A DNA stretch of 64,000 nucleotides from Pyxidicoccus trucidator (GTDB taxonomy: Bacteria > Myxococcota > Myxococcia > Myxococcales > Myxococcaceae), in NCBI RefSeq assembly GCF_010894435.1, contig NZ_JAAIXZ010000019.1, positions 1-64,000 of the forward strand, read 5' to 3'. The notes beneath the pieces are model-generated. The model was not told the DNA's origin and searched no databases. It was given only the letters and a program-made list of their open reading frames with translations. Of this stretch, positions 1 to 64,000 are shown one piece after another (the stretch's first letter is position 1; every line of letters starts with the position of its first letter). The translations under genes were made by a program, and so were the position numbers.

Positions 1-124
1 GCTGATTCATATCGGTGCTGCCGGCTGCGCTTCTCAGCGCGACCTGGCTGGCACCGTCAAAGAATTGACTGCGGTTTCCGCAATCTGTCTTCTACTTGGG
101 CTTGCTATTTGGTTTTCAAAGACC
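1..124 (-). promoter_or_regulatory. rRNA operon leader with boxA-like antitermination site
   Basis: The minus strand at 124-111 reads GGTCTTTGAAAACC, closely followed by CAAATAGCAAG. This resembles the boxA region that precedes rRNA genes in many bacteria and recruits Nus antitermination factors. Small hairpins follow (TGCGG-ttt-CCGCA near 70-82; GCGC-ttctca-GCGC near 27-40), as expected of a processed leader. A further TAGAAG lies at 94-89 with only a poor -35 at 19 bases. The rRNA gene would begin left of the window. Confidence 0.65.
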
Positions 125-203
125 GAGCCGCTTGTACCACTCGCGACTTCTTGTTACCGTTGCTGCGCTTGCTGCCTGCCGTTTCCAACCGGCGGGGCTG
201 CAT

Positions 204-232
204 CTTTTATTCGAGTCCGCATCCGCTGTCAA
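204..232 (-). promoter_or_regulatory. rRNA-type promoter, unit 8 (closest well-formed unit)
   Basis: TTGACA (232-227), 17-base spacer, TAAAAG (209-204). It has the best overall match to consensus and lies nearest the leader. Confidence 0.7.
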
Positions 233-314
233 CTTCGACTTTTGCGTCCTCGGGGCCTCTCGAAGTCCTCAGCGCCGCCCAGTGGCTTCCGCTGTTTCTT
301 TCGAGGGGGAGCGG

Positions 315-344
315 CTTCTACTTCCTTGCCGCCATCCCTGTCAA
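315..344 (-). promoter_or_regulatory. rRNA-type promoter, unit 7
   Basis: TTGACA (344-339), 18-base spacer, TAGAAG (320-315). Confidence 0.7.
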
Positions 345-418
345 CCGCTGCTTCGTTGACTTTCCCTCGCCGAGTCGCCCGTCCTGCTGCCCGGGCTTTT
401 TCTTCGTCGGGGGCGCGG

Positions 419-448
419 CTTCTACTTCGTCGCCGCGTTTCCTGTCAA
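419..448 (-). promoter_or_regulatory. rRNA-type promoter, unit 6
   Basis: TTGACA (448-443, a perfect -35), 18-base spacer, TAGAAG (424-419). The spacer is two bases longer than in units 2-5. Confidence 0.7.
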
Positions 449-543
449 CTCGCTTCGTTGACCGCCGTATTCCGTTTGTCGGTGATGCACCACGGCCGAA
501 GTATCTTCCGCACCAGTGCGCGGGCTTCGTCGTGGGGTCGCGG

Positions 544-571
544 CTTCTACCACCACCGCGTTTCGAGTCAA
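544..571 (-). promoter_or_regulatory. rRNA-type promoter, unit 5
   Basis: TTGACT (571-566), 16-base spacer, TAGAAG (549-544). Confidence 0.7.
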
Positions 572-661
572 CCGCTTCGGCCGACTCTTTCTTCCGTCCT
601 GCTCTCCCCGGATCCACCTGGCTGCTGCTGCCCGCCAGCGGGTCCGTCGAGTGGGGCGCGG

Positions 662-689
662 CTTCTACCACCGCCGCGTCGCGAGTCAA
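662..689 (-). promoter_or_regulatory. rRNA-type promoter, unit 4
   Basis: TTGACT (689-684), 16-base spacer, TAGAAG (667-662). It is closely similar to units 2 and 5. Confidence 0.7.
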
Positions 690-758
690 CCGCTTCGGTC
701 GACTCCTTTTATTCTCTCTGTCAGCTTCCCGAGCTGCTCCGCCTCGGGTGAGGCGCGG

Positions 759-786
759 CTTCTACCACCGCCGCTCCGTGGATCAA
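759..786 (-). promoter_or_regulatory. rRNA-type promoter, unit 3
   Basis: TTGATC (786-781), 16-base spacer, TAGAAG (764-759). The -35 is one base off the others. Confidence 0.65.
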
Positions 787-867
787 CCTATTTGGTCGGA
801 TCCTTCGTACTTCTTCTGTCCGCCCCGGCGAGTCGCTGAGATCAGCCGCTCGGTCGAGGGGGCGCGG

Positions 868-895
868 CTTCTACCACCGCCGCGTCCAGGGTCAA
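868..895 (-). promoter_or_regulatory. rRNA-type promoter, unit 2
   Basis: TTGACC (895-890), 16-base spacer, TAGAAG (873-868), followed by CCGCG as in its sister units. Confidence 0.7.
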
Positions 896-968
896 CAAGC
901 TTCGCCGACCTTTTTCTTCCCCCGTTCGCACCCGGTAACGGACACCGAGGCGCCGAGCAGAGGTTCAG

Positions 969-997
969 TTTCTAACGCGTCGTCACAAGGCCGTCAA
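969..997 (-). promoter_or_regulatory. rRNA-type promoter, unit 1 (most upstream)
   Basis: On the minus strand TTGACG (997-992), a 17-base spacer, then TAGAAA (974-969). This is a near-consensus housekeeping-sigma arrangement and the furthest unit from the presumed rRNA gene. Confidence 0.7.
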
Positions 998-1142
998 ATC
1001 ATCATGATCCGAAGTCCAGGTGACACCTTCGCATTGAGGGATTTAATCACCCCTTCATGGGTGTGAACCCCCTGCCCCGGTTCGGCGCTTCCTCCCGTGA
1101 AATCCCCGGTTTGCAGCCTGGAGAGCAACCGGACGAGCTGCT

Positions 1143-1871
1143 TCAGGGCTCGAGTTCCGCTCGGGGACGGGGGAGCTCGGGATGATCCACCCCGCTGGGA
1201 GCCGCTGGCCGCCAGGTGGTCCCGAAGAGCCAGTCCGAGAGCGGGACGGTGATGTTGAAGTTGTACCGCTGCATCTTCGAGGGGTCGTGGTGCGTCTGGT
1301 GGTGACGCCGCAGCCTCGCCATCAGCGGGAGCCGGGCCACCGGGTGCTCCGGCGGCAGGTGGTGGCAGAAGTGGAGCCACTCGTAGGTGAGGTAGTAGCC
1401 CACGGCCGAGGCCGCGAAGAGCCAGCCCACGTTTGGTGAGACGAGCGCGAAGCTCAGCGCCGCCAGCGGGGTGGCGATGGCGCCCAGGAAGAAGAGCAGC
1501 AGCACGGGCGGGAAGAGGACCATCTTCACGTCGCGGGCCGACTCGTAGGCGAGCGCCTCGTGGGTGAAGAAGCGGTGGTGCTGCTCCGTGTGCCTCTGGA
1601 AGAGCAGCCTCAGTCCTCGCCGACGATGGTGCATGGGCCCCCGGTGGCCGAGGAACTCCACGACGTTCCCCAGCAGGAAGACCGCGGGCACCGTCAGCCA
1701 CTCCAGGGGGCGGACGGCCTCCAGGCGGGAGAGCGAGAAGCCGATGGCCGCCAGCGAACCCACGCTGGTGAAGGCGAAGTGGGCCCGCCCCGAGTAGCGC
1801 GCTCCTACATACTTTCGCCGGTACTCCTCACGGAAGGTGGCGACCCGCTCGGGAATGGTGTGTGTGGCCAT
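1143..1871 (-). CDS. Fatty acid hydroxylase / sterol desaturase family protein
   Basis: This is a 242-residue integral membrane protein of the di-iron fatty acid hydroxylase superfamily, which hydroxylates or desaturates lipid chains in the inner membrane. The histidine clusters that hold the iron pair are visible: HRGPMHH near 76-82, HTEQHH near 94-99, HFCHH near 167-171 and HHQTHH near 190-195. Hydrophobic segments lie near 35-70 and 118-165. The start is supported by a GGGGGAG ribosome site seven bases upstream. It begins 17 bases after the deformylase stop on the same strand, so the two probably form an operon. The substrate cannot be read from sequence; carotenoid or sphingolipid hydroxylation are alternatives within the family. 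Confidence 0.85.
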   Translation of the reverse strand: MATHTIPERVATFREEYRRKYVGARYSGRAHFAFTSVGSLAAIGFSLSRLEAVRPLEWLTVPAVFLLGNVVEFLGHRGPMHHRRRGLRLLFQRHTEQHHRFFTHEALAYESARDVKMVLFPPVLLLFFLGAIATPLAALSFALVSPNVGWLFAASAVGYYLTYEWLHFCHHLPPEHPVARLPLMARLRRHHQTHHDPSKMQRYNFNITVPLSDWLFGTTWRPAAPSGVDHPELPRPRAELEP

Positions 1872-1888
1872 GGCTCCCCCCGTTCGCT

Positions 1889-2401
1889 TCAGTCCTGGCC
1901 CTTCTGCCGGGCCTTCGCCTTCTGCAGCTTCTGCATCCGCCCGAGGATGAGGGTGCGCTTGAGGCTGGACAGGTGGTCCACGAAGACGTGCCCGTCCAGG
2001 TGGTCGATTTCATGCTGCAGCACGTGCGCGAGCCGGCCCTCCGCCTCCATCTCGTGCCACTCGCCCGTCCGGTCCTGGTAGCGCACCTTCACCCGGTGGA
2101 AGCGCGGGCACTTCTCCCACTCGCGGGGGACGGACAGGCAGCCCTCCTCCAGCGTCACGGCCTCCTTCTTCTCCAACACCTGCGGATTGATGATTTCGAA
2201 GGACGTGCCGTCCTCGCGGCCCACCAGCGCCATGCGCAGCGGCTCGCCGACCTGGTTGGCGGCGATGCCGATGCCCTCTGCTTCCTTCATCGAATCGGCC
2301 ATCTCCTCCAGCAGCTTCTGGAGCGGGGGGCCGAAGTCCGTCACGGGCTTCGTGGGCGAGGTGAGTACCTTATGGGGCCAGATGACGATGTCGCGAGCCA
2401 T
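1889..2401 (-). CDS. def: Peptide deformylase
   Basis: Removes the N-formyl group from nascent proteins at the ribosome exit using a bound metal. All three family motifs are intact in the 170 residues: GIGIAANQ (43-50), EGCLS (86-90) and HEIDH (130-134), giving metal ligands C88, H130, H134 and catalytic E131. The chosen ATG gives the usual family length; an open frame extends further upstream, but that part has no family resemblance. No strong ribosome site precedes the ATG. It is the first gene of a probable two-gene unit with the hydroxylase. No methionyl-tRNA formyltransferase gene adjoins it here, although the two are often neighbours in other bacteria. Confidence 0.93.
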   Translation of the reverse strand: MARDIVIWPHKVLTSPTKPVTDFGPPLQKLLEEMADSMKEAEGIGIAANQVGEPLRMALVGREDGTSFEIINPQVLEKKEAVTLEEGCLSVPREWEKCPRFHRVKVRYQDRTGEWHEMEAEGRLAHVLQHEIDHLDGHVFVDHLSSLKRTLILGRMQKLQKAKARQKGQD

Positions 2402-2558
2402 GGGGGCGAATCTGCCATGCACTCCGGGCCTTCGCCGCGCCATTCCGCACGCCAACGGTCCAGCGGCGTACACCCCACCCATGCCACCAGAGGGCCGGGC
2501 CCGAGGGACTGCCCCCGGGCACCGGACCACCCCACCCCGCCGTCGCCTCCCCGGAAGG

Positions 2559-3947
2559 CTAGCGGGCCTCGGGCAGCAGCACGCACGCGAAGGGCGAGAA
2601 GGGCAGCGAGGCCCGGCGGTATCGCACCGAGTTGCCGGACTCCGCCCCCTCCAGCCACACCACATGCGACTGCGTCCCGCACCTCGAGGAGGCGATGGAC
2701 GCCTCTCCCGAATCCCCCGCCGTCCGGCTCAGGTTCTCCGCCGCCCCGAGCGCCAGCCCGAAGCCCGACGTGGCCCGCGTGTGGACGTCCCGCTCGCCCC
2801 CATAGCCCTCCGTCCACACCAGCCGTACGCCCACGCTCGCCGGCACCAGCCGTGCGTCCCGCGAGTCCGCGGGCGTGCCACTCACGCTCACCGGCGCGGC
2901 GAAGGTGGCGCCTCCGTCCACGCTCAGCGAGAGGTAGATGTCGGACTCGTAGCGGTCCAGCGTCTGCCCCGTCCAGGACACGAACACCCGCGAGTCCCGC
3001 ACCACCAGCCTCGGGTCGAAGGCACTGTCCAACCCCTGGCTCACCTTCACCTCCGCCCCGAAGGTGGCCCCGGCGTCCGGGCTCCGGCGCAGCCACACCT
3101 GGCAGCGGAAGGTGCACTCGCTCCACACGACATAGAGGCTGTTGCCCAGCACCGCGAGCTGCTGCTGGTGCGAGTTCTCCTCCGTGTCGGTGAGCCGGAG
3201 GGTGGGCCCGAAGGTGATTCCGCCGTCCGTGCTGCGACGGAAGAAGAGGTCCGAGCCGTCGTTGCTGCCACCGTCGTCCCACAGCACGTAGACGTGCTCG
3301 CCGCGCGCGGCCAGCTCGACGCCGCCGTAGGTTCGGCCCTCGTTCACGTCCTCGATGTCCGCGAAGACGCGCCCCGCCACCGGGCTGCGCACGAAGTAGA
3401 TGTCTCCCACCTCGTCCTCCAGCGAGCGGAACCACGCCAGGTGGACGTTGTCGCCGCCGCCCGCGGCCAGGCGCAGGCCGCCCTCGGGGTAGCTCGTCAG
3501 CTCCAGCACGGGCCCGAAGGTGGCGCCGCGATTCTCACTCGAGCGGAAGCGCAGCCCGCCCTCCACCCACGTCAGGTAGACGCGGGTTCCCTGCGCGAGC
3601 ACCCGCACCCCGTGCGCTTCCTCCTCGGGAGTGATGCCTTCCTCACTGAGGTTTCGCACCGGGCCGAAGGTGGCGCCGCCGTCCGTGCTGCGCCGGTAGT
3701 ACACGTCCCCGCTCCCGGTCGCCGCGTCCACCCAGACCACGTGCACGTCACTGCCCAGCGCGGACACCTGTGGCTCCTGGTAGCCCGCCGCCGTCGTCGT
3801 CAGGCTGCGCACGGGCGAGAAGACCTGCGCCCCCGCGATTCCGGGCAGCGCCGCCACCCCCGCCACCGCCGCGGCCAGCAGCACACCCGCTACCGTTCCG
3901 CCGCGAATCGGACTCCCCATGCTCCACACCTCCCGGCGCCGCGCCAT
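2559..3947 (-). CDS. Secreted Asp-box (BNR/sialidase-like) repeat protein
   Basis: A 462-residue exported protein. After a basic N-terminus there is a hydrophobic signal segment (near 18-40) ending in an AGAQ-type cleavage site. The mature part consists of about six repeats with the Asp-box signature S-x-D-G-G-x-T-F (for example RSTDGGATFGP and RRSTDGGITFGP), each of which sits on a turn between blades of a beta-propeller. Asp-box propellers occur in sialidases and in many non-enzymatic surface proteins; sialidase catalytic residues cannot be assigned here, so a binding or structural role is as likely. An internal ATG at residue 10 (MGSPIRGG) could be the real start. Two of the repeats are degenerate. 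Confidence 0.75.
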   Translation of the reverse strand: MARRREVWSMGSPIRGGTVAGVLLAAAVAGVAALPGIAGAQVFSPVRSLTTTAAGYQEPQVSALGSDVHVVWVDAATGSGDVYYRRSTDGGATFGPVRNLSEEGITPEEEAHGVRVLAQGTRVYLTWVEGGLRFRSSENRGATFGPVLELTSYPEGGLRLAAGGGDNVHLAWFRSLEDEVGDIYFVRSPVAGRVFADIEDVNEGRTYGGVELAARGEHVYVLWDDGGSNDGSDLFFRRSTDGGITFGPTLRLTDTEENSHQQQLAVLGNSLYVVWSECTFRCQVWLRRSPDAGATFGAEVKVSQGLDSAFDPRLVVRDSRVFVSWTGQTLDRYESDIYLSLSVDGGATFAAPVSVSGTPADSRDARLVPASVGVRLVWTEGYGGERDVHTRATSGFGLALGAAENLSRTAGDSGEASIASSRCGTQSHVVWLEGAESGNSVRYRRASLPFSPFACVLLPEAR

Positions 3948-4077
3948 GCGGCGCTGTGTCGGGTGAGGTATGGACGTGCCAGGTCCCTGACAGCGTTCCC
4001 GGAGGCAACGGCCCGCCCCGCAGGTGAACGCCCGACAGTTGGCGCACGCACACTGACAGGTCTGCTACACCTGCCTC

Positions 4078-4560
4078 ATGCATCCGCACTCCCAGCTCAT
4101 CACCGACTTCTACTCCGCGTTCCAGCGGCGCGACGGCGACGCCATGGCCGCCTGCTACCACCCCGACGCCGAGTTCTCCGACGAGGTCTTCGTCGGCCTG
4201 CGCCACGCCGGAGTCACCTCCATGTGGCGCATGCTCTGCGAGCGCGGCAAGGACCTGCAGCTCACCTTCCGCGACGTCCAGGCCGATGACCGCACCGGCC
4301 GCGCCCACTGGGACGCGCACTACACCTTCGGCGCCACCGGCCGGAAGGTCATCAACCGCATCGACGCGGAGTTCGAGTTCCGCGACGGAAAGATTCTCCG
4401 CCACCGCGACCGCTTCGACTTCTACGCGTGGTCCCGCCAGGCCATCGGCCCCATGGGCCTGCTGCTCGGGTGGACCCCGCTGCTGAAGAACAAGGTCCGC
4501 TCCCAGGCTCGGGGAACGCTGGACAAGTACATGAAGGAGCACGGCGTCCAGGGGCCGTGA
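4078..4560 (+). CDS. NTF2-like (SnoaL-type) domain protein
   Basis: This is a 160-residue cytosolic protein with the alpha+beta cone fold of the NTF2/SnoaL superfamily. The N-terminal pattern (FYSAFQRRDGDAMAACYHPDA) and the FRDGKI strand near residues 100-105 are typical. Members include isomerases, hydrolases and non-enzymatic ligand-binding proteins, and nothing here identifies the ligand. It stands alone, divergent from the Asp-box gene (their starts are 130 bases apart) and convergent with the MarR-linked gene that ends 25 bases beyond its stop. Confidence 0.8.
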   Translation: MHPHSQLITDFYSAFQRRDGDAMAACYHPDAEFSDEVFVGLRHAGVTSMWRMLCERGKDLQLTFRDVQADDRTGRAHWDAHYTFGATGRKVINRIDAEFEFRDGKILRHRDRFDFYAWSRQAIGPMGLLLGWTPLLKNKVRSQARGTLDKYMKEHGVQGP

Positions 4561-4584
4561 GGCCCGGGTACGCCCGCGTTCCCG

Positions 4585-5109
4585 TCAAGCGAGCCGTGGC
4601 GCATCGCCTCCCGCGCTCGCGGGCCGCATTCCTGGAGCAGCGGCTCGCGACATCCGGGCAGGCAGCGGTGCCCTGTCCGGAGGCACCCAGCCCGCGCGCG
4701 CATCCAGTGAGTCCAGCGTCTCCTTGCGGTAGTACCGCTCCAGGAGCCGCGAGTCGCACAGCTCCGGCCTCGCCTCCAGGAAGGCGTCGAACGAGGTGGC
4801 GCCTGGAGCCGCGTCGAGCCCCACCTGCACCAGCTCCGCCCAGGCCCGGGTGAGCGTCTCGTGGTACTTCCCCGTCGCGCCGAGCGCCGCCGCGTAGCGC
4901 TGGATGAGGCCGCGCACCCGCTCCAGCCCGGACTCGAAGCCGTGCTCTCGCAGGCACAGCCACGCCAGCCGCACATGCGCGCGGTGCCGGAAGTCCTCGC
5001 CCGGGTACGTGGCCGCCTCCACCGCCGCGAGGAAGTCCGTGTCCGACAGCTCGACCGGGGCCTTCGCCTTCGGCCCTTCCTGGGACTGCTGTGTCGCCGG
5101 TGTGCTCAT
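4585..5109 (-). CDS. Conserved protein of unknown function, coupled to MarR regulator
   Basis: 174 residues, mostly helical, with no recognisable catalytic motif. A conserved-looking core runs from FRHRAHVRLAWL (near 40) to KYHETLTRAWAELV (near 80); the regularly placed histidines could bind a metal or small ligand, but this is speculation. The start overlaps the stop of the marR gene (TGATG), and the shared GGAGGT site lies just upstream, so the two are translationally coupled. Two adjacent ATGs exist; the second (at 5109) has better spacing from GGAGGT. The gene is likely controlled by, or works with, the MarR protein. Confidence 0.75.
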   Translation of the reverse strand: MSTPATQQSQEGPKAKAPVELSDTDFLAAVEAATYPGEDFRHRAHVRLAWLCLREHGFESGLERVRGLIQRYAAALGATGKYHETLTRAWAELVQVGLDAAPGATSFDAFLEARPELCDSRLLERYYRKETLDSLDARAGWVPPDRAPLPARMSRAAAPGMRPASAGGDAPRLA

Positions 5110-5567
5110 CATCCACCTCCCTTGGCGCGGGGTTTTCGTTTCGGTGGCGCCGCCTCCCCCGCTTCGGCGAGCGCCGTGAGCCCCTTCTTGAGTGCTTCCA
5201 CGTCCCTCGCGCTCAGCCCTTCCAGTGCCGCCGCTTCCAGGGCCTCCAGGCGCCGGTGCACGCGGGTCGCCAGCGTCCGGCCCGCCGCCGTCAGCGACAC
5301 CTGGAACGAGCGCCGGTCCTCCGGCCGCAGCTCCCTGCGCACCAGCCGCTTCGCCTCCAGCCGGTCCACGTAGCTGGTGAGCGTGGAGCGCTTGTGGGCG
5401 AAGGCTGCGTGCAGCACCCCCAGCGAGGTGTCCCCCACCTCCAGCAGGTAGGCCAGCAGGTGGGCCTCGCCCTGGGACACGTCCAGCGCGGGCTCGGCGG
5501 CGTCCAGGAACAGGCCGATGCGGTGCGTGGCGCGGTGGACGTCCAGGACGAGGCGGAGCGGCTTCAT
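5109..5567 (-). CDS. MarR family transcriptional regulator
   Basis: A 152-residue winged-helix repressor of the MarR family, which binds palindromic operators as a dimer and releases them on binding small aromatic ligands. The recognition region near residues 55-100 contains HAAFAHKRSTLTSYVDRLEAKRLV-type sequence followed by the RPEDRRSFQVSLT wing. The C-terminus is basic. I chose the ATG at 5567, because the upstream extension (5568-5618) overlaps the operator palindromes. It is the first gene of a two-gene operon. Twin palindromes centred 26-42 bases upstream strongly suggest autorepression. Confidence 0.88.
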   Translation of the reverse strand: MKPLRLVLDVHRATHRIGLFLDAAEPALDVSQGEAHLLAYLLEVGDTSLGVLHAAFAHKRSTLTSYVDRLEAKRLVRRELRPEDRRSFQVSLTAAGRTLATRVHRRLEALEAAALEGLSARDVEALKKGLTALAEAGEAAPPKRKPRAKGGG

Positions 5568-5585
5568 GCTCCCCGCATAACACAT

Positions 5586-5616
5586 GTTCCGATTTCGGAA
5601 GTTCCGAATTCGGAAC
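5586..5616. promoter_or_regulatory. Twin palindromic operator for the MarR gene
   Basis: GTTCCGAATTCGGAAC at 5601-5616 is a perfect 16-base palindrome. GTTCCGATTTCGGAAG at 5586-5601 is an imperfect copy sharing one base with it, so the centres are 15 bases apart. The pair sits directly upstream of the marR start, where it would cover the promoter. Palindromes of this size are typical MarR-dimer sites. Confidence 0.7.
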
Positions 5617-5678
5617 AACTGCCCTGGAGGGCCGGGGTGCCGTGCCCGACAGGCCTGGATGCTCTATCCTCCGGGGAC

Positions 5679-6335
5679 ATGACGCAGAGCCCCGAGAACG
5701 AGAAGGTGGACCCCCTGTACCTCTGGCTCCTGGAGGTCGCCATGGAGCTGCCCACGCCCCTGCACATGCTCGCGGAGCCGAATCCCCACGTCGCGCTCAA
5801 CATGCAGGATGACCCTCGCTTCTCTCGCGAGGAGCTGTGCGAGCGGCTGTCCGAGCTCGCCGAGCGCGGCCTCATCCGCATCCATGAGCTTCCCGATGGC
5901 TTCGAGGAGCTGTTCTCCCCGGAGGAGATTTCCCGCGCCATCGACGCGCGCCGGCCCCGCTCGTACTTCGGCTATGAGCTCACCCCCGAGGGCGGCGCCC
6001 TCTGGGAACGCCACGCCCGCCCCGACTGGAGCCGCTACGTGAATGCCGGAGAGGAGCCGGGGCCCGCCGGGACTCCGGACGCGTGGGTCATCGAGGCCGC
6101 GAGCCTCGAAGCCGCCGAGGAGGAGTTCCGCTTCCATGAGGCGCTCGGGGACGAGAACCAGCCCGTGCCCGAGTCGAAGCGCGGCGAGGAGCTGGCGCCC
6201 TGGCAAATCACCTACTGGAAGACGCTGCCTCGCGGCTACCGGCTCCGGTACACCACCGTGCCCCGGCCTCGTGACACGCAGCGGATGATGTCCGTGCCGG
6301 CGCGGGCTCCCTGGTACACGCGCGTAGGGCTGTGA
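5679..6335 (+). CDS. Hypothetical acidic protein
   Basis: A 218-residue soluble protein without a recognised domain. The first 85 residues look like a winged-helix-type fold (helices near 9-25 and 48-65, then ERGLIRIHELPDG) but lack a clear DNA-binding signature. The C-terminal half is rich in Glu, Trp and Tyr and ends in a basic stretch. It is divergent from marR (112 bases between starts), so the palindromic operators between them could also affect it. It is convergent with the metallophosphoesterase gene. No function is proposed. Confidence 0.7.
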   Translation: MTQSPENEKVDPLYLWLLEVAMELPTPLHMLAEPNPHVALNMQDDPRFSREELCERLSELAERGLIRIHELPDGFEELFSPEEISRAIDARRPRSYFGYELTPEGGALWERHARPDWSRYVNAGEEPGPAGTPDAWVIEAASLEAAEEEFRFHEALGDENQPVPESKRGEELAPWQITYWKTLPRGYRLRYTTVPRPRDTQRMMSVPARAPWYTRVGL

Positions 6336-6383
6336 CTCCGGCCGTGGCTCTGGCCGTGGCTCCAGGCGCTTCGGGCCGTGGCG

Positions 6384-7871
6384 TCACTCCTCGCCGGGCT
6401 CGAGCCGCTGGATGACCAGCGGACCACCGCCCTCGCGCGCCAGCCTCGCCGTGCAGCGCACGTTGCCCATCCAGTCGAGGAACTGGAGCTCCACCGCTCC
6501 GTCCTCGTGCAGCAGCAGCGAGCCGTAGCCGTTGTTGCCCAGGTCCGGGCGGACGCCCGTCCACTCGGGGAAGCGCGGCTGGGACTCCAGGAAGCGCAGC
6601 GGCGCGGGGGACGCGGCGCCCGGCTCCGCCCTCCTCACGGGCAGACCTCCGTGGCCCAGGCTCGCTCCCAGGAACGGCAGTTCCGGCCCGCGGTCGAACA
6701 GGGCGCCGTGCGGCGCGCCGCCCCAGCACCACAGGTCCACCTGGGACTGCTCCACCACCAGCGCCTTCAGGTCCTCCAGCAGCGCGGACGTCCTCGTGCC
6801 GCCGTACCGGTACGGCGCGCCGTGGCTCAACAGGATGTTCACCGCGCCCCGCTGCCGCCCCTCCGCGAGCACCGACTCCAGCCAGCCCAGCAGCGCGGAG
6901 TCCCGGTGCCGGCCCGGCTCGAAGTACGCCGTGTCCAGGCCGATGAGCTGGAAGCGCTCCGAGGCCAGGCAGAAGTAGCTGCCCTCCTGGAACTGACGCG
7001 TCCTCGCGGCGCCTCGCCGCTCGTCCAGGTAGCGGAAGTACGGGGTGCCTCCCGAGCGCATCTCCGCGTTCGCGTTCAGCGTCAGCAGCGTCGTCACCGG
7101 CAGCAGCGACTCCAGCGGCTCGGCCACGTGCGCGTCGAACTCGCCCTGGCGGCCGGCGTAGTACACGCCGCCCAGGTGCACCGCGTACTCCAGCCGCTCG
7201 CCGCGCATGAGGAGCTGCCGCGCCACGTACCGCGCCGGGTACTCGCCCGTGCCGAAGTCCGAGAACAGCGCCACCTCCACGGGCCGTCCCGCCGCGGGCT
7301 CGCGCAGGGGGTAGCGGAAGCGGCTGGGGTGGTGCGCTCCGTCGTGACGGCGGAAGGGTGCCCTCGGCACCGTGGCTCCGCGCAGCCAGGCCTTCCCCGT
7401 GAAGAGCAGCCAGCCTCGCAGGTCGGCGACAGGCTCGAACTTCGTCCGCGTCGGGTCGATGGGGATTTCGCCCGTCATCAACGGGAAGCGGAAGTCCGGG
7501 GGCAGCAGGACGGACGCCTTCGCCTGGAAGGGCGGGTTGCGCAGCGCGTGGAGGGCCTCCTCGGGCGCGCGCAGGGCCTGCTCCACCTCCTGCAACACCC
7601 TCACGAAGTCGAGCTCCGAGACGGGCGCGTCCAGACTCTCACGGGCCTGGCTCAGGACCTCCTCGGGCTCGTTCTGGAAGCGCGCTCGGAGCGCTTCCAG
7701 CTCCTCCGGGCCGAGCGGAGGCAGCTCGTGCGCCTCGGCGTCCGCCACGTCCCGGGCCGTGCCCTCCAGTCCCGGCGCGGGCGCCGCCTGCGCGTCCCTG
7801 CGCCCGAGACGTGAGGCCGTGGGCGCCCGGTAGCCGAGCGCCGCGTAGAGCTCCATCCGCTTGCGGTCCAT
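6384..7871 (-). CDS. Calcineurin-like metallophosphoesterase with degenerate active site
   Basis: 495 residues. The middle of the protein follows the metallophosphoesterase pattern: SDFGTG near 209, then HLGGVYYAG near 239, LNANAEM near 270 and LLSHGAP near 356. The last is the second-histidine motif. In active enzymes the second block is G-D-x-Y-Y and the third G/S-N-H-E/D; here the metal-bridging Asp is Gly and the catalytic His is Ala. The fold is therefore likely kept while catalysis is lost, or the enzyme works differently. The N-terminal 190 residues are an alpha-helical extension without a known domain. No signal peptide is evident. It stands alone on the minus strand. Confidence 0.75.
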   Translation of the reverse strand: MDRKRMELYAALGYRAPTASRLGRRDAQAAPAPGLEGTARDVADAEAHELPPLGPEELEALRARFQNEPEEVLSQARESLDAPVSELDFVRVLQEVEQALRAPEEALHALRNPPFQAKASVLLPPDFRFPLMTGEIPIDPTRTKFEPVADLRGWLLFTGKAWLRGATVPRAPFRRHDGAHHPSRFRYPLREPAAGRPVEVALFSDFGTGEYPARYVARQLLMRGERLEYAVHLGGVYYAGRQGEFDAHVAEPLESLLPVTTLLTLNANAEMRSGGTPYFRYLDERRGAARTRQFQEGSYFCLASERFQLIGLDTAYFEPGRHRDSALLGWLESVLAEGRQRGAVNILLSHGAPYRYGGTRTSALLEDLKALVVEQSQVDLWCWGGAPHGALFDRGPELPFLGASLGHGGLPVRRAEPGAASPAPLRFLESQPRFPEWTGVRPDLGNNGYGSLLLHEDGAVELQFLDWMGNVRCTARLAREGGGPLVIQRLEPGEE

Positions 7872-8066
7872 GGACGCATCTTCGCCCGCTCCGCCGACAC
7901 GGGGAAATGGTGTGCCAGGGCCGGGCCCTCTTCGGCGCCGGTGGCCTTCGGCTGCCTACCCGCAACACGTTGGCGTCGGGTGCTGGTCTCAACGCCGCCT
8001 TGGGGTCCTGAGTGGCCCGGCGCCCCGAGGCCGCACCTCGGAGCAGGCCGCCCTCGTGCTCCCGGG

Positions 8067-8693
8067 CTACTCCGCCTCCGCCCTCGCGGCGACCTGGGCG
8101 GCCTCCCACTCCTCCCACTCCTCGCGCGCGTCGCGGCGGTGGCGGCTGTCGCGGTAGACGTAGAGCGTGTAGTGCGAGCCCGTCGAGTACCCCGGCAGCC
8201 GACGCGGGTTGAACACGCTGGTGCTGGACACCGTGCCGCCCACGAAGCCCCGCGGCACCTGCACCAGGCTCAGCGCGCACCCGGCCAGCACCAGCCCCGC
8301 CTCCGGCACGTCGTTGCTCACCAGCGTGCACGTCCCCGACGCCGTGAAGCTCCCATCCGGCAGGTTGAAGCGCGCGTAGAAGGGCACCTGCTGCCCCGGC
8401 GGGAAGCTGGGGTCCGTAATCCGCACGCAGGCCGTCGCCGTCCCCGCGCGCTTGCGGCCGTCGTAAATCACCTTGCCGTCCCAGGGCCGGTGAATGGGCA
8501 CGTACACGCTCGCGCCCAGGAACACGTTCGCCGCGAAGGGCGCCCCCGCGCACACCGCCATGTCCGGCGGCGTCGACGGGTCCTCCTCCGTGCGGAACTG
8601 GTACACCGCCTCGTCCGCACGCGCCTCGGACGCCACCGACATCACCGCCAGCACTGCCAGCACCGCCACTGCACCAGCCTGCATACGCGCCAT
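8067..8693 (-). CDS. Secreted hypothetical protein
   Basis: 208 residues with a clear signal peptide (hydrophobic 6-22, ARA-D cleavage near 26). The mature region is beta-rich with four cysteines that could form disulfides, and it ends in a highly charged helix (near 180-208, rich in Arg, Glu and Trp). A GGAGG site six bases before the ATG supports the start. No family was recognised. The nearest upstream gene on this strand ends 181 bases away, and that gap contains only a weak GC hairpin. Confidence 0.7.
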   Translation of the reverse strand: MARMQAGAVAVLAVLAVMSVASEARADEAVYQFRTEEDPSTPPDMAVCAGAPFAANVFLGASVYVPIHRPWDGKVIYDGRKRAGTATACVRITDPSFPPGQQVPFYARFNLPDGSFTASGTCTLVSNDVPEAGLVLAGCALSLVQVPRGFVGGTVSSTSVFNPRRLPGYSTGSHYTLYVYRDSRHRRDAREEWEEWEAAQVAARAEAE

Positions 8694-8874
8694 GGAGAAC
8701 CTCCATCAGGACCGCGGGGCTGCTTCTCGTGACTGCTGCTGCTGCGAGACAAGACCGCCGACGCACGGGCACACGTCTCCCGTACGCCTTCCCTTCCCTG
8801 CTCGGGACGGGAAACGTGAAGCCCTCGAGCGCCTCACCGCACCGCGCTTGCGCGCGGCCGGGAGCGCCGGGCAC

Positions 8875-9492
8875 CTACTGCCAGGACAGCGTGTACTCGG
8901 TGTCGAGCGGCCCCGTCTGACGGCCGTGCACCTGCACCTGCTTGCCGCTCACCGCCTCGATGGCGGCCTGCAGCGTGCCTTCGTGGTACGGCGGCGGCAT
9001 GAAGTCGCGCTTCATGAAGAAGACGCCCGTCTTGTCGCCCGTCCACGTCACGCCGCGCTCGCCGTAGCTCACCGCCGCCCGGTAGCCGGCGTGCAGGTTG
9101 CCCACCAGCCGCTTCGGGCTCTCCGACGCCAGCAGCAGCAGCGTCTTGCCCGCCGCCGACGACAGGAAGTCCTGCGTCGCCACCACGCCCATGCGCCGCA
9201 GCGCTCCGTCGAAGCCGCCGAACTTCGGCCCCATCACCTGCGCCGCGGTGAAGGACATCCGCAGGAACGCGGACACCGGGTAGTTGAAGAAGTCGATGAA
9301 CTTCTTCTCTCCGCTGGCCGCGAGGCAGCGCTCCACCGCCGCGTCGCCGCCCATCACCCGCACCGCGGCCACCACGCCGTTGAAGAACAGCCCGCGCGCC
9401 GTGTCGTCCTTCGTGGCCAGCGCCAGCCGCGCTTCCAGGTCCTTGGAGACGCTCGCGTCGAGCCCTTCGACTGCCCTGCCCTTGTCGGTCAT
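8875..9492 (-). CDS. DUF2378 / TIGR02265 family protein
   Basis: 205 residues matching a paralogous family described from Myxococcus, of unknown biochemical role. Recognisable blocks are ARGLFFNGVV near 32, the DFFNYPVSAFLRM region near 68, FGGFDGALRRMG near 91, and a C-terminal half that alternates strand and helix. The start ATG overlaps the stop of the ketoacyl synthase gene (ATGA at 9489-9492), so the two are translated together. The coupling suggests a role in the same lipid or signalling step, which is inference. Confidence 0.8.
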   Translation of the reverse strand: MTDKGRAVEGLDASVSKDLEARLALATKDDTARGLFFNGVVAAVRVMGGDAAVERCLAASGEKKFIDFFNYPVSAFLRMSFTAAQVMGPKFGGFDGALRRMGVVATQDFLSSAAGKTLLLLASESPKRLVGNLHAGYRAAVSYGERGVTWTGDKTGVFFMKRDFMPPPYHEGTLQAAIEAVSGKQVQVHGRQTGPLDTEYTLSWQ

Positions 9493-10601
9493 AGCCTCAC
9501 CAACTGCGCGCCGTAATGGATGTTCGCTCCGACCGCCGCCACCACCACCAGGTCTCCGCCGCCCAGCCGCACCCGCCCCGCTTCCAGGTCCTCCGCCAGG
9601 AGGATGAGCATCCCCGCCGCCGACGTGTTGCCGTAGCGGTCCACGTTGCATGCTACCGCCTCGGCCGGCAGGCCGGCGCGCGCGACGAAGGCGTCCATCA
9701 CCCGCTTGTTCGGCTGGTGGAAGTAGTACCGGCGGACCTCGGACTTCAGCTCCGGACGCGGCCCGAGCACCGTGTCCAGGCACTTCTGCATGTACTCCGG
9801 GTAGCTGCGCGCCACCTTGAAGCCGTCCACCACGAAGGCCATGTCCGCCGGGCGCATCCGCCCCGGCTGGTACGGCAGCTTCAGCAGGCCGCCACCCTTG
9901 CGGATGACCAGGTCCCCGTGTGCATTGCCCGAGAAGGAAGCGAGGATGCCCGCGCCCCCTTCCTCGGCAGGCTTCGCGCGGAGGACCACCGCGCCCGCCC
10001 CGTCGCCGAACACGTACATGGACAGGTAGCCCTGCAGCGTCTTCGGGCGCCCCGGGCCGGGCGGCAGCTCGTCCGTATAGACTTCACGGTTCACCAGCGG
10101 CGACGTGAAGGCCGAGGCCACCACCGCCACCGTGCGGAAGCGGCCTCCCTCCATCATCTTCTTCACCAGGTCCAGCACGTACGGCGTGCCGCCACAGCCG
10201 TCGTCAATCAGCAGCGCGAAGGCGTCCTCGCGCAGCTCCAGCCGCCGGTGCAGCTCCATGGCGTCGTGGTTGAAGTGCGGCGCGTCCGGCGTGCAGGTGA
10301 CGACGAAGAGCGCGTCCAGCTCCCCCGCCTCCACTCCCGACTGCGCCAGCGCCTTGCGCAGCGCCACCTCGCACATGTCCGTGTTGTTGGCCGGGTAGAC
10401 GTGCCCGTCGTTCTCCGGCGGCGGCACCGCGCGGCCCGACACCTCGTCGATGTCCCAGAGGAAGCGCCGCTCGCGGACGCCAATCTTTTCCTCGATGCGC
10501 TCCGCCGGCCAGCCGGGGATGGCTCGCGCGATACGCGCATTGCTCACGACCCGCGAAGGAACGAAGGCACCTGCTCCGACGACACAGACATTGGGTGTCA
10601 T
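9489..10601 (-). CDS. 3-oxoacyl-ACP synthase III-like (KASIII) protein
   Basis: 370 residues of the thiolase-fold KASIII family, which condenses acyl-CoA with malonyl-ACP or a related acceptor. The Cys-His-Asn triad is present: C136 in DDGCGGTPY, His in YFHQPNK near 291, and Asn in YGNTSAAG near 322. It is about 50 residues longer than housekeeping FabH, with insertions around residues 45-75 and 180-195, so a specialised acyl transferase role is likelier than primary fatty acid initiation. It is the first gene of a two-gene operon with a DUF2378 gene that begins within its stop codon. A small palindrome lies 87 bases upstream. Confidence 0.87.
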   Translation of the reverse strand: MTPNVCVVGAGAFVPSRVVSNARIARAIPGWPAERIEEKIGVRERRFLWDIDEVSGRAVPPPENDGHVYPANNTDMCEVALRKALAQSGVEAGELDALFVVTCTPDAPHFNHDAMELHRRLELREDAFALLIDDGCGGTPYVLDLVKKMMEGGRFRTVAVVASAFTSPLVNREVYTDELPPGPGRPKTLQGYLSMYVFGDGAGAVVLRAKPAEEGGAGILASFSGNAHGDLVIRKGGGLLKLPYQPGRMRPADMAFVVDGFKVARSYPEYMQKCLDTVLGPRPELKSEVRRYYFHQPNKRVMDAFVARAGLPAEAVACNVDRYGNTSAAGMLILLAEDLEAGRVRLGGGDLVVVAAVGANIHYGAQLVRL

Positions 10602-11018
10602 TTCACGGCCCCGTCATTCCACAGCCACGCCGAAAGGGAGGAATTCCCCGGCAGGTCGGGTTGAGCAGGATCCAGGCCACAATCGAAGTCATTGAAATGA
10701 CAGTCCAACGGCACCTGAGGGCAATTCAATCGTGAAGCATGTTGTGCCTGCACCTCACTCCAAGCCACTGAAGTTGCTGGAGAACACTCCCAGCGTCAAT
10801 AATGAAGTATCGGTAGTTGAGAATGAAGCAGGCCACGAGGGATTTTCCCCTCACAGTGGGCCTTTCATTTCACCATGGGTGTCTGTCTTTACTCGCGAGG
10901 CCGCGATGCACCGGGGCAATCGCGACGCCGCAGCCAGTCCTACCCATGTCGCCGCCGTGGCGGCTCCTACCGGGAGTGATTGTCTCGAGCCCCCTCCGGT
11001 GGATCTCTCCTGGTGACA
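10602..11018. other. Non-coding divergent intergenic region
   Basis: Over 400 bases, clearly less GC-rich than the neighbouring genes, lying between the leftward KASIII gene and the rightward kinase gene. It must hold both promoters. A palindrome GTCATT-GA-AATGAC occurs at 10688-10701. No credible gene is seen. Confidence 0.5.
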
Positions 11019-12881
11019 ATGACGGAGCGCCGCCGGTTTTCTTGGCGGGCCGGAGCTTCTCCGCCCCGGTGGGACATGCCCTCCAGGTCACTTCCTGGCG
11101 AGGGAGCCCCGTGCAAGGCTCGGCGCCACCGCAGTGGCTTCGGGGAACGGGCCCCGCAGCGGGGGACAGGCGACAGCTCGCGCGTGCTTACATCCGGGTC
11201 CTTCCAGCGCAGGTGGCCGCCGCTCGCGCGGCTGGTGCTCATGGCCTCCGCGTACGCGCTGTCGGTGAAGCTGGGAGGACTGCTCATCTTCCCTCCGGAG
11301 AACGTGTCCGCGATGTGGCCCCCCAGCGGCGTGGCGCTCGCGGGGCTGCTGCTCACCCGGTACCGTGAGTGGCCCGGCCTGCTGCTGGCGTCCCTCCTGA
11401 CTGGCGCGGTCGCCATGCACGCGCAGTGGGCGCTGTCACCCGCCGTCCTGTTCATCGCCGGAGGGAACCTGCTGGAGGCGCTGGTGGGGGCGCTCCTCCT
11501 GCGGAAGCTGGTGCGCTTCCGCCCCTCGCTGGACCGGGTGCGGGACGTGCTCGGTCTGGTGGGGCTGGCCACGATGGTCAGCACCGCCATCGGCGCCACC
11601 GTGGGCGTGGGCCTGCTCGTGGCCCGGGAGCTGCTGACGCTGGAGGGGTTCTGGCACACGTGGCGCGTGTTCTGGACGGGTGACGCCATGGGCGTCCTGG
11701 TGGTGACGCCGCTGCTGCTCACGTGGCTGAGGAGAGGGCTGGCCGGGTGGACGCTCCGGCGCTGCGGAGAGCTGGCCGCGCTGCTGCTGTGCCTGGGCGC
11801 AGTCACGCACCTGGTGTTCCACGCGCCGAGCTCCAGTGCGCCGGACACGGTGGCCCTCCACCCGATGACCTACCTGGCGTTCCCCTTCCTGCTCTGGGCG
11901 GCGCTGCGGTTCGAGGCCCGCGGCACCACGCTGGCCACCGCCGTGCTGACCACGCTGGCGCTCTGGCACACCGCCCATGGTTGCGGCCCCTTCGCCCAGG
12001 CGGCGGGGCACAACATCAGCATCGTCTTCCTCCAGTCGTTCCTCGCCGCCGCCAGCGTGTCCGGGCTGCTGCTGGCCAGCGCGCTCGGCGAGCGGCGCCG
12101 CGCCCAGGACGAGGTGAGCCACCTCAACCAGGAGCTGCGCGACTCGCTGCGGACGCTGGCGGCCACGCAGGCGGAGCTGGTGCGGCGCGAGCGCATGGCC
12201 GCGCTCGGCGAGCTGAGCGCCACCGTCGCCCACGAGGTGCGCAACCCGCTGGGCGCCATCGCCAACGCCGTCGCCGCCCTGCGACGGCTGGCACCCAAGG
12301 CCACGGTGGGCCACGCGGGCACCCTGCTGAACATCGTGGACGAGGAGGTGCAGCGGCTGGACCTCATGGTCAACGACCTGCTCGACTTCGCCCGCCCCAT
12401 GGAGCCCCGGCTGCAGTCCCAGCCGCTGCCACCCGTGGTGGAGGGGGCCCTGAGCGCGTCACTGCGCGCCGGCCCCGCGCACATCACCGTGGCCCGCACC
12501 GTGGACGAGAGCCTGCCGCCCGTCGCCGTGGACCCACAGCTGCTCCACGTGGCCCTCACCAACCTCTTCACCAACGCCGTGCAGGCCATGCCGTCCGGCG
12601 GCACCCTCACCGCGAAGCTCGAGCCCGACACCCGCGCCGGCGCCCCGCATGCCCGGCTGACCATCTCCGACACCGGGCACGGCATGGCCCCCGAGGTGAG
12701 GGCCCGCATCTTCGAGCCCTTCTTCACCACGCGCGCCAGCGGCACCGGGCTGGGGCTCGCCATCGTCCGGCGCATCGTCGACAGCCACCATGGCGAGGTG
12801 TCCGTCCACAGCACCGTGGGACAGGGCACCACCTTCACCGTGTGGCTGCCGTATGCCGGGCAGCTGCCCGCGCCCGGGTGA
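11019..12881 (+). CDS. MASE1-domain sensor histidine kinase
   Basis: About 620 residues. Eight or so membrane segments between residues 60 and 350 carry the MASE1 pattern, with FPPENVSAMWPPSG near 90 and FWTGDAMGVLVVTPLLL near 220. A short coiled linker leads to a HisKA domain (phospho-acceptor H405 in VAHEVRNP) and an HATPase domain with N box LTNLFTNAVQ, G1 DTGHGM, F box FEPFFTT and G2 GTGLGLAI. It should autophosphorylate and pass the phosphate to a response regulator, none of which is adjacent. The start is uncertain: the first 45 residues are very basic, and a GTG near 11187 could be the true start. The 3' end with its stop codon is tandemly duplicated downstream. Confidence 0.85.
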   Translation: MTERRRFSWRAGASPPRWDMPSRSLPGEGAPCKARRHRSGFGERAPQRGTGDSSRVLTSGSFQRRWPPLARLVLMASAYALSVKLGGLLIFPPENVSAMWPPSGVALAGLLLTRYREWPGLLLASLLTGAVAMHAQWALSPAVLFIAGGNLLEALVGALLLRKLVRFRPSLDRVRDVLGLVGLATMVSTAIGATVGVGLLVARELLTLEGFWHTWRVFWTGDAMGVLVVTPLLLTWLRRGLAGWTLRRCGELAALLLCLGAVTHLVFHAPSSSAPDTVALHPMTYLAFPFLLWAALRFEARGTTLATAVLTTLALWHTAHGCGPFAQAAGHNISIVFLQSFLAAASVSGLLLASALGERRRAQDEVSHLNQELRDSLRTLAATQAELVRRERMAALGELSATVAHEVRNPLGAIANAVAALRRLAPKATVGHAGTLLNIVDEEVQRLDLMVNDLLDFARPMEPRLQSQPLPPVVEGALSASLRAGPAHITVARTVDESLPPVAVDPQLLHVALTNLFTNAVQAMPSGGTLTAKLEPDTRAGAPHARLTISDTGHGMAPEVRARIFEPFFTTRASGTGLGLAIVRRIVDSHHGEVSVHSTVGQGTTFTVWLPYAGQLPAPG

Positions 12882-12979
12882 GGGCGCGGGCTCACCTTCC
12901 GTGACTCAGAGTGGCTGCCGTATGCCGGGCAGCTGCCCGCGCCCGGGTGAGGGCGCGGGCTCTCCGTCCAGGACTCAGA
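12842..12979. repeat. 69-bp tandem duplication of gene end and hairpin
   Basis: Bases 12842-12910 and 12911-12979 are two direct copies with a period of exactly 69. The first 52 bases are identical and the rest about 80% alike. Each copy holds the last 13 codons and stop of the kinase gene, a GC hairpin, and the CTCAGA that carries the stop codon of the convergent gene. The unit is 23 codons long, so reading through the first TGA would stay in frame and end in the same peptide tail. Confidence 0.85.
12867..12961. terminator. Duplicated strong hairpin between convergent genes
   Basis: GCCCGCGCCC-gggtga-GGGCGCGGGC, a perfect 10-bp stem, occurs twice (about 12867-12892 and 12936-12961) as part of the 69-bp duplication. 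The kinase stop codon lies in the first loop. It probably stops transcription from both sides, although no U-tract follows. Confidence 0.55.
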
Positions 12980-13487
12980 ACGGGATGTTGTCGTCGTCGC
13001 CCGGCGGGGGGATGTCGTCGTCGAAGCCGCCACCACCCCGGCCACCACCACCGCCGCCGCCGTAGCTGTCACCGCCTCCGCCACCGCCGCCGCCCTGCTG
13101 GCGCGCCATCTCCGCTTCGATTGCGGACAGGAGCTGGCGCTCCTTGTCGTGCCAGCGCGACTTGCTGGGGTCGTTCAGCGAGCGGCGCGCGCCGTTCGCG
13201 TAGAACTCCAGGTCGCCCATGCTCGCGCCCACGACCGGGGCGCCCTTGCTGCGGCCGTAGTTGGGGAAGACCATTCCGTCTCCGCCCCCACCACCGCCAC
13301 CGCCGCTCGGCGCCGCCGCCCGGCGCGGGGCCGCGGCCGCCGCATCCGGCGCGCTGCCAATCGACATCTCTCCCAGCTTCAGCGTGAAGCCCTCGGCGTT
13401 CTTGAACGCCGTGCCCACGCGCACCTGCTCCACTCGTCCATCGGGACGCCGGACCGCCACGGTGACCGGATAGCCTTGCTCGCTCAT
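12975..13487 (-). CDS. Protein with SSB-like acidic C-terminal tip
   Basis: 170 residues. Residues 5-45 form a small strand-rich region (VTVAVRRPDGRVEQVRVG, then FKNAEGFTLKLG). A linker rich in Ala and Gly follows, and then a conserved-looking block with FPNYGRSKGAPV and LSAIEAEMARQ (near 74-130) that resembles the small domain found at the end of some exonucleases and phage recombination proteins. A Gly-rich tail ends in an acidic run and NIPF. Single-stranded DNA-binding proteins end in D-D-D-I-P-F and use it to recruit replication and repair partners. No OB-fold is evident. A role in single-strand DNA metabolism is inferred. Confidence 0.65.
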   Translation of the reverse strand: MSEQGYPVTVAVRRPDGRVEQVRVGTAFKNAEGFTLKLGEMSIGSAPDAAAAAPRRAAAPSGGGGGGGGDGMVFPNYGRSKGAPVVGASMGDLEFYANGARRSLNDPSKSRWHDKERQLLSAIEAEMARQQGGGGGGGGDSYGGGGGGGRGGGGFDDDIPPPGDDDNIPF

Positions 13488-13689
13488 GCGAGCCCGAATC
13501 CCATCCCAAGCCCCGCACTGTCAACGACGGCGCGCACGGTGATGTCCGGCAACAGGCCCGCCCGGCTGGAGGGGTCCTCGGCTTCACGGGCCCATCGCAC
13601 GGGGCCCCCCGCCCGGCTCCCGGGCGAGGCTCCTCCGGCGAGGGCACGAACTGGATGCGACAGGTCCAGCACCATCGCCGGGACTTCAG

Positions 13690-13707
13690 GGAGGGCTCGG
13701 GCCCTCC
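13690..13707 (-). terminator. Hairpin after the H1-like gene
   Basis: GGAGGGC-tcgg-GCCCTCC, a perfect 7-bp stem five bases beyond the stop codon of the minus-strand gene. Confidence 0.45.
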
Positions 13708-13712
13708 ACGCG

Positions 13713-14489
13713 TCAGAGCAGGGACAGCTGGTTCTTCTTGTTGGCCTTCTTGCGAGCCTTGGGCTTGGGAGCCGAAGCCTTCGAGGCCTTCCGGGCCGAG
13801 ACCTTCGGGGCCTTGGCCTTCGAGGCCGTGGTCTTCCGGGCCGCAGTCTTCCGGGTCGAGGTCTTCCGGGCCGCAGTCTTCGGGGCCGCAGCCTTCGGGG
13901 CCGCAGTCTTCCGGGTCGAGGTCTTCCGGGCCGGCGCCTTCGGGGCCGGCGCCTTCGGGGCCGACGCCTTCGGCGCGGCTTCCTTCAGCGCCTTGCTCGC
14001 GGCACGCCCGCGCGGCAGCTTCACCTCACGCACGGACTGCGGCCTCGCGTCGTCCACCCAGTCCGTCGGCCGGCGGTTGGTGCGCATGAGCAGCCGCAGC
14101 TTCTGGTAGTGCGCCGAGCAGTAGCCCTTCGACCGGCTCTGGCGCGCGCAGCCGATGACGGCGCACGCCCGCGTGCCCTCTTCCACTCGCACACGCTTCG
14201 CCTCCGCTGGCGCCTGCTTCGCCGCGACACCCCGACCCGTCGTGGCCGCCTGCTTCCCACGCCGACCCGCGCCGCGCACGGCCGCGGGCTCCGGAATCAC
14301 CGAGGGCGCCCTCACCCCCGCCATGGCGCCGAGCCGGTTCATCAACGGCGCCAGACGGAACGTCGTCACGCGCAACAGCTCCAGGGACTCCAGGCCATCC
14401 TCCATGCGGCTTACCGCCGACTGCAGCGGAGCCAGCTGTGCCTGAAGCTCGCGCCGGAACATCTCCCCAAGAGCATTCGCAAGGTCCAT
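13713..14489 (-). CDS. Histone H1-like DNA-binding protein with zinc-finger-like motif
   Basis: 258 residues in three parts. An N-terminal helix-rich segment (1-60) with heptad-like leucines probably dimerises. A compact C-x4-C-x9-C-x2-H motif (C109, C114, C124, H127, in a GYCSAHY context) could bind zinc. The C-terminal 95 residues are a tail of Lys, Ala, Pro, Arg and Thr arranged in KTAARKTSTR/KAPAPKA-type repeats, like eukaryotic histone H1 tails. The DNA of this tail (about 13755-13980) is itself repetitive, so its length probably varies between strains. The protein is likely a nucleoid-associated or DNA-compacting factor. It ends NQLSLL after a basic patch. Confidence 0.75.
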   Translation of the reverse strand: MDLANALGEMFRRELQAQLAPLQSAVSRMEDGLESLELLRVTTFRLAPLMNRLGAMAGVRAPSVIPEPAAVRGAGRRGKQAATTGRGVAAKQAPAEAKRVRVEEGTRACAVIGCARQSRSKGYCSAHYQKLRLLMRTNRRPTDWVDDARPQSVREVKLPRGRAASKALKEAAPKASAPKAPAPKAPARKTSTRKTAAPKAAAPKTAARKTSTRKTAARKTTASKAKAPKVSARKASKASAPKPKARKKANKKNQLSLL

Positions 14490-15036
14490 TGCTGGGAGGA
14501 TACACGCCGTCTCATGTCTCGGGCATGAAATCCATTGCAGGGGTCAAGCCAACGGTTGGCCAGCGGGCGAAGCCATACATCCCCTGGGGTCAGCCGGGCT
14601 CCAGGGAGAGCGCCCTCAGCCCCGGACGCTGGGGGCCGGCGGGGACATGGGCCGGGTCTCCGTCACCGAGTCCACGGGCTGCACCGGGCGGCGCTCGGGC
14701 GGCAGGGTGGCCGCCGTCACGCCACAGGCGCGCAGCGCCATGGACAGTGCCCACACGAGCAGCAGTGTCGGAACGAACGGGTGACCCACGACCGCCTCCA
14801 GTGAAGATCCAGACCGACTCAAGGACGAACTCGACGGCTTTCCTTGGAAAACGCCATCAAGTCGCCCCCTTCATACGCACGAGGATACGGTTCCGGTCTG
14901 ACGTGCCGGAGAGGACGTGGAAGGGCCCTGGCGAGAGGGCGGCAGAGCGCGGGAGCAGCCCTCGGGGGCCCGGTACCCGGGCCGGGTGGCAGGCGGCCCC
15001 CCGCGACGGCGGTGCGGATGTTAAAGGAGGCGAGCC
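14490..15036. other. Intergenic region with one possible small gene
   Basis: About 550 bases between the divergent H1-like and MoxR genes. Apart from the small membrane ORF at 14616-14789 it shows nothing codable. The MoxR gene has an AAAGGAGG site at its 3' end. Confidence 0.4.
14616..14789 (-). CDS. Possible small membrane protein
   Basis: A 57-residue frame starting at GTG (14789), preceded at ideal spacing by GGAGG. It encodes one hydrophobic helix (near 4-24, ending in the only Cys) and a Pro/Thr/Glu-rich tail. Composition fits a small single-span protein, and the Cys after a hydrophobic stretch is lipobox-like but poorly matched (ALRAC). No homologue is recognised. It could be a chance frame. 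Confidence 0.4.
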   Translation of the reverse strand: MGHPFVPTLLLVWALSMALRACGVTAATLPPERRPVQPVDSVTETRPMSPPAPSVRG

Positions 15037-15885
15037 ATGACTCCGGTCCCCACCCCTGTCCGCTTCCGAGGCACCGATACCTACCTGACCAACGAGGGCC
15101 TCCAGGCCGCGGTCAACTGCGCGCTGACGCTGCAGCGACCGCTGCTCGTGAAGGGCGAGCCCGGCACCGGCAAGACGCTGCTGGCCGAGGCCATCGCCCA
15201 GGCCCTGGGCCAGCGGCTGCTCACCTGGCACGTGAAGAGCACCACCCGCGCCCAGGACGGCCTCTACGTCTACGACACCGTGCAGCGCCTGTATGACTCG
15301 CGCTTCGGCGACGGCGACGTGCGGGACATCCGCCGCTACATCCGCCAGGGCCCGCTGGGCGAGGCGTTCTCCGCCCCCGAGCGCGTGGTGCTCCTCATCG
15401 ACGAGGTGGACAAGGCGGACCTCGAGTTCCCCAACGATTTGCTCCACGAGCTGGACCGGATGCGCTTCCGCGTCACCGAGACGGGGGACGAGGTGGCGGC
15501 GAAGCACCGCCCGGTGGTGGTGATTACGTCCAACAACGAGAAGGAGCTGCCGGACGCCTTCCTGCGCCGCTGCGTCTTCCACTTCATCGACTTCCCCGAC
15601 GCGGAGCTCATGCGCCGCATCGTCGCCGTCCACCACCCCGGGCTGGACGCCAACCTGACCGAGCAGGCCCTGAAGGTCTTCTACGAGCTGCGCGGCTTCA
15701 CCCGCCTGCGCAAGCGGCCCTCCACCAGCGAGCTCATCGACTGGATTGCCGTGCTCAAGTCCCAGGGCCTCACCGACCTGAAGCTGGATGAGAACCTGCC
15801 GTTCCTCGGCGCCCTGCTGAAGAAGGAGCAGGACCTGGTGTCCGTCGCGGAGGCCTTCGGACGCGGACGTCGGCCCCGGGCCTAG
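15037..15885 (+). CDS. MoxR-family AAA+ ATPase
   Basis: 282 residues. The AAA+ core has Walker A GEPGTGKT (40-47), Walker B VVLLIDEVDKAD near 122, and sensor-1 in VVITSNNEKELPDAFLRRC near 163, where the arginine finger also lies. MoxR ATPases act as chaperones that mature or assemble enzyme complexes together with VWA-domain partners. The partner gene follows 12 bases downstream, making a classic two-gene module. The start is fixed by an AAAGGAGG ribosome site. No cofactor-enzyme genes (such as CO dehydrogenase) adjoin, so the client is unknown. Confidence 0.9.
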   Translation: MTPVPTPVRFRGTDTYLTNEGLQAAVNCALTLQRPLLVKGEPGTGKTLLAEAIAQALGQRLLTWHVKSTTRAQDGLYVYDTVQRLYDSRFGDGDVRDIRRYIRQGPLGEAFSAPERVVLLIDEVDKADLEFPNDLLHELDRMRFRVTETGDEVAAKHRPVVVITSNNEKELPDAFLRRCVFHFIDFPDAELMRRIVAVHHPGLDANLTEQALKVFYELRGFTRLRKRPSTSELIDWIAVLKSQGLTDLKLDENLPFLGALLKKEQDLVSVAEAFGRGRRPRA

Positions 15886-15897
15886 AGGGAGCGCGCC

Positions 15898-17103
15898 ATG
15901 TTCCTGCCATTCTTCTACGAGCTGCGCCGGCGCGGGGTGAAGGTGGGCGCGCAGGAGGCGCTCGCGCTGGCGGGAGCGCTCCAGGCCGGCCTCCACGACA
16001 GCAGCCTGGACGGCTTCTACCATGTGGCGCGCGCGCTCCTGGTGCACTCGGAGACGCAGCTCGACACGTTCGACCAGGCGTTCCTCGCGCACTTCAAGGG
16101 CGTGGAGACCGCGGGCCTGGAGCTGACGCAGGAGCTGCTGTCCTGGCTGGAGGAGGCGCGCGAGCGGGCCGACTTGAGCCCCGAGGAGCTGGCGCTGCTG
16201 GAGCAGCTGGACCCGGAGGAGATCCGCCGGCTGTTCGAGGAGCGCCTGCGCGAGCAGCAGGAGCGCCACGACGGCGGCAACCGGTGGGTTGGCACGGGCG
16301 GCACGTCGCCCTTCGGCAACGGCGGCTTCGCGCGCGAGGGCATCCGCGTGGGCGGCAAGGGCGGCCGGCAGGGCGCGGCGCTGATGCAGGCGGGCGCGCG
16401 GAAGTACGCGGGCTACCGCGATGACCTGGTGCTGGACACGCGGCAGCTCGCGGTGGCGCTGCGCAAGCTGCGGGCCTTCGCTCGCGACGGCGCGCCGGAC
16501 GAGCTGGACGTGGACGAGTCCATCGCCGCCACCGCGAAGAACGCGGGCGAGCTGGAGGTGGTGGTGCGCCCGCCGCGCAGGCCCAACACCCGCGTGGTGC
16601 TGGCCATGGACGTGGGCGGCTCCATGGACCCGTACGCGGCGGTGATGAGCCGGCTGTTCAGCGCGGCGAGCCAGGCGACGCACTTCAAGGAGCTGCGCAC
16701 CTTCTATTTCCACAACTGCGTCTACGGGAAGCTGTACGCCACGCCGCAGCTCACGGGCGGCATGACGGTGCCGGAGCTGCTCGCGCAGGTGGGACGGCAC
16801 CACAAGCTGGTCATCGTGGGCGACGCCTCCATGGCCCCGTACGAGCTGTCCATCCGCACCGACGCGGACGGGCACTACAAGGCGGACGGGCTGGAAGGGC
16901 TGACGTGGCTGATGCAGCTCTCGCAGCACTTCGAGCGCAACGTGTGGCTCAACCCCGAGCCCATGGGCACGTGGCGCTCGGGCACGATTTCGGTGGTTGC
17001 GCGCGTGTTCCCCATGTTCCCCCTCACCGTGGAGGGACTGGGCGAGGCCGTGACACACCTGACGCGCGGGCGCACCGTGAAGGGTGTGGCGGCGCGGCGG
17101 TAG
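15898..17103 (+). CDS. CoxE-like VWA-domain protein
   Basis: 401 residues. An N-terminal helical region (1-150) is followed by a Gly-rich linker (near 135-165) and a von Willebrand A domain whose metal-site motif reads DVGGSMDP (near 240), a variant of D-x-S-x-S in which the first Ser is Gly. The second half contains the [10 protein letters not shown] block typical of the CoxE family. It probably works with the MoxR ATPase encoded immediately upstream, as a substrate-recognition partner. No signal peptide or membrane span is evident, so it should be cytosolic. Confidence 0.88.
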
Positions 17104-17257
17104 GGCACCGGCAGGACGCATTCCCTGCCCCCCGGGGCCATGAATTCCCCTTGCCCCGTGGACTGCCGGACGGCCGGGTGGGCGGGCTCGCGTTTCGTGC
17201 GGCGCTCCGGCGGCAGTTACGGCATGGTGCGCCGCGAGCGGGAACGCGAGGACACCC

Positions 17258-19315
17258 ATGACGACCGACAAGCAGGACGTGCTGGCCATCAACACCATCC
17301 GCACCCTGGCCATGGATGCGGTGCAGCAGGCCCACTCGGGCCACCCGGGGGCGCCGATGTCCCTGGCCCCCGTGGCCTATCAGGTCTGGCAGCAGGAGCT
17401 GCGCTATGACCCGTCCCACCCCATCTGGCCGGACCGCGACAGGTTCATCCTCTCCAACGGCCACGCCTCCATGCTGCTGTACGCGCTGCTCCACCTGGCC
17501 GGGGTGAAGCGCGTCACCCGGGAGTACACCGTCGAGGACGCGCCCACCGTCTCCCTGGACGACATCAAGAAGTTCCGCCAGCTCGACTCCGCCACCCCCG
17601 GCCACCCGGAGTACCGGTGGACCAGCGGCGTGGAGACCACCACCGGCCCCCTGGGCCAGGGCGTCGCCAACAGCGTGGGCATGGCCATCGCCAGCCGCTG
17701 GCTCGCCGGGCACTTCAACCGCCCCGGCTTCGAGATGTTCAGCTACGACGTCTATGCCATCTGCGGTGACGGCGACCTGATGGAGGGCGTCGCCTCCGAG
17801 GCCGCCTCCATCGCCGGCCACCTCCAGCTGCCCAACCTCTGCTGGATCTACGACAGCAACCACATCTCCATCGACGGCAGCACCGACCTGGCCTTCACCG
17901 AGGACGTGGGCCGCCGCTTCGAGGGCTACGGGTGGCGCGTCATCCACGTCGCCGACGCCAATGACCTCAACGTCATGGGCGAGGCGCTGCGCACCTTCAA
18001 GACGCTGCGCGGCAAGCCCACGCTCATCGTCGTCACCACGCAGATTGCCTTCGGCGCGCCCAAGCTCCAGGGCTCGGCGAAGGCCCACGGCGAGCCGCTG
18101 GGCGACGAGGAAATCAAGGGCGCCAAGCGCAACTACGGCTGGCCCGAGGACGCGAAGTTCCTCGTCCCCGACGGCGTGCGCGAGCGCTTCCAGGAGCGCA
18201 TGGGCAACCGCGGCAAGCAGCTGCGCTCCGAGTGGATGCAGCGCTTCGACGAGTACCGCAAGCAGTTCCCCGAGCTGGCCGACCAGCTGGAGCGCATGCA
18301 GCGCCGCGACACGCCCAAGGGCTGGGACGCGGAGCTGCCGACGTTCCCCGCCGACGCCAAGGGCATGGCCACCCGCGAGTCCAGCGGCAAGGTGCTCAAC
18401 GCCGTGGCGAAGCACTACCCGTGGCTGGTGGGCGGCTCGGCGGACCTCAACCCGTCCACGAAGACGTACATCACCGGCTCGGAGTCGATGAAGCCCGGGG
18501 AGCACTCCGGCCGCAACATCCACTTCGGCGTGCGCGAGCATGCGATGGGCTCCATCGTCAACGGCCTGTGCCTGAGCAAGCTGCGCGGCTACGGCGCCAC
18601 GTTCCTCATCTTCAGTGACTACCAGCGCCCCGCCATCCGACTGTCCGCGCTGATGGAGCTGCCGGCGCTGCACATCTTCACGCACGACTCCATCGGCCTG
18701 GGCGAGGACGGCCCCACGCACCAGCCGGTGGAGCAGCTCGCCAGCCTGCGCGCGATTCCGGGCATCATCGTGATGCGGCCCGGAGACGCGAACGAGGTGG
18801 TGGAGGCGTGGCGGGTGATTGGCGAGCAGCGCAAGCACCCGGTGGTGCTCGTGCTCACCCGGCAGCCGGTGCCCACGTTCGACCGCACGAAGTTCGGCGC
18901 GGCGTCGGGCGTGAGGCGCGGCGGCTACGTGCTGGCGGACGCGGAGGGCGGCAAGCCGGAGGTCATCCTCATCGGCACCGGCAGCGAGGTGTCGCTGTGC
19001 GTGGACGCGTACGAGAAGCTCAAGGCCGAGGGCATCAAGGCCCGCGTGGTGAGCCTGCCCTCGTGGGAGCTGTTCGAGCAGCAGCCGCAGGAGTACCAGG
19101 ACAGCGTGCTGCCTCCGGACGTGAAGGCCCGCGTCGCGGTGGAGAAGGCCGCTGCCTTCGGCTGGGAGCGCTGGGTGGGGCACACCGGCAACGTCATCGC
19201 CATGCGCAGCTTCGGCGCGTCCGCCCCCATCAAGGCCCTGCAGCAGAAGTTCGGCTTCACGCTCGACAACGTGGTGCAGGTGGCCAAGGACACCCTCGCC
19301 AAGGCGAAGAAGTAG
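17258..19315 (+). CDS. tkt: Transketolase
   Basis: A 685-residue thiamine-diphosphate enzyme that moves two-carbon units between sugar phosphates in the non-oxidative pentose phosphate pathway. Visible motifs: AHSGHPGAPMS near 27, the ThDP/magnesium motif GDGDLMEG near 170, the central pyrimidine-binding domain with FGVREHAMG near 427, and the C-terminal domain from about 545. Length is typical of bacterial enzymes (660-690). It is preceded by a 154-base gap after the VWA gene and followed by a hairpin terminator, so it is probably transcribed alone. It is a housekeeping gene. Confidence 0.96.
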   Translation: MTTDKQDVLAINTIRTLAMDAVQQAHSGHPGAPMSLAPVAYQVWQQELRYDPSHPIWPDRDRFILSNGHASMLLYALLHLAGVKRVTREYTVEDAPTVSLDDIKKFRQLDSATPGHPEYRWTSGVETTTGPLGQGVANSVGMAIASRWLAGHFNRPGFEMFSYDVYAICGDGDLMEGVASEAASIAGHLQLPNLCWIYDSNHISIDGSTDLAFTEDVGRRFEGYGWRVIHVADANDLNVMGEALRTFKTLRGKPTLIVVTTQIAFGAPKLQGSAKAHGEPLGDEEIKGAKRNYGWPEDAKFLVPDGVRERFQERMGNRGKQLRSEWMQRFDEYRKQFPELADQLERMQRRDTPKGWDAELPTFPADAKGMATRESSGKVLNAVAKHYPWLVGGSADLNPSTKTYITGSESMKPGEHSGRNIHFGVREHAMGSIVNGLCLSKLRGYGATFLIFSDYQRPAIRLSALMELPALHIFTHDSIGLGEDGPTHQPVEQLASLRAIPGIIVMRPGDANEVVEAWRVIGEQRKHPVVLVLTRQPVPTFDRTKFGAASGVRRGGYVLADAEGGKPEVILIGTGSEVSLCVDAYEKLKAEGIKARVVSLPSWELFEQQPQEYQDSVLPPDVKARVAVEKAAAFGWERWVGHTGNVIAMRSFGASAPIKALQQKFGFTLDNVVQVAKDTLAKAKK

Positions 19316-19357
19316 GCGCGGGCCTGCCGCGGGACCTCTGAGCGCTGAAAAAGAAGA

Positions 19358-19389
19358 GGCCCCGGACCGTCCCCCAACGGTCCGAGGCC
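19358..19389 (+). terminator. Terminator hairpin after transketolase
   Basis: GGCC-cc-GGACCGT, a loop of CCCCCA, then ACGGTCC-ga-GGCC. The 7-bp inner stem is extended by a 4-bp outer stem. It begins 43 bases after the stop codon; no long U-tract follows. Confidence 0.65.
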
Positions 19390-19414
19390 CTCAAAGTCGT
19401 CCTGCTGAAGCAGT

Positions 19415-19635
19415 GAGGTGCCGGTTCATCCCCCGATGGCCCGGCACCTCGAAGCCCTGCTGCGGAAACCCAAGGTTCCCGCGTCATCCCCCCGGACAAC
19501 GCGGGCACCTCGAATCTTCCTGCGGAAACCCAAGGTCCCCGCGTCATCCCCCCGGACAACGCGGACATCTCGAGTCCCCCTGCGGAAACCCGCGGCTCCC
19601 ACGTCGTCCCCCCGGACGACACGGGCACCTCGCGT
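19415..19635. repeat. Four-unit 60-bp hairpin repeat array
   Basis: Four copies of a unit with a period of exactly 60 bases fill the gap between two convergent genes. Each copy holds an inverted repeat around a C-rich loop (TCATCCCCCC or similar): GAGGTGCCGG...CCGGCACCTC in the first, CCCGCGT...ACGCGGG in the second and third, and a decayed version in the fourth. The conserved joint reads CTGCGGAAACCC. Stem sequences change between units while pairing is mostly kept. The period is a multiple of three, so open frames run through on both strands, but third-position GC is too low for a gene here. Confidence 0.7.
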
Positions 19636-19739
19636 CCCCTCAATCACAACACCTGGCGCGCTCGCGTCGCGGGACTTGCGGCCCCCCGCATCCCGGCCCC
19701 CGCCGGGTTCCCGCACCGTGAGTCCGCCAGGAAATCCGT

Positions 19740-21350
19740 TCACCCCGCGAGGTACGTGGGACGCACCACCGGCTCGCCCACCCGGCTCATCTCGCGCAGC
19801 ATCTTCTGGAAGTCCGAGTTCGCGATGCCCGTCTCGCCCTTCGACATCGCCTGGGTGGCGTACTTCTCGTAGATGTCGAGCACCTTGCGCGCATCCGGGC
19901 CCAGCCGGCCGTAGTTCTCGCGCGCCCACTTCTGCAGGTCCGCGAACTCCACGCCCGCTGCCTGGCCGTCATGGTCACCCGCGCCGACCTTGATGGCCTC
20001 GGCCAGGTCCTTCCCGGAGATGCGGCCGCTCTTCACGTCCAGCTTCTCCAGCGAGGTGCGCATGGAGTCGTCGCGGAACGTCTTGAACTGGCCCGCGTCC
20101 TTCAGCATCTTGTCGAACTCGGCCTGCGACAGGCCGTCCTTGCCCGCGCCCTTCGCGGCCTTCTCGTAGGTGGCCAGCACCTGCTTCGCCTCGGGCGTCA
20201 GGCGCTCCTTGTTCTCGCGCGCCCAATTCTGGAACTCGCGCAGCTCGGACGTGACGGCGTGGCCGTCGTTGTCGGACACACCCTCGCGGATGGCCTCCAG
20301 CATGTCCTCGCCGGAGACGGGGCCCTTCTCCTTGTCCAGCTTCTCGAGCGCGGTGCGCGCGCTCACGTCACCCACGCCCTTGAACTCCTTGAGCATGTTC
20401 TTCCACTCGGTGCGGGACAGGTCCTGGTCGCCGGTCGCCGTGGCCTTGTTCGCGTGCTTCTCGAAGATGCCGAGCACTTCCTTGGCCTCGGGCGACAGCT
20501 TCGCGCCGTTCTTCTGCGCCCAGTCCTTGAAGGCGCCGAGCTCGGCCTTCGTCTGGCCGTCCGCGTCCTTCGCGCCACGCTCGATGGCCTTCGCCATGTC
20601 GCGACCGGAGATGGGCGAGGGCAGCTTGTCCAGCCCGGCCAGGGCGCGCTTCGCACCCTGGTCGCCGACCTTGCTCATCTCCGCCAGCATCTTGTCGTGC
20701 TCGGCCTGGGGGATGCCCGTCTGGCCCGCGGCCTGCGACTTCGCGGCGTACTTCGCGTAGATGTCCATCACCTGCTTCGCCTCGGGCGACAGCCGGTCGG
20801 CGTTCTTCTGCGCCCACTCGGAGAAGGCGCGGAACTCACCGGAGGCCGCCTGGCCGTCCAGGTCCGCCGTGCCCGTCTTGATGGCGTCCGCGAGCTGCTC
20901 GCCGCTGACGGGGCCCTTCGTCTTGTCCAGCTTGCCCAGCTCCACCAGCGCGCCCACGTCCAGCGGCGACCAGCAGTCGGTCGGCTTCGTCGGCACCGGC
21001 GTGCCACAGCGGTCGCCCGGGAACGGGAACGGGAGCGGCTTCGGCAGGGGGCGCGGGCCGCCCGGCAGCGGGAGCGGATGCGGCAGGGGCCGCGGGCCGC
21101 AGTGGTCGCCCGGGAACGGCTCCGGCTGGGGGCGCGGGCCGCCCGGCAACGGGAGCGGATGCGGCAGGGGCCGCGGGAACTGGCCGCTGTCCGTCGGGAA
21201 GCAGCCACCGGCGACGATGCCGGGGCGCGGCTCCTGCACCGCCGGCCGCACCAGCTCCTGGGTGGCGACCTGCGCGGGCTTCGTGAGCGTCTGGGTGGCG
21301 GGGCCGCGGACGGCCGGGGTGACGAGGTTCGTAGGGATTCGGGTGGTCAT
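19740..21350 (-). CDS. Four-repeat EF-hand-like protein with proline-rich region
   Basis: 536 residues. There is no signal peptide (MTTRIPTNLVTPAVRG). Residues 65-120 are proline-rich, with tandem PLPHPLPLPGGPRP modules and scattered Cys. From about 135 to the end there are four repeats of about 95 residues. Each has a KLD..GP(V/I)SG..LA.AI stretch, an acidic loop (DLDGQ, DADGQ, DNDGH or DHDGQ) followed by E-F or similar as in EF-hand calcium loops, then WA..N..RLSPEAK.VL.IYEKYA. Calcium binding is plausible but the loops are shorter than canonical. Start supported by GGAG with correct spacing. Three palindromes lie 140-215 bases upstream. Function unknown; export by a non-Sec route is possible. 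Confidence 0.75.
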   Translation of the reverse strand: MTTRIPTNLVTPAVRGPATQTLTKPAQVATQELVRPAVQEPRPGIVAGGCFPTDSGQFPRPLPHPLPLPGGPRPQPEPFPGDHCGPRPLPHPLPLPGGPRPLPKPLPFPFPGDRCGTPVPTKPTDCWSPLDVGALVELGKLDKTKGPVSGEQLADAIKTGTADLDGQAASGEFRAFSEWAQKNADRLSPEAKQVMDIYAKYAAKSQAAGQTGIPQAEHDKMLAEMSKVGDQGAKRALAGLDKLPSPISGRDMAKAIERGAKDADGQTKAELGAFKDWAQKNGAKLSPEAKEVLGIFEKHANKATATGDQDLSRTEWKNMLKEFKGVGDVSARTALEKLDKEKGPVSGEDMLEAIREGVSDNDGHAVTSELREFQNWARENKERLTPEAKQVLATYEKAAKGAGKDGLSQAEFDKMLKDAGQFKTFRDDSMRTSLEKLDVKSGRISGKDLAEAIKVGAGDHDGQAAGVEFADLQKWARENYGRLGPDARKVLDIYEKYATQAMSKGETGIANSDFQKMLREMSRVGEPVVRPTYLAG

Positions 21351-21491
21351 TTGGATCTCCGTGCTGTTGGAGCGTGTGACCAGGCCTATTGCGCGCAGCG
21401 TGCCACACACCTACCCCGGTGTCCGCACGTCCACTCCTTCGTGATTTCAACGGGTTGGGCGTGAAGGGGGTGTGTCCCAAGGGCCGCAGGG

Positions 21492-21563
21492 GGTGGTGAC
21501 AACAGTCACCACCGGTGACAGCTGTCATCACCCGAGGCTCGGGGGGTGGTGACGGGAGTCACC
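21492..21563. promoter_or_regulatory. Three clustered GGTGAC/GTCACC palindromes
   Basis: Three inverted repeats share the same half-site: GGTGGTGAC-aaca-GTCACCACC (21492-21513, perfect), GGTGACAGCTGTCATCACC (21514-21532, with a perfect 12-base core) and GGTGAC-ggga-GTCACC (21548-21563). They lie upstream of the EF-hand-like gene and just beyond the end of truB. The repeated spacing of about 20-30 bases suggests a dimeric regulator binding cooperatively. Terminator function for truB is the alternative. Confidence 0.55.
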
Positions 21564-21576
21564 GGATCCACACCCG

Positions 21577-22470
21577 TCACAGCCCTCCGCGCAGCTCCGT
21601 CTCGCTCCACAGCGCGCCCTCGCGCTCGCGCAGCAGGAAGGTGAGCCTTCCTTGATGGAAGCCGCGCACCGGAGCGTCCGGGTCGGGGAAGCCAGGGGGG
21701 AGCCTCCAGTCGGGGGGCTGCACCGCTCCGAGCGGGAGGCCTCGCTCCCGTCGCAGCTCGCCCACTTCCTGATCCGTCAGCAGTCTCGCGCGGCTCCAGG
21801 GGAGCAGTTCGCGCCCGTGCAGTCCGACTCGCTGCCCCGGAGGCGGGTCCTCCCAGGGGCCTATCGCCGTGCGCCGCAGCGCCGAGAGGTGTGCGCCACA
21901 GCCCAGCACCCGGCCCACGTCCCTCGCCAGCGAGCGCACGTAGTAGCCGCCACGGCACGTCAGCAGCAGCCGGCTGGAGCGCGGCAGCGCATGTGACAGC
22001 CACCGCGCTGAGTGCAGGTACACGCGCGACGGTGGCAGCTCCACCACCTCGCCCCGGTGCGCCTTGCGGTATGCCGGCTCCCCTCCCACCTTCTTCGCGC
22101 TCGTCGCGGGCGGCACCTGCTCCTGCCAGCCGATGAAGCGCGCGAGCGCCGCGTCCAGCGCCTCGGGGGTCAGCGCCGCTGTGTCTCCCTGGAGCACCGG
22201 CTTGCCGTGCAGGTCGCCAGTGTCCATCTCCGTGCCCCACACCACCTCCGCCTCGTACGTCTTGGGCACAGAGTGGAGCAGCTCGAACAGCCGCGTGGCT
22301 CCGCCCACCAGCACGAGCAGCAGCCCTTCCGCGAACGGGTCCAACGTTCCGCCGTGGCACACCGGCACACGCTTGCCTGGATGGGCCCGCACCTCTTCCA
22401 GGAAGGACTGCACCACCGAGAAGCTCGTGGGGCCCACCGGCTTGTGGACCCGATAGATGCCGGGAGTCAT
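21577..22470 (-). CDS. truB: tRNA pseudouridine synthase B
   Basis: 297 residues. Modifies uridine 55 in the T-loop of tRNAs. The catalytic Asp is D44 in CHGGTLDPFAEGLL, and the supporting motifs GTEMDTGDLHG near 78 and GGYYVRSLARDVG near 175 are present. The first motif reads PFAEG where most bacteria have PLATG. The start ATG overlaps the TGA of a 28-codon mini-ORF that repeats the first 20 codons of truB. It is the last gene of a unit with the ATPase upstream. truB usually sits beside rbfA or rpsO; this unusual setting and the variant motif may mean a specialised paralogue. Confidence 0.88.
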   Translation of the reverse strand: MTPGIYRVHKPVGPTSFSVVQSFLEEVRAHPGKRVPVCHGGTLDPFAEGLLLVLVGGATRLFELLHSVPKTYEAEVVWGTEMDTGDLHGKPVLQGDTAALTPEALDAALARFIGWQEQVPPATSAKKVGGEPAYRKAHRGEVVELPPSRVYLHSARWLSHALPRSSRLLLTCRGGYYVRSLARDVGRVLGCGAHLSALRRTAIGPWEDPPPGQRVGLHGRELLPWSRARLLTDQEVGELRRERGLPLGAVQPPDWRLPPGFPDPDAPVRGFHQGRLTFLLREREGALWSETELRGGL

Positions 22471-22553
22471 GTGCCGCCCACCTCGCCGGGCCGCACCACC
22501 GCGAGGCTCGCGGGCCCCACCCACGGGTTGACCCGATAGACACCCGGAATCAT
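22467..22553 (-). CDS. 28-residue mini-ORF duplicating the start of truB
   Basis: Encodes MIPGVYRVNPWVGPASLAVV and eight more residues. truB begins MTPGIYRVHKPVGPTSFSVV, so this is a diverged duplicate of the first 20 codons together with the ribosome-binding region (GAGGTGGGCGG before both starts). Its ATG overlaps the stop of the ATPase gene (ATGA, 22550-22553) and its own TGA overlaps the truB start (22467-22470). Ribosomes could therefore pass from the ATPase to the mini-ORF to truB. It may be a translated leader peptide or a relic of a tandem duplication. Confidence 0.6.
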   Translation of the reverse strand: MIPGVYRVNPWVGPASLAVVRPGEVGGT

Positions 22554-23635
22554 GCTCCGCCCACCTCCGTGGAGCCTCCGGGCTTCACCAGGTGCACTGG
22601 CTGGCAGTGCGAGCGCTCCGCCACCACCTTCGCCAGCTCCTCCGCGTGCGTCGTCACCCATACCTGACTGTGCTTCGCCGCGCCGGTGATGAGCCGGCCC
22701 AACGGCTCCAGCAGGTCCGGGTGCAGGCTCGTCTCCGGCTCGTTCAGCGCCAGGAAGGGCGGAGGCCTCGGGCTCAGCAGCGCCGCCAGCAGGCACAGGT
22801 ACCGCAACGTCCCGTCCGACAGCTCCGCCGCCGTCATCGGCCGCATCAACCCCGGCATGTGCAGGTACAGGCTGAAGCGCCCCTCCGGCGAGCGCACCTC
22901 CAACCTCGAGCCCGGAAACGCATCCTCCAGCCCCTGCTCCAGCGCGCGCCGGTCCCCTATCTCGATGATGGTCATCAGCGCCGCGGCGAGGTCCCGCCCA
23001 TCATGCGACAACACTGGCGTCCGCACGCCCACCTGCGGGTGCCGCATGGGCGCGTCCGGGTCGGTGCGGAACTGGTGGTAGAAGCGCCACGCGCGCAGCG
23101 TGCGCTGCACCTCCGCCAGTCGCGGGAAGCGGTGCGGCTCGGCGAGCTGGTCCATCACCGACTCCGCGCTCCAGAGCTGCGTGGGGAACGACACCCGCGT
23201 CCCCTCCGAGTCCCGCAGGAAGGCCGTGCGGTCCTTGCGCTCCATCAGCACCAGCTTTCGCCCTCCCGAGAAGACCCACAGGTGCTCCTCCTTCACCTCC
23301 GGGTCCAGGCTGAAGGCCCCCGGCTCCGTCGGGTCATACGGGACGATGCCGCAACTCAGCTCGTACGCCACGTCCCCCAGCTCCACGCCCACCGTCATCC
23401 GCACCGGCTTCTTTCCCTCGCGCGGCCCCGCCCACAGCACGCTCGGCGTGCCGCCCTCCTCCGCCAGCGTGCGCGCCAGCCGTCCCTCCGCCGCAGCCAC
23501 CAGCAGGTAGAGCGCGCGGTACAGGTTCGTCTTGCCGCTGCCGTTGGGCCCGACAATCACATTCACCGGCCCCAGCTCCAGTGACAGCCTTCGCACCGAG
23601 CGGTAGCCCGCGATGTCCAATCGAGTGATGGGCAT
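22550..23635 (-). CDS. AAA family ATPase (RecF/SMC-like, OLD type without nuclease domain)
   Basis: 361 residues with a split ABC-type ATPase: Walker A GPNGSGKT (29-36) preceded by the typical N-terminal YRSVRRLSLELG, then a signature-like LSDGTLRYLCLLAAL near 270, Walker B FLALNEPETSLHP near 300, and a switch histidine in WVTTHAEEL near 333. The Walker B reads ALNEPE rather than the usual LLDEPE. There is no TOPRIM nuclease domain, so it is not a complete OLD nuclease. Such proteins act in DNA repair or phage defence, often with a partner. Its only close neighbours are the mini-ORF and truB, both coupled to it by ATGA overlaps. Confidence 0.85.
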   Translation of the reverse strand: MPITRLDIAGYRSVRRLSLELGPVNVIVGPNGSGKTNLYRALYLLVAAAEGRLARTLAEEGGTPSVLWAGPREGKKPVRMTVGVELGDVAYELSCGIVPYDPTEPGAFSLDPEVKEEHLWVFSGGRKLVLMERKDRTAFLRDSEGTRVSFPTQLWSAESVMDQLAEPHRFPRLAEVQRTLRAWRFYHQFRTDPDAPMRHPQVGVRTPVLSHDGRDLAAALMTIIEIGDRRALEQGLEDAFPGSRLEVRSPEGRFSLYLHMPGLMRPMTAAELSDGTLRYLCLLAALLSPRPPPFLALNEPETSLHPDLLEPLGRLITGAAKHSQVWVTTHAEELAKVVAERSHCQPVHLVKPGGSTEVGGA

Positions 23636-23966
23636 TGCTGCTCCATCGCACTTTCCGGCGGGGATGACGACCCCCAGCGTGCGGAGGGCGGTCCCGATAC
23701 CCTGGCCTGCCGTCTGACGCCGCGTCCCTCACGGCGCACCTTCGTGTGGGCCGGGAGCCCGCTACACGCCGGTACGCACGCCCCGGTACGCCTGTGCAAG
23801 GTCAGGACCAATCGGCGCCGGCGGCCCTCTCGTGTCCACGCTCGCGGTGGAAGTCCGCTTCACGCCGCAACCATTCCCGTGGACGCGGCACATGCCGGAC
23901 GCGTGACGACGTATCCGGACAGGCTGCCCGCGCTTCGTGCGCGGTGCCCTGCTCGCGAGGTCCATC

Positions 23967-25709
23967 ATGACGTCGTCACCGCGCTCGCCCTGGGCGCTGC
24001 TGTCCGCCTCCATCCTCTCACTGCTCTTCCTCTCCGCCTGCTCCGACTCACCCGTCCCGCTGCCCTTCCCCATCATCGTCGACGCGGGGTCCGACTCCGG
24101 CGCCGACGAGGACTCGGGCACGGACGACGACTCGGGCACCGATGACGCTGGCACCGACGTGGACGCGGGCTCCGGCGACTCCGGCACTTCCGACGCCGGA
24201 CCCGAGCCGTGGGATGGCGGCTACACGGTGCTGGAGGAGCGCGGGAACTGGATTGACCGGGGCGCCTATGCACCGTGTGCCTTCGACTCGACGGGAGACC
24301 CGGCCACCGTCTCCTGCGCGGACCTGTCCCGCTACGACTTGTCGCAGTGCTCCCCGGAGGCGCTCGCCCAGGTGGAGCCGCATGGCATCTACCTCACCGA
24401 CCTCCGCATGGAGCGGCGCCTCGCCGACGGTGGCACTCGCATCACTCCCTCCTTCACCAGCTTCCAGCTCCGCTCCGACGGCGCCACCGACACACTCGCC
24501 GGCGCGCCCCTCCTCCAGCGCCAGACGGACGGTGGGACGTTCTTCATCGTCGGCGGCGCGCCCATCACCAGCACCGAGACGGCGCTCGCGGGCTGCCAGG
24601 TGCCCTCACCGGGAGTCATCACCGGCTGCTTCACCCGCTGCTCCGGCGGACGCTTCGGCGGAAGCGGCACCTTCGAGGCCCACCGCGTCGCGGTGCGGGC
24701 GGGCGAGGCGGAGTCCTCCGGAGGCCTCCAGCTCTTCTCCGAGTCCCCCGTGGCGCTCGGTGAGCCCGCGGACGTCTACGTCGCGAAGGAGCATGCCTAC
24801 GTCGTCTCCTTCGCCCGGTTCGGACTCGACGGCGGGCTCACCGTCTTCGACGTGAGCGACCGCCAGCACCCCATCTTCAAGGCCTCCATCAGCCTGCCGG
24901 GCGACAACTACTGGAACGGTGTCTGGGCCAGGGGCAATGCCCTCTACATCGCGAGCCTGAGCTCGGGCCTCCTCGTCTACGACATCACCCAACCCGGAGC
25001 GCCGGAGTTCGTGCGCTCGTTCGCCGCGGGCCCCGAGGGCGTGCACACCGTGCTCGTGGACGGGAACCGGCTCTATGCCATGTCGCTGAACAGCTCGACG
25101 CTCGTCTTCGACGTGTCAGAGCCGCTGAGCCCCGTGCTGCTCCAGAGCATCGCCCTGCCGGAGACGCTGTCCTCGGGAGGCCCGCATGACGTCCTCCCGT
25201 ACGAGGGCCGCCTCTACGTCAGCAACGGCTTTGGCGGCCTCTCCATCCTGGATGCCACCGACCTGGAGGACGTGCGGCACCAGGGCCAGTTCGTCCACGG
25301 CAACCGCGCCTACGCGCACCACAGCGCGGTGGGCACCTTCGCCGGCCGCACCATCGCCTTCGAGGGAGGAGAGACGAATGGCGCCCACCTGCGCGTGCTC
25401 GACGTCACCGACCCCGCGCACATCCTGAAGATTGGCGAGTTCCGTCTGCGGCCCGTCACGTCCATCCACAACTTCATCCTCCAGGGCACGCGGCTGTACG
25501 TCGCGTGGTACCAGGAGGGACTGCGCGTGCTGGACGTGTCCAACCCGACGCAGCCCCGGCAGGTGGCGCACTACAACACCTTCCGCGAGAGCGACCCCGA
25601 CCGGACGGACAACCTCTACGAGGGAGCCTTCGGCGTCCGCGTGCCCGGCGACGGCTACGTGTACGTCGTCGACTCCGCGCGCGGCCTGCTCATCCTCAAC
25701 GAGTTGTAG
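23967..25709 (+). CDS. LVIVD-repeat lipoprotein 1
   Basis: 580 residues. A signal peptide ends in a lipobox (FLSAC, near 25-29), then an Asp/Ser/Gly/Thr-rich linker of about 45 residues (DSGTDD-type repeats). After a conserved EPWDGGYTVLEERGNWIDRG module and a domain with paired cysteines (near 80-240) come LVIVD-type beta-propeller repeats of about 40-45 residues, each with a core such as GGLTVFDVSD or HLRVLDVTDP followed by P-x-x-x. It should be anchored to the outer membrane and exposed at the surface. It is the first of five tandem paralogues. The start shares its context, CGCGAGGTCCA, with paralogues 2 and 3. Ligand and role unknown. Confidence 0.85.
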   Translation: MTSSPRSPWALLSASILSLLFLSACSDSPVPLPFPIIVDAGSDSGADEDSGTDDDSGTDDAGTDVDAGSGDSGTSDAGPEPWDGGYTVLEERGNWIDRGAYAPCAFDSTGDPATVSCADLSRYDLSQCSPEALAQVEPHGIYLTDLRMERRLADGGTRITPSFTSFQLRSDGATDTLAGAPLLQRQTDGGTFFIVGGAPITSTETALAGCQVPSPGVITGCFTRCSGGRFGGSGTFEAHRVAVRAGEAESSGGLQLFSESPVALGEPADVYVAKEHAYVVSFARFGLDGGLTVFDVSDRQHPIFKASISLPGDNYWNGVWARGNALYIASLSSGLLVYDITQPGAPEFVRSFAAGPEGVHTVLVDGNRLYAMSLNSSTLVFDVSEPLSPVLLQSIALPETLSSGGPHDVLPYEGRLYVSNGFGGLSILDATDLEDVRHQGQFVHGNRAYAHHSAVGTFAGRTIAFEGGETNGAHLRVLDVTDPAHILKIGEFRLRPVTSIHNFILQGTRLYVAWYQEGLRVLDVSNPTQPRQVAHYNTFRESDPDRTDNLYEGAFGVRVPGDGYVYVVDSARGLLILNEL

Positions 25710-25931
25710 GCTCACACCCGCTCGGGACCGGAGCCGCTCCGGCCCGCCTCTTGGTCCGGACGCGCTGCAATGCCGGGACCAAACGGGACGAAAGCGCCGG
25801 ATTTCCACGCTCGCGGCGTGACTCTGTCGCCACGCCGCAACCATCTCCCCTCTCAATGAGGAACTCAGGGCTCCAGGACGCTTGGATGGTGCCCCCACTG
25901 TCGTGGGTGGCCTCTGCTCGCGAGGTCCACG

Positions 25932-27617
25932 ATGAAGTCCCCCCTGCGCCACTCCCTGGTGCTGCTCTCCGCCTGTGCCCTGTTGCTGGCCACGCTCTCC
26001 GGCTGCGACGACGACTCCGACCCCACTCCTGACGCAGGCGCCCAGCTTCCCGAGGACTCGGGGACGCCGGACTCCGGCACCACCGATGCGGGCACGGAGC
26101 CGTGGGACGGCGGCTACACCGTGCTGGAGGAGCACGGAGACTGGATTGACCGGGGCCGCTATGCGCCATGCAACTTCAACTCGCAGGGAGACCCCACCAC
26201 CGTCCGGTGTGACGACCTGTCGCGCTATGACCTGTCGCAGTGTTCTCCCGAAGCGCTCGCCCAGGTGGCGCCGCACGGCATCTACCTGTCCGACCTTCGC
26301 GGCGAGGTGGCGTTACCCGACGGCGGCACGCGCAGCGCCCCCGGATTGGCCACCTTCAAGCTCCACTCCGACGGCGGGACGGACACGATGAACTCGACGC
26401 CGCTCGTCGCGCGCAACACGGACGGAGGAACCTTCTTCGTCGTCGGCAGCAACACGAACCGCTTCAATGGTGCCATCACCATCACCTCGCTCGCCGGCTG
26501 CCAGGTGCCCTCGCCCGGCATCGTCACCGGCTGCTACGCCCGCTGCACCAACGGGCGGTTCAACCGGGCCGGCACCTTCGAGGCCCACCGCATGCCGTCC
26601 CAGCGGGGCGAGTCGGAGTCCTCCGGCGGGCTGCGCCTCATCTCCGAGTCTCCCGTCGCGCTGGCCGATGCCGTGGATGTCTACGTCACGAAGAACCACG
26701 CCTACGTCGTCTCCATCAACAACTTCAGCGGTACCCGCAACGGTGGCCTCACCGTCTTCGACGTGAGCGACCGGGCGCATCCCCTCTTCAAGGCCTCCAT
26801 CAGCCTGCCCGGGGACACGTCCTGGAACGGCGTGTGGGCCAAGGACGACGCGCTCTACATCGCCGGCAACAGGTCGGGCATCGTCATCTACGACATCTCC
26901 AACCCCGCTCAGCCGGAGTACGTGCGCCACCTGCCCGAGGGGACGTTTGGCGTTCACACCGTGCTCGTGGATGGCAACCGGCTCTACGGCATGTCACCCG
27001 GCGACGTGACGGTCGTGTACGACGTCTCCACGCCGCTGGCGCCCGTCCTGCTCCAGCGCATCACCGTGCCGGGAGAGCCCGTGGGCGGCGCGCATGACTC
27101 CTTCGCGTACGAAGGCCGCCTCTACATCAGCAATGCGTTCGGCGGCTACGTCGTCATGGACGTCACCGACCTCGACAACGTGCGGCACCTGGGCCAGTAC
27201 GTGCACGGCTTCGATGCCTTCGCGCACCACAGCGCGGTGGGCACCTTCGCCGGTCGCACGATTGCGTTCGAGGGCACCGAGTTCAGCGGCTCCCATCTGC
27301 GCGTGCTGGACGTCACCGACCCCGCGAACATCGTGAAGATTGGCGAGTTCCGCCTCAGCCCGGTCACCTCCATCCACAACCTGCTTCTGAAGGGCAACCT
27401 GCTCTACATCGCCTGGTACCAGGAGGGCGTGCGCGTGCTGGACGTGTCCAACCCGACGAAGCCCCGGCAGGTGGCGCACTACAACACCTTCCGCGAGAGC
27501 GACCCCCACCGCACGGACAACCTCTTCGAGGGCACCTTCGGCATCCGCGTTCCGGGCGACGGGTACGTGTACGCCGCGGACTCCATCCGAGGCCTGCTCA
27601 TCCTCAACGAGCTGTAG
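25932..27617 (+). CDS. LVIVD-repeat lipoprotein 2
   Basis: 561 residues. Lipobox TLSGC near 22-26 follows a hydrophobic signal, and the acidic linker here is short (about 30 residues). The cysteine-containing domain (two CQVPSPGIVTGCYARC-like motifs' worth of paired Cys near 195-210) and the propeller are very similar to paralogue 3, with long identical DNA stretches such as around 26758-26808. This marks a recent duplication or gene conversion. It ends in GLLILNEL like its neighbours. A stem-loop at 27648-27668 follows the gene. Confidence 0.85.
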   Translation: MKSPLRHSLVLLSACALLLATLSGCDDDSDPTPDAGAQLPEDSGTPDSGTTDAGTEPWDGGYTVLEEHGDWIDRGRYAPCNFNSQGDPTTVRCDDLSRYDLSQCSPEALAQVAPHGIYLSDLRGEVALPDGGTRSAPGLATFKLHSDGGTDTMNSTPLVARNTDGGTFFVVGSNTNRFNGAITITSLAGCQVPSPGIVTGCYARCTNGRFNRAGTFEAHRMPSQRGESESSGGLRLISESPVALADAVDVYVTKNHAYVVSINNFSGTRNGGLTVFDVSDRAHPLFKASISLPGDTSWNGVWAKDDALYIAGNRSGIVIYDISNPAQPEYVRHLPEGTFGVHTVLVDGNRLYGMSPGDVTVVYDVSTPLAPVLLQRITVPGEPVGGAHDSFAYEGRLYISNAFGGYVVMDVTDLDNVRHLGQYVHGFDAFAHHSAVGTFAGRTIAFEGTEFSGSHLRVLDVTDPANIVKIGEFRLSPVTSIHNLLLKGNLLYIAWYQEGVRVLDVSNPTKPRQVAHYNTFRESDPHRTDNLFEGTFGIRVPGDGYVYAADSIRGLLILNEL

Positions 27618-27647
27618 GCGCACCCACCGCCTCATGCATGAGCCGCT

Positions 27648-27668
27648 CCGGCCCGATTCCCGGGCCGG
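27648..27668 (+). terminator. Hairpin after LVIVD gene 2
   Basis: CCGGCCCG-attcc-CGGGCCGG, a perfect 8-bp stem 30 bases after the stop. A weaker form of the same block occurs after gene 1 (near 25727-25760), so it belongs to the duplicated spacer. Confidence 0.5.
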
Positions 27669-27840
27669 ATGCGGTGCAAGGCCAGGACCAATCAGGGGCT
27701 GAAGCAGGCTGTTTCGACACTCGCAGCGTGGCTCTCCTTCATTTCGCAACCATCTCCGGACCGCTCTCAGCCAACACCCGGACTTCAGGTCGTATGGCAA
27801 GAGCCCCCACCCCGGGTGGCTCCTGCTCGCGAGGTCCACG

Positions 27841-29604
27841 ATGCGGTCCCCCCTGCGCTCACGTCTGGTGCTGCTCTCCACCTGCGCCCTGCTGCTGGCC
27901 ACGCTCTCCGGCTGCGACGACGACTCCGGCCCCACTCCCGATGCAGGCTCCCAGCTTCCCGAGGACTCGGGGACGCCGGACTCCGGCGCTCCGGATGCGA
28001 GCACGGACTCGGGGATTCCGGACTCCGGCGCTCCAGATGCGAGCACGGACTCGGGGACTCCGGACTCCGGCGCTCCGGACGCGAGCACGGAGGAGCCCTG
28101 GGACGGTGGCTACACCGTGCTGGAGGAGCACGGAGACTGGATTGACCGGGGCCGCTATGCGCCGTGCTCCTTCAACCGCCAGGGAGACCCCTCCACCGTC
28201 CGCTGCGACGACCTGTCACGCTATGACTTGTCGCAGTGCTCCCCGGAAGCGCTCGCGCAGTTGGACGCGTACGGCATCTACATGACCGACCTGCGCGGCG
28301 AGGTGCCGCGGTCCGATGGCGGCACCGGCCTCCTCCCCGCCTTCGCCGGCTTCATGCTCCACTCCGACGGAGGGACGGACACGATGAACACCGCGCCGCT
28401 CGACTTCCGGAACACGGACGGGGGGACCTTCTTCATCGGCAGCAGCCGCACCAACCCCATCACCGGCACCACCCTCACCGCGCTCGCGGGCTGCCAGGTG
28501 CCCTCGCCCGGCATCATCACCGGCTGCTACGCGCGCTGCATCAACGGGAGCTTCAACCGGGCCGGCACCTTCGAAGCGCACCGCATGCCGTCTCATCGGG
28601 GCGAGTCGGAGTCCTCCGGCGGACTGCGCCTCATCTCCGAGTCCCCCGTCGCGGTGGGCGAAGCCGTGGACGTCTACGTCACCAAGAACCACGCCTATGT
28701 CGTCTCCCTCGACAGGATTTCCGGCACCAGCGGCGGGCTCACCGTCTTCGACGTGAGCGACCGGGCGCATCCCCTCTTCAAGGCCTCCATCAGCCTGCCC
28801 GGAGACTCGTCGTGGAATGGCGTGTGGGCCAAGGGCGACGCGCTCTACATCGCTGGCAACGACACGGGCACCCTCATCTACGACATCTCCAATCCCGCCC
28901 AGCCGGAGTACGTGCGCCACCTGCCCGCCGGGCAGTTCGGCGTGCACACCGTGCTGGTGGATGGCAACCGGCTCTACGGCATGTCGCCCGACATGGTGAC
29001 GCTCGTGTACGACGTCACCAGCCCGCTGGCGCCCGTCCTGCTCCAGCGCATCACCGTGCCGGAGGAGCTCTCCTCGGGCGGCGCGCATGACGCCTTCCCG
29101 TACGAGGGCCGCCTCTATGTCAGCAATGGCTTCGGCGGTTACTCCGTCATGGACGTCACCGACCTCGACAACGTGCGGCACCTGGGCCAGTACGTGCACG
29201 GCAGCTTCGCGCACCACAGCGCGGTGGGCACCTTCGCCGGCCGCACGATTGCCTTCGAGGGCACCGAGTTCAACGGCTCCCACCTGCGGGTGCTCGACGT
29301 CACCGACCCCACGAACATCGTGAAGATTGGCGAGTTCCGCCTCAGCCCGGTCAACTCCATCCACAACCTGATTCTGAAGGGCAACCACCTCTACGCCGCC
29401 TGGTATCAGGAGGGTGTGCGCGTGCTGGACGTGTCCAATCCCACGAAGCCGCGGCAGGTGGCGCACTACACCACCTTCCGCGATGGCGACCCTGGCCGCA
29501 GGGGCATCCTCTTCGAGGGCACCTTCGGCATCCGCGTGCCCGGAGATGGGCACGTGTACGTCGCGGACTCCGTGCGCGGACTGCTCATCCTCAACGAGCT
29601 CTGA
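27841..29604 (+). CDS. LVIVD-repeat lipoprotein 3
   Basis: 587 residues. It matches paralogue 2 throughout but has an expanded linker after the lipobox (TLSGC): three tandem copies of a 14-residue SGAPDASTDSGTPD-like module against one remnant in paralogue 2, which accounts for the length difference. The cysteine domain and propeller are intact, and the end is GLLILNEL. Such linker growth probably reflects slippage in the 42-base DNA repeat and changes how far the propeller stands from the membrane. Confidence 0.85.
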   Translation: MRSPLRSRLVLLSTCALLLATLSGCDDDSGPTPDAGSQLPEDSGTPDSGAPDASTDSGIPDSGAPDASTDSGTPDSGAPDASTEEPWDGGYTVLEEHGDWIDRGRYAPCSFNRQGDPSTVRCDDLSRYDLSQCSPEALAQLDAYGIYMTDLRGEVPRSDGGTGLLPAFAGFMLHSDGGTDTMNTAPLDFRNTDGGTFFIGSSRTNPITGTTLTALAGCQVPSPGIITGCYARCINGSFNRAGTFEAHRMPSHRGESESSGGLRLISESPVAVGEAVDVYVTKNHAYVVSLDRISGTSGGLTVFDVSDRAHPLFKASISLPGDSSWNGVWAKGDALYIAGNDTGTLIYDISNPAQPEYVRHLPAGQFGVHTVLVDGNRLYGMSPDMVTLVYDVTSPLAPVLLQRITVPEELSSGGAHDAFPYEGRLYVSNGFGGYSVMDVTDLDNVRHLGQYVHGSFAHHSAVGTFAGRTIAFEGTEFNGSHLRVLDVTDPTNIVKIGEFRLSPVNSIHNLILKGNHLYAAWYQEGVRVLDVSNPTKPRQVAHYTTFRDGDPGRRGILFEGTFGIRVPGDGHVYVADSVRGLLILNEL

Positions 29605-29621
29605 GCAGCCCCTGTCACCGC

Positions 29622-29657
29622 GAGTGGAGGCGGGCACCCGTCCGCCCGCTTCCACTC
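29622..29657 (+). terminator. Terminator after LVIVD gene 3
   Basis: GAGTGGAGGCGGGC-acccgtcc-GCCCGCTTCCACTC, a 14-bp stem with a single mismatch, starting 17 bases after the stop codon. It separates genes 1-3 from genes 4 and 5. Confidence 0.65.
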
Positions 29658-29729
29658 CAGACGCGGCCTGACTTTCCGGCACCGGGCGGGCCCCCTAAGC
29701 TGCGCGCTCCCCGTCAAAGAGGAACCGTC

Positions 29730-31349
29730 ATGCCCTCCCATGCCGCGCGCCTGCTCCTCGCGCTCGCCTGTGCCGCGTCGCTGTCCGCCTGCTCCAAGGA
29801 CGAGCCGGAACCGACGCCCAAGCCGAATCCCGACCCCGACACCGTTCCCTATGACGGCCCCTGGACGCCGCTGGCGGAGGCCGGCGACTGGACGGACTCC
29901 GGCCCCCTGGACTCCTGCGCCGTGCTGAGCACCGGCACGTGCGGCGCTCCCGCCGCCTTCGACATGACGAGCTGTGACACCGGCTCGCTCGACACGCTGG
30001 AGCGGCAGGGCGCCATCTACCGCGCGGAGGTTCGCTACGAGGTCCCCAACACCCTCGGCGGCGTGGAAATCGCCCCGGGCAGCGCGGGCATCCAGTTCGA
30101 CGCCACCGGGCAGCTCCAGCGCGTCATGGGGGCTACGCAGTCCAGCTCGCTCATGGGCGCGGGGACGTTCTTCGCCTCGTCGGAGCAGCAGCGCAACACC
30201 AGCACCACGGACCGCTACACCTTCGCCGGCTGCCGGGCGACGGGGCCGCGCACGCTCACCGGCTGCATGGCGTGGTGCAGGAACGGCCAGCTCCGCTACC
30301 GCGGCACCTTCCGCGCCGAGCGCATGACGTGGCGCCCCGGCGAGTCCGAGTCCTCCGGCCTCGTGCGCGTCTCCGAGTCCCACGTGGAGCGCGGCTACCC
30401 CGTGGACGTGTACGTCACGAAGGGCCACGCCTACGTCGTCTCCATCACCAACTCCGGGAGCCCCGGGGGCCTCACCGTCTTCGATGTGAGCGACCCGCGA
30501 AACCCCATCCAACGCGCATCCTTCAGCCTTCCCAATGACTCCTACTGGAATGGCGTCTGGGCGAAGGACGACGCGCTCTACATCGCCAGCGGGAGCGCGG
30601 GGGTGCTCGTCTATGACATCTCCGACCCGGCCAACCCCACCCTGGTGCAGCGCGCCAACGTGCCGGGCATCACCGGCACGCTCAACGTGCACACCGTCTT
30701 CGTGGAGGGAAACCGGCTCTACGCGATGTCGCCCTCGGCGCGGCAGACGTTCGTCTTCGACATCTCCACGCCGCTCGCGCCCCAGCTCATCACCCGCTAC
30801 GGGTACGCCGGAGCGACGACGGGCTACCCGCATGACGCCTTCGCGTACGGTGGCCGGCTCTACGTCAACCACACGGTGGACGGGTTCCTCGTCGTCGACC
30901 TGGAGGCCGCGAACCCCACGCTGCTCGGCCGGTACAACTACCCGCACTCCTACAGCCATGCGAACGCGGTGGGCACCTTCAACGGCCGCACGCTGGCCTT
31001 CGAGGGCGGAGAGACGCTCGGCGCCCACCTGCGCGTGCTGGACGTCACCAACCCCGCCGGCATCGCCAAGGTTGGCGAGTACAAGCTGCGCGGAGTCACC
31101 TCCGTCCACAACCTGGTCCTGGTGGGCACGCGCCTGTACGTGGCGCACTACCACGAGGGCGTGCGCGTCATCGACGTGGCGGACCCCGCGCAGCCCCGTG
31201 AAGTTGCTTACTTCAACACGTTCCGCGAGACAGACCCGGAGCGCACGGACGGCATGTACGAGGGCGCCATCGGCATGCGCGTGCCCGGTGACGGACACAT
31301 CTACGTGGTGGATACGTCTCGCGGTCTGCTCATCCTCGACGAGCCGTAG
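29730..31349 (+). CDS. LVIVD-repeat lipoprotein 4
   Basis: 539 residues, a more distant paralogue. Lipobox SLSAC lies near 18-22, followed by a short Pro/Asp/Glu linker (EPTPKPNPDPD) in place of the Asp/Ser repeats. The PWTPLAEAGDWTDSGPL module corresponds to the YTVLEEHGDWIDRG module of genes 1-3, and the paired-cysteine region (CRATGPRTLTGCMAWC, near 168) and the propeller repeats align with them. It ends GLLILDEP. Its upstream spacer (125 bases) is unrelated to the spacers of genes 1-3, so it may be expressed independently. Confidence 0.85.
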   Translation: MPSHAARLLLALACAASLSACSKDEPEPTPKPNPDPDTVPYDGPWTPLAEAGDWTDSGPLDSCAVLSTGTCGAPAAFDMTSCDTGSLDTLERQGAIYRAEVRYEVPNTLGGVEIAPGSAGIQFDATGQLQRVMGATQSSSLMGAGTFFASSEQQRNTSTTDRYTFAGCRATGPRTLTGCMAWCRNGQLRYRGTFRAERMTWRPGESESSGLVRVSESHVERGYPVDVYVTKGHAYVVSITNSGSPGGLTVFDVSDPRNPIQRASFSLPNDSYWNGVWAKDDALYIASGSAGVLVYDISDPANPTLVQRANVPGITGTLNVHTVFVEGNRLYAMSPSARQTFVFDISTPLAPQLITRYGYAGATTGYPHDAFAYGGRLYVNHTVDGFLVVDLEAANPTLLGRYNYPHSYSHANAVGTFNGRTLAFEGGETLGAHLRVLDVTNPAGIAKVGEYKLRGVTSVHNLVLVGTRLYVAHYHEGVRVIDVADPAQPREVAYFNTFRETDPERTDGMYEGAIGMRVPGDGHIYVVDTSRGLLILDEP

Positions 31350-31441
31350 ACAGGGAGGGCTTTCCCAGAGCACGGTGACGTCCCTACACTGGGAGTGCTG
31401 GTGACCCGCTGGCCGGAGCGGGTTGCCTTCAGGATGTGCCC

Positions 31442-33019
31442 ATGCGCCCTGTTCGCGCCGCGTTGACGGTCCTGCTCGCCTGCGCCGCGTCCGCGCTCGG
31501 ATGCGACGAGTCGGAAGCCCCGCCCTGGGATGGAAGCTATGTCCCGATGGAGGAGCGCGGGGACTGGGTGGACCCCGGGCCCCTCTCCACGTGCCGCGTG
31601 CTGAGGGACGGCACCGCGCCGTGCGGCTCGCTGGACTCCTTTGATTTGTCCGGGTGCAAGGCCCGCACGCTGGAGAAGCTGGAGCGCGCGGGCGTCTTCC
31701 GGGCGGAGCTCCGTTACGAGCCGGCGGAGTCCACCGCGCAGACGTCGCCGCGGGTGGGCGGGGGCGGCTTCAAGCTGGCGGCGAATGGCTTGCCCGAGCT
31801 CGTCTTCGGGGCCCCGCGCGCGAGCGCGGTGTGGACGTCGCGGACACTCCTCATCTCCGGACGTGAAGGGGACACGCTCTACACCTTCGTGGGCTGCAAC
31901 GCGGTGAACGAGCGCGTGCTCACCGGCTGCTTCTCCGTGTGCCGCAACGAGCAACTGGTGGACGCCGCCACCTTCCGCGCCGAGCGCATGTCGCGCTTCA
32001 AAGGTGAGAGCGAGGCCTGGGGCGGACTGAAGCTCCTGTCCGCGTCCCTCGTGGAGGCTGGCGCTCCGGTGGACGTCCACGTCACCGGAGGCCATGCCCA
32101 TGTCATCTCGGAGAACCGGCCGGGCCGCCCCGGTGGCCTCACCGTCTTCGACGTGAGCGAGCCGCGCGCTCCGGTGGCCGTGGGGCGGCTGGGCGCTCCG
32201 GAGGGCTCGGACTGGAGGAGCGCCACCTCCGTGGAGGGCATGCTGTACGTGGTCACCGCGAACACGGGCATCGCCGTGGTGGACATCTCCGAGCCGTCGC
32301 GGCCCACCTTCGTGCGCTCCGTGCCGGGCGGGCCCGTGCAGGTGAGCGGCGCGAGCGTGGACCGGGACCGGCTCTACGTCACGGTGGAGTCCCCCGAGCC
32401 CGGCACGCTGCTGTTCGACATCTCCACGCCCGGCGAGCCCCGCCTCATGGAGAGCGTCACGCTGGGGAAGATGGCGCCGGACCGGCTCTACGCGGGCCGC
32501 AGTGCCACCACCCACGGGGGCCGCCTCTACCTCAACCACCAGCGGGATGGCTTCAAGGTCGCGGACATCAGCCACCCCGACAAGGTGTCGCTGCTCGGGA
32601 CGTATATGTACCCGTATGGGAACAGCTCCGCGAGCGTGGTGGGCACCTTCGCCGGCCGCGCCGTCGCCTTCGAGCTGGGCCGGGGAGTGGGCGCGCGGCT
32701 GCGCGTGCTGGAGGTCAGCACTCCGTCGAATATCGTGAAGATTGGCGAGTACGGCCTGCGTCACGTCGTGTCGCCGCGCAACCTGGAGCTGCGCGGCTCG
32801 CGCCTGTACCTGACGTATCACCAGGAAGGGCTGCGCGTGCTGGACATGTCCCACCCCACGCAACCACGCGAGCTGGCCGGGTTCAACACGTACCGGGAGA
32901 CGGATCCGGGCCGGGGAGACGGCGTGGACGAGGGCGCCGCCGGCCTCGATGTGCCCGGGGATGGGCACGTGTATGTGGTGGACACGGCGCGGGGGTTGCT
33001 GGTGCTGAACGAGCCGTAG
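31442..33019 (+). CDS. LVIVD-repeat lipoprotein 5
   Basis: 525 residues, the most diverged of the five. Lipobox SALGC lies near 17-21 and there is almost no linker before PPWDGSYVPMEERGDWVDPG. The paired-cysteine motif (CNAVNERVLTGCFSVC, near 155) and propeller repeats (GGLTVFDVSEP, GIAVVDISEP, KVADISHP, LRVLEVSTP, LRVLDMSHP) are clear. An ATG at 31442 with AGGA seven bases upstream is the preferred start; a GTG two codons earlier is possible. It ends GLLVLNEP and is followed by a hairpin shared with the convergent Uma2 gene. Confidence 0.83.
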   Translation: MRPVRAALTVLLACAASALGCDESEAPPWDGSYVPMEERGDWVDPGPLSTCRVLRDGTAPCGSLDSFDLSGCKARTLEKLERAGVFRAELRYEPAESTAQTSPRVGGGGFKLAANGLPELVFGAPRASAVWTSRTLLISGREGDTLYTFVGCNAVNERVLTGCFSVCRNEQLVDAATFRAERMSRFKGESEAWGGLKLLSASLVEAGAPVDVHVTGGHAHVISENRPGRPGGLTVFDVSEPRAPVAVGRLGAPEGSDWRSATSVEGMLYVVTANTGIAVVDISEPSRPTFVRSVPGGPVQVSGASVDRDRLYVTVESPEPGTLLFDISTPGEPRLMESVTLGKMAPDRLYAGRSATTHGGRLYLNHQRDGFKVADISHPDKVSLLGTYMYPYGNSSASVVGTFAGRAVAFELGRGVGARLRVLEVSTPSNIVKIGEYGLRHVVSPRNLELRGSRLYLTYHQEGLRVLDMSHPTQPRELAGFNTYRETDPGRGDGVDEGAAGLDVPGDGHVYVVDTARGLLVLNEP

Positions 33020-33034
33020 CGGTGCCGTGTGGCA

Positions 33035-33053
33035 GGGGCGCACCGTGCGCCCC
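33035..33053. terminator. Bidirectional hairpin between LVIVD 5 and Uma2 gene
   Basis: GGGGCGCA-ccg-TGCGCCCC, a perfect 8-bp stem centred in the 48-base gap between two convergent genes. Confidence 0.55.
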
Positions 33054-33067
33054 CGCCGTGGCGTGGG

Positions 33068-33946
33068 TCAGGCCCGCTGGCTCTTGAGCCGAGCCAGCTC
33101 GGCCTGGGCCTTCTTGAGCTGCTGCTGGACGTCTTCGCGGAGGCGCTGCTCTTCTTCGCGGAGGCGCCTCTCTTCTTCGCGGAGGCGCTGCTCCTGGGCC
33201 AGGCGCTGCTCCGTCACTTCGCGGAGCCGGGCCTCCTTCTTCAGGCTGCGTGCCCTGCTCGTCGCGCGCCGCTTCAGGCCGTCCGCCAGCTTTCGCAGTT
33301 GGTCGATGAGCTCTGCCGACTCGGGAAGCTGGACGTTGTTCTCGTAGAAGCGCAGCCGGTCTCCTTCCACCTGGAGCTCCAGCCCGAGCCGCTCCGAGGG
33401 GAACCGGCCGTCCACGGATTGGATGGGGACATACTCCCGCGCCCCGGGCGCCGCGAGCCGGTAGCCCCAGAGCCGCTGCTTCCCACCGTCGTAGATAAAA
33501 TACTCGGGGATTCGCAGCCGGGAGTAGCGGGCCACGTTCTTCTCCGCGTCCTTCTTGCGACGCCCTCCCACGTGCACCTCGAGCACGAAGTCGAGGCCCT
33601 TGCCCTCCGCGGACACCATCCACTTGCCGCGCTCGTGCGGCTCGGCATCCAGCACCACCAGCAGGTCCGGGGCGAAGCGGCGCTCGTCGGGGTAGTAGAC
33701 GGGCAGCTCGGACGCCAGGTAGACGCGGCGGCCCTCGCGGCCGAAGTGGCCCTTGAGAGTGTCGAGCGCGCGGACCTTGGGCAGGAAGTGCTGGTCCCCC
33801 TCGGGCGGAGACAGCTCCGCGTCTGTCACCACGTTCGGAAGGGCCGCGACTACCCGGGCCTGCTCTTCGGGCGTCAGCGCGTCCCACTCCGCCTGGGAGG
33901 GGGCACGGGGGTATTTGTCTCCGCGCTTCTCCGAATTGTGCCTCAT
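33068..33946 (-). CDS. Uma2-family (DUF820) nuclease-fold protein with coiled coil
   Basis: 292 residues. The first 210 residues follow the Uma2 pattern, a PD-(D/E)xK nuclease fold abundant in cyanobacteria and myxobacteria: YYPDERRFAPDLLVVLD near 80, then DFVLEVHVGGRRKKDAEKN near 115, and YSRLRIPEYFIYD near 137. The first acidic residue and the E-x-H position are present, but the usual catalytic Lys is not placed canonically, so activity is uncertain. Residues 225-290 form a long coiled coil of repeated RLREEE/RLAQEQ units. The start (MRHNSEKRG) was chosen because the upstream extension is unlike the family. It lies downstream of, and on the same strand as, the helicase gene, 274 bases away. 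Confidence 0.78.
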   Translation of the reverse strand: MRHNSEKRGDKYPRAPSQAEWDALTPEEQARVVAALPNVVTDAELSPPEGDQHFLPKVRALDTLKGHFGREGRRVYLASELPVYYPDERRFAPDLLVVLDAEPHERGKWMVSAEGKGLDFVLEVHVGGRRKKDAEKNVARYSRLRIPEYFIYDGGKQRLWGYRLAAPGAREYVPIQSVDGRFPSERLGLELQVEGDRLRFYENNVQLPESAELIDQLRKLADGLKRRATSRARSLKKEARLREVTEQRLAQEQRLREEERRLREEEQRLREDVQQQLKKAQAELARLKSQRA

Positions 33947-34220
33947 GGGAGAAGCGTGCGGCAGCCTACCCTGGAGGTCAACTCCCCGCCGTGTGACTGT
34001 CAGCCTCTCGACCTGCTCCCCTGCGACGTCTTCCGCCTCCACTCCCGCCATGCGCTCTCTCGCCCCTATCCCTGTGCCCTCGTGGAGCAGCAGGGCAGAG
34101 CAAGAGGTGGGCCGAGGTGTGAGCGCTCCAGGTCGGGAGTACGGCACCTTCGGAAGCAGGGCGTCCGACCGTATCCAGGGCGAGACGGGAGTCCATAGGG
34201 AGAGGCCGCTGCGGTGCGAC

Positions 34221-36998
34221 TCAGGAGGTGCCTCCCAGCCTTCCGATAGCCCGCGGCAGCAGGTGCGACTCCAACCAGCGCACGTTGAGCACCTCCAGCA
34301 CCGGGCGCCACGCCTCGGTGCCATCCGGCAGGGCCACCCGGAGGCTCAAGTCCGGGTTGGGGACGTAGTGCCCCAGCCGCTCGCGCCGCCACAGCCTCCG
34401 GGAAGAGGGGTAGTTGCTGGACACCTCGCTGCGGGAGAGGACGTGGTTGAGATAGGTCCGCTTGCGCCGGGACTCGCGGACCACCACCTCCGGGAAGTGC
34501 TCGAAGGGTGGACGGCTCACCCTCGCCGCCGTCCAGCCCGTGTAGCGGGCCGTGCGCGCAGGGTAGGAGAGGCACCACTCCGCCATCAGGTGGTGGAAGA
34601 GGAAGTACTCCCCCTGCTCACGCCCCACCTGCACCAGGCGCCCCTCCACCTGCACGTCGAAGGACGGCGGGGCGAGCAAGTCGTAGATGGCGCCGAAGCT
34701 GGACCGCACGAAGGCAGCGTCCGCGTAGGCCCGGCGCAGGGCCCAGTGCAGCGGCAGGTGCCCCAGCAAGTCGCGCGCATCCAACCGCGCGCCCCGGGCC
34801 AGCAGCGCCTCCACCAGGGGAAGGTTGCCCGCCGCGGCAGCCATCATCAGGGGCGTGAGGTCGAAGGGCGTGCGGAAGTCCACCCCGTGCTTTTCCGTCT
34901 GCCAGAGGAGGTCCTTCTGCTGCTTCGCCTCGTACGGCTTGAGGGTGCGGTGGACAATCTGGGCGGACCACGGTGCGAAGTCTTCGGAGGGACGGAACCC
35001 CACCTCCTGCTGCAGTCGCCTGGCGAGCGCGCCCTCCTCATGGAAGCCCGCGAACTCGTAGAGCTGCTGGCGCGCCTTCTGGGAGACGCCCTTCGGGTCC
35101 AGCGCCTTGTTCGCCAGCTGGCGCACGCCCTCCCCGTCCAGCACCGCCCAGGGCACCGGCTGGAGGTGGAGCACCGCCGTGCGGATGGCCTCGGCCTGCT
35201 CCAGCTTGCCCTGCTGCTCCAGGCGCCTTGCCTCCCGCTGCCACTCCTCTACCGAGGAGCGCGCAGGCGCCACGGCGCCCACGGGCTCTCCGAAGGAGAC
35301 TTCCAGACGCGCCAGGAGCGGATGGGCCGGGTCGTCCTCCACCAGCCACACGTTGAGCACCGCGCGGGTGAGGGCGACATAGAGCGCGTTGACGTAGAAC
35401 TTGAACGCCTCGAGCGAGCGGTCCGCCTTGTCCTTCGCCCGGCGGTAGTCCAGCGACTCACGGCGCATGTCCTCGTCGGTGACGCCCTCCACCAGCTCGG
35501 CGAAGACGCGCCGCTCGGAGCTGACGACGCGGTAGAGGATGATGTTCTCGTACTCGAGCCCCTTGGCCTCCTGCACGGAGAAGACGAGCGGGGTGCGGAA
35601 GCAGGCGCGCGCCTCGGCCTTGTGCTCCTCGCGGAGCACCACCACCGCGGTCCGCACGGAGCCCCGCGTCCTGGCGTCCAGCTCCGCCACGGCGGGCGAG
35701 CCCGCGCGGATGCCGCGCACCTCGCCCCGCACGCCCTCCACCGCCCGCATCAGGTAGGTGCTCTCGCGGTCCACCGAGCTGAAGCGCGCGTGCTTGAGCT
35801 TGAGCACCGCATTGGCCGTCGCGGTGACGGCCTCGCTGTTGCGGTAGCTCACGTCCAGCACGGCGATGTCGCGCCCCTCGTCCAGCCCCAGGCCCTGCCA
35901 GAAGAGCGTCTTGACCTTCGCCCAGGAGAAGAAGTTGGGGTGGACCACCTGGTGGGCGTCTCCGCCCACGATGAAGTGGCCGGGGGACTTGAGGGACTTG
36001 AGCACCAGCGCGAGCTGCACGGGTGTCAGGTCCTGCACCTCGTCGACGACGACGAAGTCGTAGCGGGGCGACAGCTTCGCCAGCCACGCGTGGGCGACGA
36101 GGTTGGGCTCATACAGGCCGGACTCGTCCAGCCAGCGGCGCCACGCGGGCAGCAGCGCGTACAGCTCCGCGCGCTGCTCGGGGCTGAAGATGGACTGGCG
36201 CACGCCCACGTCCTGATAGGCCTCGGCGGAGAGGGGACCTTCCGGGGCCGCGGTGATGACGCCGCGCAGCTCCTCGAAGCACGGGTGCGCGTCGGTGAAC
36301 TTGAGCCGGGAGCGGTGGCGCTCGAACCAGGCGCGGAAGTCGCGGAAGGTGACGGGCCGGCCAGGAGGCACCTCCACGGACTCGAGCAGCTGGCCGTAGC
36401 TGAGGAAGTCCGCCTCCTGCTCCCCCGGGTCCCAGTCGTGGGCCACGTAGAGGCCCCGCGCCGTCTGGGCCAGCCATGCGGACTCGGTGACGTAGGCCAC
36501 GCGGCCGGGCTGGTGGCGCAGCTTCTGGAGCAGGAGCGCCGTCTTGCCGCTTCCGGCCGAGCCCACCAGCACCAGCGGGGGCCTGCGGCGCAGCACCTCG
36601 TCCTGGGCGTCGTCGAAGGAGAGCGGCTTGTCGAGCAGGTGGAAGGTGGAGCGGGTGGGATGCACGTAGCGTGCGGGCTCCGCGTCCAGCGATGAGGAGG
36701 CTTCCAGGGCCGCCTCCAGCTTCGCCTCGTCCACCTGTGCGCCCCGCAGGAAGCGCGACTTCGCGTAGTCGTGGTGGGGGATGACCTCCAGCGCGAGGCA
36801 GACAGTTTCTCCGCGCGAGCGCACGAAGCGCAGGAGCAGCCGCGAGGCGTCGTCCAGCTTCGCGCGGTAGTAGGGCCCCACGTGCAGCTTCTTCACGTCC
36901 GGACCGCGGAAGTCGTCGCGCTCGATGGCCGCGCGAACCTTGTCGACCTTGGCGCCCAGGGCACCCGGGTCCAGTCCTTCGTAGGTGAGGAAGCGCAT
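34221..36998 (-). CDS. UvrD-type helicase with RelE-like N-terminus and ankyrin repeats
   Basis: 925 residues. Residues 1-85 resemble RelE/ParE toxins (KKLHVGPYYRAKLDDASRLLLRF, then LALEVIPHHDYAKSRF). A superfamily 1 motor follows: Walker A GSAGSGKT (145-152), motif II VVVDEVQDLTP near 317, motif III-like HFIVGGDAHQVV, motif IV-type SYRNSEAV near 380, and motif VI YVALTRAVLNVWLV near 545. Around residues 705-755 at least one clear ankyrin repeat (TPLMMAAAAGNLPLVEALLARGA) and a second weaker one precede a C-terminal domain of about 170 residues rich in Arg and Trp. The start is the ATG where RelE similarity begins. Helicases with a RelE-like N-terminus are known; the ankyrin addition is unusual. 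A defence or stress role is inferred. Confidence 0.82.
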   Translation of the reverse strand: MRFLTYEGLDPGALGAKVDKVRAAIERDDFRGPDVKKLHVGPYYRAKLDDASRLLLRFVRSRGETVCLALEVIPHHDYAKSRFLRGAQVDEAKLEAALEASSSLDAEPARYVHPTRSTFHLLDKPLSFDDAQDEVLRRRPPLVLVGSAGSGKTALLLQKLRHQPGRVAYVTESAWLAQTARGLYVAHDWDPGEQEADFLSYGQLLESVEVPPGRPVTFRDFRAWFERHRSRLKFTDAHPCFEELRGVITAAPEGPLSAEAYQDVGVRQSIFSPEQRAELYALLPAWRRWLDESGLYEPNLVAHAWLAKLSPRYDFVVVDEVQDLTPVQLALVLKSLKSPGHFIVGGDAHQVVHPNFFSWAKVKTLFWQGLGLDEGRDIAVLDVSYRNSEAVTATANAVLKLKHARFSSVDRESTYLMRAVEGVRGEVRGIRAGSPAVAELDARTRGSVRTAVVVLREEHKAEARACFRTPLVFSVQEAKGLEYENIILYRVVSSERRVFAELVEGVTDEDMRRESLDYRRAKDKADRSLEAFKFYVNALYVALTRAVLNVWLVEDDPAHPLLARLEVSFGEPVGAVAPARSSVEEWQREARRLEQQGKLEQAEAIRTAVLHLQPVPWAVLDGEGVRQLANKALDPKGVSQKARQQLYEFAGFHEEGALARRLQQEVGFRPSEDFAPWSAQIVHRTLKPYEAKQQKDLLWQTEKHGVDFRTPFDLTPLMMAAAAGNLPLVEALLARGARLDARDLLGHLPLHWALRRAYADAAFVRSSFGAIYDLLAPPSFDVQVEGRLVQVGREQGEYFLFHHLMAEWCLSYPARTARYTGWTAARVSRPPFEHFPEVVVRESRRKRTYLNHVLSRSEVSSNYPSSRRLWRRERLGHYVPNPDLSLRVALPDGTEAWRPVLEVLNVRWLESHLLPRAIGRLGGTS

Positions 36999-37533
36999 GG
37001 TGTCTCCACGGTGGCCGAGGCGGCCCGTCCGGGGGCGCCCCGGAACCGCGCCTCGGTTGTCATCGCGTCCCACTCCGACGGGAGGGGAGACGTTTCCGCG
37101 CCGCGCCGGCCCGGGCATCGTGGAAGAAACGTGCGATGGATTACCCGTTGGGTCAACCCCCATGTTGGTTACCCTGCCGGTCATGCCCGGTTGACCGCAA
37201 TGAGGCCCAAAGCTGGGTTCCATGGCGCCCCCACCCGCGCCACGCTCCACGCCCCGTCGGCGCCCCGAGGCAAGACAGCACCGGTGACGCCGAGCGCCCC
37301 GACATGACGAACCGCTCCAGAACTTCGGATGCGAGGACGTCCGGTGTCCGGGGATTGGAGCGGTCCACCGCCAGTCCAGCCAACTTCGCGCCCGAGGCGG
37401 CGCCCGTCGCCACGGTCCATCATCGCTCCACTCCGTGTCGCCCTGAGCCTCCGACCGCCGCCAGCTTGCGTCGGACCGGAAGGGGAACCTCTGCCTTTCA
37501 TGCCCCCTGCTGGGGGTTCCCCAGGAGGCGGGT
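36999..37533. other. Non-coding divergent region between helicase and toxin operon
   Basis: 535 bases. It holds an inverted repeat GGTCAACC (37151-37158) / GGTTGACC (37189-37196) with 30 bases between arms, in a relatively AT-rich patch suited to a promoter. TTGACC on the minus strand overlaps the first arm. No credible gene. Confidence 0.4.
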
Positions 37534-38955
37534 ATGTCGCTGAAGCGAAGCTGGACCGCGCTGTTGCTGCCACTGCTGCTGTCCCCGGTGCCAGGCTGGG
37601 CGACGGAGTCCGCGGTGAAGCAGGCGGCCGACGAGGACGACGCCCTCGTCGGGAAGCCGGCCCCTCCGTCCAGCGGAAGTGCTCCGCTCCTTCCCACCCC
37701 GGCGGCCCCCGGTCGGAGGTGGGGCTACGTGCTTCGTCTGGAAGCCACGACGCTGGCCCTGCTGCCCCGACACGGCGCGGGAGAAACAGCAGGCTTCGTG
37801 CAACTGGAGCCCACGCTGGTGCTGGACGGTGGCGAGAAGCTGGGCCTCAGCGTGGGTGCGCCGGTGCGACTGCGCGCATGGGGTGGCGAGAAGGCCGCGA
37901 GCATCGTGCGGAAGGAAGATTGGGACACCCTCTCCGACTGGGGCCAGTGGGTGCGCTTCCTCACTCTGGGAAACGAGTCGTCCCCTGTCGCGCTGTGGGC
38001 CGGCTCCCTGGACATCTACAGCCTCCTGTCCGGACACCTGGTGCGGCACTACTCCAACCGCGCCAACCCGGACTACCACCCAGCCGGAGCAGTCCTCACC
38101 GGCACGCTGGGGCCCTTCTACGCCGAGGCCTTCACGTCGGATGTGCTCGGGGCGCGGCTCATGGGCGCGGAGGTCGAAGTGGACGTGGAGCACGTCCTAT
38201 CGGGACGACCTCCGCAACCCGGGCGCTACACGCTGGCGTTGTCAGCGGTGCATGACTGGGGACGGGCAGGCGGTACGGCCCGACCCGTGACGCTGGCGCA
38301 TCTGGACAGCACGGCGGTGGTGCTGGTTCGGCGGGACAAGGACCTCGGCTTCGAGGCGCAGGTGTTCGCCGGGTGGGGAGGACGCCCGGGTGTGGGTGGC
38401 GCGTGGGGAGCGGTGGCCGGGGTGGGCGCGGACGTGGTGTCACCGACGCTGGACCTGCTTGCACGGCTGGAGGCGCGCCGTCAGCACGGAGGCTTCCGCC
38501 AGGGGTACTTCGGTCCGGACTACGAGCTGGCGCGCTTCCAGGTCGCGGGCGCCTCCGCTCCGTCGTTGGCGGATGCGTCCTTTCCGGAAGGGTACTCCGC
38601 CTATGGCGAGTTGGTGGTGGGCTGGGACGCGGTGCATCGAGTCGCTGAGGTGCGACGTCACCTGCACCTCGTGTTGGCCGTGGAAGCATTCAGCTCGGGC
38701 CGCGTGGACGCGGATGGGCGCTTCGCGGTGCAGCTCCTCAACCGAAATCTCGGGGTGGCACTGCGAGGCGTAGCAGTGGGACTGCGCCAGCCAGGAACGC
38801 GCTACCTGACTTCGGGCGAGGTGCGCTGGCGCCTTTTCGGAGGAGCACTGTACGTCGTGGGCCAGGGCGGCACGTTGCTGTACCCGACGGTGGACGGGAC
38901 GCTGCGCCCTGGGGCCTTTGCCTCGTTCGGCATGGGGGCGGACAATGCGCGCTGA
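37534..38955 (+). CDS. Predicted outer-membrane beta-barrel protein of toxin operon
   Basis: 473 residues with a signal peptide (hydrophobic 8-21, WATE cleavage site). After a Pro/Ser-rich linker (35-60) the sequence alternates short polar and aromatic strands and ends in a barrel-like series (YLTSGEVRWRLFGGALYVVGQGG), suggesting 12-16 strands. The extreme C-terminus (GADNAR) lacks the usual terminal aromatic residue. Its last 11 bases overlap the start of the lipoprotein gene, so production of the two is linked. A role in displaying or transferring the lipoprotein is inferred from context only; no family was recognised. Confidence 0.72.
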   Translation: MSLKRSWTALLLPLLLSPVPGWATESAVKQAADEDDALVGKPAPPSSGSAPLLPTPAAPGRRWGYVLRLEATTLALLPRHGAGETAGFVQLEPTLVLDGGEKLGLSVGAPVRLRAWGGEKAASIVRKEDWDTLSDWGQWVRFLTLGNESSPVALWAGSLDIYSLLSGHLVRHYSNRANPDYHPAGAVLTGTLGPFYAEAFTSDVLGARLMGAEVEVDVEHVLSGRPPQPGRYTLALSAVHDWGRAGGTARPVTLAHLDSTAVVLVRRDKDLGFEAQVFAGWGGRPGVGGAWGAVAGVGADVVSPTLDLLARLEARRQHGGFRQGYFGPDYELARFQVAGASAPSLADASFPEGYSAYGELVVGWDAVHRVAEVRRHLHLVLAVEAFSSGRVDADGRFAVQLLNRNLGVALRGVAVGLRQPGTRYLTSGEVRWRLFGGALYVVGQGGTLLYPTVDGTLRPGAFASFGMGADNAR

Positions 38956-41155
38956 CTCCATGCCGCGCGCGTGGGCGCTGCTGTGCTGTGCAACATGGCT
39001 CGCCGCTGGCTGTGCGACGCGGGCTCCGCTACCCGGCCGTGCATGGGACCAGGCTCCGCGCCCCACACAGGTCCTGCGGAACACGACGGGCGGAGTCCTT
39101 CAGGACGGGGCGTCCTCCTCCTCGTCCGTGGATTCACCTCCTTCAGGACGACTCCGCCGCCGGCGCGCGCCGACGCAGGTGCAGGGCTCGGCCGTCGCCG
39201 CGTCGAGCCCAGCCAACGAGGCGAGCGAGGAGGACTCCACCCACGCGAGCCAGCCCCTTCCTCCGGGCTGGCCCCAGCTGACTTCCAGCGAGGAGGTGCT
39301 CGCTCGCTTCCTGGAGTGCACTTCGCCCGCGGACTTCGTCGCCTTGCAACGCACCGTCGACATGCCCAGGTGGATGGAGAGCCTGAAGGATTGGGACGCG
39401 GTCCGGCTGGGTGCCCTGGGTCCGCTGCTCCATGCGGATGCCGCCGAAGTCCTCCAGCGCAAGCGCGCCTCCTTTCTCGTCACATCCACCGAGCAATACG
39501 GCGTCGAGCTGGCCGAGGTGTTCGCCCTCTTCATCCTCCACTCCGCCTTCGACGACGACTTGCGGAACCTGCTGGAGCAGCTCGCACGGAACAAGCAACT
39601 GACCGAAGCGCTGGGGATGATGGCCACCGTCCGCGAGGAGTTGCAGCGGCGAGGCCTCGACCTCTCGGAGTACCCGGACCGAGCCGAGCAAGCCGATGAC
39701 GCGCTCCGGGGCCTTGGCCGCGCCGCCCGGGACGCCCTCGCCACCATCCCCCTCGTCGCCGAGCCCCGGTACACGGACTTCGCAGCGAAGCGCGGGCAAC
39801 TGCCGCCTCCCTACCAGGAGGCCCTTCACGAGGTGGAGCGGGCGCTGATGGCACGGCACCATGCGCCAGGAAACGTGGCCCTGGGGAGCTTTGACGCGCT
39901 GACGTTCGGCGTGCCCATGGGCTTCTACCACCTGGCCTCCGGGACGGGCCAAGGAGCGGCTTCGCTGGCCCAGGGCAGGTATGAGCAGGCCACCCGTGAG
40001 CTCGCTCCAGCGGCGCTGATGGTGGGCCTGTACGCGGGCGGGAAGGGCGCTCGCCACCTCTCCGCAACCACGGGCACCGCACGAGGAGCACTGCCACAGC
40101 TCCGGCTGCCGGCGATGGAGCTGGGTGCGCTGAAGGCGGTGGTGGACCGACTGGGCGCACGACTGGGAATTGACGCCGCACCCGAGCTGCTCCGGTACCT
40201 CCAGGCCAGTCGTGAGGCCGGCCTTCTCATGGCCGAGGGTGGCGAGGCCGCCGCGGTGGCCCTGTACCAGACTCGCGGCAACGTACCGAAGGCCCGGCAC
40301 GCCGTGCTGGCGGAAGCGAAATCCCACGACACGGGGACCGGCTCGACCCGGGCGGGCATGGAGAAGAACAGCGGAGGTGTGGCCTCCGTGGTGCGTGAGG
40401 CGGCGGGCTTCGAGCGGGAGGCGGTGGCGGCCAAATGGCTCCAGGCGGAGCTGGAGGCGCCAGGCCCACGCCTGTCCAGGGAGGTGCACCTGCTGGAGCA
40501 ACAGCGTCCCTCGCTGGACGCACCGCCGCCGGGAGTGCCCGAGGGCTCGGGGCTCTGGAGCGAGTACGTGACGTACCGGGAGAAGCGGCTCGGTGAGTTG
40601 AAGCGGGGTGAGCCTGTCGACGGACCGCTGCGCTGGGAAGCCTACGAGCCGATGCGCGGGCAGTTCGCCCGCGGGCTGGACTTCGAGCGCACCATGGTGG
40701 CGAGGTTGCGCGCGGACGCGGCCCTTCCCCGGGCGCAGCGCAGGTGGCTCAAGGACTTCGAGCAGCCCCGCATCGAAACGCACGTGGGCGTGGCGAAGGC
40801 GGACGTTGCCGGTGTCCGCTACGCGGATGGGCTCGTCATCGAGGAGAAGCCGCCCCCTGGCACGCCACTCCGCGTGGAGACTTTCAGCTTCAAGAGCCGT
40901 AACTTCAAGTCGATGGATCCGGACGACGTGAGGGTGCAGATAAGGGCTGACGCAAGCACTGCCCTGAAACACTACGGCAGGACGCTGAACATCCGGCGTC
41001 GCGCGCTGGGACTCACCGACGTCGAGGTTCAGGTCCAAAGGGTGCGACTCATCTACGAGGGTGGCGAGCTCAGGCCCGCCAATCCGCTCGTGTCGAAGGC
41101 CGCCATCGACATGGTCGAGAGGAGTGTCAAGGAAGTGGAGGTCTCCTTCCAATGA
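38945..41155 (+). CDS. Large lipoprotein, candidate polymorphic toxin
   Basis: 736 residues. A lipoprotein signal with lipobox LAAGC is followed by a Ser/Thr/Arg linker, a helical middle (100-330), a hydrophobic Gly/Ala-rich patch near 305-350 (GFYHLASGTGQGAASLAQG), and a charged C-terminal region. The last 150 residues contain VGVAKADVAGVRYADGLVIEEK...ETFSFKSRNF (near 615-650), whose D...E-x-K spacing resembles restriction-endonuclease-fold toxins; this is inference. The gene overlaps both neighbours (ATG inside the barrel gene's end; stop TGA inside the next ATG), the usual layout of toxin/immunity pairs. Myxobacterial SitA toxins are lipoproteins delivered by outer membrane exchange and have this build. 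ATG 38960 is an alternative start. Confidence 0.72.
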   Translation: MRADSMPRAWALLCCATWLAAGCATRAPLPGRAWDQAPRPTQVLRNTTGGVLQDGASSSSSVDSPPSGRLRRRRAPTQVQGSAVAASSPANEASEEDSTHASQPLPPGWPQLTSSEEVLARFLECTSPADFVALQRTVDMPRWMESLKDWDAVRLGALGPLLHADAAEVLQRKRASFLVTSTEQYGVELAEVFALFILHSAFDDDLRNLLEQLARNKQLTEALGMMATVREELQRRGLDLSEYPDRAEQADDALRGLGRAARDALATIPLVAEPRYTDFAAKRGQLPPPYQEALHEVERALMARHHAPGNVALGSFDALTFGVPMGFYHLASGTGQGAASLAQGRYEQATRELAPAALMVGLYAGGKGARHLSATTGTARGALPQLRLPAMELGALKAVVDRLGARLGIDAAPELLRYLQASREAGLLMAEGGEAAAVALYQTRGNVPKARHAVLAEAKSHDTGTGSTRAGMEKNSGGVASVVREAAGFEREAVAAKWLQAELEAPGPRLSREVHLLEQQRPSLDAPPPGVPEGSGLWSEYVTYREKRLGELKRGEPVDGPLRWEAYEPMRGQFARGLDFERTMVARLRADAALPRAQRRWLKDFEQPRIETHVGVAKADVAGVRYADGLVIEEKPPPGTPLRVETFSFKSRNFKSMDPDDVRVQIRADASTALKHYGRTLNIRRRALGLTDVEVQVQRVRLIYEGGELRPANPLVSKAAIDMVERSVKEVEVSFQ

Positions 41156-42486
41156 AGTTGGTGACCCTTCAGGACTTGAACGTAACGGACAACCTGACGC
41201 TGTTCTTCGACGGCGCACTCGCCGGGAAGTCCTCCCTGGAGCACGAACTGGAGCCCTTCCTCCAAGCGCTTGAGGAGCACGCGGGCGAGTGGATGCCCGA
41301 CATCGCCAAGGGCAAGCGAAAGCGCAAATACTCCCGGGAATCCTTCTGGAGGGCGTTTGAGGAGCGCCGCGCCGAATATGGGTCCATCGTCGGGCTCTTC
41401 CACACGAAGTTTCCCAAGGCTGCGTTGACGTTCGACCTGGGACTGTCGCTTGAGCCACCCGAGATCAACATCTTGCTCGAGGTCCAGCCCCTCTCCTTCT
41501 TCACGGAGCCGGAGCGCTGCCGGAAGTTCATTGAGCTGGTCCGCGCCTGGACCTCCCTCTATCCGACTCCCCACGCTGCGGCCCACAGCACGGCGGACAT
41601 GCAGCTGGCGGACGCCCCCAGTTACGGCCGCGATGCCGAGACCCGCCGCGCCAACGGCTTCGACACCATCTACGAGGTCTTCTGGCTCAACGTCTTCGGG
41701 CCGAAGCTGGTGGAAGCCGTCGGCCGCGAGCGCATGCTGTCCACGCCCGCCCACCGGGTGGAGGCGCTCCCCAATGGCTCCATCCTCCTGGTGACCTGGC
41801 CCAACGCGGCGGACTTCGCCAGCGACGAAGCACGCATGGCCCAGGCCCGCGCGCACGTCCACCTCCGGCCGGACCTCGACTTCGACACCGTGCTGCGCAC
41901 CCTGCGCGAGCGCAGCGCCACGCTGGTCCCCGTCGAGCCCCGCTTCCACCCGGACGTGGCGCCCCTGCTCTCCCGCCTGCCGGATGACGTCGCCATCAGC
42001 AACCGCCAGCGGAGGATTGCCGAGCTCAACGCCTGGCACCCACCCGAGCCGGAGGAGTGGCTCCCCGCCAGTCTTCCCCCGGACGTGGACGACCCGGGCC
42101 TGGTCCGCAAGCACTACGCCTACCTGGCCGAGCACCTCGTGGCGCTCCTGCATACGCCGGTGCCCTCGGTCTTCGAGGCCACCTCCGAGTCGCTGACGGA
42201 CGTCGACTTCCACTTCTGGAGCGAGAACTTCCCGGAGGTCTTCGAGCGACAGAAAATCGACGCGAGCGCGGTGCCCGCGGTAGGTGCGTACCTGGGCGAG
42301 GTGCTGGTGCGAAACCTGGGCGGACAGTGGATTCCGCGCCAGAAGCTCGAGGAAGCGCAGGTGCGCGTCGGCAACCGCGTCTGGCTCCCCTTCGTCCGGG
42401 CCCACCGCTACATGCGCTCACGCCAGGCGCTGCTGGACTTCTCCCTCACCCAGCTCTACCGCGTCGCCGAGCGTCACCGCGCCTGA
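41152..42486 (+). CDS. Candidate immunity protein of the lipoprotein toxin operon
   Basis: 444 residues, cytosolic, no signal. The first 280 residues (LTLFFDGAL near 15, EVFWLNVFGPKLVEAVGRERML near 178, ALPNGSILLVTWP near 206, ARAHVHLRPDL near 234) resemble immunity-type proteins often annotated beside myxobacterial toxins. The last 110 residues (YLGEVLVRNLGGQWIPR, then VWLPFVRAHRYMRSR) look like a second, separate domain. Its ATG overlaps the toxin stop by four bases (ATGA), so the two are made together in fixed ratio. Immunity is inferred from layout; the family call is by eye. Confidence 0.65.
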   Translation: MKLVTLQDLNVTDNLTLFFDGALAGKSSLEHELEPFLQALEEHAGEWMPDIAKGKRKRKYSRESFWRAFEERRAEYGSIVGLFHTKFPKAALTFDLGLSLEPPEINILLEVQPLSFFTEPERCRKFIELVRAWTSLYPTPHAAAHSTADMQLADAPSYGRDAETRRANGFDTIYEVFWLNVFGPKLVEAVGRERMLSTPAHRVEALPNGSILLVTWPNAADFASDEARMAQARAHVHLRPDLDFDTVLRTLRERSATLVPVEPRFHPDVAPLLSRLPDDVAISNRQRRIAELNAWHPPEPEEWLPASLPPDVDDPGLVRKHYAYLAEHLVALLHTPVPSVFEATSESLTDVDFHFWSENFPEVFERQKIDASAVPAVGAYLGEVLVRNLGGQWIPRQKLEEAQVRVGNRVWLPFVRAHRYMRSRQALLDFSLTQLYRVAERHRA

Positions 42487-42487
42487 C

Positions 42488-44512
42488 TCACGTCTCGATG
42501 CGGTTCCGCCCGTTCGCCTTCGCCCGGTACAGCCGTGCATCGGCAATCTTCAGCAGCTCCTCCACCGCGGCACCGTCCGTGGGAGTCGCGGCGATGCCCG
42601 CGCTGAACGTAATCCGGAAGGACTCGCCCGCGTCCCCTTCGAACGTCATCCCCGCGAGCTCCGCCGCCGTGCGCGCCAGAATCTCCTTCGCGTTCGCCGC
42701 CGTCTCTCCCAGCAGCGCCACCACGAACTCCTCGCCGCCCCACCTTCCGCGCACATCCTCACGGCGGAACCGCGCTCCCAAGAGCCGCCCCAGCCGCGTC
42801 AGCACCCTGTCGCCCGACAGGTGCCCGTACCTGTCGTTCACCTGCTTGAAGTGGTCCACGTCCAGGAAGCACAGCGCCAGCGGCTTCCCCAGCCGCTGCG
42901 CCTCCGCCAGCCGCGTCCTCACTCCGTCGATGAACGGCCGGCGCAAGAGCAGCCCCGTCAGCGCGTCCCGCTCCGCCCGCTCGCGCGACAGCCGCGCCCG
43001 CTCCAGCCGTGCCTGCACGCGCGCCAGCAGCTCCTCACGCAGCACCGGCTTGGAGATGTAGTCGTCCGCCCCTGCCTGGTACGCCGCCAGCCGGAACTCC
43101 AGCCCCAGGTGCGCCGTAATCAGCAGCACCGGCAGCTCCTGCCACTCCGGCGTCGAGCGCAGAATCCGGCACAAATCGAACCCGCTCGGCCCCGGCATCT
43201 GCACGTCCAGCAACAACAAGTCCGGCCGGTGCTCCGCCAGCGCCTCCATCAGCCCGTGCGCGTCCCCCAGCCCCACCACCTCGATGTGGTCGCTCGCCAG
43301 CGCGTGCGTCAGCGCCGTAATCGCGTCCGGGTCGTCGTCCACCACCAGCACCTTCGAGCGCTCCGGACGCCGCGCCGCCACCATCCGCTCGGCCGCCGCC
43401 GTGAAGTCCTGCGACGTGAAGGGCCTCGGCAGGAACAGCGAGGCCCCCGCGTGCGCCGCCGCCACCCGGTCCTCCAGCGTGCCCCCCTCTCCCGTGAAGG
43501 CCAGAGGGAGCTGCGACAGCCCCTCCTCCGCCCGCAGCGCATGCGCCACGGAGATGCCTCCCAGCGGCTCCCCCAGGTGCATGTGGATGAGCACCCCGTC
43601 CACCCACTGCCGCCGCGCCAGCACGCGCGCCTCGTCCGCCGTGCGCGCCGGCAGCACCCGCACCACGTGCGCGCGCCCCAGGCGCTCCGCGTCCGCCAGC
43701 ACCGCCGCGTCCTCGTCCACCACCAGCAGCACACCCTCGACGGGCAGCACCGGCCCGGGCGCCCCGGCGGGCGCCGGCTTCACCGGCACGGCCGCCCGCG
43801 TCGCCAGCGCGCGGAAGGCCTCCTCCATCGCCCCCGCATCCAGCACGCCACCGTCGCGCGCCGGCTTCAGCACCAGCTCCAGCCGGCCCGCCGCGGAGCT
43901 CACCTCCGCGTAGCCATAGCTGCCCGCCGTGCCGTGCAACTTGTGGACAACCGTGTACGCCTCGTCCAGCGCCTCGCGCTCACCCGCGCGCACGCGCCCC
44001 AGCAGCGCCTCCAGCCCGCCCACCTTCTCCCGCAGCCGGGAGCCATACTCCGCGTTGAGCGCGGCGAGGCTGGCGGCCAGGTCGTCACCCACCACCACCT
44101 CATCCTCCAGCGCCTCGGGCGGAGGGGGCGGAGGCGTGACGGGCGCGAAGAGCTGCGCCACCCACACGAGCAACTCCTCCGGCCGGTACGGCTTGTGGAT
44201 GATGCGCGCCACCCCCAGCTGCCGCGTCAGCAGCTCGTGGCTCTTCAGGTCCTTCCAGAAGGCGGACGCGAAGAGGACGGGCAAGTCCGGCTGCGTCTTG
44301 CGCAGCTCGCGGATGAAGTCCGCGCCCGTCATGCCCGGCAGCAGGCCGTCGACAATCGCCGCGTCCACCGGCACGCGCTCCAGCAGCGTCAGGGCCTCCG
44401 CGGCGGTGCGCGCGGGCTCCACGCGGTAGCCCTTCTCACGCAGGAAGGTGGAGACCAGCGTCTGCAAGTCCTTGTCGTCCTCGAGGAAGAGGAGCGTCCT
44501 GCCGCTGCTCAT
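42488..44512 (-). CDS. Multi-receiver diguanylate cyclase with HPt domain
   Basis: 674 residues. Order: receiver 1 (5-120, acceptor in AAIVDGLLPG), HPt (150-240, phospho-His in VVHKLHGTAGSYG), receiver 2 (255-365), receiver 3 (375-490, acceptor in LLLLDVQMPG) and a GGDEF domain (505-670) with active-site GGEEF. Receiver 2 has lost its acceptor Asp (LIHMHLG), so it can only bind. An R-R-E-D inhibition site lies five residues before GGEEF, predicting feedback control by cyclic di-GMP. It should make cyclic di-GMP in response to phosphate from the hybrid kinase whose stop overlaps this start (ATGA). It is the last gene of a four-gene signalling run. Confidence 0.92.
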   Translation of the reverse strand: MSSGRTLLFLEDDKDLQTLVSTFLREKGYRVEPARTAAEALTLLERVPVDAAIVDGLLPGMTGADFIRELRKTQPDLPVLFASAFWKDLKSHELLTRQLGVARIIHKPYRPEELLVWVAQLFAPVTPPPPPPEALEDEVVVGDDLAASLAALNAEYGSRLREKVGGLEALLGRVRAGEREALDEAYTVVHKLHGTAGSYGYAEVSSAAGRLELVLKPARDGGVLDAGAMEEAFRALATRAAVPVKPAPAGAPGPVLPVEGVLLVVDEDAAVLADAERLGRAHVVRVLPARTADEARVLARRQWVDGVLIHMHLGEPLGGISVAHALRAEEGLSQLPLAFTGEGGTLEDRVAAAHAGASLFLPRPFTSQDFTAAAERMVAARRPERSKVLVVDDDPDAITALTHALASDHIEVVGLGDAHGLMEALAEHRPDLLLLDVQMPGPSGFDLCRILRSTPEWQELPVLLITAHLGLEFRLAAYQAGADDYISKPVLREELLARVQARLERARLSRERAERDALTGLLLRRPFIDGVRTRLAEAQRLGKPLALCFLDVDHFKQVNDRYGHLSGDRVLTRLGRLLGARFRREDVRGRWGGEEFVVALLGETAANAKEILARTAAELAGMTFEGDAGESFRITFSAGIAATPTDGAAVEELLKIADARLYRAKANGRNRIET

Positions 44513-47067
44513 GAAGAAGCCTTTCTCGCCGTCGCCGCCGTCGCCGCGTCTCGCCGCGCCAGCAGGCCATTGAGGAGCTCTCGCACGGAGGACACCAGCT
44601 CGTCCTCCGAGGAGCGCGCCTTGGTGAGGTGTCGTGTAATGCCCAGCGTCAGCTGCCGCTGGTCCGTGCGGGACAGCTCGCGTCCCGTGAAGACGATGAG
44701 GGGCGTGGCGCGCCCCTTGCCCTGGCGGAGGATGTCCACCACCTCGAAGCCGTCCAGCCGGGGCAGGCCCACGTCCAGGACGATGAGGTCCGGCGTCGTC
44801 TCGCGCGCCAGCGCCACCGCGCTCTCTCCGTCCGCCGCTTCGAATACCTGCACGCCGCCCAGGCGCTCCAATTGCGCGCACAGCACCCGCCGGGTGGCGG
44901 CGTCGTCATCCACCACCAGCACCCGCGCATTCCCGGGCTGCCGCATGGCATAGCGCAGCGACTTGAGCAGCCGCGTCTCCTCCAGCGGCTTCGTCATCCA
45001 GTCCACCCACAGCGGCGTGCCCACGCCCTCGTCCTCCGTCGAGCGCCCGGACAGCGCCAGCACCGGCAGCTCGCGCGTGCGCGCCTGCTCGCGCAGCCGC
45101 CGCACCCAGTCCATCGCCTGCCCGTCCGGCATCTGCGTGTCCACCACCAGCGCGTCCGGCAGCGACTCCTCCAGCGCCTTCGCCGCCTCCGCCAGGCTGG
45201 CCGCGCGCACCACGCGGTAGCCCTCGGCCGCCAGCAGCCCGCGCAGCAGCGTGGACAGCTCCGTGTCCGCGGTGGCCACCAGCACGTTGTAGCGGGACTC
45301 GTCGCGCGGCACCGACGCCGGCTCCGCCTGCGCCGCGAGCCTCGCCGCCTCCAGGGTGAAGGTGAAGGTGGAGCCCTTCCCCTCCTCGCTCTCCACCTCG
45401 ATGCGGCCCCCGTGCTGGTCGACAATCGCCTGCGAAATCGCCAGCCCCAGGCCCGTGCCACCCTTGCTGCGGGTGTCCGAGCCGTCCAGTTGCTGGAAGC
45501 GCCCGAAGAGCCGGCCGCGCTGCTCCGGGGAGATGCCCGGCCCCTGGTCCACCACGCTGAAGCGCACGCGCCCCCCCGGCGCATCCAGCGCGCGCACCGT
45601 CACCGGCGCACCCCGGGGTGAGAACTTCACCGCGTTGGACACCAGGTTGGTGAGCACCTGGATGAGCCTGTCCCTGTCCCCCTTCACCTGGGGCTCACCC
45701 TCCACCTCCGAGCGCAGCGTCACCCCGGCCGTCTCCGCCATGCCCTGGACGCCGGAGAGCGTGGACTCCACCAACTCCGTGCACTCCAGCAGGGCCAGCT
45801 TCAGCTCCAGCTTGCCCGCCTCCATCTTCTCCAGGTCGAGGATGTCGTTGATGAGGCGGATGAGGCGCTCGGTGTTGGTGCGGGCGATGCGCACCATGTC
45901 CAGCGCCTGCGGGGGCAGCTCGCCCATGATGCCGCCCTCCAGCAGGCCCAGCGAGCCGCGGATGGAGGTGAGCGGCGTGCGCAGCTCGTGGCTCACGGTG
46001 GAGATGAACTCGTTCTTCATCCGCTCCACCTCCTTGCGCTCGGTGATGTCGCGCACGAAGGCGGTGAAGCGCGGCGGACCCTCGCCCGCCACGCGTGCAA
46101 TCGTCAGCTCCGCGGGGAAGACGCTCCCGTCCGCGCGCAGGCACGGGGACTCCAGCCGCGTGGACCGGCCCGCGGGCGCGTCCAGGGCGGAGGCCACGCG
46201 CTCGCGCTCCCCGGCGGGCAGCGACGCGGGCAGCGCCAGCGCCAGGAAGTCGCGGCCCAGCGCCTGCGCGGACTCCAGCCGGAAGGTCTGCTGCGCGGCC
46301 GGGTTCAGCTCCAGCAGGTGGCCCTTCCCGTCCAGCAGGAGGATGCCGTCCGGCGACGCCTCCAGGATGGCGGCCTTGCGCTGCTCGCTGGCGCTCAGCT
46401 CGCCGTTGGCCGTGGACAGCGCGGTGGTGCGCTCCTCCACCCGCTGCTCCAGGCCCACGTTGAGCACGCCCAGCTCCGTGGTGGCGCGCGACAGCCGCAC
46501 CAGCACCACCAGCACGTACGCGCCCAGCAGCAGCGACACCCCGAAGAAGGCCACGCGCGAGCGCTCGTTGCGCGCCTGCGCCCGCTCGTAGAGCTGCAGG
46601 TACGCGGTGATGAGGCGCTCGGCCTGCGCGCTCGCGGTGCGCTCCAGCATCGCCCGCAGCGCGGCGTTCGCCTCGCCTTGCGCACCCCGGGCGTCCGCCT
46701 CACGGGCGCGGGCCAGCAGGGACTCCCCTTCCCCGAGCGCGCGCTGGTACGCGTCCAGCGACGCATTCAACGACTGGCGGTCCTCGTCCGTCAGGAAGGA
46801 GGGGAAGGTGCGCAGCGCGTCCGCCCGGGCCCTCAGCGCCGCGAAGTCCGACGCGGCCGAGCCGTGCACCTCCGGCATCCCCTGACGCGCGCGCAGCGCG
46901 TCCAGCTCCAGCTCGGCGCTGGCCACGCGGAGCTGCCGCAGGGACGTGCGGTAGCGGTCGTTCTCCGCGACCTCCCACGGACGGCCCACCACGAACAGGC
47001 CACACAGCAGCAGCAGCGCGCCCGCCGCCATCACCACCGACCGTTTGGACAGGCGCGACACCTTCAT
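44509..47067 (-). CDS. Hybrid sensor histidine kinase with PAS and two receivers
   Basis: 852 residues. Membrane helix near 11-28, a helical periplasmic region (30-165), a second helix near 173-192, a coiled linker, PAS domain (about 230-350), HisKA (His near 358 in VSHELRTPLTSIRGSLGLL), HATPase (near 460-580, GTGLGLAI), then two receivers (about 592-705 and 718-840). The first receiver lacks the usual paired acidic residues (VATADTEL) but keeps an acceptor Asp in VVDTQMP; the second is canonical (VVDDD, LDVGLP). It overlaps both the response regulator upstream and the cyclase downstream by four bases, so all three form a phosphorelay operon. Confidence 0.92.
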   Translation of the reverse strand: MKVSRLSKRSVVMAAGALLLLCGLFVVGRPWEVAENDRYRTSLRQLRVASAELELDALRARQGMPEVHGSAASDFAALRARADALRTFPSFLTDEDRQSLNASLDAYQRALGEGESLLARAREADARGAQGEANAALRAMLERTASAQAERLITAYLQLYERAQARNERSRVAFFGVSLLLGAYVLVVLVRLSRATTELGVLNVGLEQRVEERTTALSTANGELSASEQRKAAILEASPDGILLLDGKGHLLELNPAAQQTFRLESAQALGRDFLALALPASLPAGERERVASALDAPAGRSTRLESPCLRADGSVFPAELTIARVAGEGPPRFTAFVRDITERKEVERMKNEFISTVSHELRTPLTSIRGSLGLLEGGIMGELPPQALDMVRIARTNTERLIRLINDILDLEKMEAGKLELKLALLECTELVESTLSGVQGMAETAGVTLRSEVEGEPQVKGDRDRLIQVLTNLVSNAVKFSPRGAPVTVRALDAPGGRVRFSVVDQGPGISPEQRGRLFGRFQQLDGSDTRSKGGTGLGLAISQAIVDQHGGRIEVESEEGKGSTFTFTLEAARLAAQAEPASVPRDESRYNVLVATADTELSTLLRGLLAAEGYRVVRAASLAEAAKALEESLPDALVVDTQMPDGQAMDWVRRLREQARTRELPVLALSGRSTEDEGVGTPLWVDWMTKPLEETRLLKSLRYAMRQPGNARVLVVDDDAATRRVLCAQLERLGGVQVFEAADGESAVALARETTPDLIVLDVGLPRLDGFEVVDILRQGKGRATPLIVFTGRELSRTDQRQLTLGITRHLTKARSSEDELVSSVRELLNGLLARRDAATAATARKASS

Positions 47068-47441
47068 GCCGGCACCAGCTTGCGAATCTCCGCCGGCAGC
47101 GTCATCGGGTCGAACGGCTTGCCGATGACGCCCAGGGCGCCCAGCTCCAGGTAGCGGGCCACCTCCTGCTTCTGGATTTTCGCCGTCATGAAGATGATGG
47201 GCGTGTGGGCGGTGGCCTCCTGCGCGCGCAGCCTGCCGAACGTCGTCGGCCCGTCCATGCCGGGCATCATCACGTCCAGGAGGATGAGGTCCGGCTTCTC
47301 CGCCGCGCCCTTCTCCAGCGCCTCCGCGCCGGAAGAGGCCAGCACCGTCTGCCAGCCCCCCACCCGGCTCAGGCTCAGGTTGCCGATGGTGCGGATGTCG
47401 TCCTCGTCGTCGACGAGCATCACCTTGCGCAAGGTCGTCAT
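47064..47441 (-). CDS. CheY-like single-domain response regulator
   Basis: 125 residues, a bare receiver domain: acidic pair in MLVDDEDD near 8-14, acceptor Asp near 56 in LILLDVMMPGMDG, Thr in FMTAK near 86 and Lys in GKPFDP near 108. There is no output domain, so it probably shuttles phosphate or acts on another protein. Its stop overlaps the hybrid kinase start (ATGA), and the GAF kinase gene ends 58 bases downstream of the stretch in front of it. It is the natural phospho-acceptor candidate for either kinase. Confidence 0.92.
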   Translation of the reverse strand: MTTLRKVMLVDDEDDIRTIGNLSLSRVGGWQTVLASSGAEALEKGAAEKPDLILLDVMMPGMDGPTTFGRLRAQEATAHTPIIFMTAKIQKQEVARYLELGALGVIGKPFDPMTLPAEIRKLVPA

Positions 47442-47499
47442 GATTGTTGGCCTCGGTCCGGGGTGCGGGGCGGGGTACGGATGCTGTGATTTTCCGGAT

Positions 47500-48732
47500 T
47501 CATACGGAGTTCGGAGGAGAATCGGGAGGGCACTCGGGCAGGTCGAACCAGAAGGTGGTGCCGGCGTCGCGGGCGGTGACGTAGTCCAGGGTGCCGCCCA
47601 GCCGCTCCACCAGCCCCCGGGCGATGCTCAGCCCCAGGCCGGTGCCGCCGCGCCCCCGGCTGTCGGAGCCGTCCGCCTGAGCAAACTTCTGGAAGATGCG
47701 GGCGCGGAAGGCGTCGGGCACACCGGGCCCCCGGTCCTCCACGGCGACGCGCAGCCCGCCCGCATGGCGGACCAGGCGCAGCGTGACGCGCTCACCGCGC
47801 GGGGAGAACTTGATGGCGTTGGACAGGAGGTTGGCCAACACCTGCTCCAGCCGGTCCGCGTCCACCCGGGCCCGGGCACCCGGCGCGTCCAGCATCAGCT
47901 CCACCTGGACGCCGTACTCGCAGGCGTAGCCCTGGTGCGCCTCCACCGCGTGCGCGAGCAGCGGCGCCAGCTCCGCCGGCTCCAGGCTGACGTCCAGCTT
48001 GCCGGACTCCAGCTTGTCCAAATCGAGGATGTCGTTGATGAGGCGGATGAGGCGCTCGCTGTTCTTGCGGGCGATGCCAATCATCTCCGCCACCGGCGCC
48101 GGCATCGGCCCGGCCACCCCGCCCTCCAGCAGCCCCAGCGAGCCGCGAATGGAGGTGAGCGGCGTGCGCAGCTCGTGGCTCACCGTGGAGACGAACTCGT
48201 TCTTCAGCCGCTGCTGCTCCTCCAGCGCCACGCGCGCGAGGCGCACGGTGACGGCGTCGAACTCCAGCTCCACCCACGCGGCCAGGTCCGCGAGCGCCGC
48301 GCGGTCCGCGTCGGAGAACTCGCGCGCCGCGGAGTCGATGATGCAGAGGGTGCCCACGCGGCTGCCGTCCGGGGCGCGCACCGGGTGGCCCGCGTAGAAG
48401 CGGACGAAGGGCGCGCCGACGACGAGCGGGTTGTCATGGAAGCGCGCGTCGAGGAAGGCGTCGGGCACCACGAAGGCGCCGGGACTGAGGATGGCGTGGC
48501 CGCAGAAGGAGACGTCGCGCGGCGTCTCGGACGCGGACAGCCCCACGCGCGCCTTGAACCACTGCCGGCCCTCGTCCAGCAGCGACACCAGGGCAATGGG
48601 CACGCCGAACAGCCTCGCCGCGGTGCGGACGATGCGGTCGAAGCGCTCCTCGGCCGGGGTGTCCAGCACGCACAGGTTGCGCAGCGCCAGGAGGCGCCGC
48701 GACTCGTCCGGAGGCAGGGAGGGCGGGAGCAT
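47500..48732 (-). CDS. GAF-domain sensor histidine kinase
   Basis: 410 residues, soluble. GAF domain (about 20-165; features GVPIALVSLLDEGRQWFKA and SFCGHAILSPG typical of the GAF found in cyanobacterial-type kinases), HisKA with His near 192 in VSHELRTP, and a complete HATPase (LANLLSNAIKFSP, DRGPGV, GTGLGLSIARG). The HisKA segment is almost identical to that of the hybrid kinase downstream (VSHELRTPLTSIRGSLGLLEGG in both), so they are paralogues and may share response regulators. It begins the signalling run, 58 bases upstream of the response regulator gene. Confidence 0.92.
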   Translation of the reverse strand: MLPPSLPPDESRRLLALRNLCVLDTPAEERFDRIVRTAARLFGVPIALVSLLDEGRQWFKARVGLSASETPRDVSFCGHAILSPGAFVVPDAFLDARFHDNPLVVGAPFVRFYAGHPVRAPDGSRVGTLCIIDSAAREFSDADRAALADLAAWVELEFDAVTVRLARVALEEQQRLKNEFVSTVSHELRTPLTSIRGSLGLLEGGVAGPMPAPVAEMIGIARKNSERLIRLINDILDLDKLESGKLDVSLEPAELAPLLAHAVEAHQGYACEYGVQVELMLDAPGARARVDADRLEQVLANLLSNAIKFSPRGERVTLRLVRHAGGLRVAVEDRGPGVPDAFRARIFQKFAQADGSDSRGRGGTGLGLSIARGLVERLGGTLDYVTARDAGTTFWFDLPECPPDSPPNSV

Positions 48733-48830
48733 GGGAAGGGCTCCGCAGTGCTAACCCACCTGCGCTGGAATGGGGAGAGGGCGGCCAGCGGCGGCCCGCT
48801 CCGGGGTGTGGCGGGCGAGCGGGCGGGCGT

Positions 48831-49271
48831 CTACCCCGTCGCGCGGCGCTTCCGGGCCGGGCGAGCGACAGCGGCGGCGGCGGCACCGGGGCGAGGCATC
48901 ACCGTGACGACGGCGTTCACCACCCGGGACACCGCGCGGAGCTGGGCGGGCTCCAAGTCCCGCAGCTTGCGCGTCATGCGGCGCAGCTCCACCGGGTCCT
49001 CCTGGACGGCCTTGCGGGGCGTCAGCGGCACCGGAGCGCCGGACCTGCCCACGCCCAGCAGCGTGTCGGCGGAGACCTGCAGCACGTCACACAGCCGCCG
49101 GAGCGTCTGCGCGCGGGGCAGCATCTTCCCGCGCTCCATGCGGCTGTAGACTTCCATGGCCATGCCCATGCGCTCGGCCACGTCGCCCTGGGTGAGGCCC
49201 AGGCGCTGGCGAGCCTCACGAGCGGCACCTCCCAGGAGGACCGCGAGCTTATGGTCGACGGGCTCACGCAT
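48831..49271 (-). CDS. XRE-family transcriptional regulator 1
   Basis: 146 residues. An N-terminal helix-turn-helix of the Cro/C1 type (10-65, TQGDVAERMGMAMEVYSRMERGK) is followed by a conserved helical segment (near 95-125, RRMTRKLRDLEPAQLRAVSRVV) and a basic Ala/Pro/Arg tail. It is a close paralogue of the next gene, 57 bases away, and the shared second segment suggests a dimerisation or ligand region. The target is unknown. It follows XRE 2 in the same direction, so the pair may be cotranscribed. Confidence 0.87.
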   Translation of the reverse strand: MREPVDHKLAVLLGGAAREARQRLGLTQGDVAERMGMAMEVYSRMERGKMLPRAQTLRRLCDVLQVSADTLLGVGRSGAPVPLTPRKAVQEDPVELRRMTRKLRDLEPAQLRAVSRVVNAVVTVMPRPGAAAAAVARPARKRRATG

Positions 49272-49327
49272 GACGACCGAGCGTCGCACGCGCCCCTGGC
49301 CACGCAAGTTTCCCGCCCGGGGCCCCT

Positions 49328-49705
49328 TCACCTGCGCAGCAGCCCGAGCGCGCCGTGGACGACCTGGGCCACCGCCTTGAGCTGGACGGCATCCAGCGCC
49401 CGGAGCGCCCGCACCAGCCGGCGCAGCCGGGGCGGGTCCTCTCCCGGCGTGGCCGCCGCGCCCTCTTCCATTGGAGGGTCCAGCGCCTCCACCTCCAGGC
49501 CCAGCAGCGTGTCCGCGCCGATGCGCAGCACCTGACACAGCCGCCGCAGCGTGGTGACGCTGGGCAGCACCTTGCCGCGCTCCATGCGGCTGTAGACCTC
49601 CATGGCGATGCCCACGCGCTCGGCCACGTCCGCCTGGGTCAACCCGAGCCGGACCCGCGCGGCCCGCGCGGCCGCTCCCACGGTGATGGCCAGTTCCTCG
49701 TTCAT
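49328..49705 (-). CDS. XRE-family transcriptional regulator 2
   Basis: 125 residues, same layout as its neighbour: Cro/C1 helix-turn-helix (7-62, TQADVAERVGIAMEVYSRMERGK), variable acidic linker, then RRLVRALRALDAVQLKAVAQVV. It lacks the basic tail of XRE 1. The two arose by tandem duplication and may heterodimerise. It is divergent from the kinase gene at 49952. Confidence 0.87.
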   Translation of the reverse strand: MNEELAITVGAAARAARVRLGLTQADVAERVGIAMEVYSRMERGKVLPSVTTLRRLCQVLRIGADTLLGLEVEALDPPMEEGAAATPGEDPPRLRRLVRALRALDAVQLKAVAQVVHGALGLLRR

Positions 49706-49951
49706 CGTCCTCGCGCCTCTCCCAGACACGAACCGTCACGTCCCATGTCAGGAACCCTACCGTTCAAGGCAGGAGACTACCCGAAGAGGCGTCCCGCGTG
49801 CTATGGACCCCAGAGGTTGAATCCATATGCCAAGCACGATGCCCACTGACCTCCTCCCCAGACGTATGCTGAACCTCCAACATCCTCATGCTCCCACCCC
49901 GCGTGCGGGGAAAGGCGACCTTTCTCGCGCCGGCTCCCGGGGGTGCGCGCC

Positions 49952-51160
49952 ATGAGCAACACCCCAGGGGTGCACCCGCTGCTGTTGAGGAACTCGGAGG
50001 AGGTGGGCACCTTCCGAATCATCCGGAGGCTCGCCACCGGCGGGTACGGCGCAATCTTCCTCGCCGAGTCGGAGACGCGCCGGCCCGTGGCGCTCAAGTT
50101 CGCGCTGCAGGGGCCCACACCGGAGGACGAGGCCCGCGTGGACGCGCGCACCCGGAAGGAGGCCCGCGTCCTCATGCACCTGGAGCACCCCAATGTGGTG
50201 GGGCTGCTGGGCTACCGCCGCTGGCCGGACGCGCACGACGGCTACATGGTGCTCATCCTCGACTATGTGGAGGGCCCCACGCTGTCCGAGTGGGCCCTGC
50301 GCTCGCCCCCCACGCCCCGGCGCGTGGCCGAGGTGTTCTCGCAATTGGCGCTCACGCTGGACGCCGTCCACCGCGCGGGCGCACGCCACCGGGACCTCAA
50401 GGGCAGCAACATCCTCATCCGCGCCTCGGACGGGCAGCCGGTGCTGGTGGACTTCGGCTCGGGGGACCATGCCTGCGCGCCCGTGGTCACCGAGGGCCGC
50501 CTGCCCCCGGGCACGCCCAGCTACCGCAGCCCGGAGGCGCTGCGCTTCTGGATGGCGTCTCGCGAGGAGGGCGCGCGCTACCTGTTCCAGCCCACGGACG
50601 ACCTCTACTCGCTGGGCCTGGTGCTCTACGAGGTGCTCACCGGCGGCTTCCCCTACCCGGCCCAGCTGCCGCCGTCCGCGCTGCTGGCCAGCATCGAGGC
50701 CTCCGAGCTCAAGCCCCCGTCCACCCTCAACCCGCGCGTGCCCACCGCGCTGGACCCCATCTCCCTGCGCCTGCTGCACAAGCGCGCGGAGGGGCGCTAC
50801 CCGACGGGCGCGGAGCTGTACGGGGCGCTGAGCGCGGCGCTGGAGACGGCGGACGCGTCCTGGGACGAGCCCCTCTTCCCCCCGCGCCCGCCGCAGGAGG
50901 CCGTCACCGAGGAGGCCGAGGAGTTCTTCGACGGCGACGAGGACGCGAGGGAGCTGCGCCGCTGGGCACGGGCCCCGGAGCGGCGCGGAGGCGGCTGGGA
51001 CACGGAGACGGCCCCGCCTTCTCGTCGGCGCACGCCGCCCACCGAGCCGGGCCCGGACGCGGGCGACGCGAGGCCCTCGCCGTGGCAGGCGTGGCTGGGA
51101 CGGAGGCTGCGCGTCCTGCGACGGAGGCTGGCCGCGCTGCGCTCCCGGCGCGGACGCTGA
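49952..51160 (+). CDS. Serine/threonine protein kinase
   Basis: 402 residues. A eukaryotic-type kinase domain (about 20-300) with Gly loop LATGGYGAIF near 29, Lys in VALKFAL near 46, catalytic HRDLKGSN near 144, DFGSGD near 168 and the APE-like SPEAL near 190. All catalytic residues are present, so it should be active. The C-terminal 100 residues are acidic then Arg/Pro-rich, with no membrane span, unlike many myxobacterial kinases. It lies just upstream of a lipoprotein toxin module; a regulatory link is possible but not shown. GTG at 49943 is a less likely start. Confidence 0.9.
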   Translation: MSNTPGVHPLLLRNSEEVGTFRIIRRLATGGYGAIFLAESETRRPVALKFALQGPTPEDEARVDARTRKEARVLMHLEHPNVVGLLGYRRWPDAHDGYMVLILDYVEGPTLSEWALRSPPTPRRVAEVFSQLALTLDAVHRAGARHRDLKGSNILIRASDGQPVLVDFGSGDHACAPVVTEGRLPPGTPSYRSPEALRFWMASREEGARYLFQPTDDLYSLGLVLYEVLTGGFPYPAQLPPSALLASIEASELKPPSTLNPRVPTALDPISLRLLHKRAEGRYPTGAELYGALSAALETADASWDEPLFPPRPPQEAVTEEAEEFFDGDEDARELRRWARAPERRGGGWDTETAPPSRRRTPPTEPGPDAGDARPSPWQAWLGRRLRVLRRRLAALRSRRGR

Positions 51161-51330
51161 GCCCACCTGCCACCACAGTGTGTACCCGCCCCACCTGGTG
51201 GAATGGGTGGACACTGGCCCTTCCAATTAAACCTGTTTTGCTGGCTTGATAGATATGCCTGGATTTTATCGACTAGCCAGCCAGGATGGGATTGCTCGCT
51301 TCCACGGGGCAAGGTCCCCGGAGGGCGCGC

Positions 51331-52611
51331 ATGGTGAGGAGAAGCCTGTGGTGGGCCCTGGTGCTGTTGCCGTGGGTGGTGGGCTGCGCGAGCACGCGCG
51401 TGGTGCGCCTGGACACGGGCGAAGGGGCGCCCCTGGAGTACGCGCCGGCCTCCTGGGACGCCTCGGTGCGGGTGGACTCGGACGACTTCGAGGAGGCGCT
51501 GACGCGGCTGGTGCTGGAGGTGCCGCTGTCCTTGCGCCCCTCGCAGGCGGGGCTGCTGGTGCGGGCGGGGACGTGGGGGGCGCAGGCGGACTCGACGTGG
51601 CAGGGGGCGCTGCGCAAGGACTACGGGCGCTGGTGCCAGGCGCGCGAGGGCGGCGACTGCCTGTCCCTGCTGGAGGACGGGCTGGGGTTGGGGGAGATGG
51701 ACCGGCTGACGCTGGCGCTGGGCTTCGCGATGGACCCGCTGCGCGAGGCGGTGTTCGAAGCGGTGAGCGAGACGCTCAACCCGCGTGTCTTCTACGCCGT
51801 CGTCGTCACGGGGCTGGCCACGTGGGTGGCGCTGCTGGCGGCACCCGAGCCCTTCGTGACGAAGGCGGCGGCGGTGCTGTCGGCGGTGATGGTGGTGTAC
51901 CTGGGCGTGGGGCCGTTCCTGGCGCTGGTGCGGGCGAGCTTCGAGCTGAAGGGAGCCTCGGACCGGGCGCGGACGTTCGCGGAATTGGAGGCGGCCGGGG
52001 AGCGCTTCGGGCGGGTGCTGGGGACGGAGGGCACGCAGGTGGCCATCCTCGCGCTGGCGGCGCTGCTGGGGCAGGGCATGGCGGGCACGTCGGCGCGGCT
52101 GGCGAGCCGGCTGGAGATGATGCCGGGGTTTGCTCGGGCCGCGGCGCTGGGCGAGGCGCAGGTGGGCTTGAGGCTGGCGGCGGTGGGCGAGGTGACGTCG
52201 GTGGCGGTGGCGGCGGATGGAACGCTTGTCGTGGCACTGCCCGCCACCGCGGTGGCCATGGCCGCGAGCGGTGGGGACGGGAAGCACAAGCACCACATCG
52301 CGACCATCCGCAATGAGGTGTCCACCGCTCGCGGTGGACCGTGGACGCCGAGGTTCAAGGAGCTCTTCAGGAAGGCGGGAATGACGTTGGACGAGGTGGA
52401 GAACATCGTGCCCATCCAGGGACACAAGGGCCCGCATCCGGAGGCCTACCACGGGCACATCTTCGACAAGCTGTCCGGAGTGGTGAACGCCTGCCGCGGT
52501 GTGGCGCAATGCCAGCTCATGCTGAAGGCGGAGCTCCGCCGTCTGGCGAAGCAGATCGCAACGCCTGGCACCAAACTCCACCAACTCGTTACTCAGGGCG
52601 CTCCCCGCTAG
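51331..52611 (+). CDS. SitA-like lipoprotein toxin with AHH nuclease domain
   Basis: 426 residues. Lipoprotein signal with lipobox VVGC near 16-19, a soluble N-terminal domain, two hydrophobic segments (near 155-170 and 178-205), an Ala/Gly-rich linker, and a C-terminal toxin domain from about 325: HKHHIATIRN, then IQGHKGPHPEAYHGHIFDKL. This is the AHH (HH-nuclease) toxin pattern, in which paired His and later His/Glu residues form the metal site. Lipoprotein toxins of this type are spread between myxobacterial cells by outer membrane exchange and kill non-immune partners. The GGAGG site before 51331 supports the start. Two immunity-type genes follow within 13 bases. Confidence 0.82.
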   Translation: MVRRSLWWALVLLPWVVGCASTRVVRLDTGEGAPLEYAPASWDASVRVDSDDFEEALTRLVLEVPLSLRPSQAGLLVRAGTWGAQADSTWQGALRKDYGRWCQAREGGDCLSLLEDGLGLGEMDRLTLALGFAMDPLREAVFEAVSETLNPRVFYAVVVTGLATWVALLAAPEPFVTKAAAVLSAVMVVYLGVGPFLALVRASFELKGASDRARTFAELEAAGERFGRVLGTEGTQVAILALAALLGQGMAGTSARLASRLEMMPGFARAAALGEAQVGLRLAAVGEVTSVAVAADGTLVVALPATAVAMAASGGDGKHKHHIATIRNEVSTARGGPWTPRFKELFRKAGMTLDEVENIVPIQGHKGPHPEAYHGHIFDKLSGVVNACRGVAQCQLMLKAELRRLAKQIATPGTKLHQLVTQGAPR

Positions 52612-52623
52612 AGGCGAACCACC

Positions 52624-53193
52624 ATGCCGGGTCGCTTCTTCAGACTTTTTGATGACGTCTACTTCCCGGAGCGCTGGCATCTGGGGAGCCCCATCGACGC
52701 CCACGGGAAGGAGGCGGATGACTTCGGGTACTTCACCCAGGGACATGCGGTAGCGGACCCGGGGCCACTCCGAATTCCCTTCAACGTTCCCGGGCGGCCA
52801 CTCGACTACTCCCTGGCAGGACTGAGCGTCCCCATTGTCCACGCCCGCGTAGCCGAGGTCTTCACCCGGCTGGCCCCACAAGATGTCCAACTTCTCCCCG
52901 TCGAGATTGAAGAACAGAGCGAGCCGTACTTCATCCTCGTCGTGACCCGCCGCATTCAGTGCATCGACGAGACCGCCTCGAAGATAGAGCGCTGGGAGCC
53001 TGAGGACGGAGTACCGGAGATGGTTGGACGTTACAGGTCCGTTGAGGACATGCGCATCGACAAGGGCCGGGTTGGAGCTGCGCAGGTATTTCGGCCAGAA
53101 GGCTGGGAGATCTTCGTCATCGTCTCGGAAGGGCTCAAAGAGGCACTGGAGCGCAGTCAGGCTACCGGCGTGAAATTCCTGACGGAGGTGTAG
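52624..53193 (+). CDS. Imm11-like immunity protein, copy 1
   Basis: 189 residues resembling the Imm11 (MXAN_0049-type) immunity family that accompanies AHH toxins: FRLFDDVYFPERWHLGSPID near 6, DYSLAGLSVPIVHARVAEVFTRLAPQDVQLLPV near 60, and FVIVSEGLKEALE near 166. It follows the toxin stop by 12 bases, in the same operon. It probably binds and neutralises the toxin in the cytoplasm. A second copy follows four bases after its stop. Confidence 0.8.
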   Translation: MPGRFFRLFDDVYFPERWHLGSPIDAHGKEADDFGYFTQGHAVADPGPLRIPFNVPGRPLDYSLAGLSVPIVHARVAEVFTRLAPQDVQLLPVEIEEQSEPYFILVVTRRIQCIDETASKIERWEPEDGVPEMVGRYRSVEDMRIDKGRVGAAQVFRPEGWEIFVIVSEGLKEALERSQATGVKFLTEV

Positions 53194-53197
53194 CCCC

Positions 53198-53794
53198 GTG
53201 CCTGAGGAGCCTTCCCACCCACTCCTGGCCCGTCGCTTCTTCGACTTGTTCGACGACGTCTACTTTCCCGGGCGCTGGCACCTGGGAAGTCCCATTGATG
53301 CCGAGGACAGAGAGGCGGATGACTTCGGGTACTTCACCCAAGGGCACGCGGTGAAGGACCCTGGACCGCTCCGGATTCACTGCACCGTTCCCGGGACACC
53401 GCTGGACTATTCGCTTGGAGGCCTCAACGTTCCCATCGTCCACGCAAGAGTGGCTGAGGTCTTCGCCCGGCTGGCGCCCCATGCCGTGCAACTCCTTCCG
53501 GTGGAGATAGAAGGGCAGCCCGCCCCGTACTTCATCCTGGTGGTGACCCGCACCATCCGCTGCATTGATGAAGCGGCCTCGAGGATAGAGCGCTGGAAAC
53601 CCGAGGATGGAGTGCCGGAACTGGTCGGGCAGTACGCGTCGGTCCGCGGCATGCACATCGACAGAGCCCGGGTGGGCGATGAGCAACTCTTCCGACTTCA
53701 GGACTGGGAGGTCGACATCATCGTCTCCGAGGAACTCAAGGACGCACTGGAGCGCAGCCACGCCACCGGCCTGAAGTTCACGGAAGTGCCGTAG
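53198..53794 (+). CDS. Imm11-like immunity protein, copy 2
   Basis: 198 residues, GTG start. It is colinear with copy 1 across its full length (LFDDVYFPGRWHLGSPID; DYSLGGLNVPIVHARVAEVFARLAP; IIVSEELKDALERS), with roughly 70% identity by eye. The best-conserved blocks are shared, while the N-terminus and the region around residues 150-165 differ, which fits divergence towards a different toxin variant. Such tandem immunity genes can protect against toxins of neighbouring strains. Confidence 0.8.
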   Translation: MPEEPSHPLLARRFFDLFDDVYFPGRWHLGSPIDAEDREADDFGYFTQGHAVKDPGPLRIHCTVPGTPLDYSLGGLNVPIVHARVAEVFARLAPHAVQLLPVEIEGQPAPYFILVVTRTIRCIDEAASRIERWKPEDGVPELVGQYASVRGMHIDRARVGDEQLFRLQDWEVDIIVSEELKDALERSHATGLKFTEVP

Positions 53795-53975
53795 CGCCAC
53801 GCGGCGGAGTCCCCGCCCAAGCCGCTTCCGTCGCCCCACCCAGCCCTCCGCCTCTAACCTACCCCTCAGGTCCATGAACTCCCATACTACGTGGGAGGTT
53901 CCCTCCGGCCATGCATTCGTGTTACCTCACGAGTTGAGCAGTCCCCACTCAACTTCACAGGTCCAGAGGTAGGAG

Positions 53976-55466
53976 ATGACGACGCCCGACACGACGACGG
54001 AGGAGGTCTTGGAGAGCCCCCGCAAGCCGAGGGTGCTGTTCACCGTGGGCGGCACGGCGTTCGAGTTCGTGCGCAAGCTGGAGGTCCGCTCCACTGGCGA
54101 ACTGCTGATGCTCGCACGGCGCCGCTACCGGGGAGGACTCGGCGGCCCGGTGGTGGTGAAGCGGCTGAGCAGCCCGGCGAGCTTCGTGGAGCGCCGACGG
54201 CTGGTGGAGGAGGTGGAGCTGACGTTCCGGCTCAACCACCCTTCCATCGCCAAGGTGCACCACCTGAAGCTGTACCGGGGCGCACCCCACGTGGTGATGG
54301 AGTACGTGGAGGGGCGCTCGCTGGACACGGTGCTGAACCTGGCCGCCATGCGGCGCCAGCCCATGTCTCCCGCCTTCGCCGCGTACGTGGCGGCCGAAGT
54401 GGCGGAGGCGCTGCACCACGCGCACGGCCTCACGGATGACCTGAACCGCCCGCTGCACATCGTCCACCGCGACGTGAGCCCGAGGAACATCCGCGTGGGC
54501 CTTCACGGCGAGGTGAAGCTGACGAACTTCACGGTGGCAGCGTCCTCCCTCACGGGACGCGAGGTGACGAGCCGCCCACTGGTGAAGGGAGACGTCACCT
54601 ACGCCTCACCGGAAGCGCTGCGCAGGGCTCCCGTGGATGCGCGCTCGGACCTGTTCTCCCTGGGGCTGGTGCTGCTGGAGCTGCTGACGGGCCGGCACCC
54701 GCTGATGGTGGAGGACACGGTGCCGGTGCCTCCACTCCGCGCCTCGGACGGCACGGAGGCGAAGCCCCTGGAGGCCCAGGGCCCCACGTGGATGCCGGTG
54801 AACGAGGTGGCCGCGAGGATGGTGCAGCTCGGCCCCGAGCAGGTGGAGCGGCTGGCGGTGGGTCTGCCGGAGTCACTCGTCGCGCTGGTGCTGCGGACCC
54901 TGCGGCAGGAGCCGGCGGAGCGCTTCCAGACGGGCGCGGAGCTGGCGTCCGCGCTGCGAGCGTGGCTGCGCGCCCACGCCCCAGGCTACGGGCGGCACGA
55001 GGCCGCGGAGGAGCTGGTCCAGGCGGCGGTGGCCGCGACGAACCGGCGCAACCAGGCCGAGCTGCTCGAAGGCGGCCTGCACCCGGAGGAGCTGACGGCG
55101 GAGGAGGCCGCACTGGCGCAGGAGCCTCCGGCACAGGCAGCCGCTCCCGAGCAGGCGCCACGGCTGGAGCCGCCGGGAACGGACTCAGAGCAGGGCACCG
55201 CACCGCACGGGAAGACACCCGAGCCCAAGGATTCCGAGCCCGAGAACTCCGAGCCCCAGGACGCCAAGCCCGAGGACTCCGAGCCCCAGGACTCCGAGCC
55301 CCAGGACTCCGAGCCCAAGGACTCCAAGCCCCAGGACTCCAAGCCCCAGGACTCCGAGCCCCAGGACTCCGAGCCCCAGGACTCCGGGCCCAAGGATGCC
55401 GAGCACGTGCCCAAGCCCGAGGACTCCGAGCCCGAGGACTCCGAGCCCGAAAACTCCGGCCCCTGA
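53976..55466 (+). CDS. Serine/threonine kinase-like protein, probable pseudokinase
   Basis: 496 residues. Kinase fold (about 25-330) with Lys in VVVKRL near 53, catalytic-loop HRDVSPRN near 164 and DARSDLFSLGLVLLELLTG near 215. The Gly loop is absent, and the metal-binding DFG is TNF (VKLTNFTVAA near 183), so phosphotransfer is doubtful. Residues 330-410 form a helical Glu/Ala-rich segment. The last 85 residues are a tail of EPQDS/EPKDS pentapeptides built from a 15-base DNA repeat (about 55214-55460), which is likely to vary in length. No membrane span. A scaffold role is inferred. A bidirectional hairpin follows. Confidence 0.82.
   Translation: MTTPDTTTEEVLESPRKPRVLFTVGGTAFEFVRKLEVRSTGELLMLARRRYRGGLGGPVVVKRLSSPASFVERRRLVEEVELTFRLNHPSIAKVHHLKLYRGAPHVVMEYVEGRSLDTVLNLAAMRRQPMSPAFAAYVAAEVAEALHHAHGLTDDLNRPLHIVHRDVSPRNIRVGLHGEVKLTNFTVAASSLTGREVTSRPLVKGDVTYASPEALRRAPVDARSDLFSLGLVLLELLTGRHPLMVEDTVPVPPLRASDGTEAKPLEAQGPTWMPVNEVAARMVQLGPEQVERLAVGLPESLVALVLRTLRQEPAERFQTGAELASALRAWLRAHAPGYGRHEAAEELVQAAVAATNRRNQAELLEGGLHPEELTAEEAALAQEPPAQAAAPEQAPRLEPPGTDSEQGTAPHGKTPEPKDSEPENSEPQDAKPEDSEPQDSEPQDSEPKDSKPQDSKPQDSEPQDSEPQDSGPKDAEHVPKPEDSEPEDSEPENSGP
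55214..55460 (+). repeat. 15-bp minisatellite encoding EPxDS pentapeptides
   Basis: About 16 copies of GACTCCGAGCCCCAG-like units, in frame with the pseudokinase tail. Variants replace Gln by Lys, Glu or Asn codons. Confidence 0.8.
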
Positions 55467-55485
55467 GCCCCGAGCACCGGCCGAG

Positions 55486-55507
55486 GCGCTCCCCAACCAG
55501 GGAGCGC
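55486..55507. terminator. Bidirectional hairpin between convergent genes
   Basis: GCGCTCCC-caacca-GGGAGCGC, a perfect 8-bp stem in the 75-base gap between the pseudokinase and zinc-ribbon genes. Confidence 0.6.
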
Positions 55508-55541
55508 CGGAGCACCGTGCCCCAACCCACTCCCAGGCCCG

Positions 55542-56516
55542 CTACCCCAGCACGCCCGTCGCCAGCAGCACCCCCAGCACCAGGACGAGCACCCCTGCCA
55601 CCACCGCCGCCACACGCCAGCCGGAGACAGGGGCCTCGCCGAGGACGACGCCGGCGTCCTGCCCGTGCACCACCACGCGGTACGGCTTGCCCTTGTACCG
55701 GTACGCGAGCACGTACGCGGGCAGCGCGAGCCGCGTGGTGTGCAGGCTCGAGAGGGCCACGGCGACATGGACGTTCCGGAAGCGCCGCCCCGGAATGACA
55801 CCCTGCTGGAGCCGCTCGCGCGACAGCCGCTCCACGGCCTCCAGCACGGAGCGCCGCGCCCCCGAGCGCGTGGCCTCGAAGCGCTCCACGTGCGCGCCCT
55901 CCGGCCCGCGCGGCGAGTCCTCCACGGAGCCGCGTATATAATGATGCGCGAGCGCCTCGCACTCCTTCACCTTCAGCCCGCGCGAGGCCGGCACGGGGAT
56001 GTCGTCGAAGTCGAAGCGCGTGCGCCCCGCGTGCGGCGCCCAGTCCGAGCGATTCGCCCCCGCGTCCGAGTCCGCCGTCCAGCTCACGTCCACGCCCGCC
56101 CGGAAGCTCCACGCCGGCCACCACACCGGGCTCAGCGACTCCACCGCGGCCTCCTCGGCCAGCCCGGACGGGCGGAAGAAGCCGCCCTTCCCCAGGAAGC
56201 CCATCAGCGCGGCGCGCGCGGCCCCCGGGTCCACGGTGAAGGGCAGCCACCCCTGCGCCTGCTCCACCGGGTCCGCCGTCGTCTCCACCCGCGTCACCGA
56301 GCCGCAGAAGTCGCACCTCGGCGCCTTCGCCTCGGCCGAGTACTCCATGACCGCGCCGCAGTTCTCACATCGCACCACACGGGCCTGCTCGCGCTCCACG
56401 GCCCCGTGGGGCTTGGGAGGCGTCGTCAGCCCGCAGATGGGGCAGCGCAGGTCATCCGCCTCCAGCGCGCTCGCACAGCGCCGGCAGGGCGCCACCGCCG
56501 GCACGGACGTGCTCAC
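55542..56516 (-). CDS. Zinc-ribbon protein with C-terminal membrane helix, copy A
   Basis: 324 residues. Two zinc ribbons at the N-terminus: C-x2-C...C-x2-C near 11-28 (CRRCASALEADDLRCPIC) and again near 50-71 (CENCGAVMEY...CDFC). A middle domain of unknown function follows (WLPFTVDPGAARAALMGFLG near 88; LPAYVLAYRYKGKPYRVVVHGQDAG near 275), then a single membrane span near 303-322 at the C-terminus. The GTG start overlaps the upstream gene's stop (GTGA), so it is coupled to its paralogue. Function unknown. Confidence 0.75.
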   Translation of the reverse strand: MSTSVPAVAPCRRCASALEADDLRCPICGLTTPPKPHGAVEREQARVVRCENCGAVMEYSAEAKAPRCDFCGSVTRVETTADPVEQAQGWLPFTVDPGAARAALMGFLGKGGFFRPSGLAEEAAVESLSPVWWPAWSFRAGVDVSWTADSDAGANRSDWAPHAGRTRFDFDDIPVPASRGLKVKECEALAHHYIRGSVEDSPRGPEGAHVERFEATRSGARRSVLEAVERLSRERLQQGVIPGRRFRNVHVAVALSSLHTTRLALPAYVLAYRYKGKPYRVVVHGQDAGVVLGEAPVSGWRVAAVVAGVLVLVLGVLLATGVLG

Positions 56517-57466
56517 CGGCCACCTCCCTGGCTCAGGAACCACGCCACGGCCACCAGCAGGAGCACGACGAGCACGGCGGCCGTCACCTTCCACACGGAG
56601 AGGGGCGCCTTGCCGTGCACCTCGCCCGTCTGCCCATTCACCAGCACCCGCAGCGGCGGCGCGTCTTCCGCGTAGCGCACGGCGAGCACCCAGACGGGCA
56701 GCAGGCACATGTCCACCGCCTCCCACTCCAGCCGCGACTCGTGCTCGAGCTCGCGGTGCGAGTCCCCCGGCATGAAGCGTCCCAGCCGCTCTCCCACCCG
56801 CTCCTCCGCCTCCTTGCGGGCCTGCGCGAGGCACTGCGCGGGGGTGAGCGAGGGCTCCTCGGCCACCCAGCCGGAGACGAGGGCCGGCGTGTACCGGGCC
56901 AGCCCGCGCAAATCGAAGGGCTCCAGCGCCTCCAGCTCGTCGTTGCGCAGGCCGGTGGAGGCGGTGACGAGCACGTCCGCCACGTAGCCGGCCAGCTCGC
57001 CGCCCAGCGAGCGCCACTCGGTGCGCGTCACCGTGCGGGTGCGCGTCACCGTCTTCCCGTTCTCCGTCGTCGTGTACGTCTCCTGCTCCTGGTAGTTCTC
57101 GCCGATGGAGGCGCGGAAGCGCGTCTGGGCCAGCACGCTATAGAGGTACGCGGGGACGTAGACACCGCGCACCTCGCCGGGCTCGGCGGAGCGGATGCCG
57201 GAGCGGGTGAAGGGGTTGCGACTCTTCAGCCACCGCGCCACGTGCTCGCGGGCGGCGACATGGGTGAGCGCGAAGCCCAGCGCGAAGACGGGCTCGGGGA
57301 TGCCCGGCACCGGCGGGCGCTCCACCACGGAGGGCGCGGCACAGTAGGGACACCGCATGGTGCGCAGCGCGGGCTCCACCACCAGTTGGGCGCCACAGGA
57401 AGGGCACCCCAGGTGGAGCCGGGGCTCCGACATCGCGGAAGTCGTCGGCTCATACGGCTCGGACAT
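56513..57466 (-). CDS. Zinc-ribbon protein with C-terminal membrane helix, copy B
   Basis: 317 residues with one TFIIB-type ribbon near 21-43 (CPSCGAQLVVEPALRTMRCPYC) and a middle domain similar to copy A (LLPVWVLAVRYAEDAPPLRVLVNGQTGEVHG near 253), with a Thr-rich hairpin-like insertion (near 128-150). A membrane span near 293-312 ends the protein. It is the first gene of a two-gene unit. The arrangement of cytosolic zinc ribbon plus tail anchor is seen in uncharacterised bacterial families. Confidence 0.75.
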   Translation of the reverse strand: MSEPYEPTTSAMSEPRLHLGCPSCGAQLVVEPALRTMRCPYCAAPSVVERPPVPGIPEPVFALGFALTHVAAREHVARWLKSRNPFTRSGIRSAEPGEVRGVYVPAYLYSVLAQTRFRASIGENYQEQETYTTTENGKTVTRTRTVTRTEWRSLGGELAGYVADVLVTASTGLRNDELEALEPFDLRGLARYTPALVSGWVAEEPSLTPAQCLAQARKEAEERVGERLGRFMPGDSHRELEHESRLEWEAVDMCLLPVWVLAVRYAEDAPPLRVLVNGQTGEVHGKAPLSVWKVTAAVLVVLLLVAVAWFLSQGGGR

Positions 57467-58149
57467 GCGCTCCCCCGTGCAGGTTTCGCCCGGGTGGAGT
57501 CTCCGCCGACCGCCTCACCTTCCACAAGCGCGCAGCAGTGAGCGGGTTACGGCAGTCACGGTGTAGACACCGGGGCCTCGTGGACCCCAGGCCCCCCTGG
57601 CTTCCCTCCGAGACAGCCAGCGTCTGCCGCTGACAATTCCTGTCACCCCGCAGTCAGGAACGACTGGCGCCCGCGCCACCCGGGGCGGTCTCCAAAAACC
57701 CAGACGCTCGAACTCTCAATCCCTTGCAAAACATTGATGACAAGACATGAACAGCTCTGGTAGAAAGCGACCGCCTTCGTGAAGAAGGCAGACAGTCTTC
57801 AGTCCTGCTGTCACTCCATGCTCCTGGGCGGCCAGGGCCTACGGGTCCTCCGGAGGAGCAACACCCCTCCTACAGCGTCCGAGGCTGGTTCACCGCTCCC
57901 CGCGGCACAGGGAGCGTGTGTCCGGGCGGCGCGTTCCACCCCATCCACGCCCACACCGCTCCCGCGGTGACGGGAGACGTGTCTCCCTCGACGGCCCTCG
58001 CGGGCTGCCTGACTGCATTCATAGACAATCCAGACCTGTATCATCAAGCGGTAATTCCTGTTTCTTTCATCGAAGTCCCGCGCCCGACGCAAGGGCTCGT
58101 GGGCGCATGCCGTGTCATGCCGTAGCGCAATGCCACACAAGGAGAGCGC
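57467..58149. other. Long non-coding region upstream of the RCC1 lipoproteins
   Basis: 683 bases between divergent genes with two AT-rich patches (about 57715-57790 and 58015-58080) that probably hold promoters, and a perfect palindrome CCTCCGGAGG at 57847-57856. No tRNA, small-RNA fold or convincing gene was recognised. Confidence 0.4.
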
Positions 58150-60504
<2,355 letters not shown>

Positions 60505-60518
60505 GCCATGTCTCCCGA

Positions 60519-60547
60519 GCGAGGGCCCGCGTTGCCGGGGCCCTCGC
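60519..60547 (+). terminator. Terminator after RCC1 gene 1
   Basis: GCGAGGGCCC-gcgttgccg-GGGCCCTCGC, a perfect 10-bp stem followed by a pyrimidine-rich TTCCTCCTCTTTT run, 15 bases past the stop. A good intrinsic terminator. Confidence 0.8.
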
Positions 60548-60687
60548 TTCCTCCTCTTTTCGAGCCCGGCCTACGGGCCCTCGCGGTGCGGTGTCTCCGC
60601 ATCATCTTCCGGTGCCGTGACACCGCGCCGCGAGGGCCGCCGAGCGCCGGGCCCGTTCCCGTCTCAGTTGAAGGAGCCGCCTCCGTG

Positions 60688-63072
60688 ATGAATCCCGCCG
60701 TCTCCCGCCCGCGCGCCCGAAGCCCGCTCGCCGCGCTGGCCGTCCTGCTCGCCGCCACCTGGGCCGCCACGGGCTGTACCCAGGCCCCCCAGGCCCCGGA
60801 GCCTGAAGACTCCGCGACGTCCTCCGTCACCATTCTCATCGCCGTGGACGAGACCTCCTCGGAGGCTCTGCCCTCGGGCCCGTCCGCCATGTCCCTGCGC
60901 CTGGGCGCCGGGACGGTGTCCGCGCTGGGCTTCTCCTTCGCGGACGTCACCAGCATCCAGGTGGACGTGAGGGACGCGTCCACGGGCAATCCCCTCTTCG
61001 TCAACATCGACCTGGCGCCCACCTCCACCGGGTGGGCGGGCACGCTTCCCACCCTGCCCCAGAACAAGCTGCTCACCTTCATCGCCCGCGCTCGCGGAGT
61101 GAATGTGGACGCGGACGCTGGCACGGGTGATTCCGTGCTCTTCAATGGCACCACGACGGTGGCGCTCACCTCCGCGCAGGAGACGGTGGGCATCACCCTG
61201 ATTCCCATCAACGACGGCGCCACCATCGACCTGCCGCGCATCAGGAAGATCAGCATCCCCGGTGAGTTCTCCCTCGGGCAGAGCGGCAACATCACCTTCT
61301 TCGTGGAGGCGACCGCCAACAAGGCGCTGACCTACAGCCTCACCGCCGCCACCTCCGGCGGCAGCTTCCAGCCCGCCTCCGGCGGCTTCACCATGGTGAG
61401 CACCAGCGGCGCCTTCGTCGTCCGCTACGCCCCGCCCCTCACGCTGGCCACCACCACCGAGTTCACCCACGAGCTCAAGGTCACCAACCAGGAAGGCCAC
61501 TCCGTGAGCACCACCTTCAAGACGAAGGTGGTGCCTCCGGACGGCTCGGGCGGCTCGCCGGGGAACACGCCTGGCGTGCGCGTGGTCTTCAACCCCGTCA
61601 TCAACGGCCTCGCCGCCAGCCGGACGCTCGGGACGAACCGGGTCACCTGGACGGCCACCGTCGCGGACGACAAGCCCCTCAATGCGCTCGTCTATGCGTG
61701 GAGCTTCGCGCCGACGGGCACCGTCACTCCGGCCCCGGCCTTCACCGCGCAGACCAACCCCACCGTGCTGCAGGGCTACGCGCCCACGCTGGAGGGCACG
61801 CTGACGCTGGAGGTGACAGACGGCGACGAAGGCAAGACGACGGTGAAGTACCTGCTCGCGGCCAACCAGTTCCCGGACCAGCCGGGACAGACTGGCGGCA
61901 CCACCGACATCGCGCAGCTCCGGGCGGGTGACTCGCACACCTGCGCGCTCCTCAACGACGGCTCCGTCCGCTGCTGGGGCCTGGGCACCCTGGGCCGCCT
62001 CGGGTATGGCAACACCGACACCATCGGAGACAACGAGTTCCCCTCCTCCCGGGGAGCCATTCCCCTGCCGGAGAAGGTGTCCCAGCTCGCCACGGGTGGC
62101 AATCACACCTGCGCCCTGCTGAACAACGGCCTGGTGCGATGCTGGGGCTTCAACCAGTACGGCCAGCTCGGCTACCGCCACATCAACCACATCGGCGACA
62201 CCGAGCCCGTCACCAGCATGGGGCATGTCAACCTGGGCACCCAGGCCATGCGCATCACCGCTGGCGCCAATCACACCTGCGCCCTGCTCACCAACAGCAA
62301 GGTCCGGTGCTGGGGCCACAACAGCAGCGGGCAGCTCGGCTATGGACATACCAACAACATCGGTGACGACGACGAGCCCTCGTCCGTGGACGTCCAGGTG
62401 GGCGCTCCGGTGCAGGATGTCTTCGCCCGAGGCAACCACACCTGCGCCCTGCTCCTCTCCGGCAAGGTCCGCTGCTGGGGCGCCAACAGCTATGGCCAGC
62501 TCGGCTACAGCAATGGCGGGAGCGCCATCGGCGACAACGAGCATCCGTCCTCCGTTGGAGACGTGAACCTGGGAGGGACTGTCATCCAGCTCGCCCTGGG
62601 TACCAACCACACCTGCGCCTTGATGGACACCGGTGCCGTGAGGTGCTGGGGCTACAACGCGAACGGCCAGCTCGGAAACGGCAGCACCAGCACCACCGTC
62701 AACCCCACCGCCACCGACGTGGGCCTGGGCGCGGGCAACAAGGCCATCCAGGTGGCCGCGGGTGACAGCCATACCTGCGCTCTGCTCGGCTCGGGTCTCA
62801 TCAAGTGCTGGGGCCTGGGTAGCAGCGGCCAGCTCGGCTATGGAAATGCGACCCAGTTGCTTGTGCCTCCGAGCAACCACACGGGCCTGAACAACATCCC
62901 CGCCTACTTCCTCACCGCGGGCGCCACCCACACCTGCGCCCTCCTCACCAACGGGAAGGCGCTCTGCTGGGGCGCGGGCGACAACGGACAGCTCGGCTAC
63001 GGCAACACGAACTACATCGGCGACAACGAACTGCCCTCCACCGTGGACGGTGTCCCGCTGCTGTTGCCGTGA
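60688..63072 (+). CDS. RCC1-repeat lipoprotein 2
   Basis: 794 residues, colinear with lipoprotein 1. Lipobox AATGC near 25-29, the same three N-terminal domains (IPINDGATIDLPRIRKISIP; SGNITFFVEATANKALTYS; FNPVINGL), then seven RCC1 repeats from about 415. AAGGAG upstream fits either this ATG or the GTG one codon earlier, which has the better spacing. The open frame extends upstream to 60508, but the lipoprotein signal begins here. Confidence 0.87.
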   Translation: MNPAVSRPRARSPLAALAVLLAATWAATGCTQAPQAPEPEDSATSSVTILIAVDETSSEALPSGPSAMSLRLGAGTVSALGFSFADVTSIQVDVRDASTGNPLFVNIDLAPTSTGWAGTLPTLPQNKLLTFIARARGVNVDADAGTGDSVLFNGTTTVALTSAQETVGITLIPINDGATIDLPRIRKISIPGEFSLGQSGNITFFVEATANKALTYSLTAATSGGSFQPASGGFTMVSTSGAFVVRYAPPLTLATTTEFTHELKVTNQEGHSVSTTFKTKVVPPDGSGGSPGNTPGVRVVFNPVINGLAASRTLGTNRVTWTATVADDKPLNALVYAWSFAPTGTVTPAPAFTAQTNPTVLQGYAPTLEGTLTLEVTDGDEGKTTVKYLLAANQFPDQPGQTGGTTDIAQLRAGDSHTCALLNDGSVRCWGLGTLGRLGYGNTDTIGDNEFPSSRGAIPLPEKVSQLATGGNHTCALLNNGLVRCWGFNQYGQLGYRHINHIGDTEPVTSMGHVNLGTQAMRITAGANHTCALLTNSKVRCWGHNSSGQLGYGHTNNIGDDDEPSSVDVQVGAPVQDVFARGNHTCALLLSGKVRCWGANSYGQLGYSNGGSAIGDNEHPSSVGDVNLGGTVIQLALGTNHTCALMDTGAVRCWGYNANGQLGNGSTSTTVNPTATDVGLGAGNKAIQVAAGDSHTCALLGSGLIKCWGLGSSGQLGYGNATQLLVPPSNHTGLNNIPAYFLTAGATHTCALLTNGKALCWGAGDNGQLGYGNTNYIGDNELPSTVDGVPLLLP

Positions 63073-63093
63073 CGCAGCCCCGGTGAGTCCGAA

Positions 63094-63131
63094 GAGGGAG
63101 GGGCCCGGGCACCGTCCCCGGCCCTTCCCTC
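63094..63131 (+). terminator. Terminator after RCC1 gene 2
   Basis: GAGGGAGGGGCC...GGCCCTTCCCTC, a 12-bp stem with one mismatch and a 14-base loop, 21 bases past the stop. Confidence 0.65.
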
Positions 63132-63161
63132 TCGCACTCCCCCCCACGCCAGGAACCCCGC

Positions 63162-64000
63162 ATGAACCAGCAGTCCTCTCCGCGGACGTGGCTCCGGCAC
63201 ATGCGCGGGGCCCTGCTCCTCCCGCTCCTCCTCGCCACCGCCTGCGCCCGTCAGGACGTGTCGCCCCTGCCGCCTTCACAGGACGCCGAGGCCCGCTTCT
63301 CCATCCACATCGACGAGCCCCTCGCGCCAGCCGCTTCCACCCCACGCGAGGTCTCCCGCCTCCAGGTGGACGTCTTCGAGCAGGGCCACGCGGACACGCC
63401 GCTGCTCACCGACTTCGAGCTCACCTCCACCGCCGGAGCATGGTCCGGCGCCCTCACGTCCCTTCCTCGCGGCGAGGCGCTGACCTTCTTCGCCCGCGCG
63501 TACCGCTCCGACGGCTCGCTGCTCTTCAGCGGCTCCACCGACCAGCGCCTCACCACGGACTCCGAGCAGGTCATCATCGGCCTCGCCACATCCAAGGCTG
63601 GAGCACCCTCTTCCCTCCCCCTCATCAAGCGCATCAGCCTCCCGCCGGAAGTGCAGTCCGGCCACGGCGGCGGCAACATCAGCGTCTCCGTCGAGGCCAC
63701 TCCTGGCGAGCGCCTCACCTGGTCCATCACCGCCGACGCCACTCCGAACAGCGGCGCCTTCTTCCCCGCCAGTGGCACCCTCACCTTGCTGGGCGCCGCA
63801 GGCACCTTCGTCAGTCAGTACGTCCCGCCCCTCGTCGCCGAGAAGACCGACTTCGTGCACACGGTGAAGGTCACCAGCGCCTCGGGCCACTCCGTCACCG
63901 CCACCTTCAAGACGAAGGTGAAGCCCCGGGGCCCCACGGACGGCGTGAAGGAGACCTCCGTCACCGCGCTCTTCAACCCTGTCATCCATGCGCTCGACGG
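63162..64000 (+). CDS. Lipoprotein paralogue 3 (cut by window end)
   Basis: The frame starts at ATG 63162 and is still open at the last base (279 codons visible). Lipobox LATAC lies near 24-28. The visible part repeats the first three domains of its two neighbours: ARFSIHIDEP near 45, the IIGLATSKAGAPSSLPLIKRISLP block, and the Ig-like GGGNISVSVEATPGERLTWSI near 175, ending at ALFNPVIHALDG. By analogy RCC1 repeats should follow beyond the window. There is no good ribosome site other than AGGAA eight bases upstream. Confidence 0.82.
   Translation, partial: MNQQSSPRTWLRHMRGALLLPLLLATACARQDVSPLPPSQDAEARFSIHIDEPLAPAASTPREVSRLQVDVFEQGHADTPLLTDFELTSTAGAWSGALTSLPRGEALTFFARAYRSDGSLLFSGSTDQRLTTDSEQVIIGLATSKAGAPSSLPLIKRISLPPEVQSGHGGGNISVSVEATPGERLTWSITADATPNSGAFFPASGTLTLLGAAGTFVSQYVPPLVAEKTDFVHTVKVTSASGHSVTATFKTKVKPRGPTDGVKETSVTALFNPVIHALD

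Follow-up and report, generated by a model that had tools for sequence, protein, structure and literature searches.

What does the repetitive stretch at the very edge of this contig control, and how many promoters does it contain? The window (G000:C19:1-64000, the whole 64,000-nucleotide stretch that was analysed) belongs to the draft genome of a soil bacterium of the Myxococcaceae, 12.67 Mb in 136 contigs, and it starts with base 1 at a contig edge. Its first 127 bases match the final 127 of contig C46 (C46:5316-5442) exactly; this contig carries 5S, 23S and 16S rRNA genes on the minus strand, with the 16S gene at C46:3720-5257. The first 127 bases of contigs C20 and C36 are also identical to this stretch, and both contigs diverge from the window at base 128. 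We treated the stretch common to C46 (16S-23S-5S), C20 and C36 (window 1-127, minus strand, exact identity) as an assembly overlap. Joining the contigs across it would place the 16S start (C46:5257) 59 bases to the left of window base 1, and the array directly upstream of a 16S-23S-5S operon and pointing the same way. An earlier, sequence-only reading of this DNA had staked its case on an rRNA gene to the left of base 1, and the overlap with C46 indeed brings in 16S, 23S and 5S. Because three contigs overlap the 16S end of C46, we infer a collapsed repeat, in which at least three rRNA operons have one 16S-23S-5S contig in common, with a separate upstream array for each. At its 5S end C46 overlaps only two contigs (C4 and C41), versus three at the 16S end, so one junction on the 5S side is absent or different. 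The repetitive stretch is very probably the control region of one of these at least three operons, made up of tandem sigma-A-type promoters, six strong and two divergent, all facing the 16S gene.

We number the units P1 to P8 towards the 16S gene. All lie on the minus strand, and the eight pairs of TTGAC-like and TARAAR hexamers that had been claimed are borne out between window positions 997 and 204. The six strong units score 31-45 bits: P2 (868-895, TTGACC-16-TAGAAG, 38.8 bits), P3 (759-786, TTGATC-16-TAGAAG, 31.3 bits), P4 (662-689, TTGACT-16-TAGAAG, 44.5 bits), P5 (544-571, TTGACT-16-TAGAAG, 41.0 bits), P6 (419-448, TTGACA-18-TAGAAG, 39.3 bits) and P7 (315-344, TTGACA-18-TAGAAG, 38.5 bits). 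P2, P4, P5, P6 and P7 contain the strict core described below. The first unit, P1 (969-997, TTGACG-17-TAGAAA, 5.4 bits), is divergent and without a GC-rich discriminator; P8 (204-232, TTGACA-17-TAAAAG, 10.6 bits), the unit nearest the 16S gene, is divergent as well. The scores were computed with a position matrix whose training set was the 234 distinct strict cores taken from this array and related ones, and they express likeness to the family. Start-to-start distances from P1 to P8 are 102, 109, 97, 118, 123, 104 and 112 bases, in agreement with the irregular period of 96-124 bases described before.

The simple motif TTGAY-N15-19-TARAAR, the only one used in the shuffle test and independent of the trained matrix, occurs eight times on the minus strand of window 1-1100 and not at all on its plus strand; the remaining 62.9 kb of the window contain no match on either strand. 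In 2000 dinucleotide shuffles of the array the motif was found 0.004 times on average and once at most. A ninth, decayed copy had also been proposed, and this part did not hold: with spacers of 15-19 bp, no other position on the minus strand of window 1-1300 scored 4 bits or more. Tandem Repeats Finder found no simple tandem repeat in window 1-2000. In a Pyxidicoccus fallax array (L107), neighbouring units have just 44-67% identity over 117 ungapped bases, which argues against a very recent duplication in that array.

The two divergent units have counterparts elsewhere. The P8 position is occupied by a unit in the aligned relatives too. A P1-type promoter is found in 14 loci (three copies of the window's own and other duplicates included), in several species (L011, L021, L022, L025, L031, L033, L117, L213 and L214). 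In the window (997-962) P1 is of a different type from the other units, and its relatives are mostly TTGACG..TTAGTAACTGAACC-like and lack the GC-rich discriminator. It lies upstream of the strong units in the loci inspected, and its regulation may be different.

The composition of the units points to the sigma-A (sigma-70) class. A TTGACA-like -35 element and a spacer of 15-19 bp are present, and the spacers of the 234 distinct strict cores are bimodal, with 16 bp in 129, 18 bp in 97, 17 bp in seven and 14 bp in one. In P2-P7 the TAGAAG -10 element is directly followed on its 3' side by CCGC and then by more C-rich bases, giving a CCGCGCC-like discriminator. The sequence features of stringently controlled promoters, a GC-rich discriminator and a non-optimal spacer, are both found here, with P1 and P8 lacking both; spacers of 16 or 18 bp occur in 226 of the 234 strict cores, which had been chosen to have CCGC. 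At the rrn P1 promoters of E. coli a GC-rich discriminator and a spacer length other than 17 bp (a suboptimal 16 bp) go with short-lived open complexes and are tied to stringent and growth-rate control, and the window units resemble this type, as it is generally known from E. coli, in spacer and discriminator. The rrn operons of E. coli have two promoters each, with TATAAT as the -10 element, and we know of no hairpin modules of the kind described below in them.

A TATAAT-like -10 element with A2 and T6 is absent; the units have TAGAAG, TAAAAG or TAGAAA instead. The missing last T weighs against our reading, as do the low scores of P1 and P8 and the arrays of three units in relatives. A scan of window 1-1150 with the E. 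coli consensus, which may not suit myxobacteria, returned no promoters because it demands this last T. The TATAAT criterion itself may be unsuitable here, since the Myxococcus xanthus unit that fits the promoter P4rrnD also has TAGAAG.

According to the published passages on P4rrnD, its -35 element matches the sigma-A consensus and its spacer is 18 bp long, sigma-A RNA polymerase gives run-off transcripts from it, and CdnL is enriched there in vivo as judged by ChIP and stabilises its open complex (PMC4182748). The rRNA promoters of M. xanthus are thus like the window units in family, in sigma-A, in the consensus -35 and in the 18-bp spacer. The M. xanthus array (L093) has TTGACA-18-TAGAAG as its 16S-proximal unit, which by its sequence fits P4rrnD (-35 and spacer as published), and the units and hairpin segments of this array are orthologous to those of the window array. 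Going by its name, P4 would be one of about four promoters, versus eight here, and the passages on P4rrnD contain no mention of hairpin modules (PMC4182748). A plasmid in which 'tandem rRNA promoters' express lacI provided them for GFP expression in M. xanthus, in a passage that leaves their source organism unstated (PMC5562445). The P4 name and this plasmid use together suggest earlier knowledge of tandem rRNA promoters in M. xanthus. Perez-Marin 2004 is said to be the primary description of the rrnD promoters, and Iniesta 2012 reportedly that of the expression plasmids.

The conservation of complete promoter cores bears on the view that the array is mainly a leader RNA element, consisting of antitermination or processing repeats in which the promoter-like hexamers are incidental. 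The minus-strand leader of 960 nt folds with -412.6 kcal/mol, better than its shuffles (z -5.2, 20 shuffles), and part of the segments covary, both in favour of such an element. A -35 element, however, would not be needed in it, and the -35 and -10 hexamers at their 16- or 18-bp spacing are among the best-kept parts of the array; moreover, P4rrnD is a tested sigma-A promoter by the published account (PMC4182748). We regard this view as very unlikely and keep to the reading as tandem promoters.

The strict core, TTGAC-N16-22-TAGAAGCCGC, occurs 13 times in the 12.67-Mb genome: five times in C19, three times in C20 and five times in C36. All 13 copies fall in the three rRNA arrays, and a reversed-pattern control gave none. 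With such a restriction, neither a dispersed repeat nor a promoter type in general use in this genome is likely, and we rejected a mobile repeat, there being no dispersed copies. That the array is a mobile or selfish repeat, or an artefact of assembly, is barely conceivable: base 1 is a contig edge at a repeated rRNA operon, as an artefact would have it, but the core is confined to rRNA arrays genome-wide and such arrays recur in independently assembled relatives, among them G007 and G011 (one contig each) and G020 (two contigs). Within the genus, 26 of 27 genomes have a match to the array; family-wide, 75 of 96 genomes contain the strict core. Some genera have lone scattered hits of the strict core, which look accidental, as single hits are obtained with the reversed control too. 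A search of the window with the Rfam 15 covariance models gave no matches at or above the gathering score.

The number of units differs between operons and between species, as a comparison across Myxococcaceae rRNA operons, suggested along with the initial reading, makes clear. Counting units with at least 9 bits, the window array has seven (P1, with 5.4 bits, is the eighth), the array on C36 five and that on C20 four; degenerate further candidates are one at the 16S end of C36 and one at the far end of C20. Seventy distinct arrays have the leader in view, and of these one has two scored units, 11 have three, 27 have four, 16 have five, nine have six and six have seven. The single two-unit array (L132) is interrupted by a contig edge; in general, these counts omit units below 9 bits and are too low for arrays cut by a contig or locus edge (L104, L132) or by masking. 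The per-array listing left out L001-L007, duplicates of the window's and the sister contigs, and for the count of 70 as well as for the -35 pairing tests below eight loci were excluded (Anaeromyxobacter, unrelated, MAG), with 354 of 363 units kept. The multiplicity itself stands with eight units here, but it is less exceptional than had been claimed, three to seven scored units being usual in the family.

Among the matches listed, in which the named relatives are a sample, M. xanthus AM003 (L093) has three scored units, Corallococcus four to seven (L104, with three, is truncated) and Pyxidicoccus fallax up to six (L107). A single genome, that of Myxococcus sp. CA023, has arrays of six, three, four and four units (L096, L119, L129, L142). 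The gaps between units are position-specific in the window's genus and in Corallococcus: the last is mostly 111-119 bases, the previous one mostly 93-110 and the third-last mostly 119-131. As side observations, contig C20 has a candidate extra promoter (TTGACA-17-TAGATG; L009 713-685, minus strand) upstream of its array, where the next upstream gene is guanylate kinase-like by eye. A record titled Comamonas sp. KCTC 72670 (BNCN01000006.1, L077) contains a Myxococcus-type array that is marked as duplicated and matches L023 (from a genome of the genus) in its unit pattern, so its organism label looks wrong.

It had further been claimed that the promoter core is conserved while the filler between the units varies. 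We compared 20 pairs of arrays, ten of which have equal unit counts; the core mask is defined by the motif itself, which biases the comparison towards the core. Core identity exceeds filler identity in eight of the ten equal-count pairs (core/filler for L010/L037 0.90/0.78, L013/L014 0.79/0.67, L018/L027 0.95/0.82, L016/L208 0.93/0.84, L023/L021 0.92/0.87, L015/L036 0.91/0.81, L018/L028 0.92/0.74 and L179/L182 0.95/0.85). In the other two the values are equal (L010/L201 0.80/0.80; L013/L101 1.00/1.00, copies of one array). The ten unequal-count pairs, partly out of register, favour the core in eight cases and are equal in two (L016/L032, L126/L052). The first half of the claim is upheld by these figures, but the filler is not simply free: as described below, two inter-promoter segments keep hairpins with compensatory changes.

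The same comparison speaks to the question whether the upstream units work at all. Only the promoters nearest the 16S gene might do so, with the upstream copies being relics of tandem duplication that are kept by recency or by gene conversion between operons. Arrays of three scored units do exist, P1 is weak on the matrix, and the sister operons keep fewer units; conversion is plausible because the operons of one genome have sequence in common. Relics would nevertheless hardly behave as the strong upstream units do, which hold full cores between species while the filler drifts, nor would P1-type promoters be expected to recur in several species, or the P5 segment to keep compensatory changes in Myxococcus and Corallococcus loci. 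We judge it improbable that the upstream units are relics, and prefer to see the array as a run of promoters that may all work.

Two segments downstream of strong units form hairpins with the loop CACTGG, which is present in 120 of 285 distinct segments. One hairpin is located just 3' of P5 (490-535, minus strand) and the other just 3' of P7 (259-305, minus strand); both are recognised by compensatory changes and by the swap test. The P5 hairpin would fall in the first-transcribed region of the P5 transcript, given a start site placed from the sequence. The alignment of the P5 segment comprises 49 of 71 segments, from the genera g1 and g6; three P7-type segments, L113 and 18 segments from g3 and g7, whose inner part differs, were left out. 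Four of the ten pairs are changed on both sides with pairing kept, compared to 0.5 in shuffles (0 of 500 reach this value), and 99.2% of the cells pair versus 97.5% after shuffling and 32-48% in slid controls.

For the P7 hairpin 51 of 52 segments were aligned (L172, which ran past the locus, was left out). Two pairs are each changed on both sides in 11 of 51 rows (A-U to G-C and C-G to U-A), and all of them are still paired. Each double change is probably one event, since the changed rows are all Corallococcus-type. Cells changed on both sides number 23 versus 5.3 in shuffles (0 of 500), whereas pairs changed on both sides (3 versus 2.4 shuffled, 205 of 500) and pair types (10 versus 12.3) show no excess in this alignment.

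In the swap test the 5' half of a segment is joined to the 3' half of another sequence. P5-type segments (n=69) gave -24.67 matched and -21.33 swapped (sd 0.29), and P7-type segments (n=46) -22.51 and -18.43 (sd 0.43). The segments after P6 (n=65) show no covariation in this test (-9.31 matched, -9.80 swapped), and the other segments (n=133) show little (-12.03 versus -11.54, sd 0.18). The permutation sd ignores the relatedness of the sequences, so all these covariation values are strong hints and not probabilities. With masked-N and identical segments excluded, the folds of single segments are only slightly more stable than those of shuffles (mean z -1.25; reverse strand -0.82), and the case for the hairpins therefore rests on covariation and not on stability. 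A stem-length test on the same selection agrees, although the effect is small (4.40 versus 4.12, highest of 200 shuffles 4.21).

An inverted repeat of another kind, hairpin A, holds the -35 element of the strong units in one arm. On the minus strand it is found at 890-910 for P2, 780-803 for P3, 683-705 for P4, 565-587 for P5, 444-462 for P6 and 340-360 for P7. The complement of the -35 is often present upstream: GAGTC accompanies TTGACTC in 54 of 112 units (23 are without a match), GGTC accompanies TTGACC in 15 of 21 and GGATC accompanies TTGATC in 11 of 21. Over 354 units the hairpin A region folds with -8.90 when matched and -7.38 (sd 0.10) with swapped flanks; nine of the ten -35 classes shown agree, and TTGACGG (nine units) behaves in the opposite way. 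Duplex energies are -7.75 matched versus -6.94 (sd 0.08), and -6.39 versus -5.70 (sd 0.19) for 84 non-redundant units. At two control positions there was no matched advantage, the values being slightly reversed (-5.68 versus -5.82; -3.01 versus -3.09). The stem of hairpin A is broken in the P7 units of Corallococcus, and within the P7 alignment no pair of hairpin A has both sides changed. The GCGGC..GCCGC arms that flank the -10 element covary slightly (-12.13 versus -11.72).

Covariation of this kind can have a cause other than selection on RNA. Template switching at quasi-palindromes can create matched changes in DNA, and the arms of a hairpin would then covary without any function. For the covariation alone this is a serious rival: the arms are short inverted repeats, the two double changes at P7 are at clade level, and the signal is confined to some of the segments. 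It fits less well with the conserved loop and the nearly invariant pairs, or with stems at orthologous positions over many species and the two control positions without matched advantage. On balance we think it unlikely that template switching accounts for the hairpins, and favour structures kept in the transcript.

Based on the arrangement of the units and on the hairpins we propose the following picture. A strong unit is a module of ~100-125 bp with a TTGAC or TTGAT -35 element, a 16- or 18-bp spacer, a TAGAAG -10 element and a GC-rich discriminator; after at least two units (P5 and P7) a conserved fold follows on the 3' side, and the -35 lies in an arm of a further inverted repeat. Each unit would load RNA polymerase through a short-lived, CdnL-helped open complex and be growth-responsive as rRNA promoters are. 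Polymerases from upstream units would read through the downstream ones, and such readthrough would explain the RNA-like covariation in some inter-promoter segments. With few rRNA operons in the genome, the units would raise its capacity for initiation, and their number would shift by gain and loss of modules. Our preferred guess for the hairpins of the long leader is that they guard the dense untranslated transcript from R-loops, backtracking and early termination before boxA. We infer from these features that all eight units may fire, that they may be under growth-rate control and additive, and that the hairpins may play such a role. The unit number itself may stand for dosage or for graded growth-rate control, the two meanings suggested at first. 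As a tentative generalisation, which we hold to be doubtful, Myxococcaceae may use a countable module of sigma-A promoter plus initially transcribed hairpin, with about three to eight copies per operon; the number would tune ribosome synthesis in place of operon number, and the covarying hairpins would form a structured leader, so that closely spaced polymerases could cross as many as seven downstream promoters while avoiding R-loops and premature termination.

Tandem rRNA promoters are known from other lineages. The rrnA operon of Mycobacterium has tandem sigma-70-type promoters before the rRNA genes, in a number that depends on the species; as far as the published description allows the comparison, it has up to five (M. 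chelonae) versus eight here, and it belongs to another phylum (PMC10218544). The rRNA operon of Halobacterium cutirubrum is described as having five promoters that are active at differing strength, at least one of them growth-rate regulated; its promoter machinery is archaeal, so that the likeness would be convergent, and five again compares with eight (PMC4983044). Closer at hand, the rRNA leaders of Anaeromyxobacter (L057, L060, L148) have three to four promoter-like units upstream of a boxA-like string, but with 17-bp spacers in eight of 11 units, and by eye no GCGGC/GCCGC or GTC/GAC inverted repeats stand out in them. The highest count of tandem rRNA promoters that we found in print, in the passages cited, is five, which the eight units here exceed. 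The literature searched, which covered few subscription journals and not the primary papers on M. xanthus, yielded neither an eight-promoter rRNA array nor a promoter-hairpin module. What looks new is the number of units, how it differs from operon to operon and from species to species, and the matching hairpins in some of the repeats.

The capacity for rRNA synthesis is usually discussed as the copy number of rRNA operons. A promoter number that varies within a genome and between close species offers a natural series for rRNA output, lag time and growth-rate range, here in slow, social predators, and the hairpin segments raise the question of how polymerases get past several strong promoters in succession. 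Should firing be limited to the last promoters, no more than an evolutionary curiosity would be left of the finding.

The array runs into a leader that had been called boxA-like, and the string is indeed present (GGTCTTTGAAAACC, 111-124, minus strand); it is a putative boxA. TCTTTGAAAACC is found in relatives as well as at window 122-111; TCTTTGAAAAC, however, served as the anchor of the alignment, and conservation at this position is therefore by construction. Between boxA and the 16S gene lies a hairpin with a terminator-like score (67-85, minus strand; GATTGCGGAAACCGCAGTC, that is GATTGCGG-AAA-CCGCAGTC followed by AATTCTTTGA), which is well kept in the leader alignment and is possibly an attenuator or part of an antitermination site. 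A plus-strand reading frame over the array (1-975, 324 aa) looks accidental. Just upstream of the array, the minus strand encodes what is by eye a fatty-acid-hydroxylase-type membrane protein (window 1143-1871) and, at about 1889-2400, a peptide deformylase by eye, both facing the rRNA operon.
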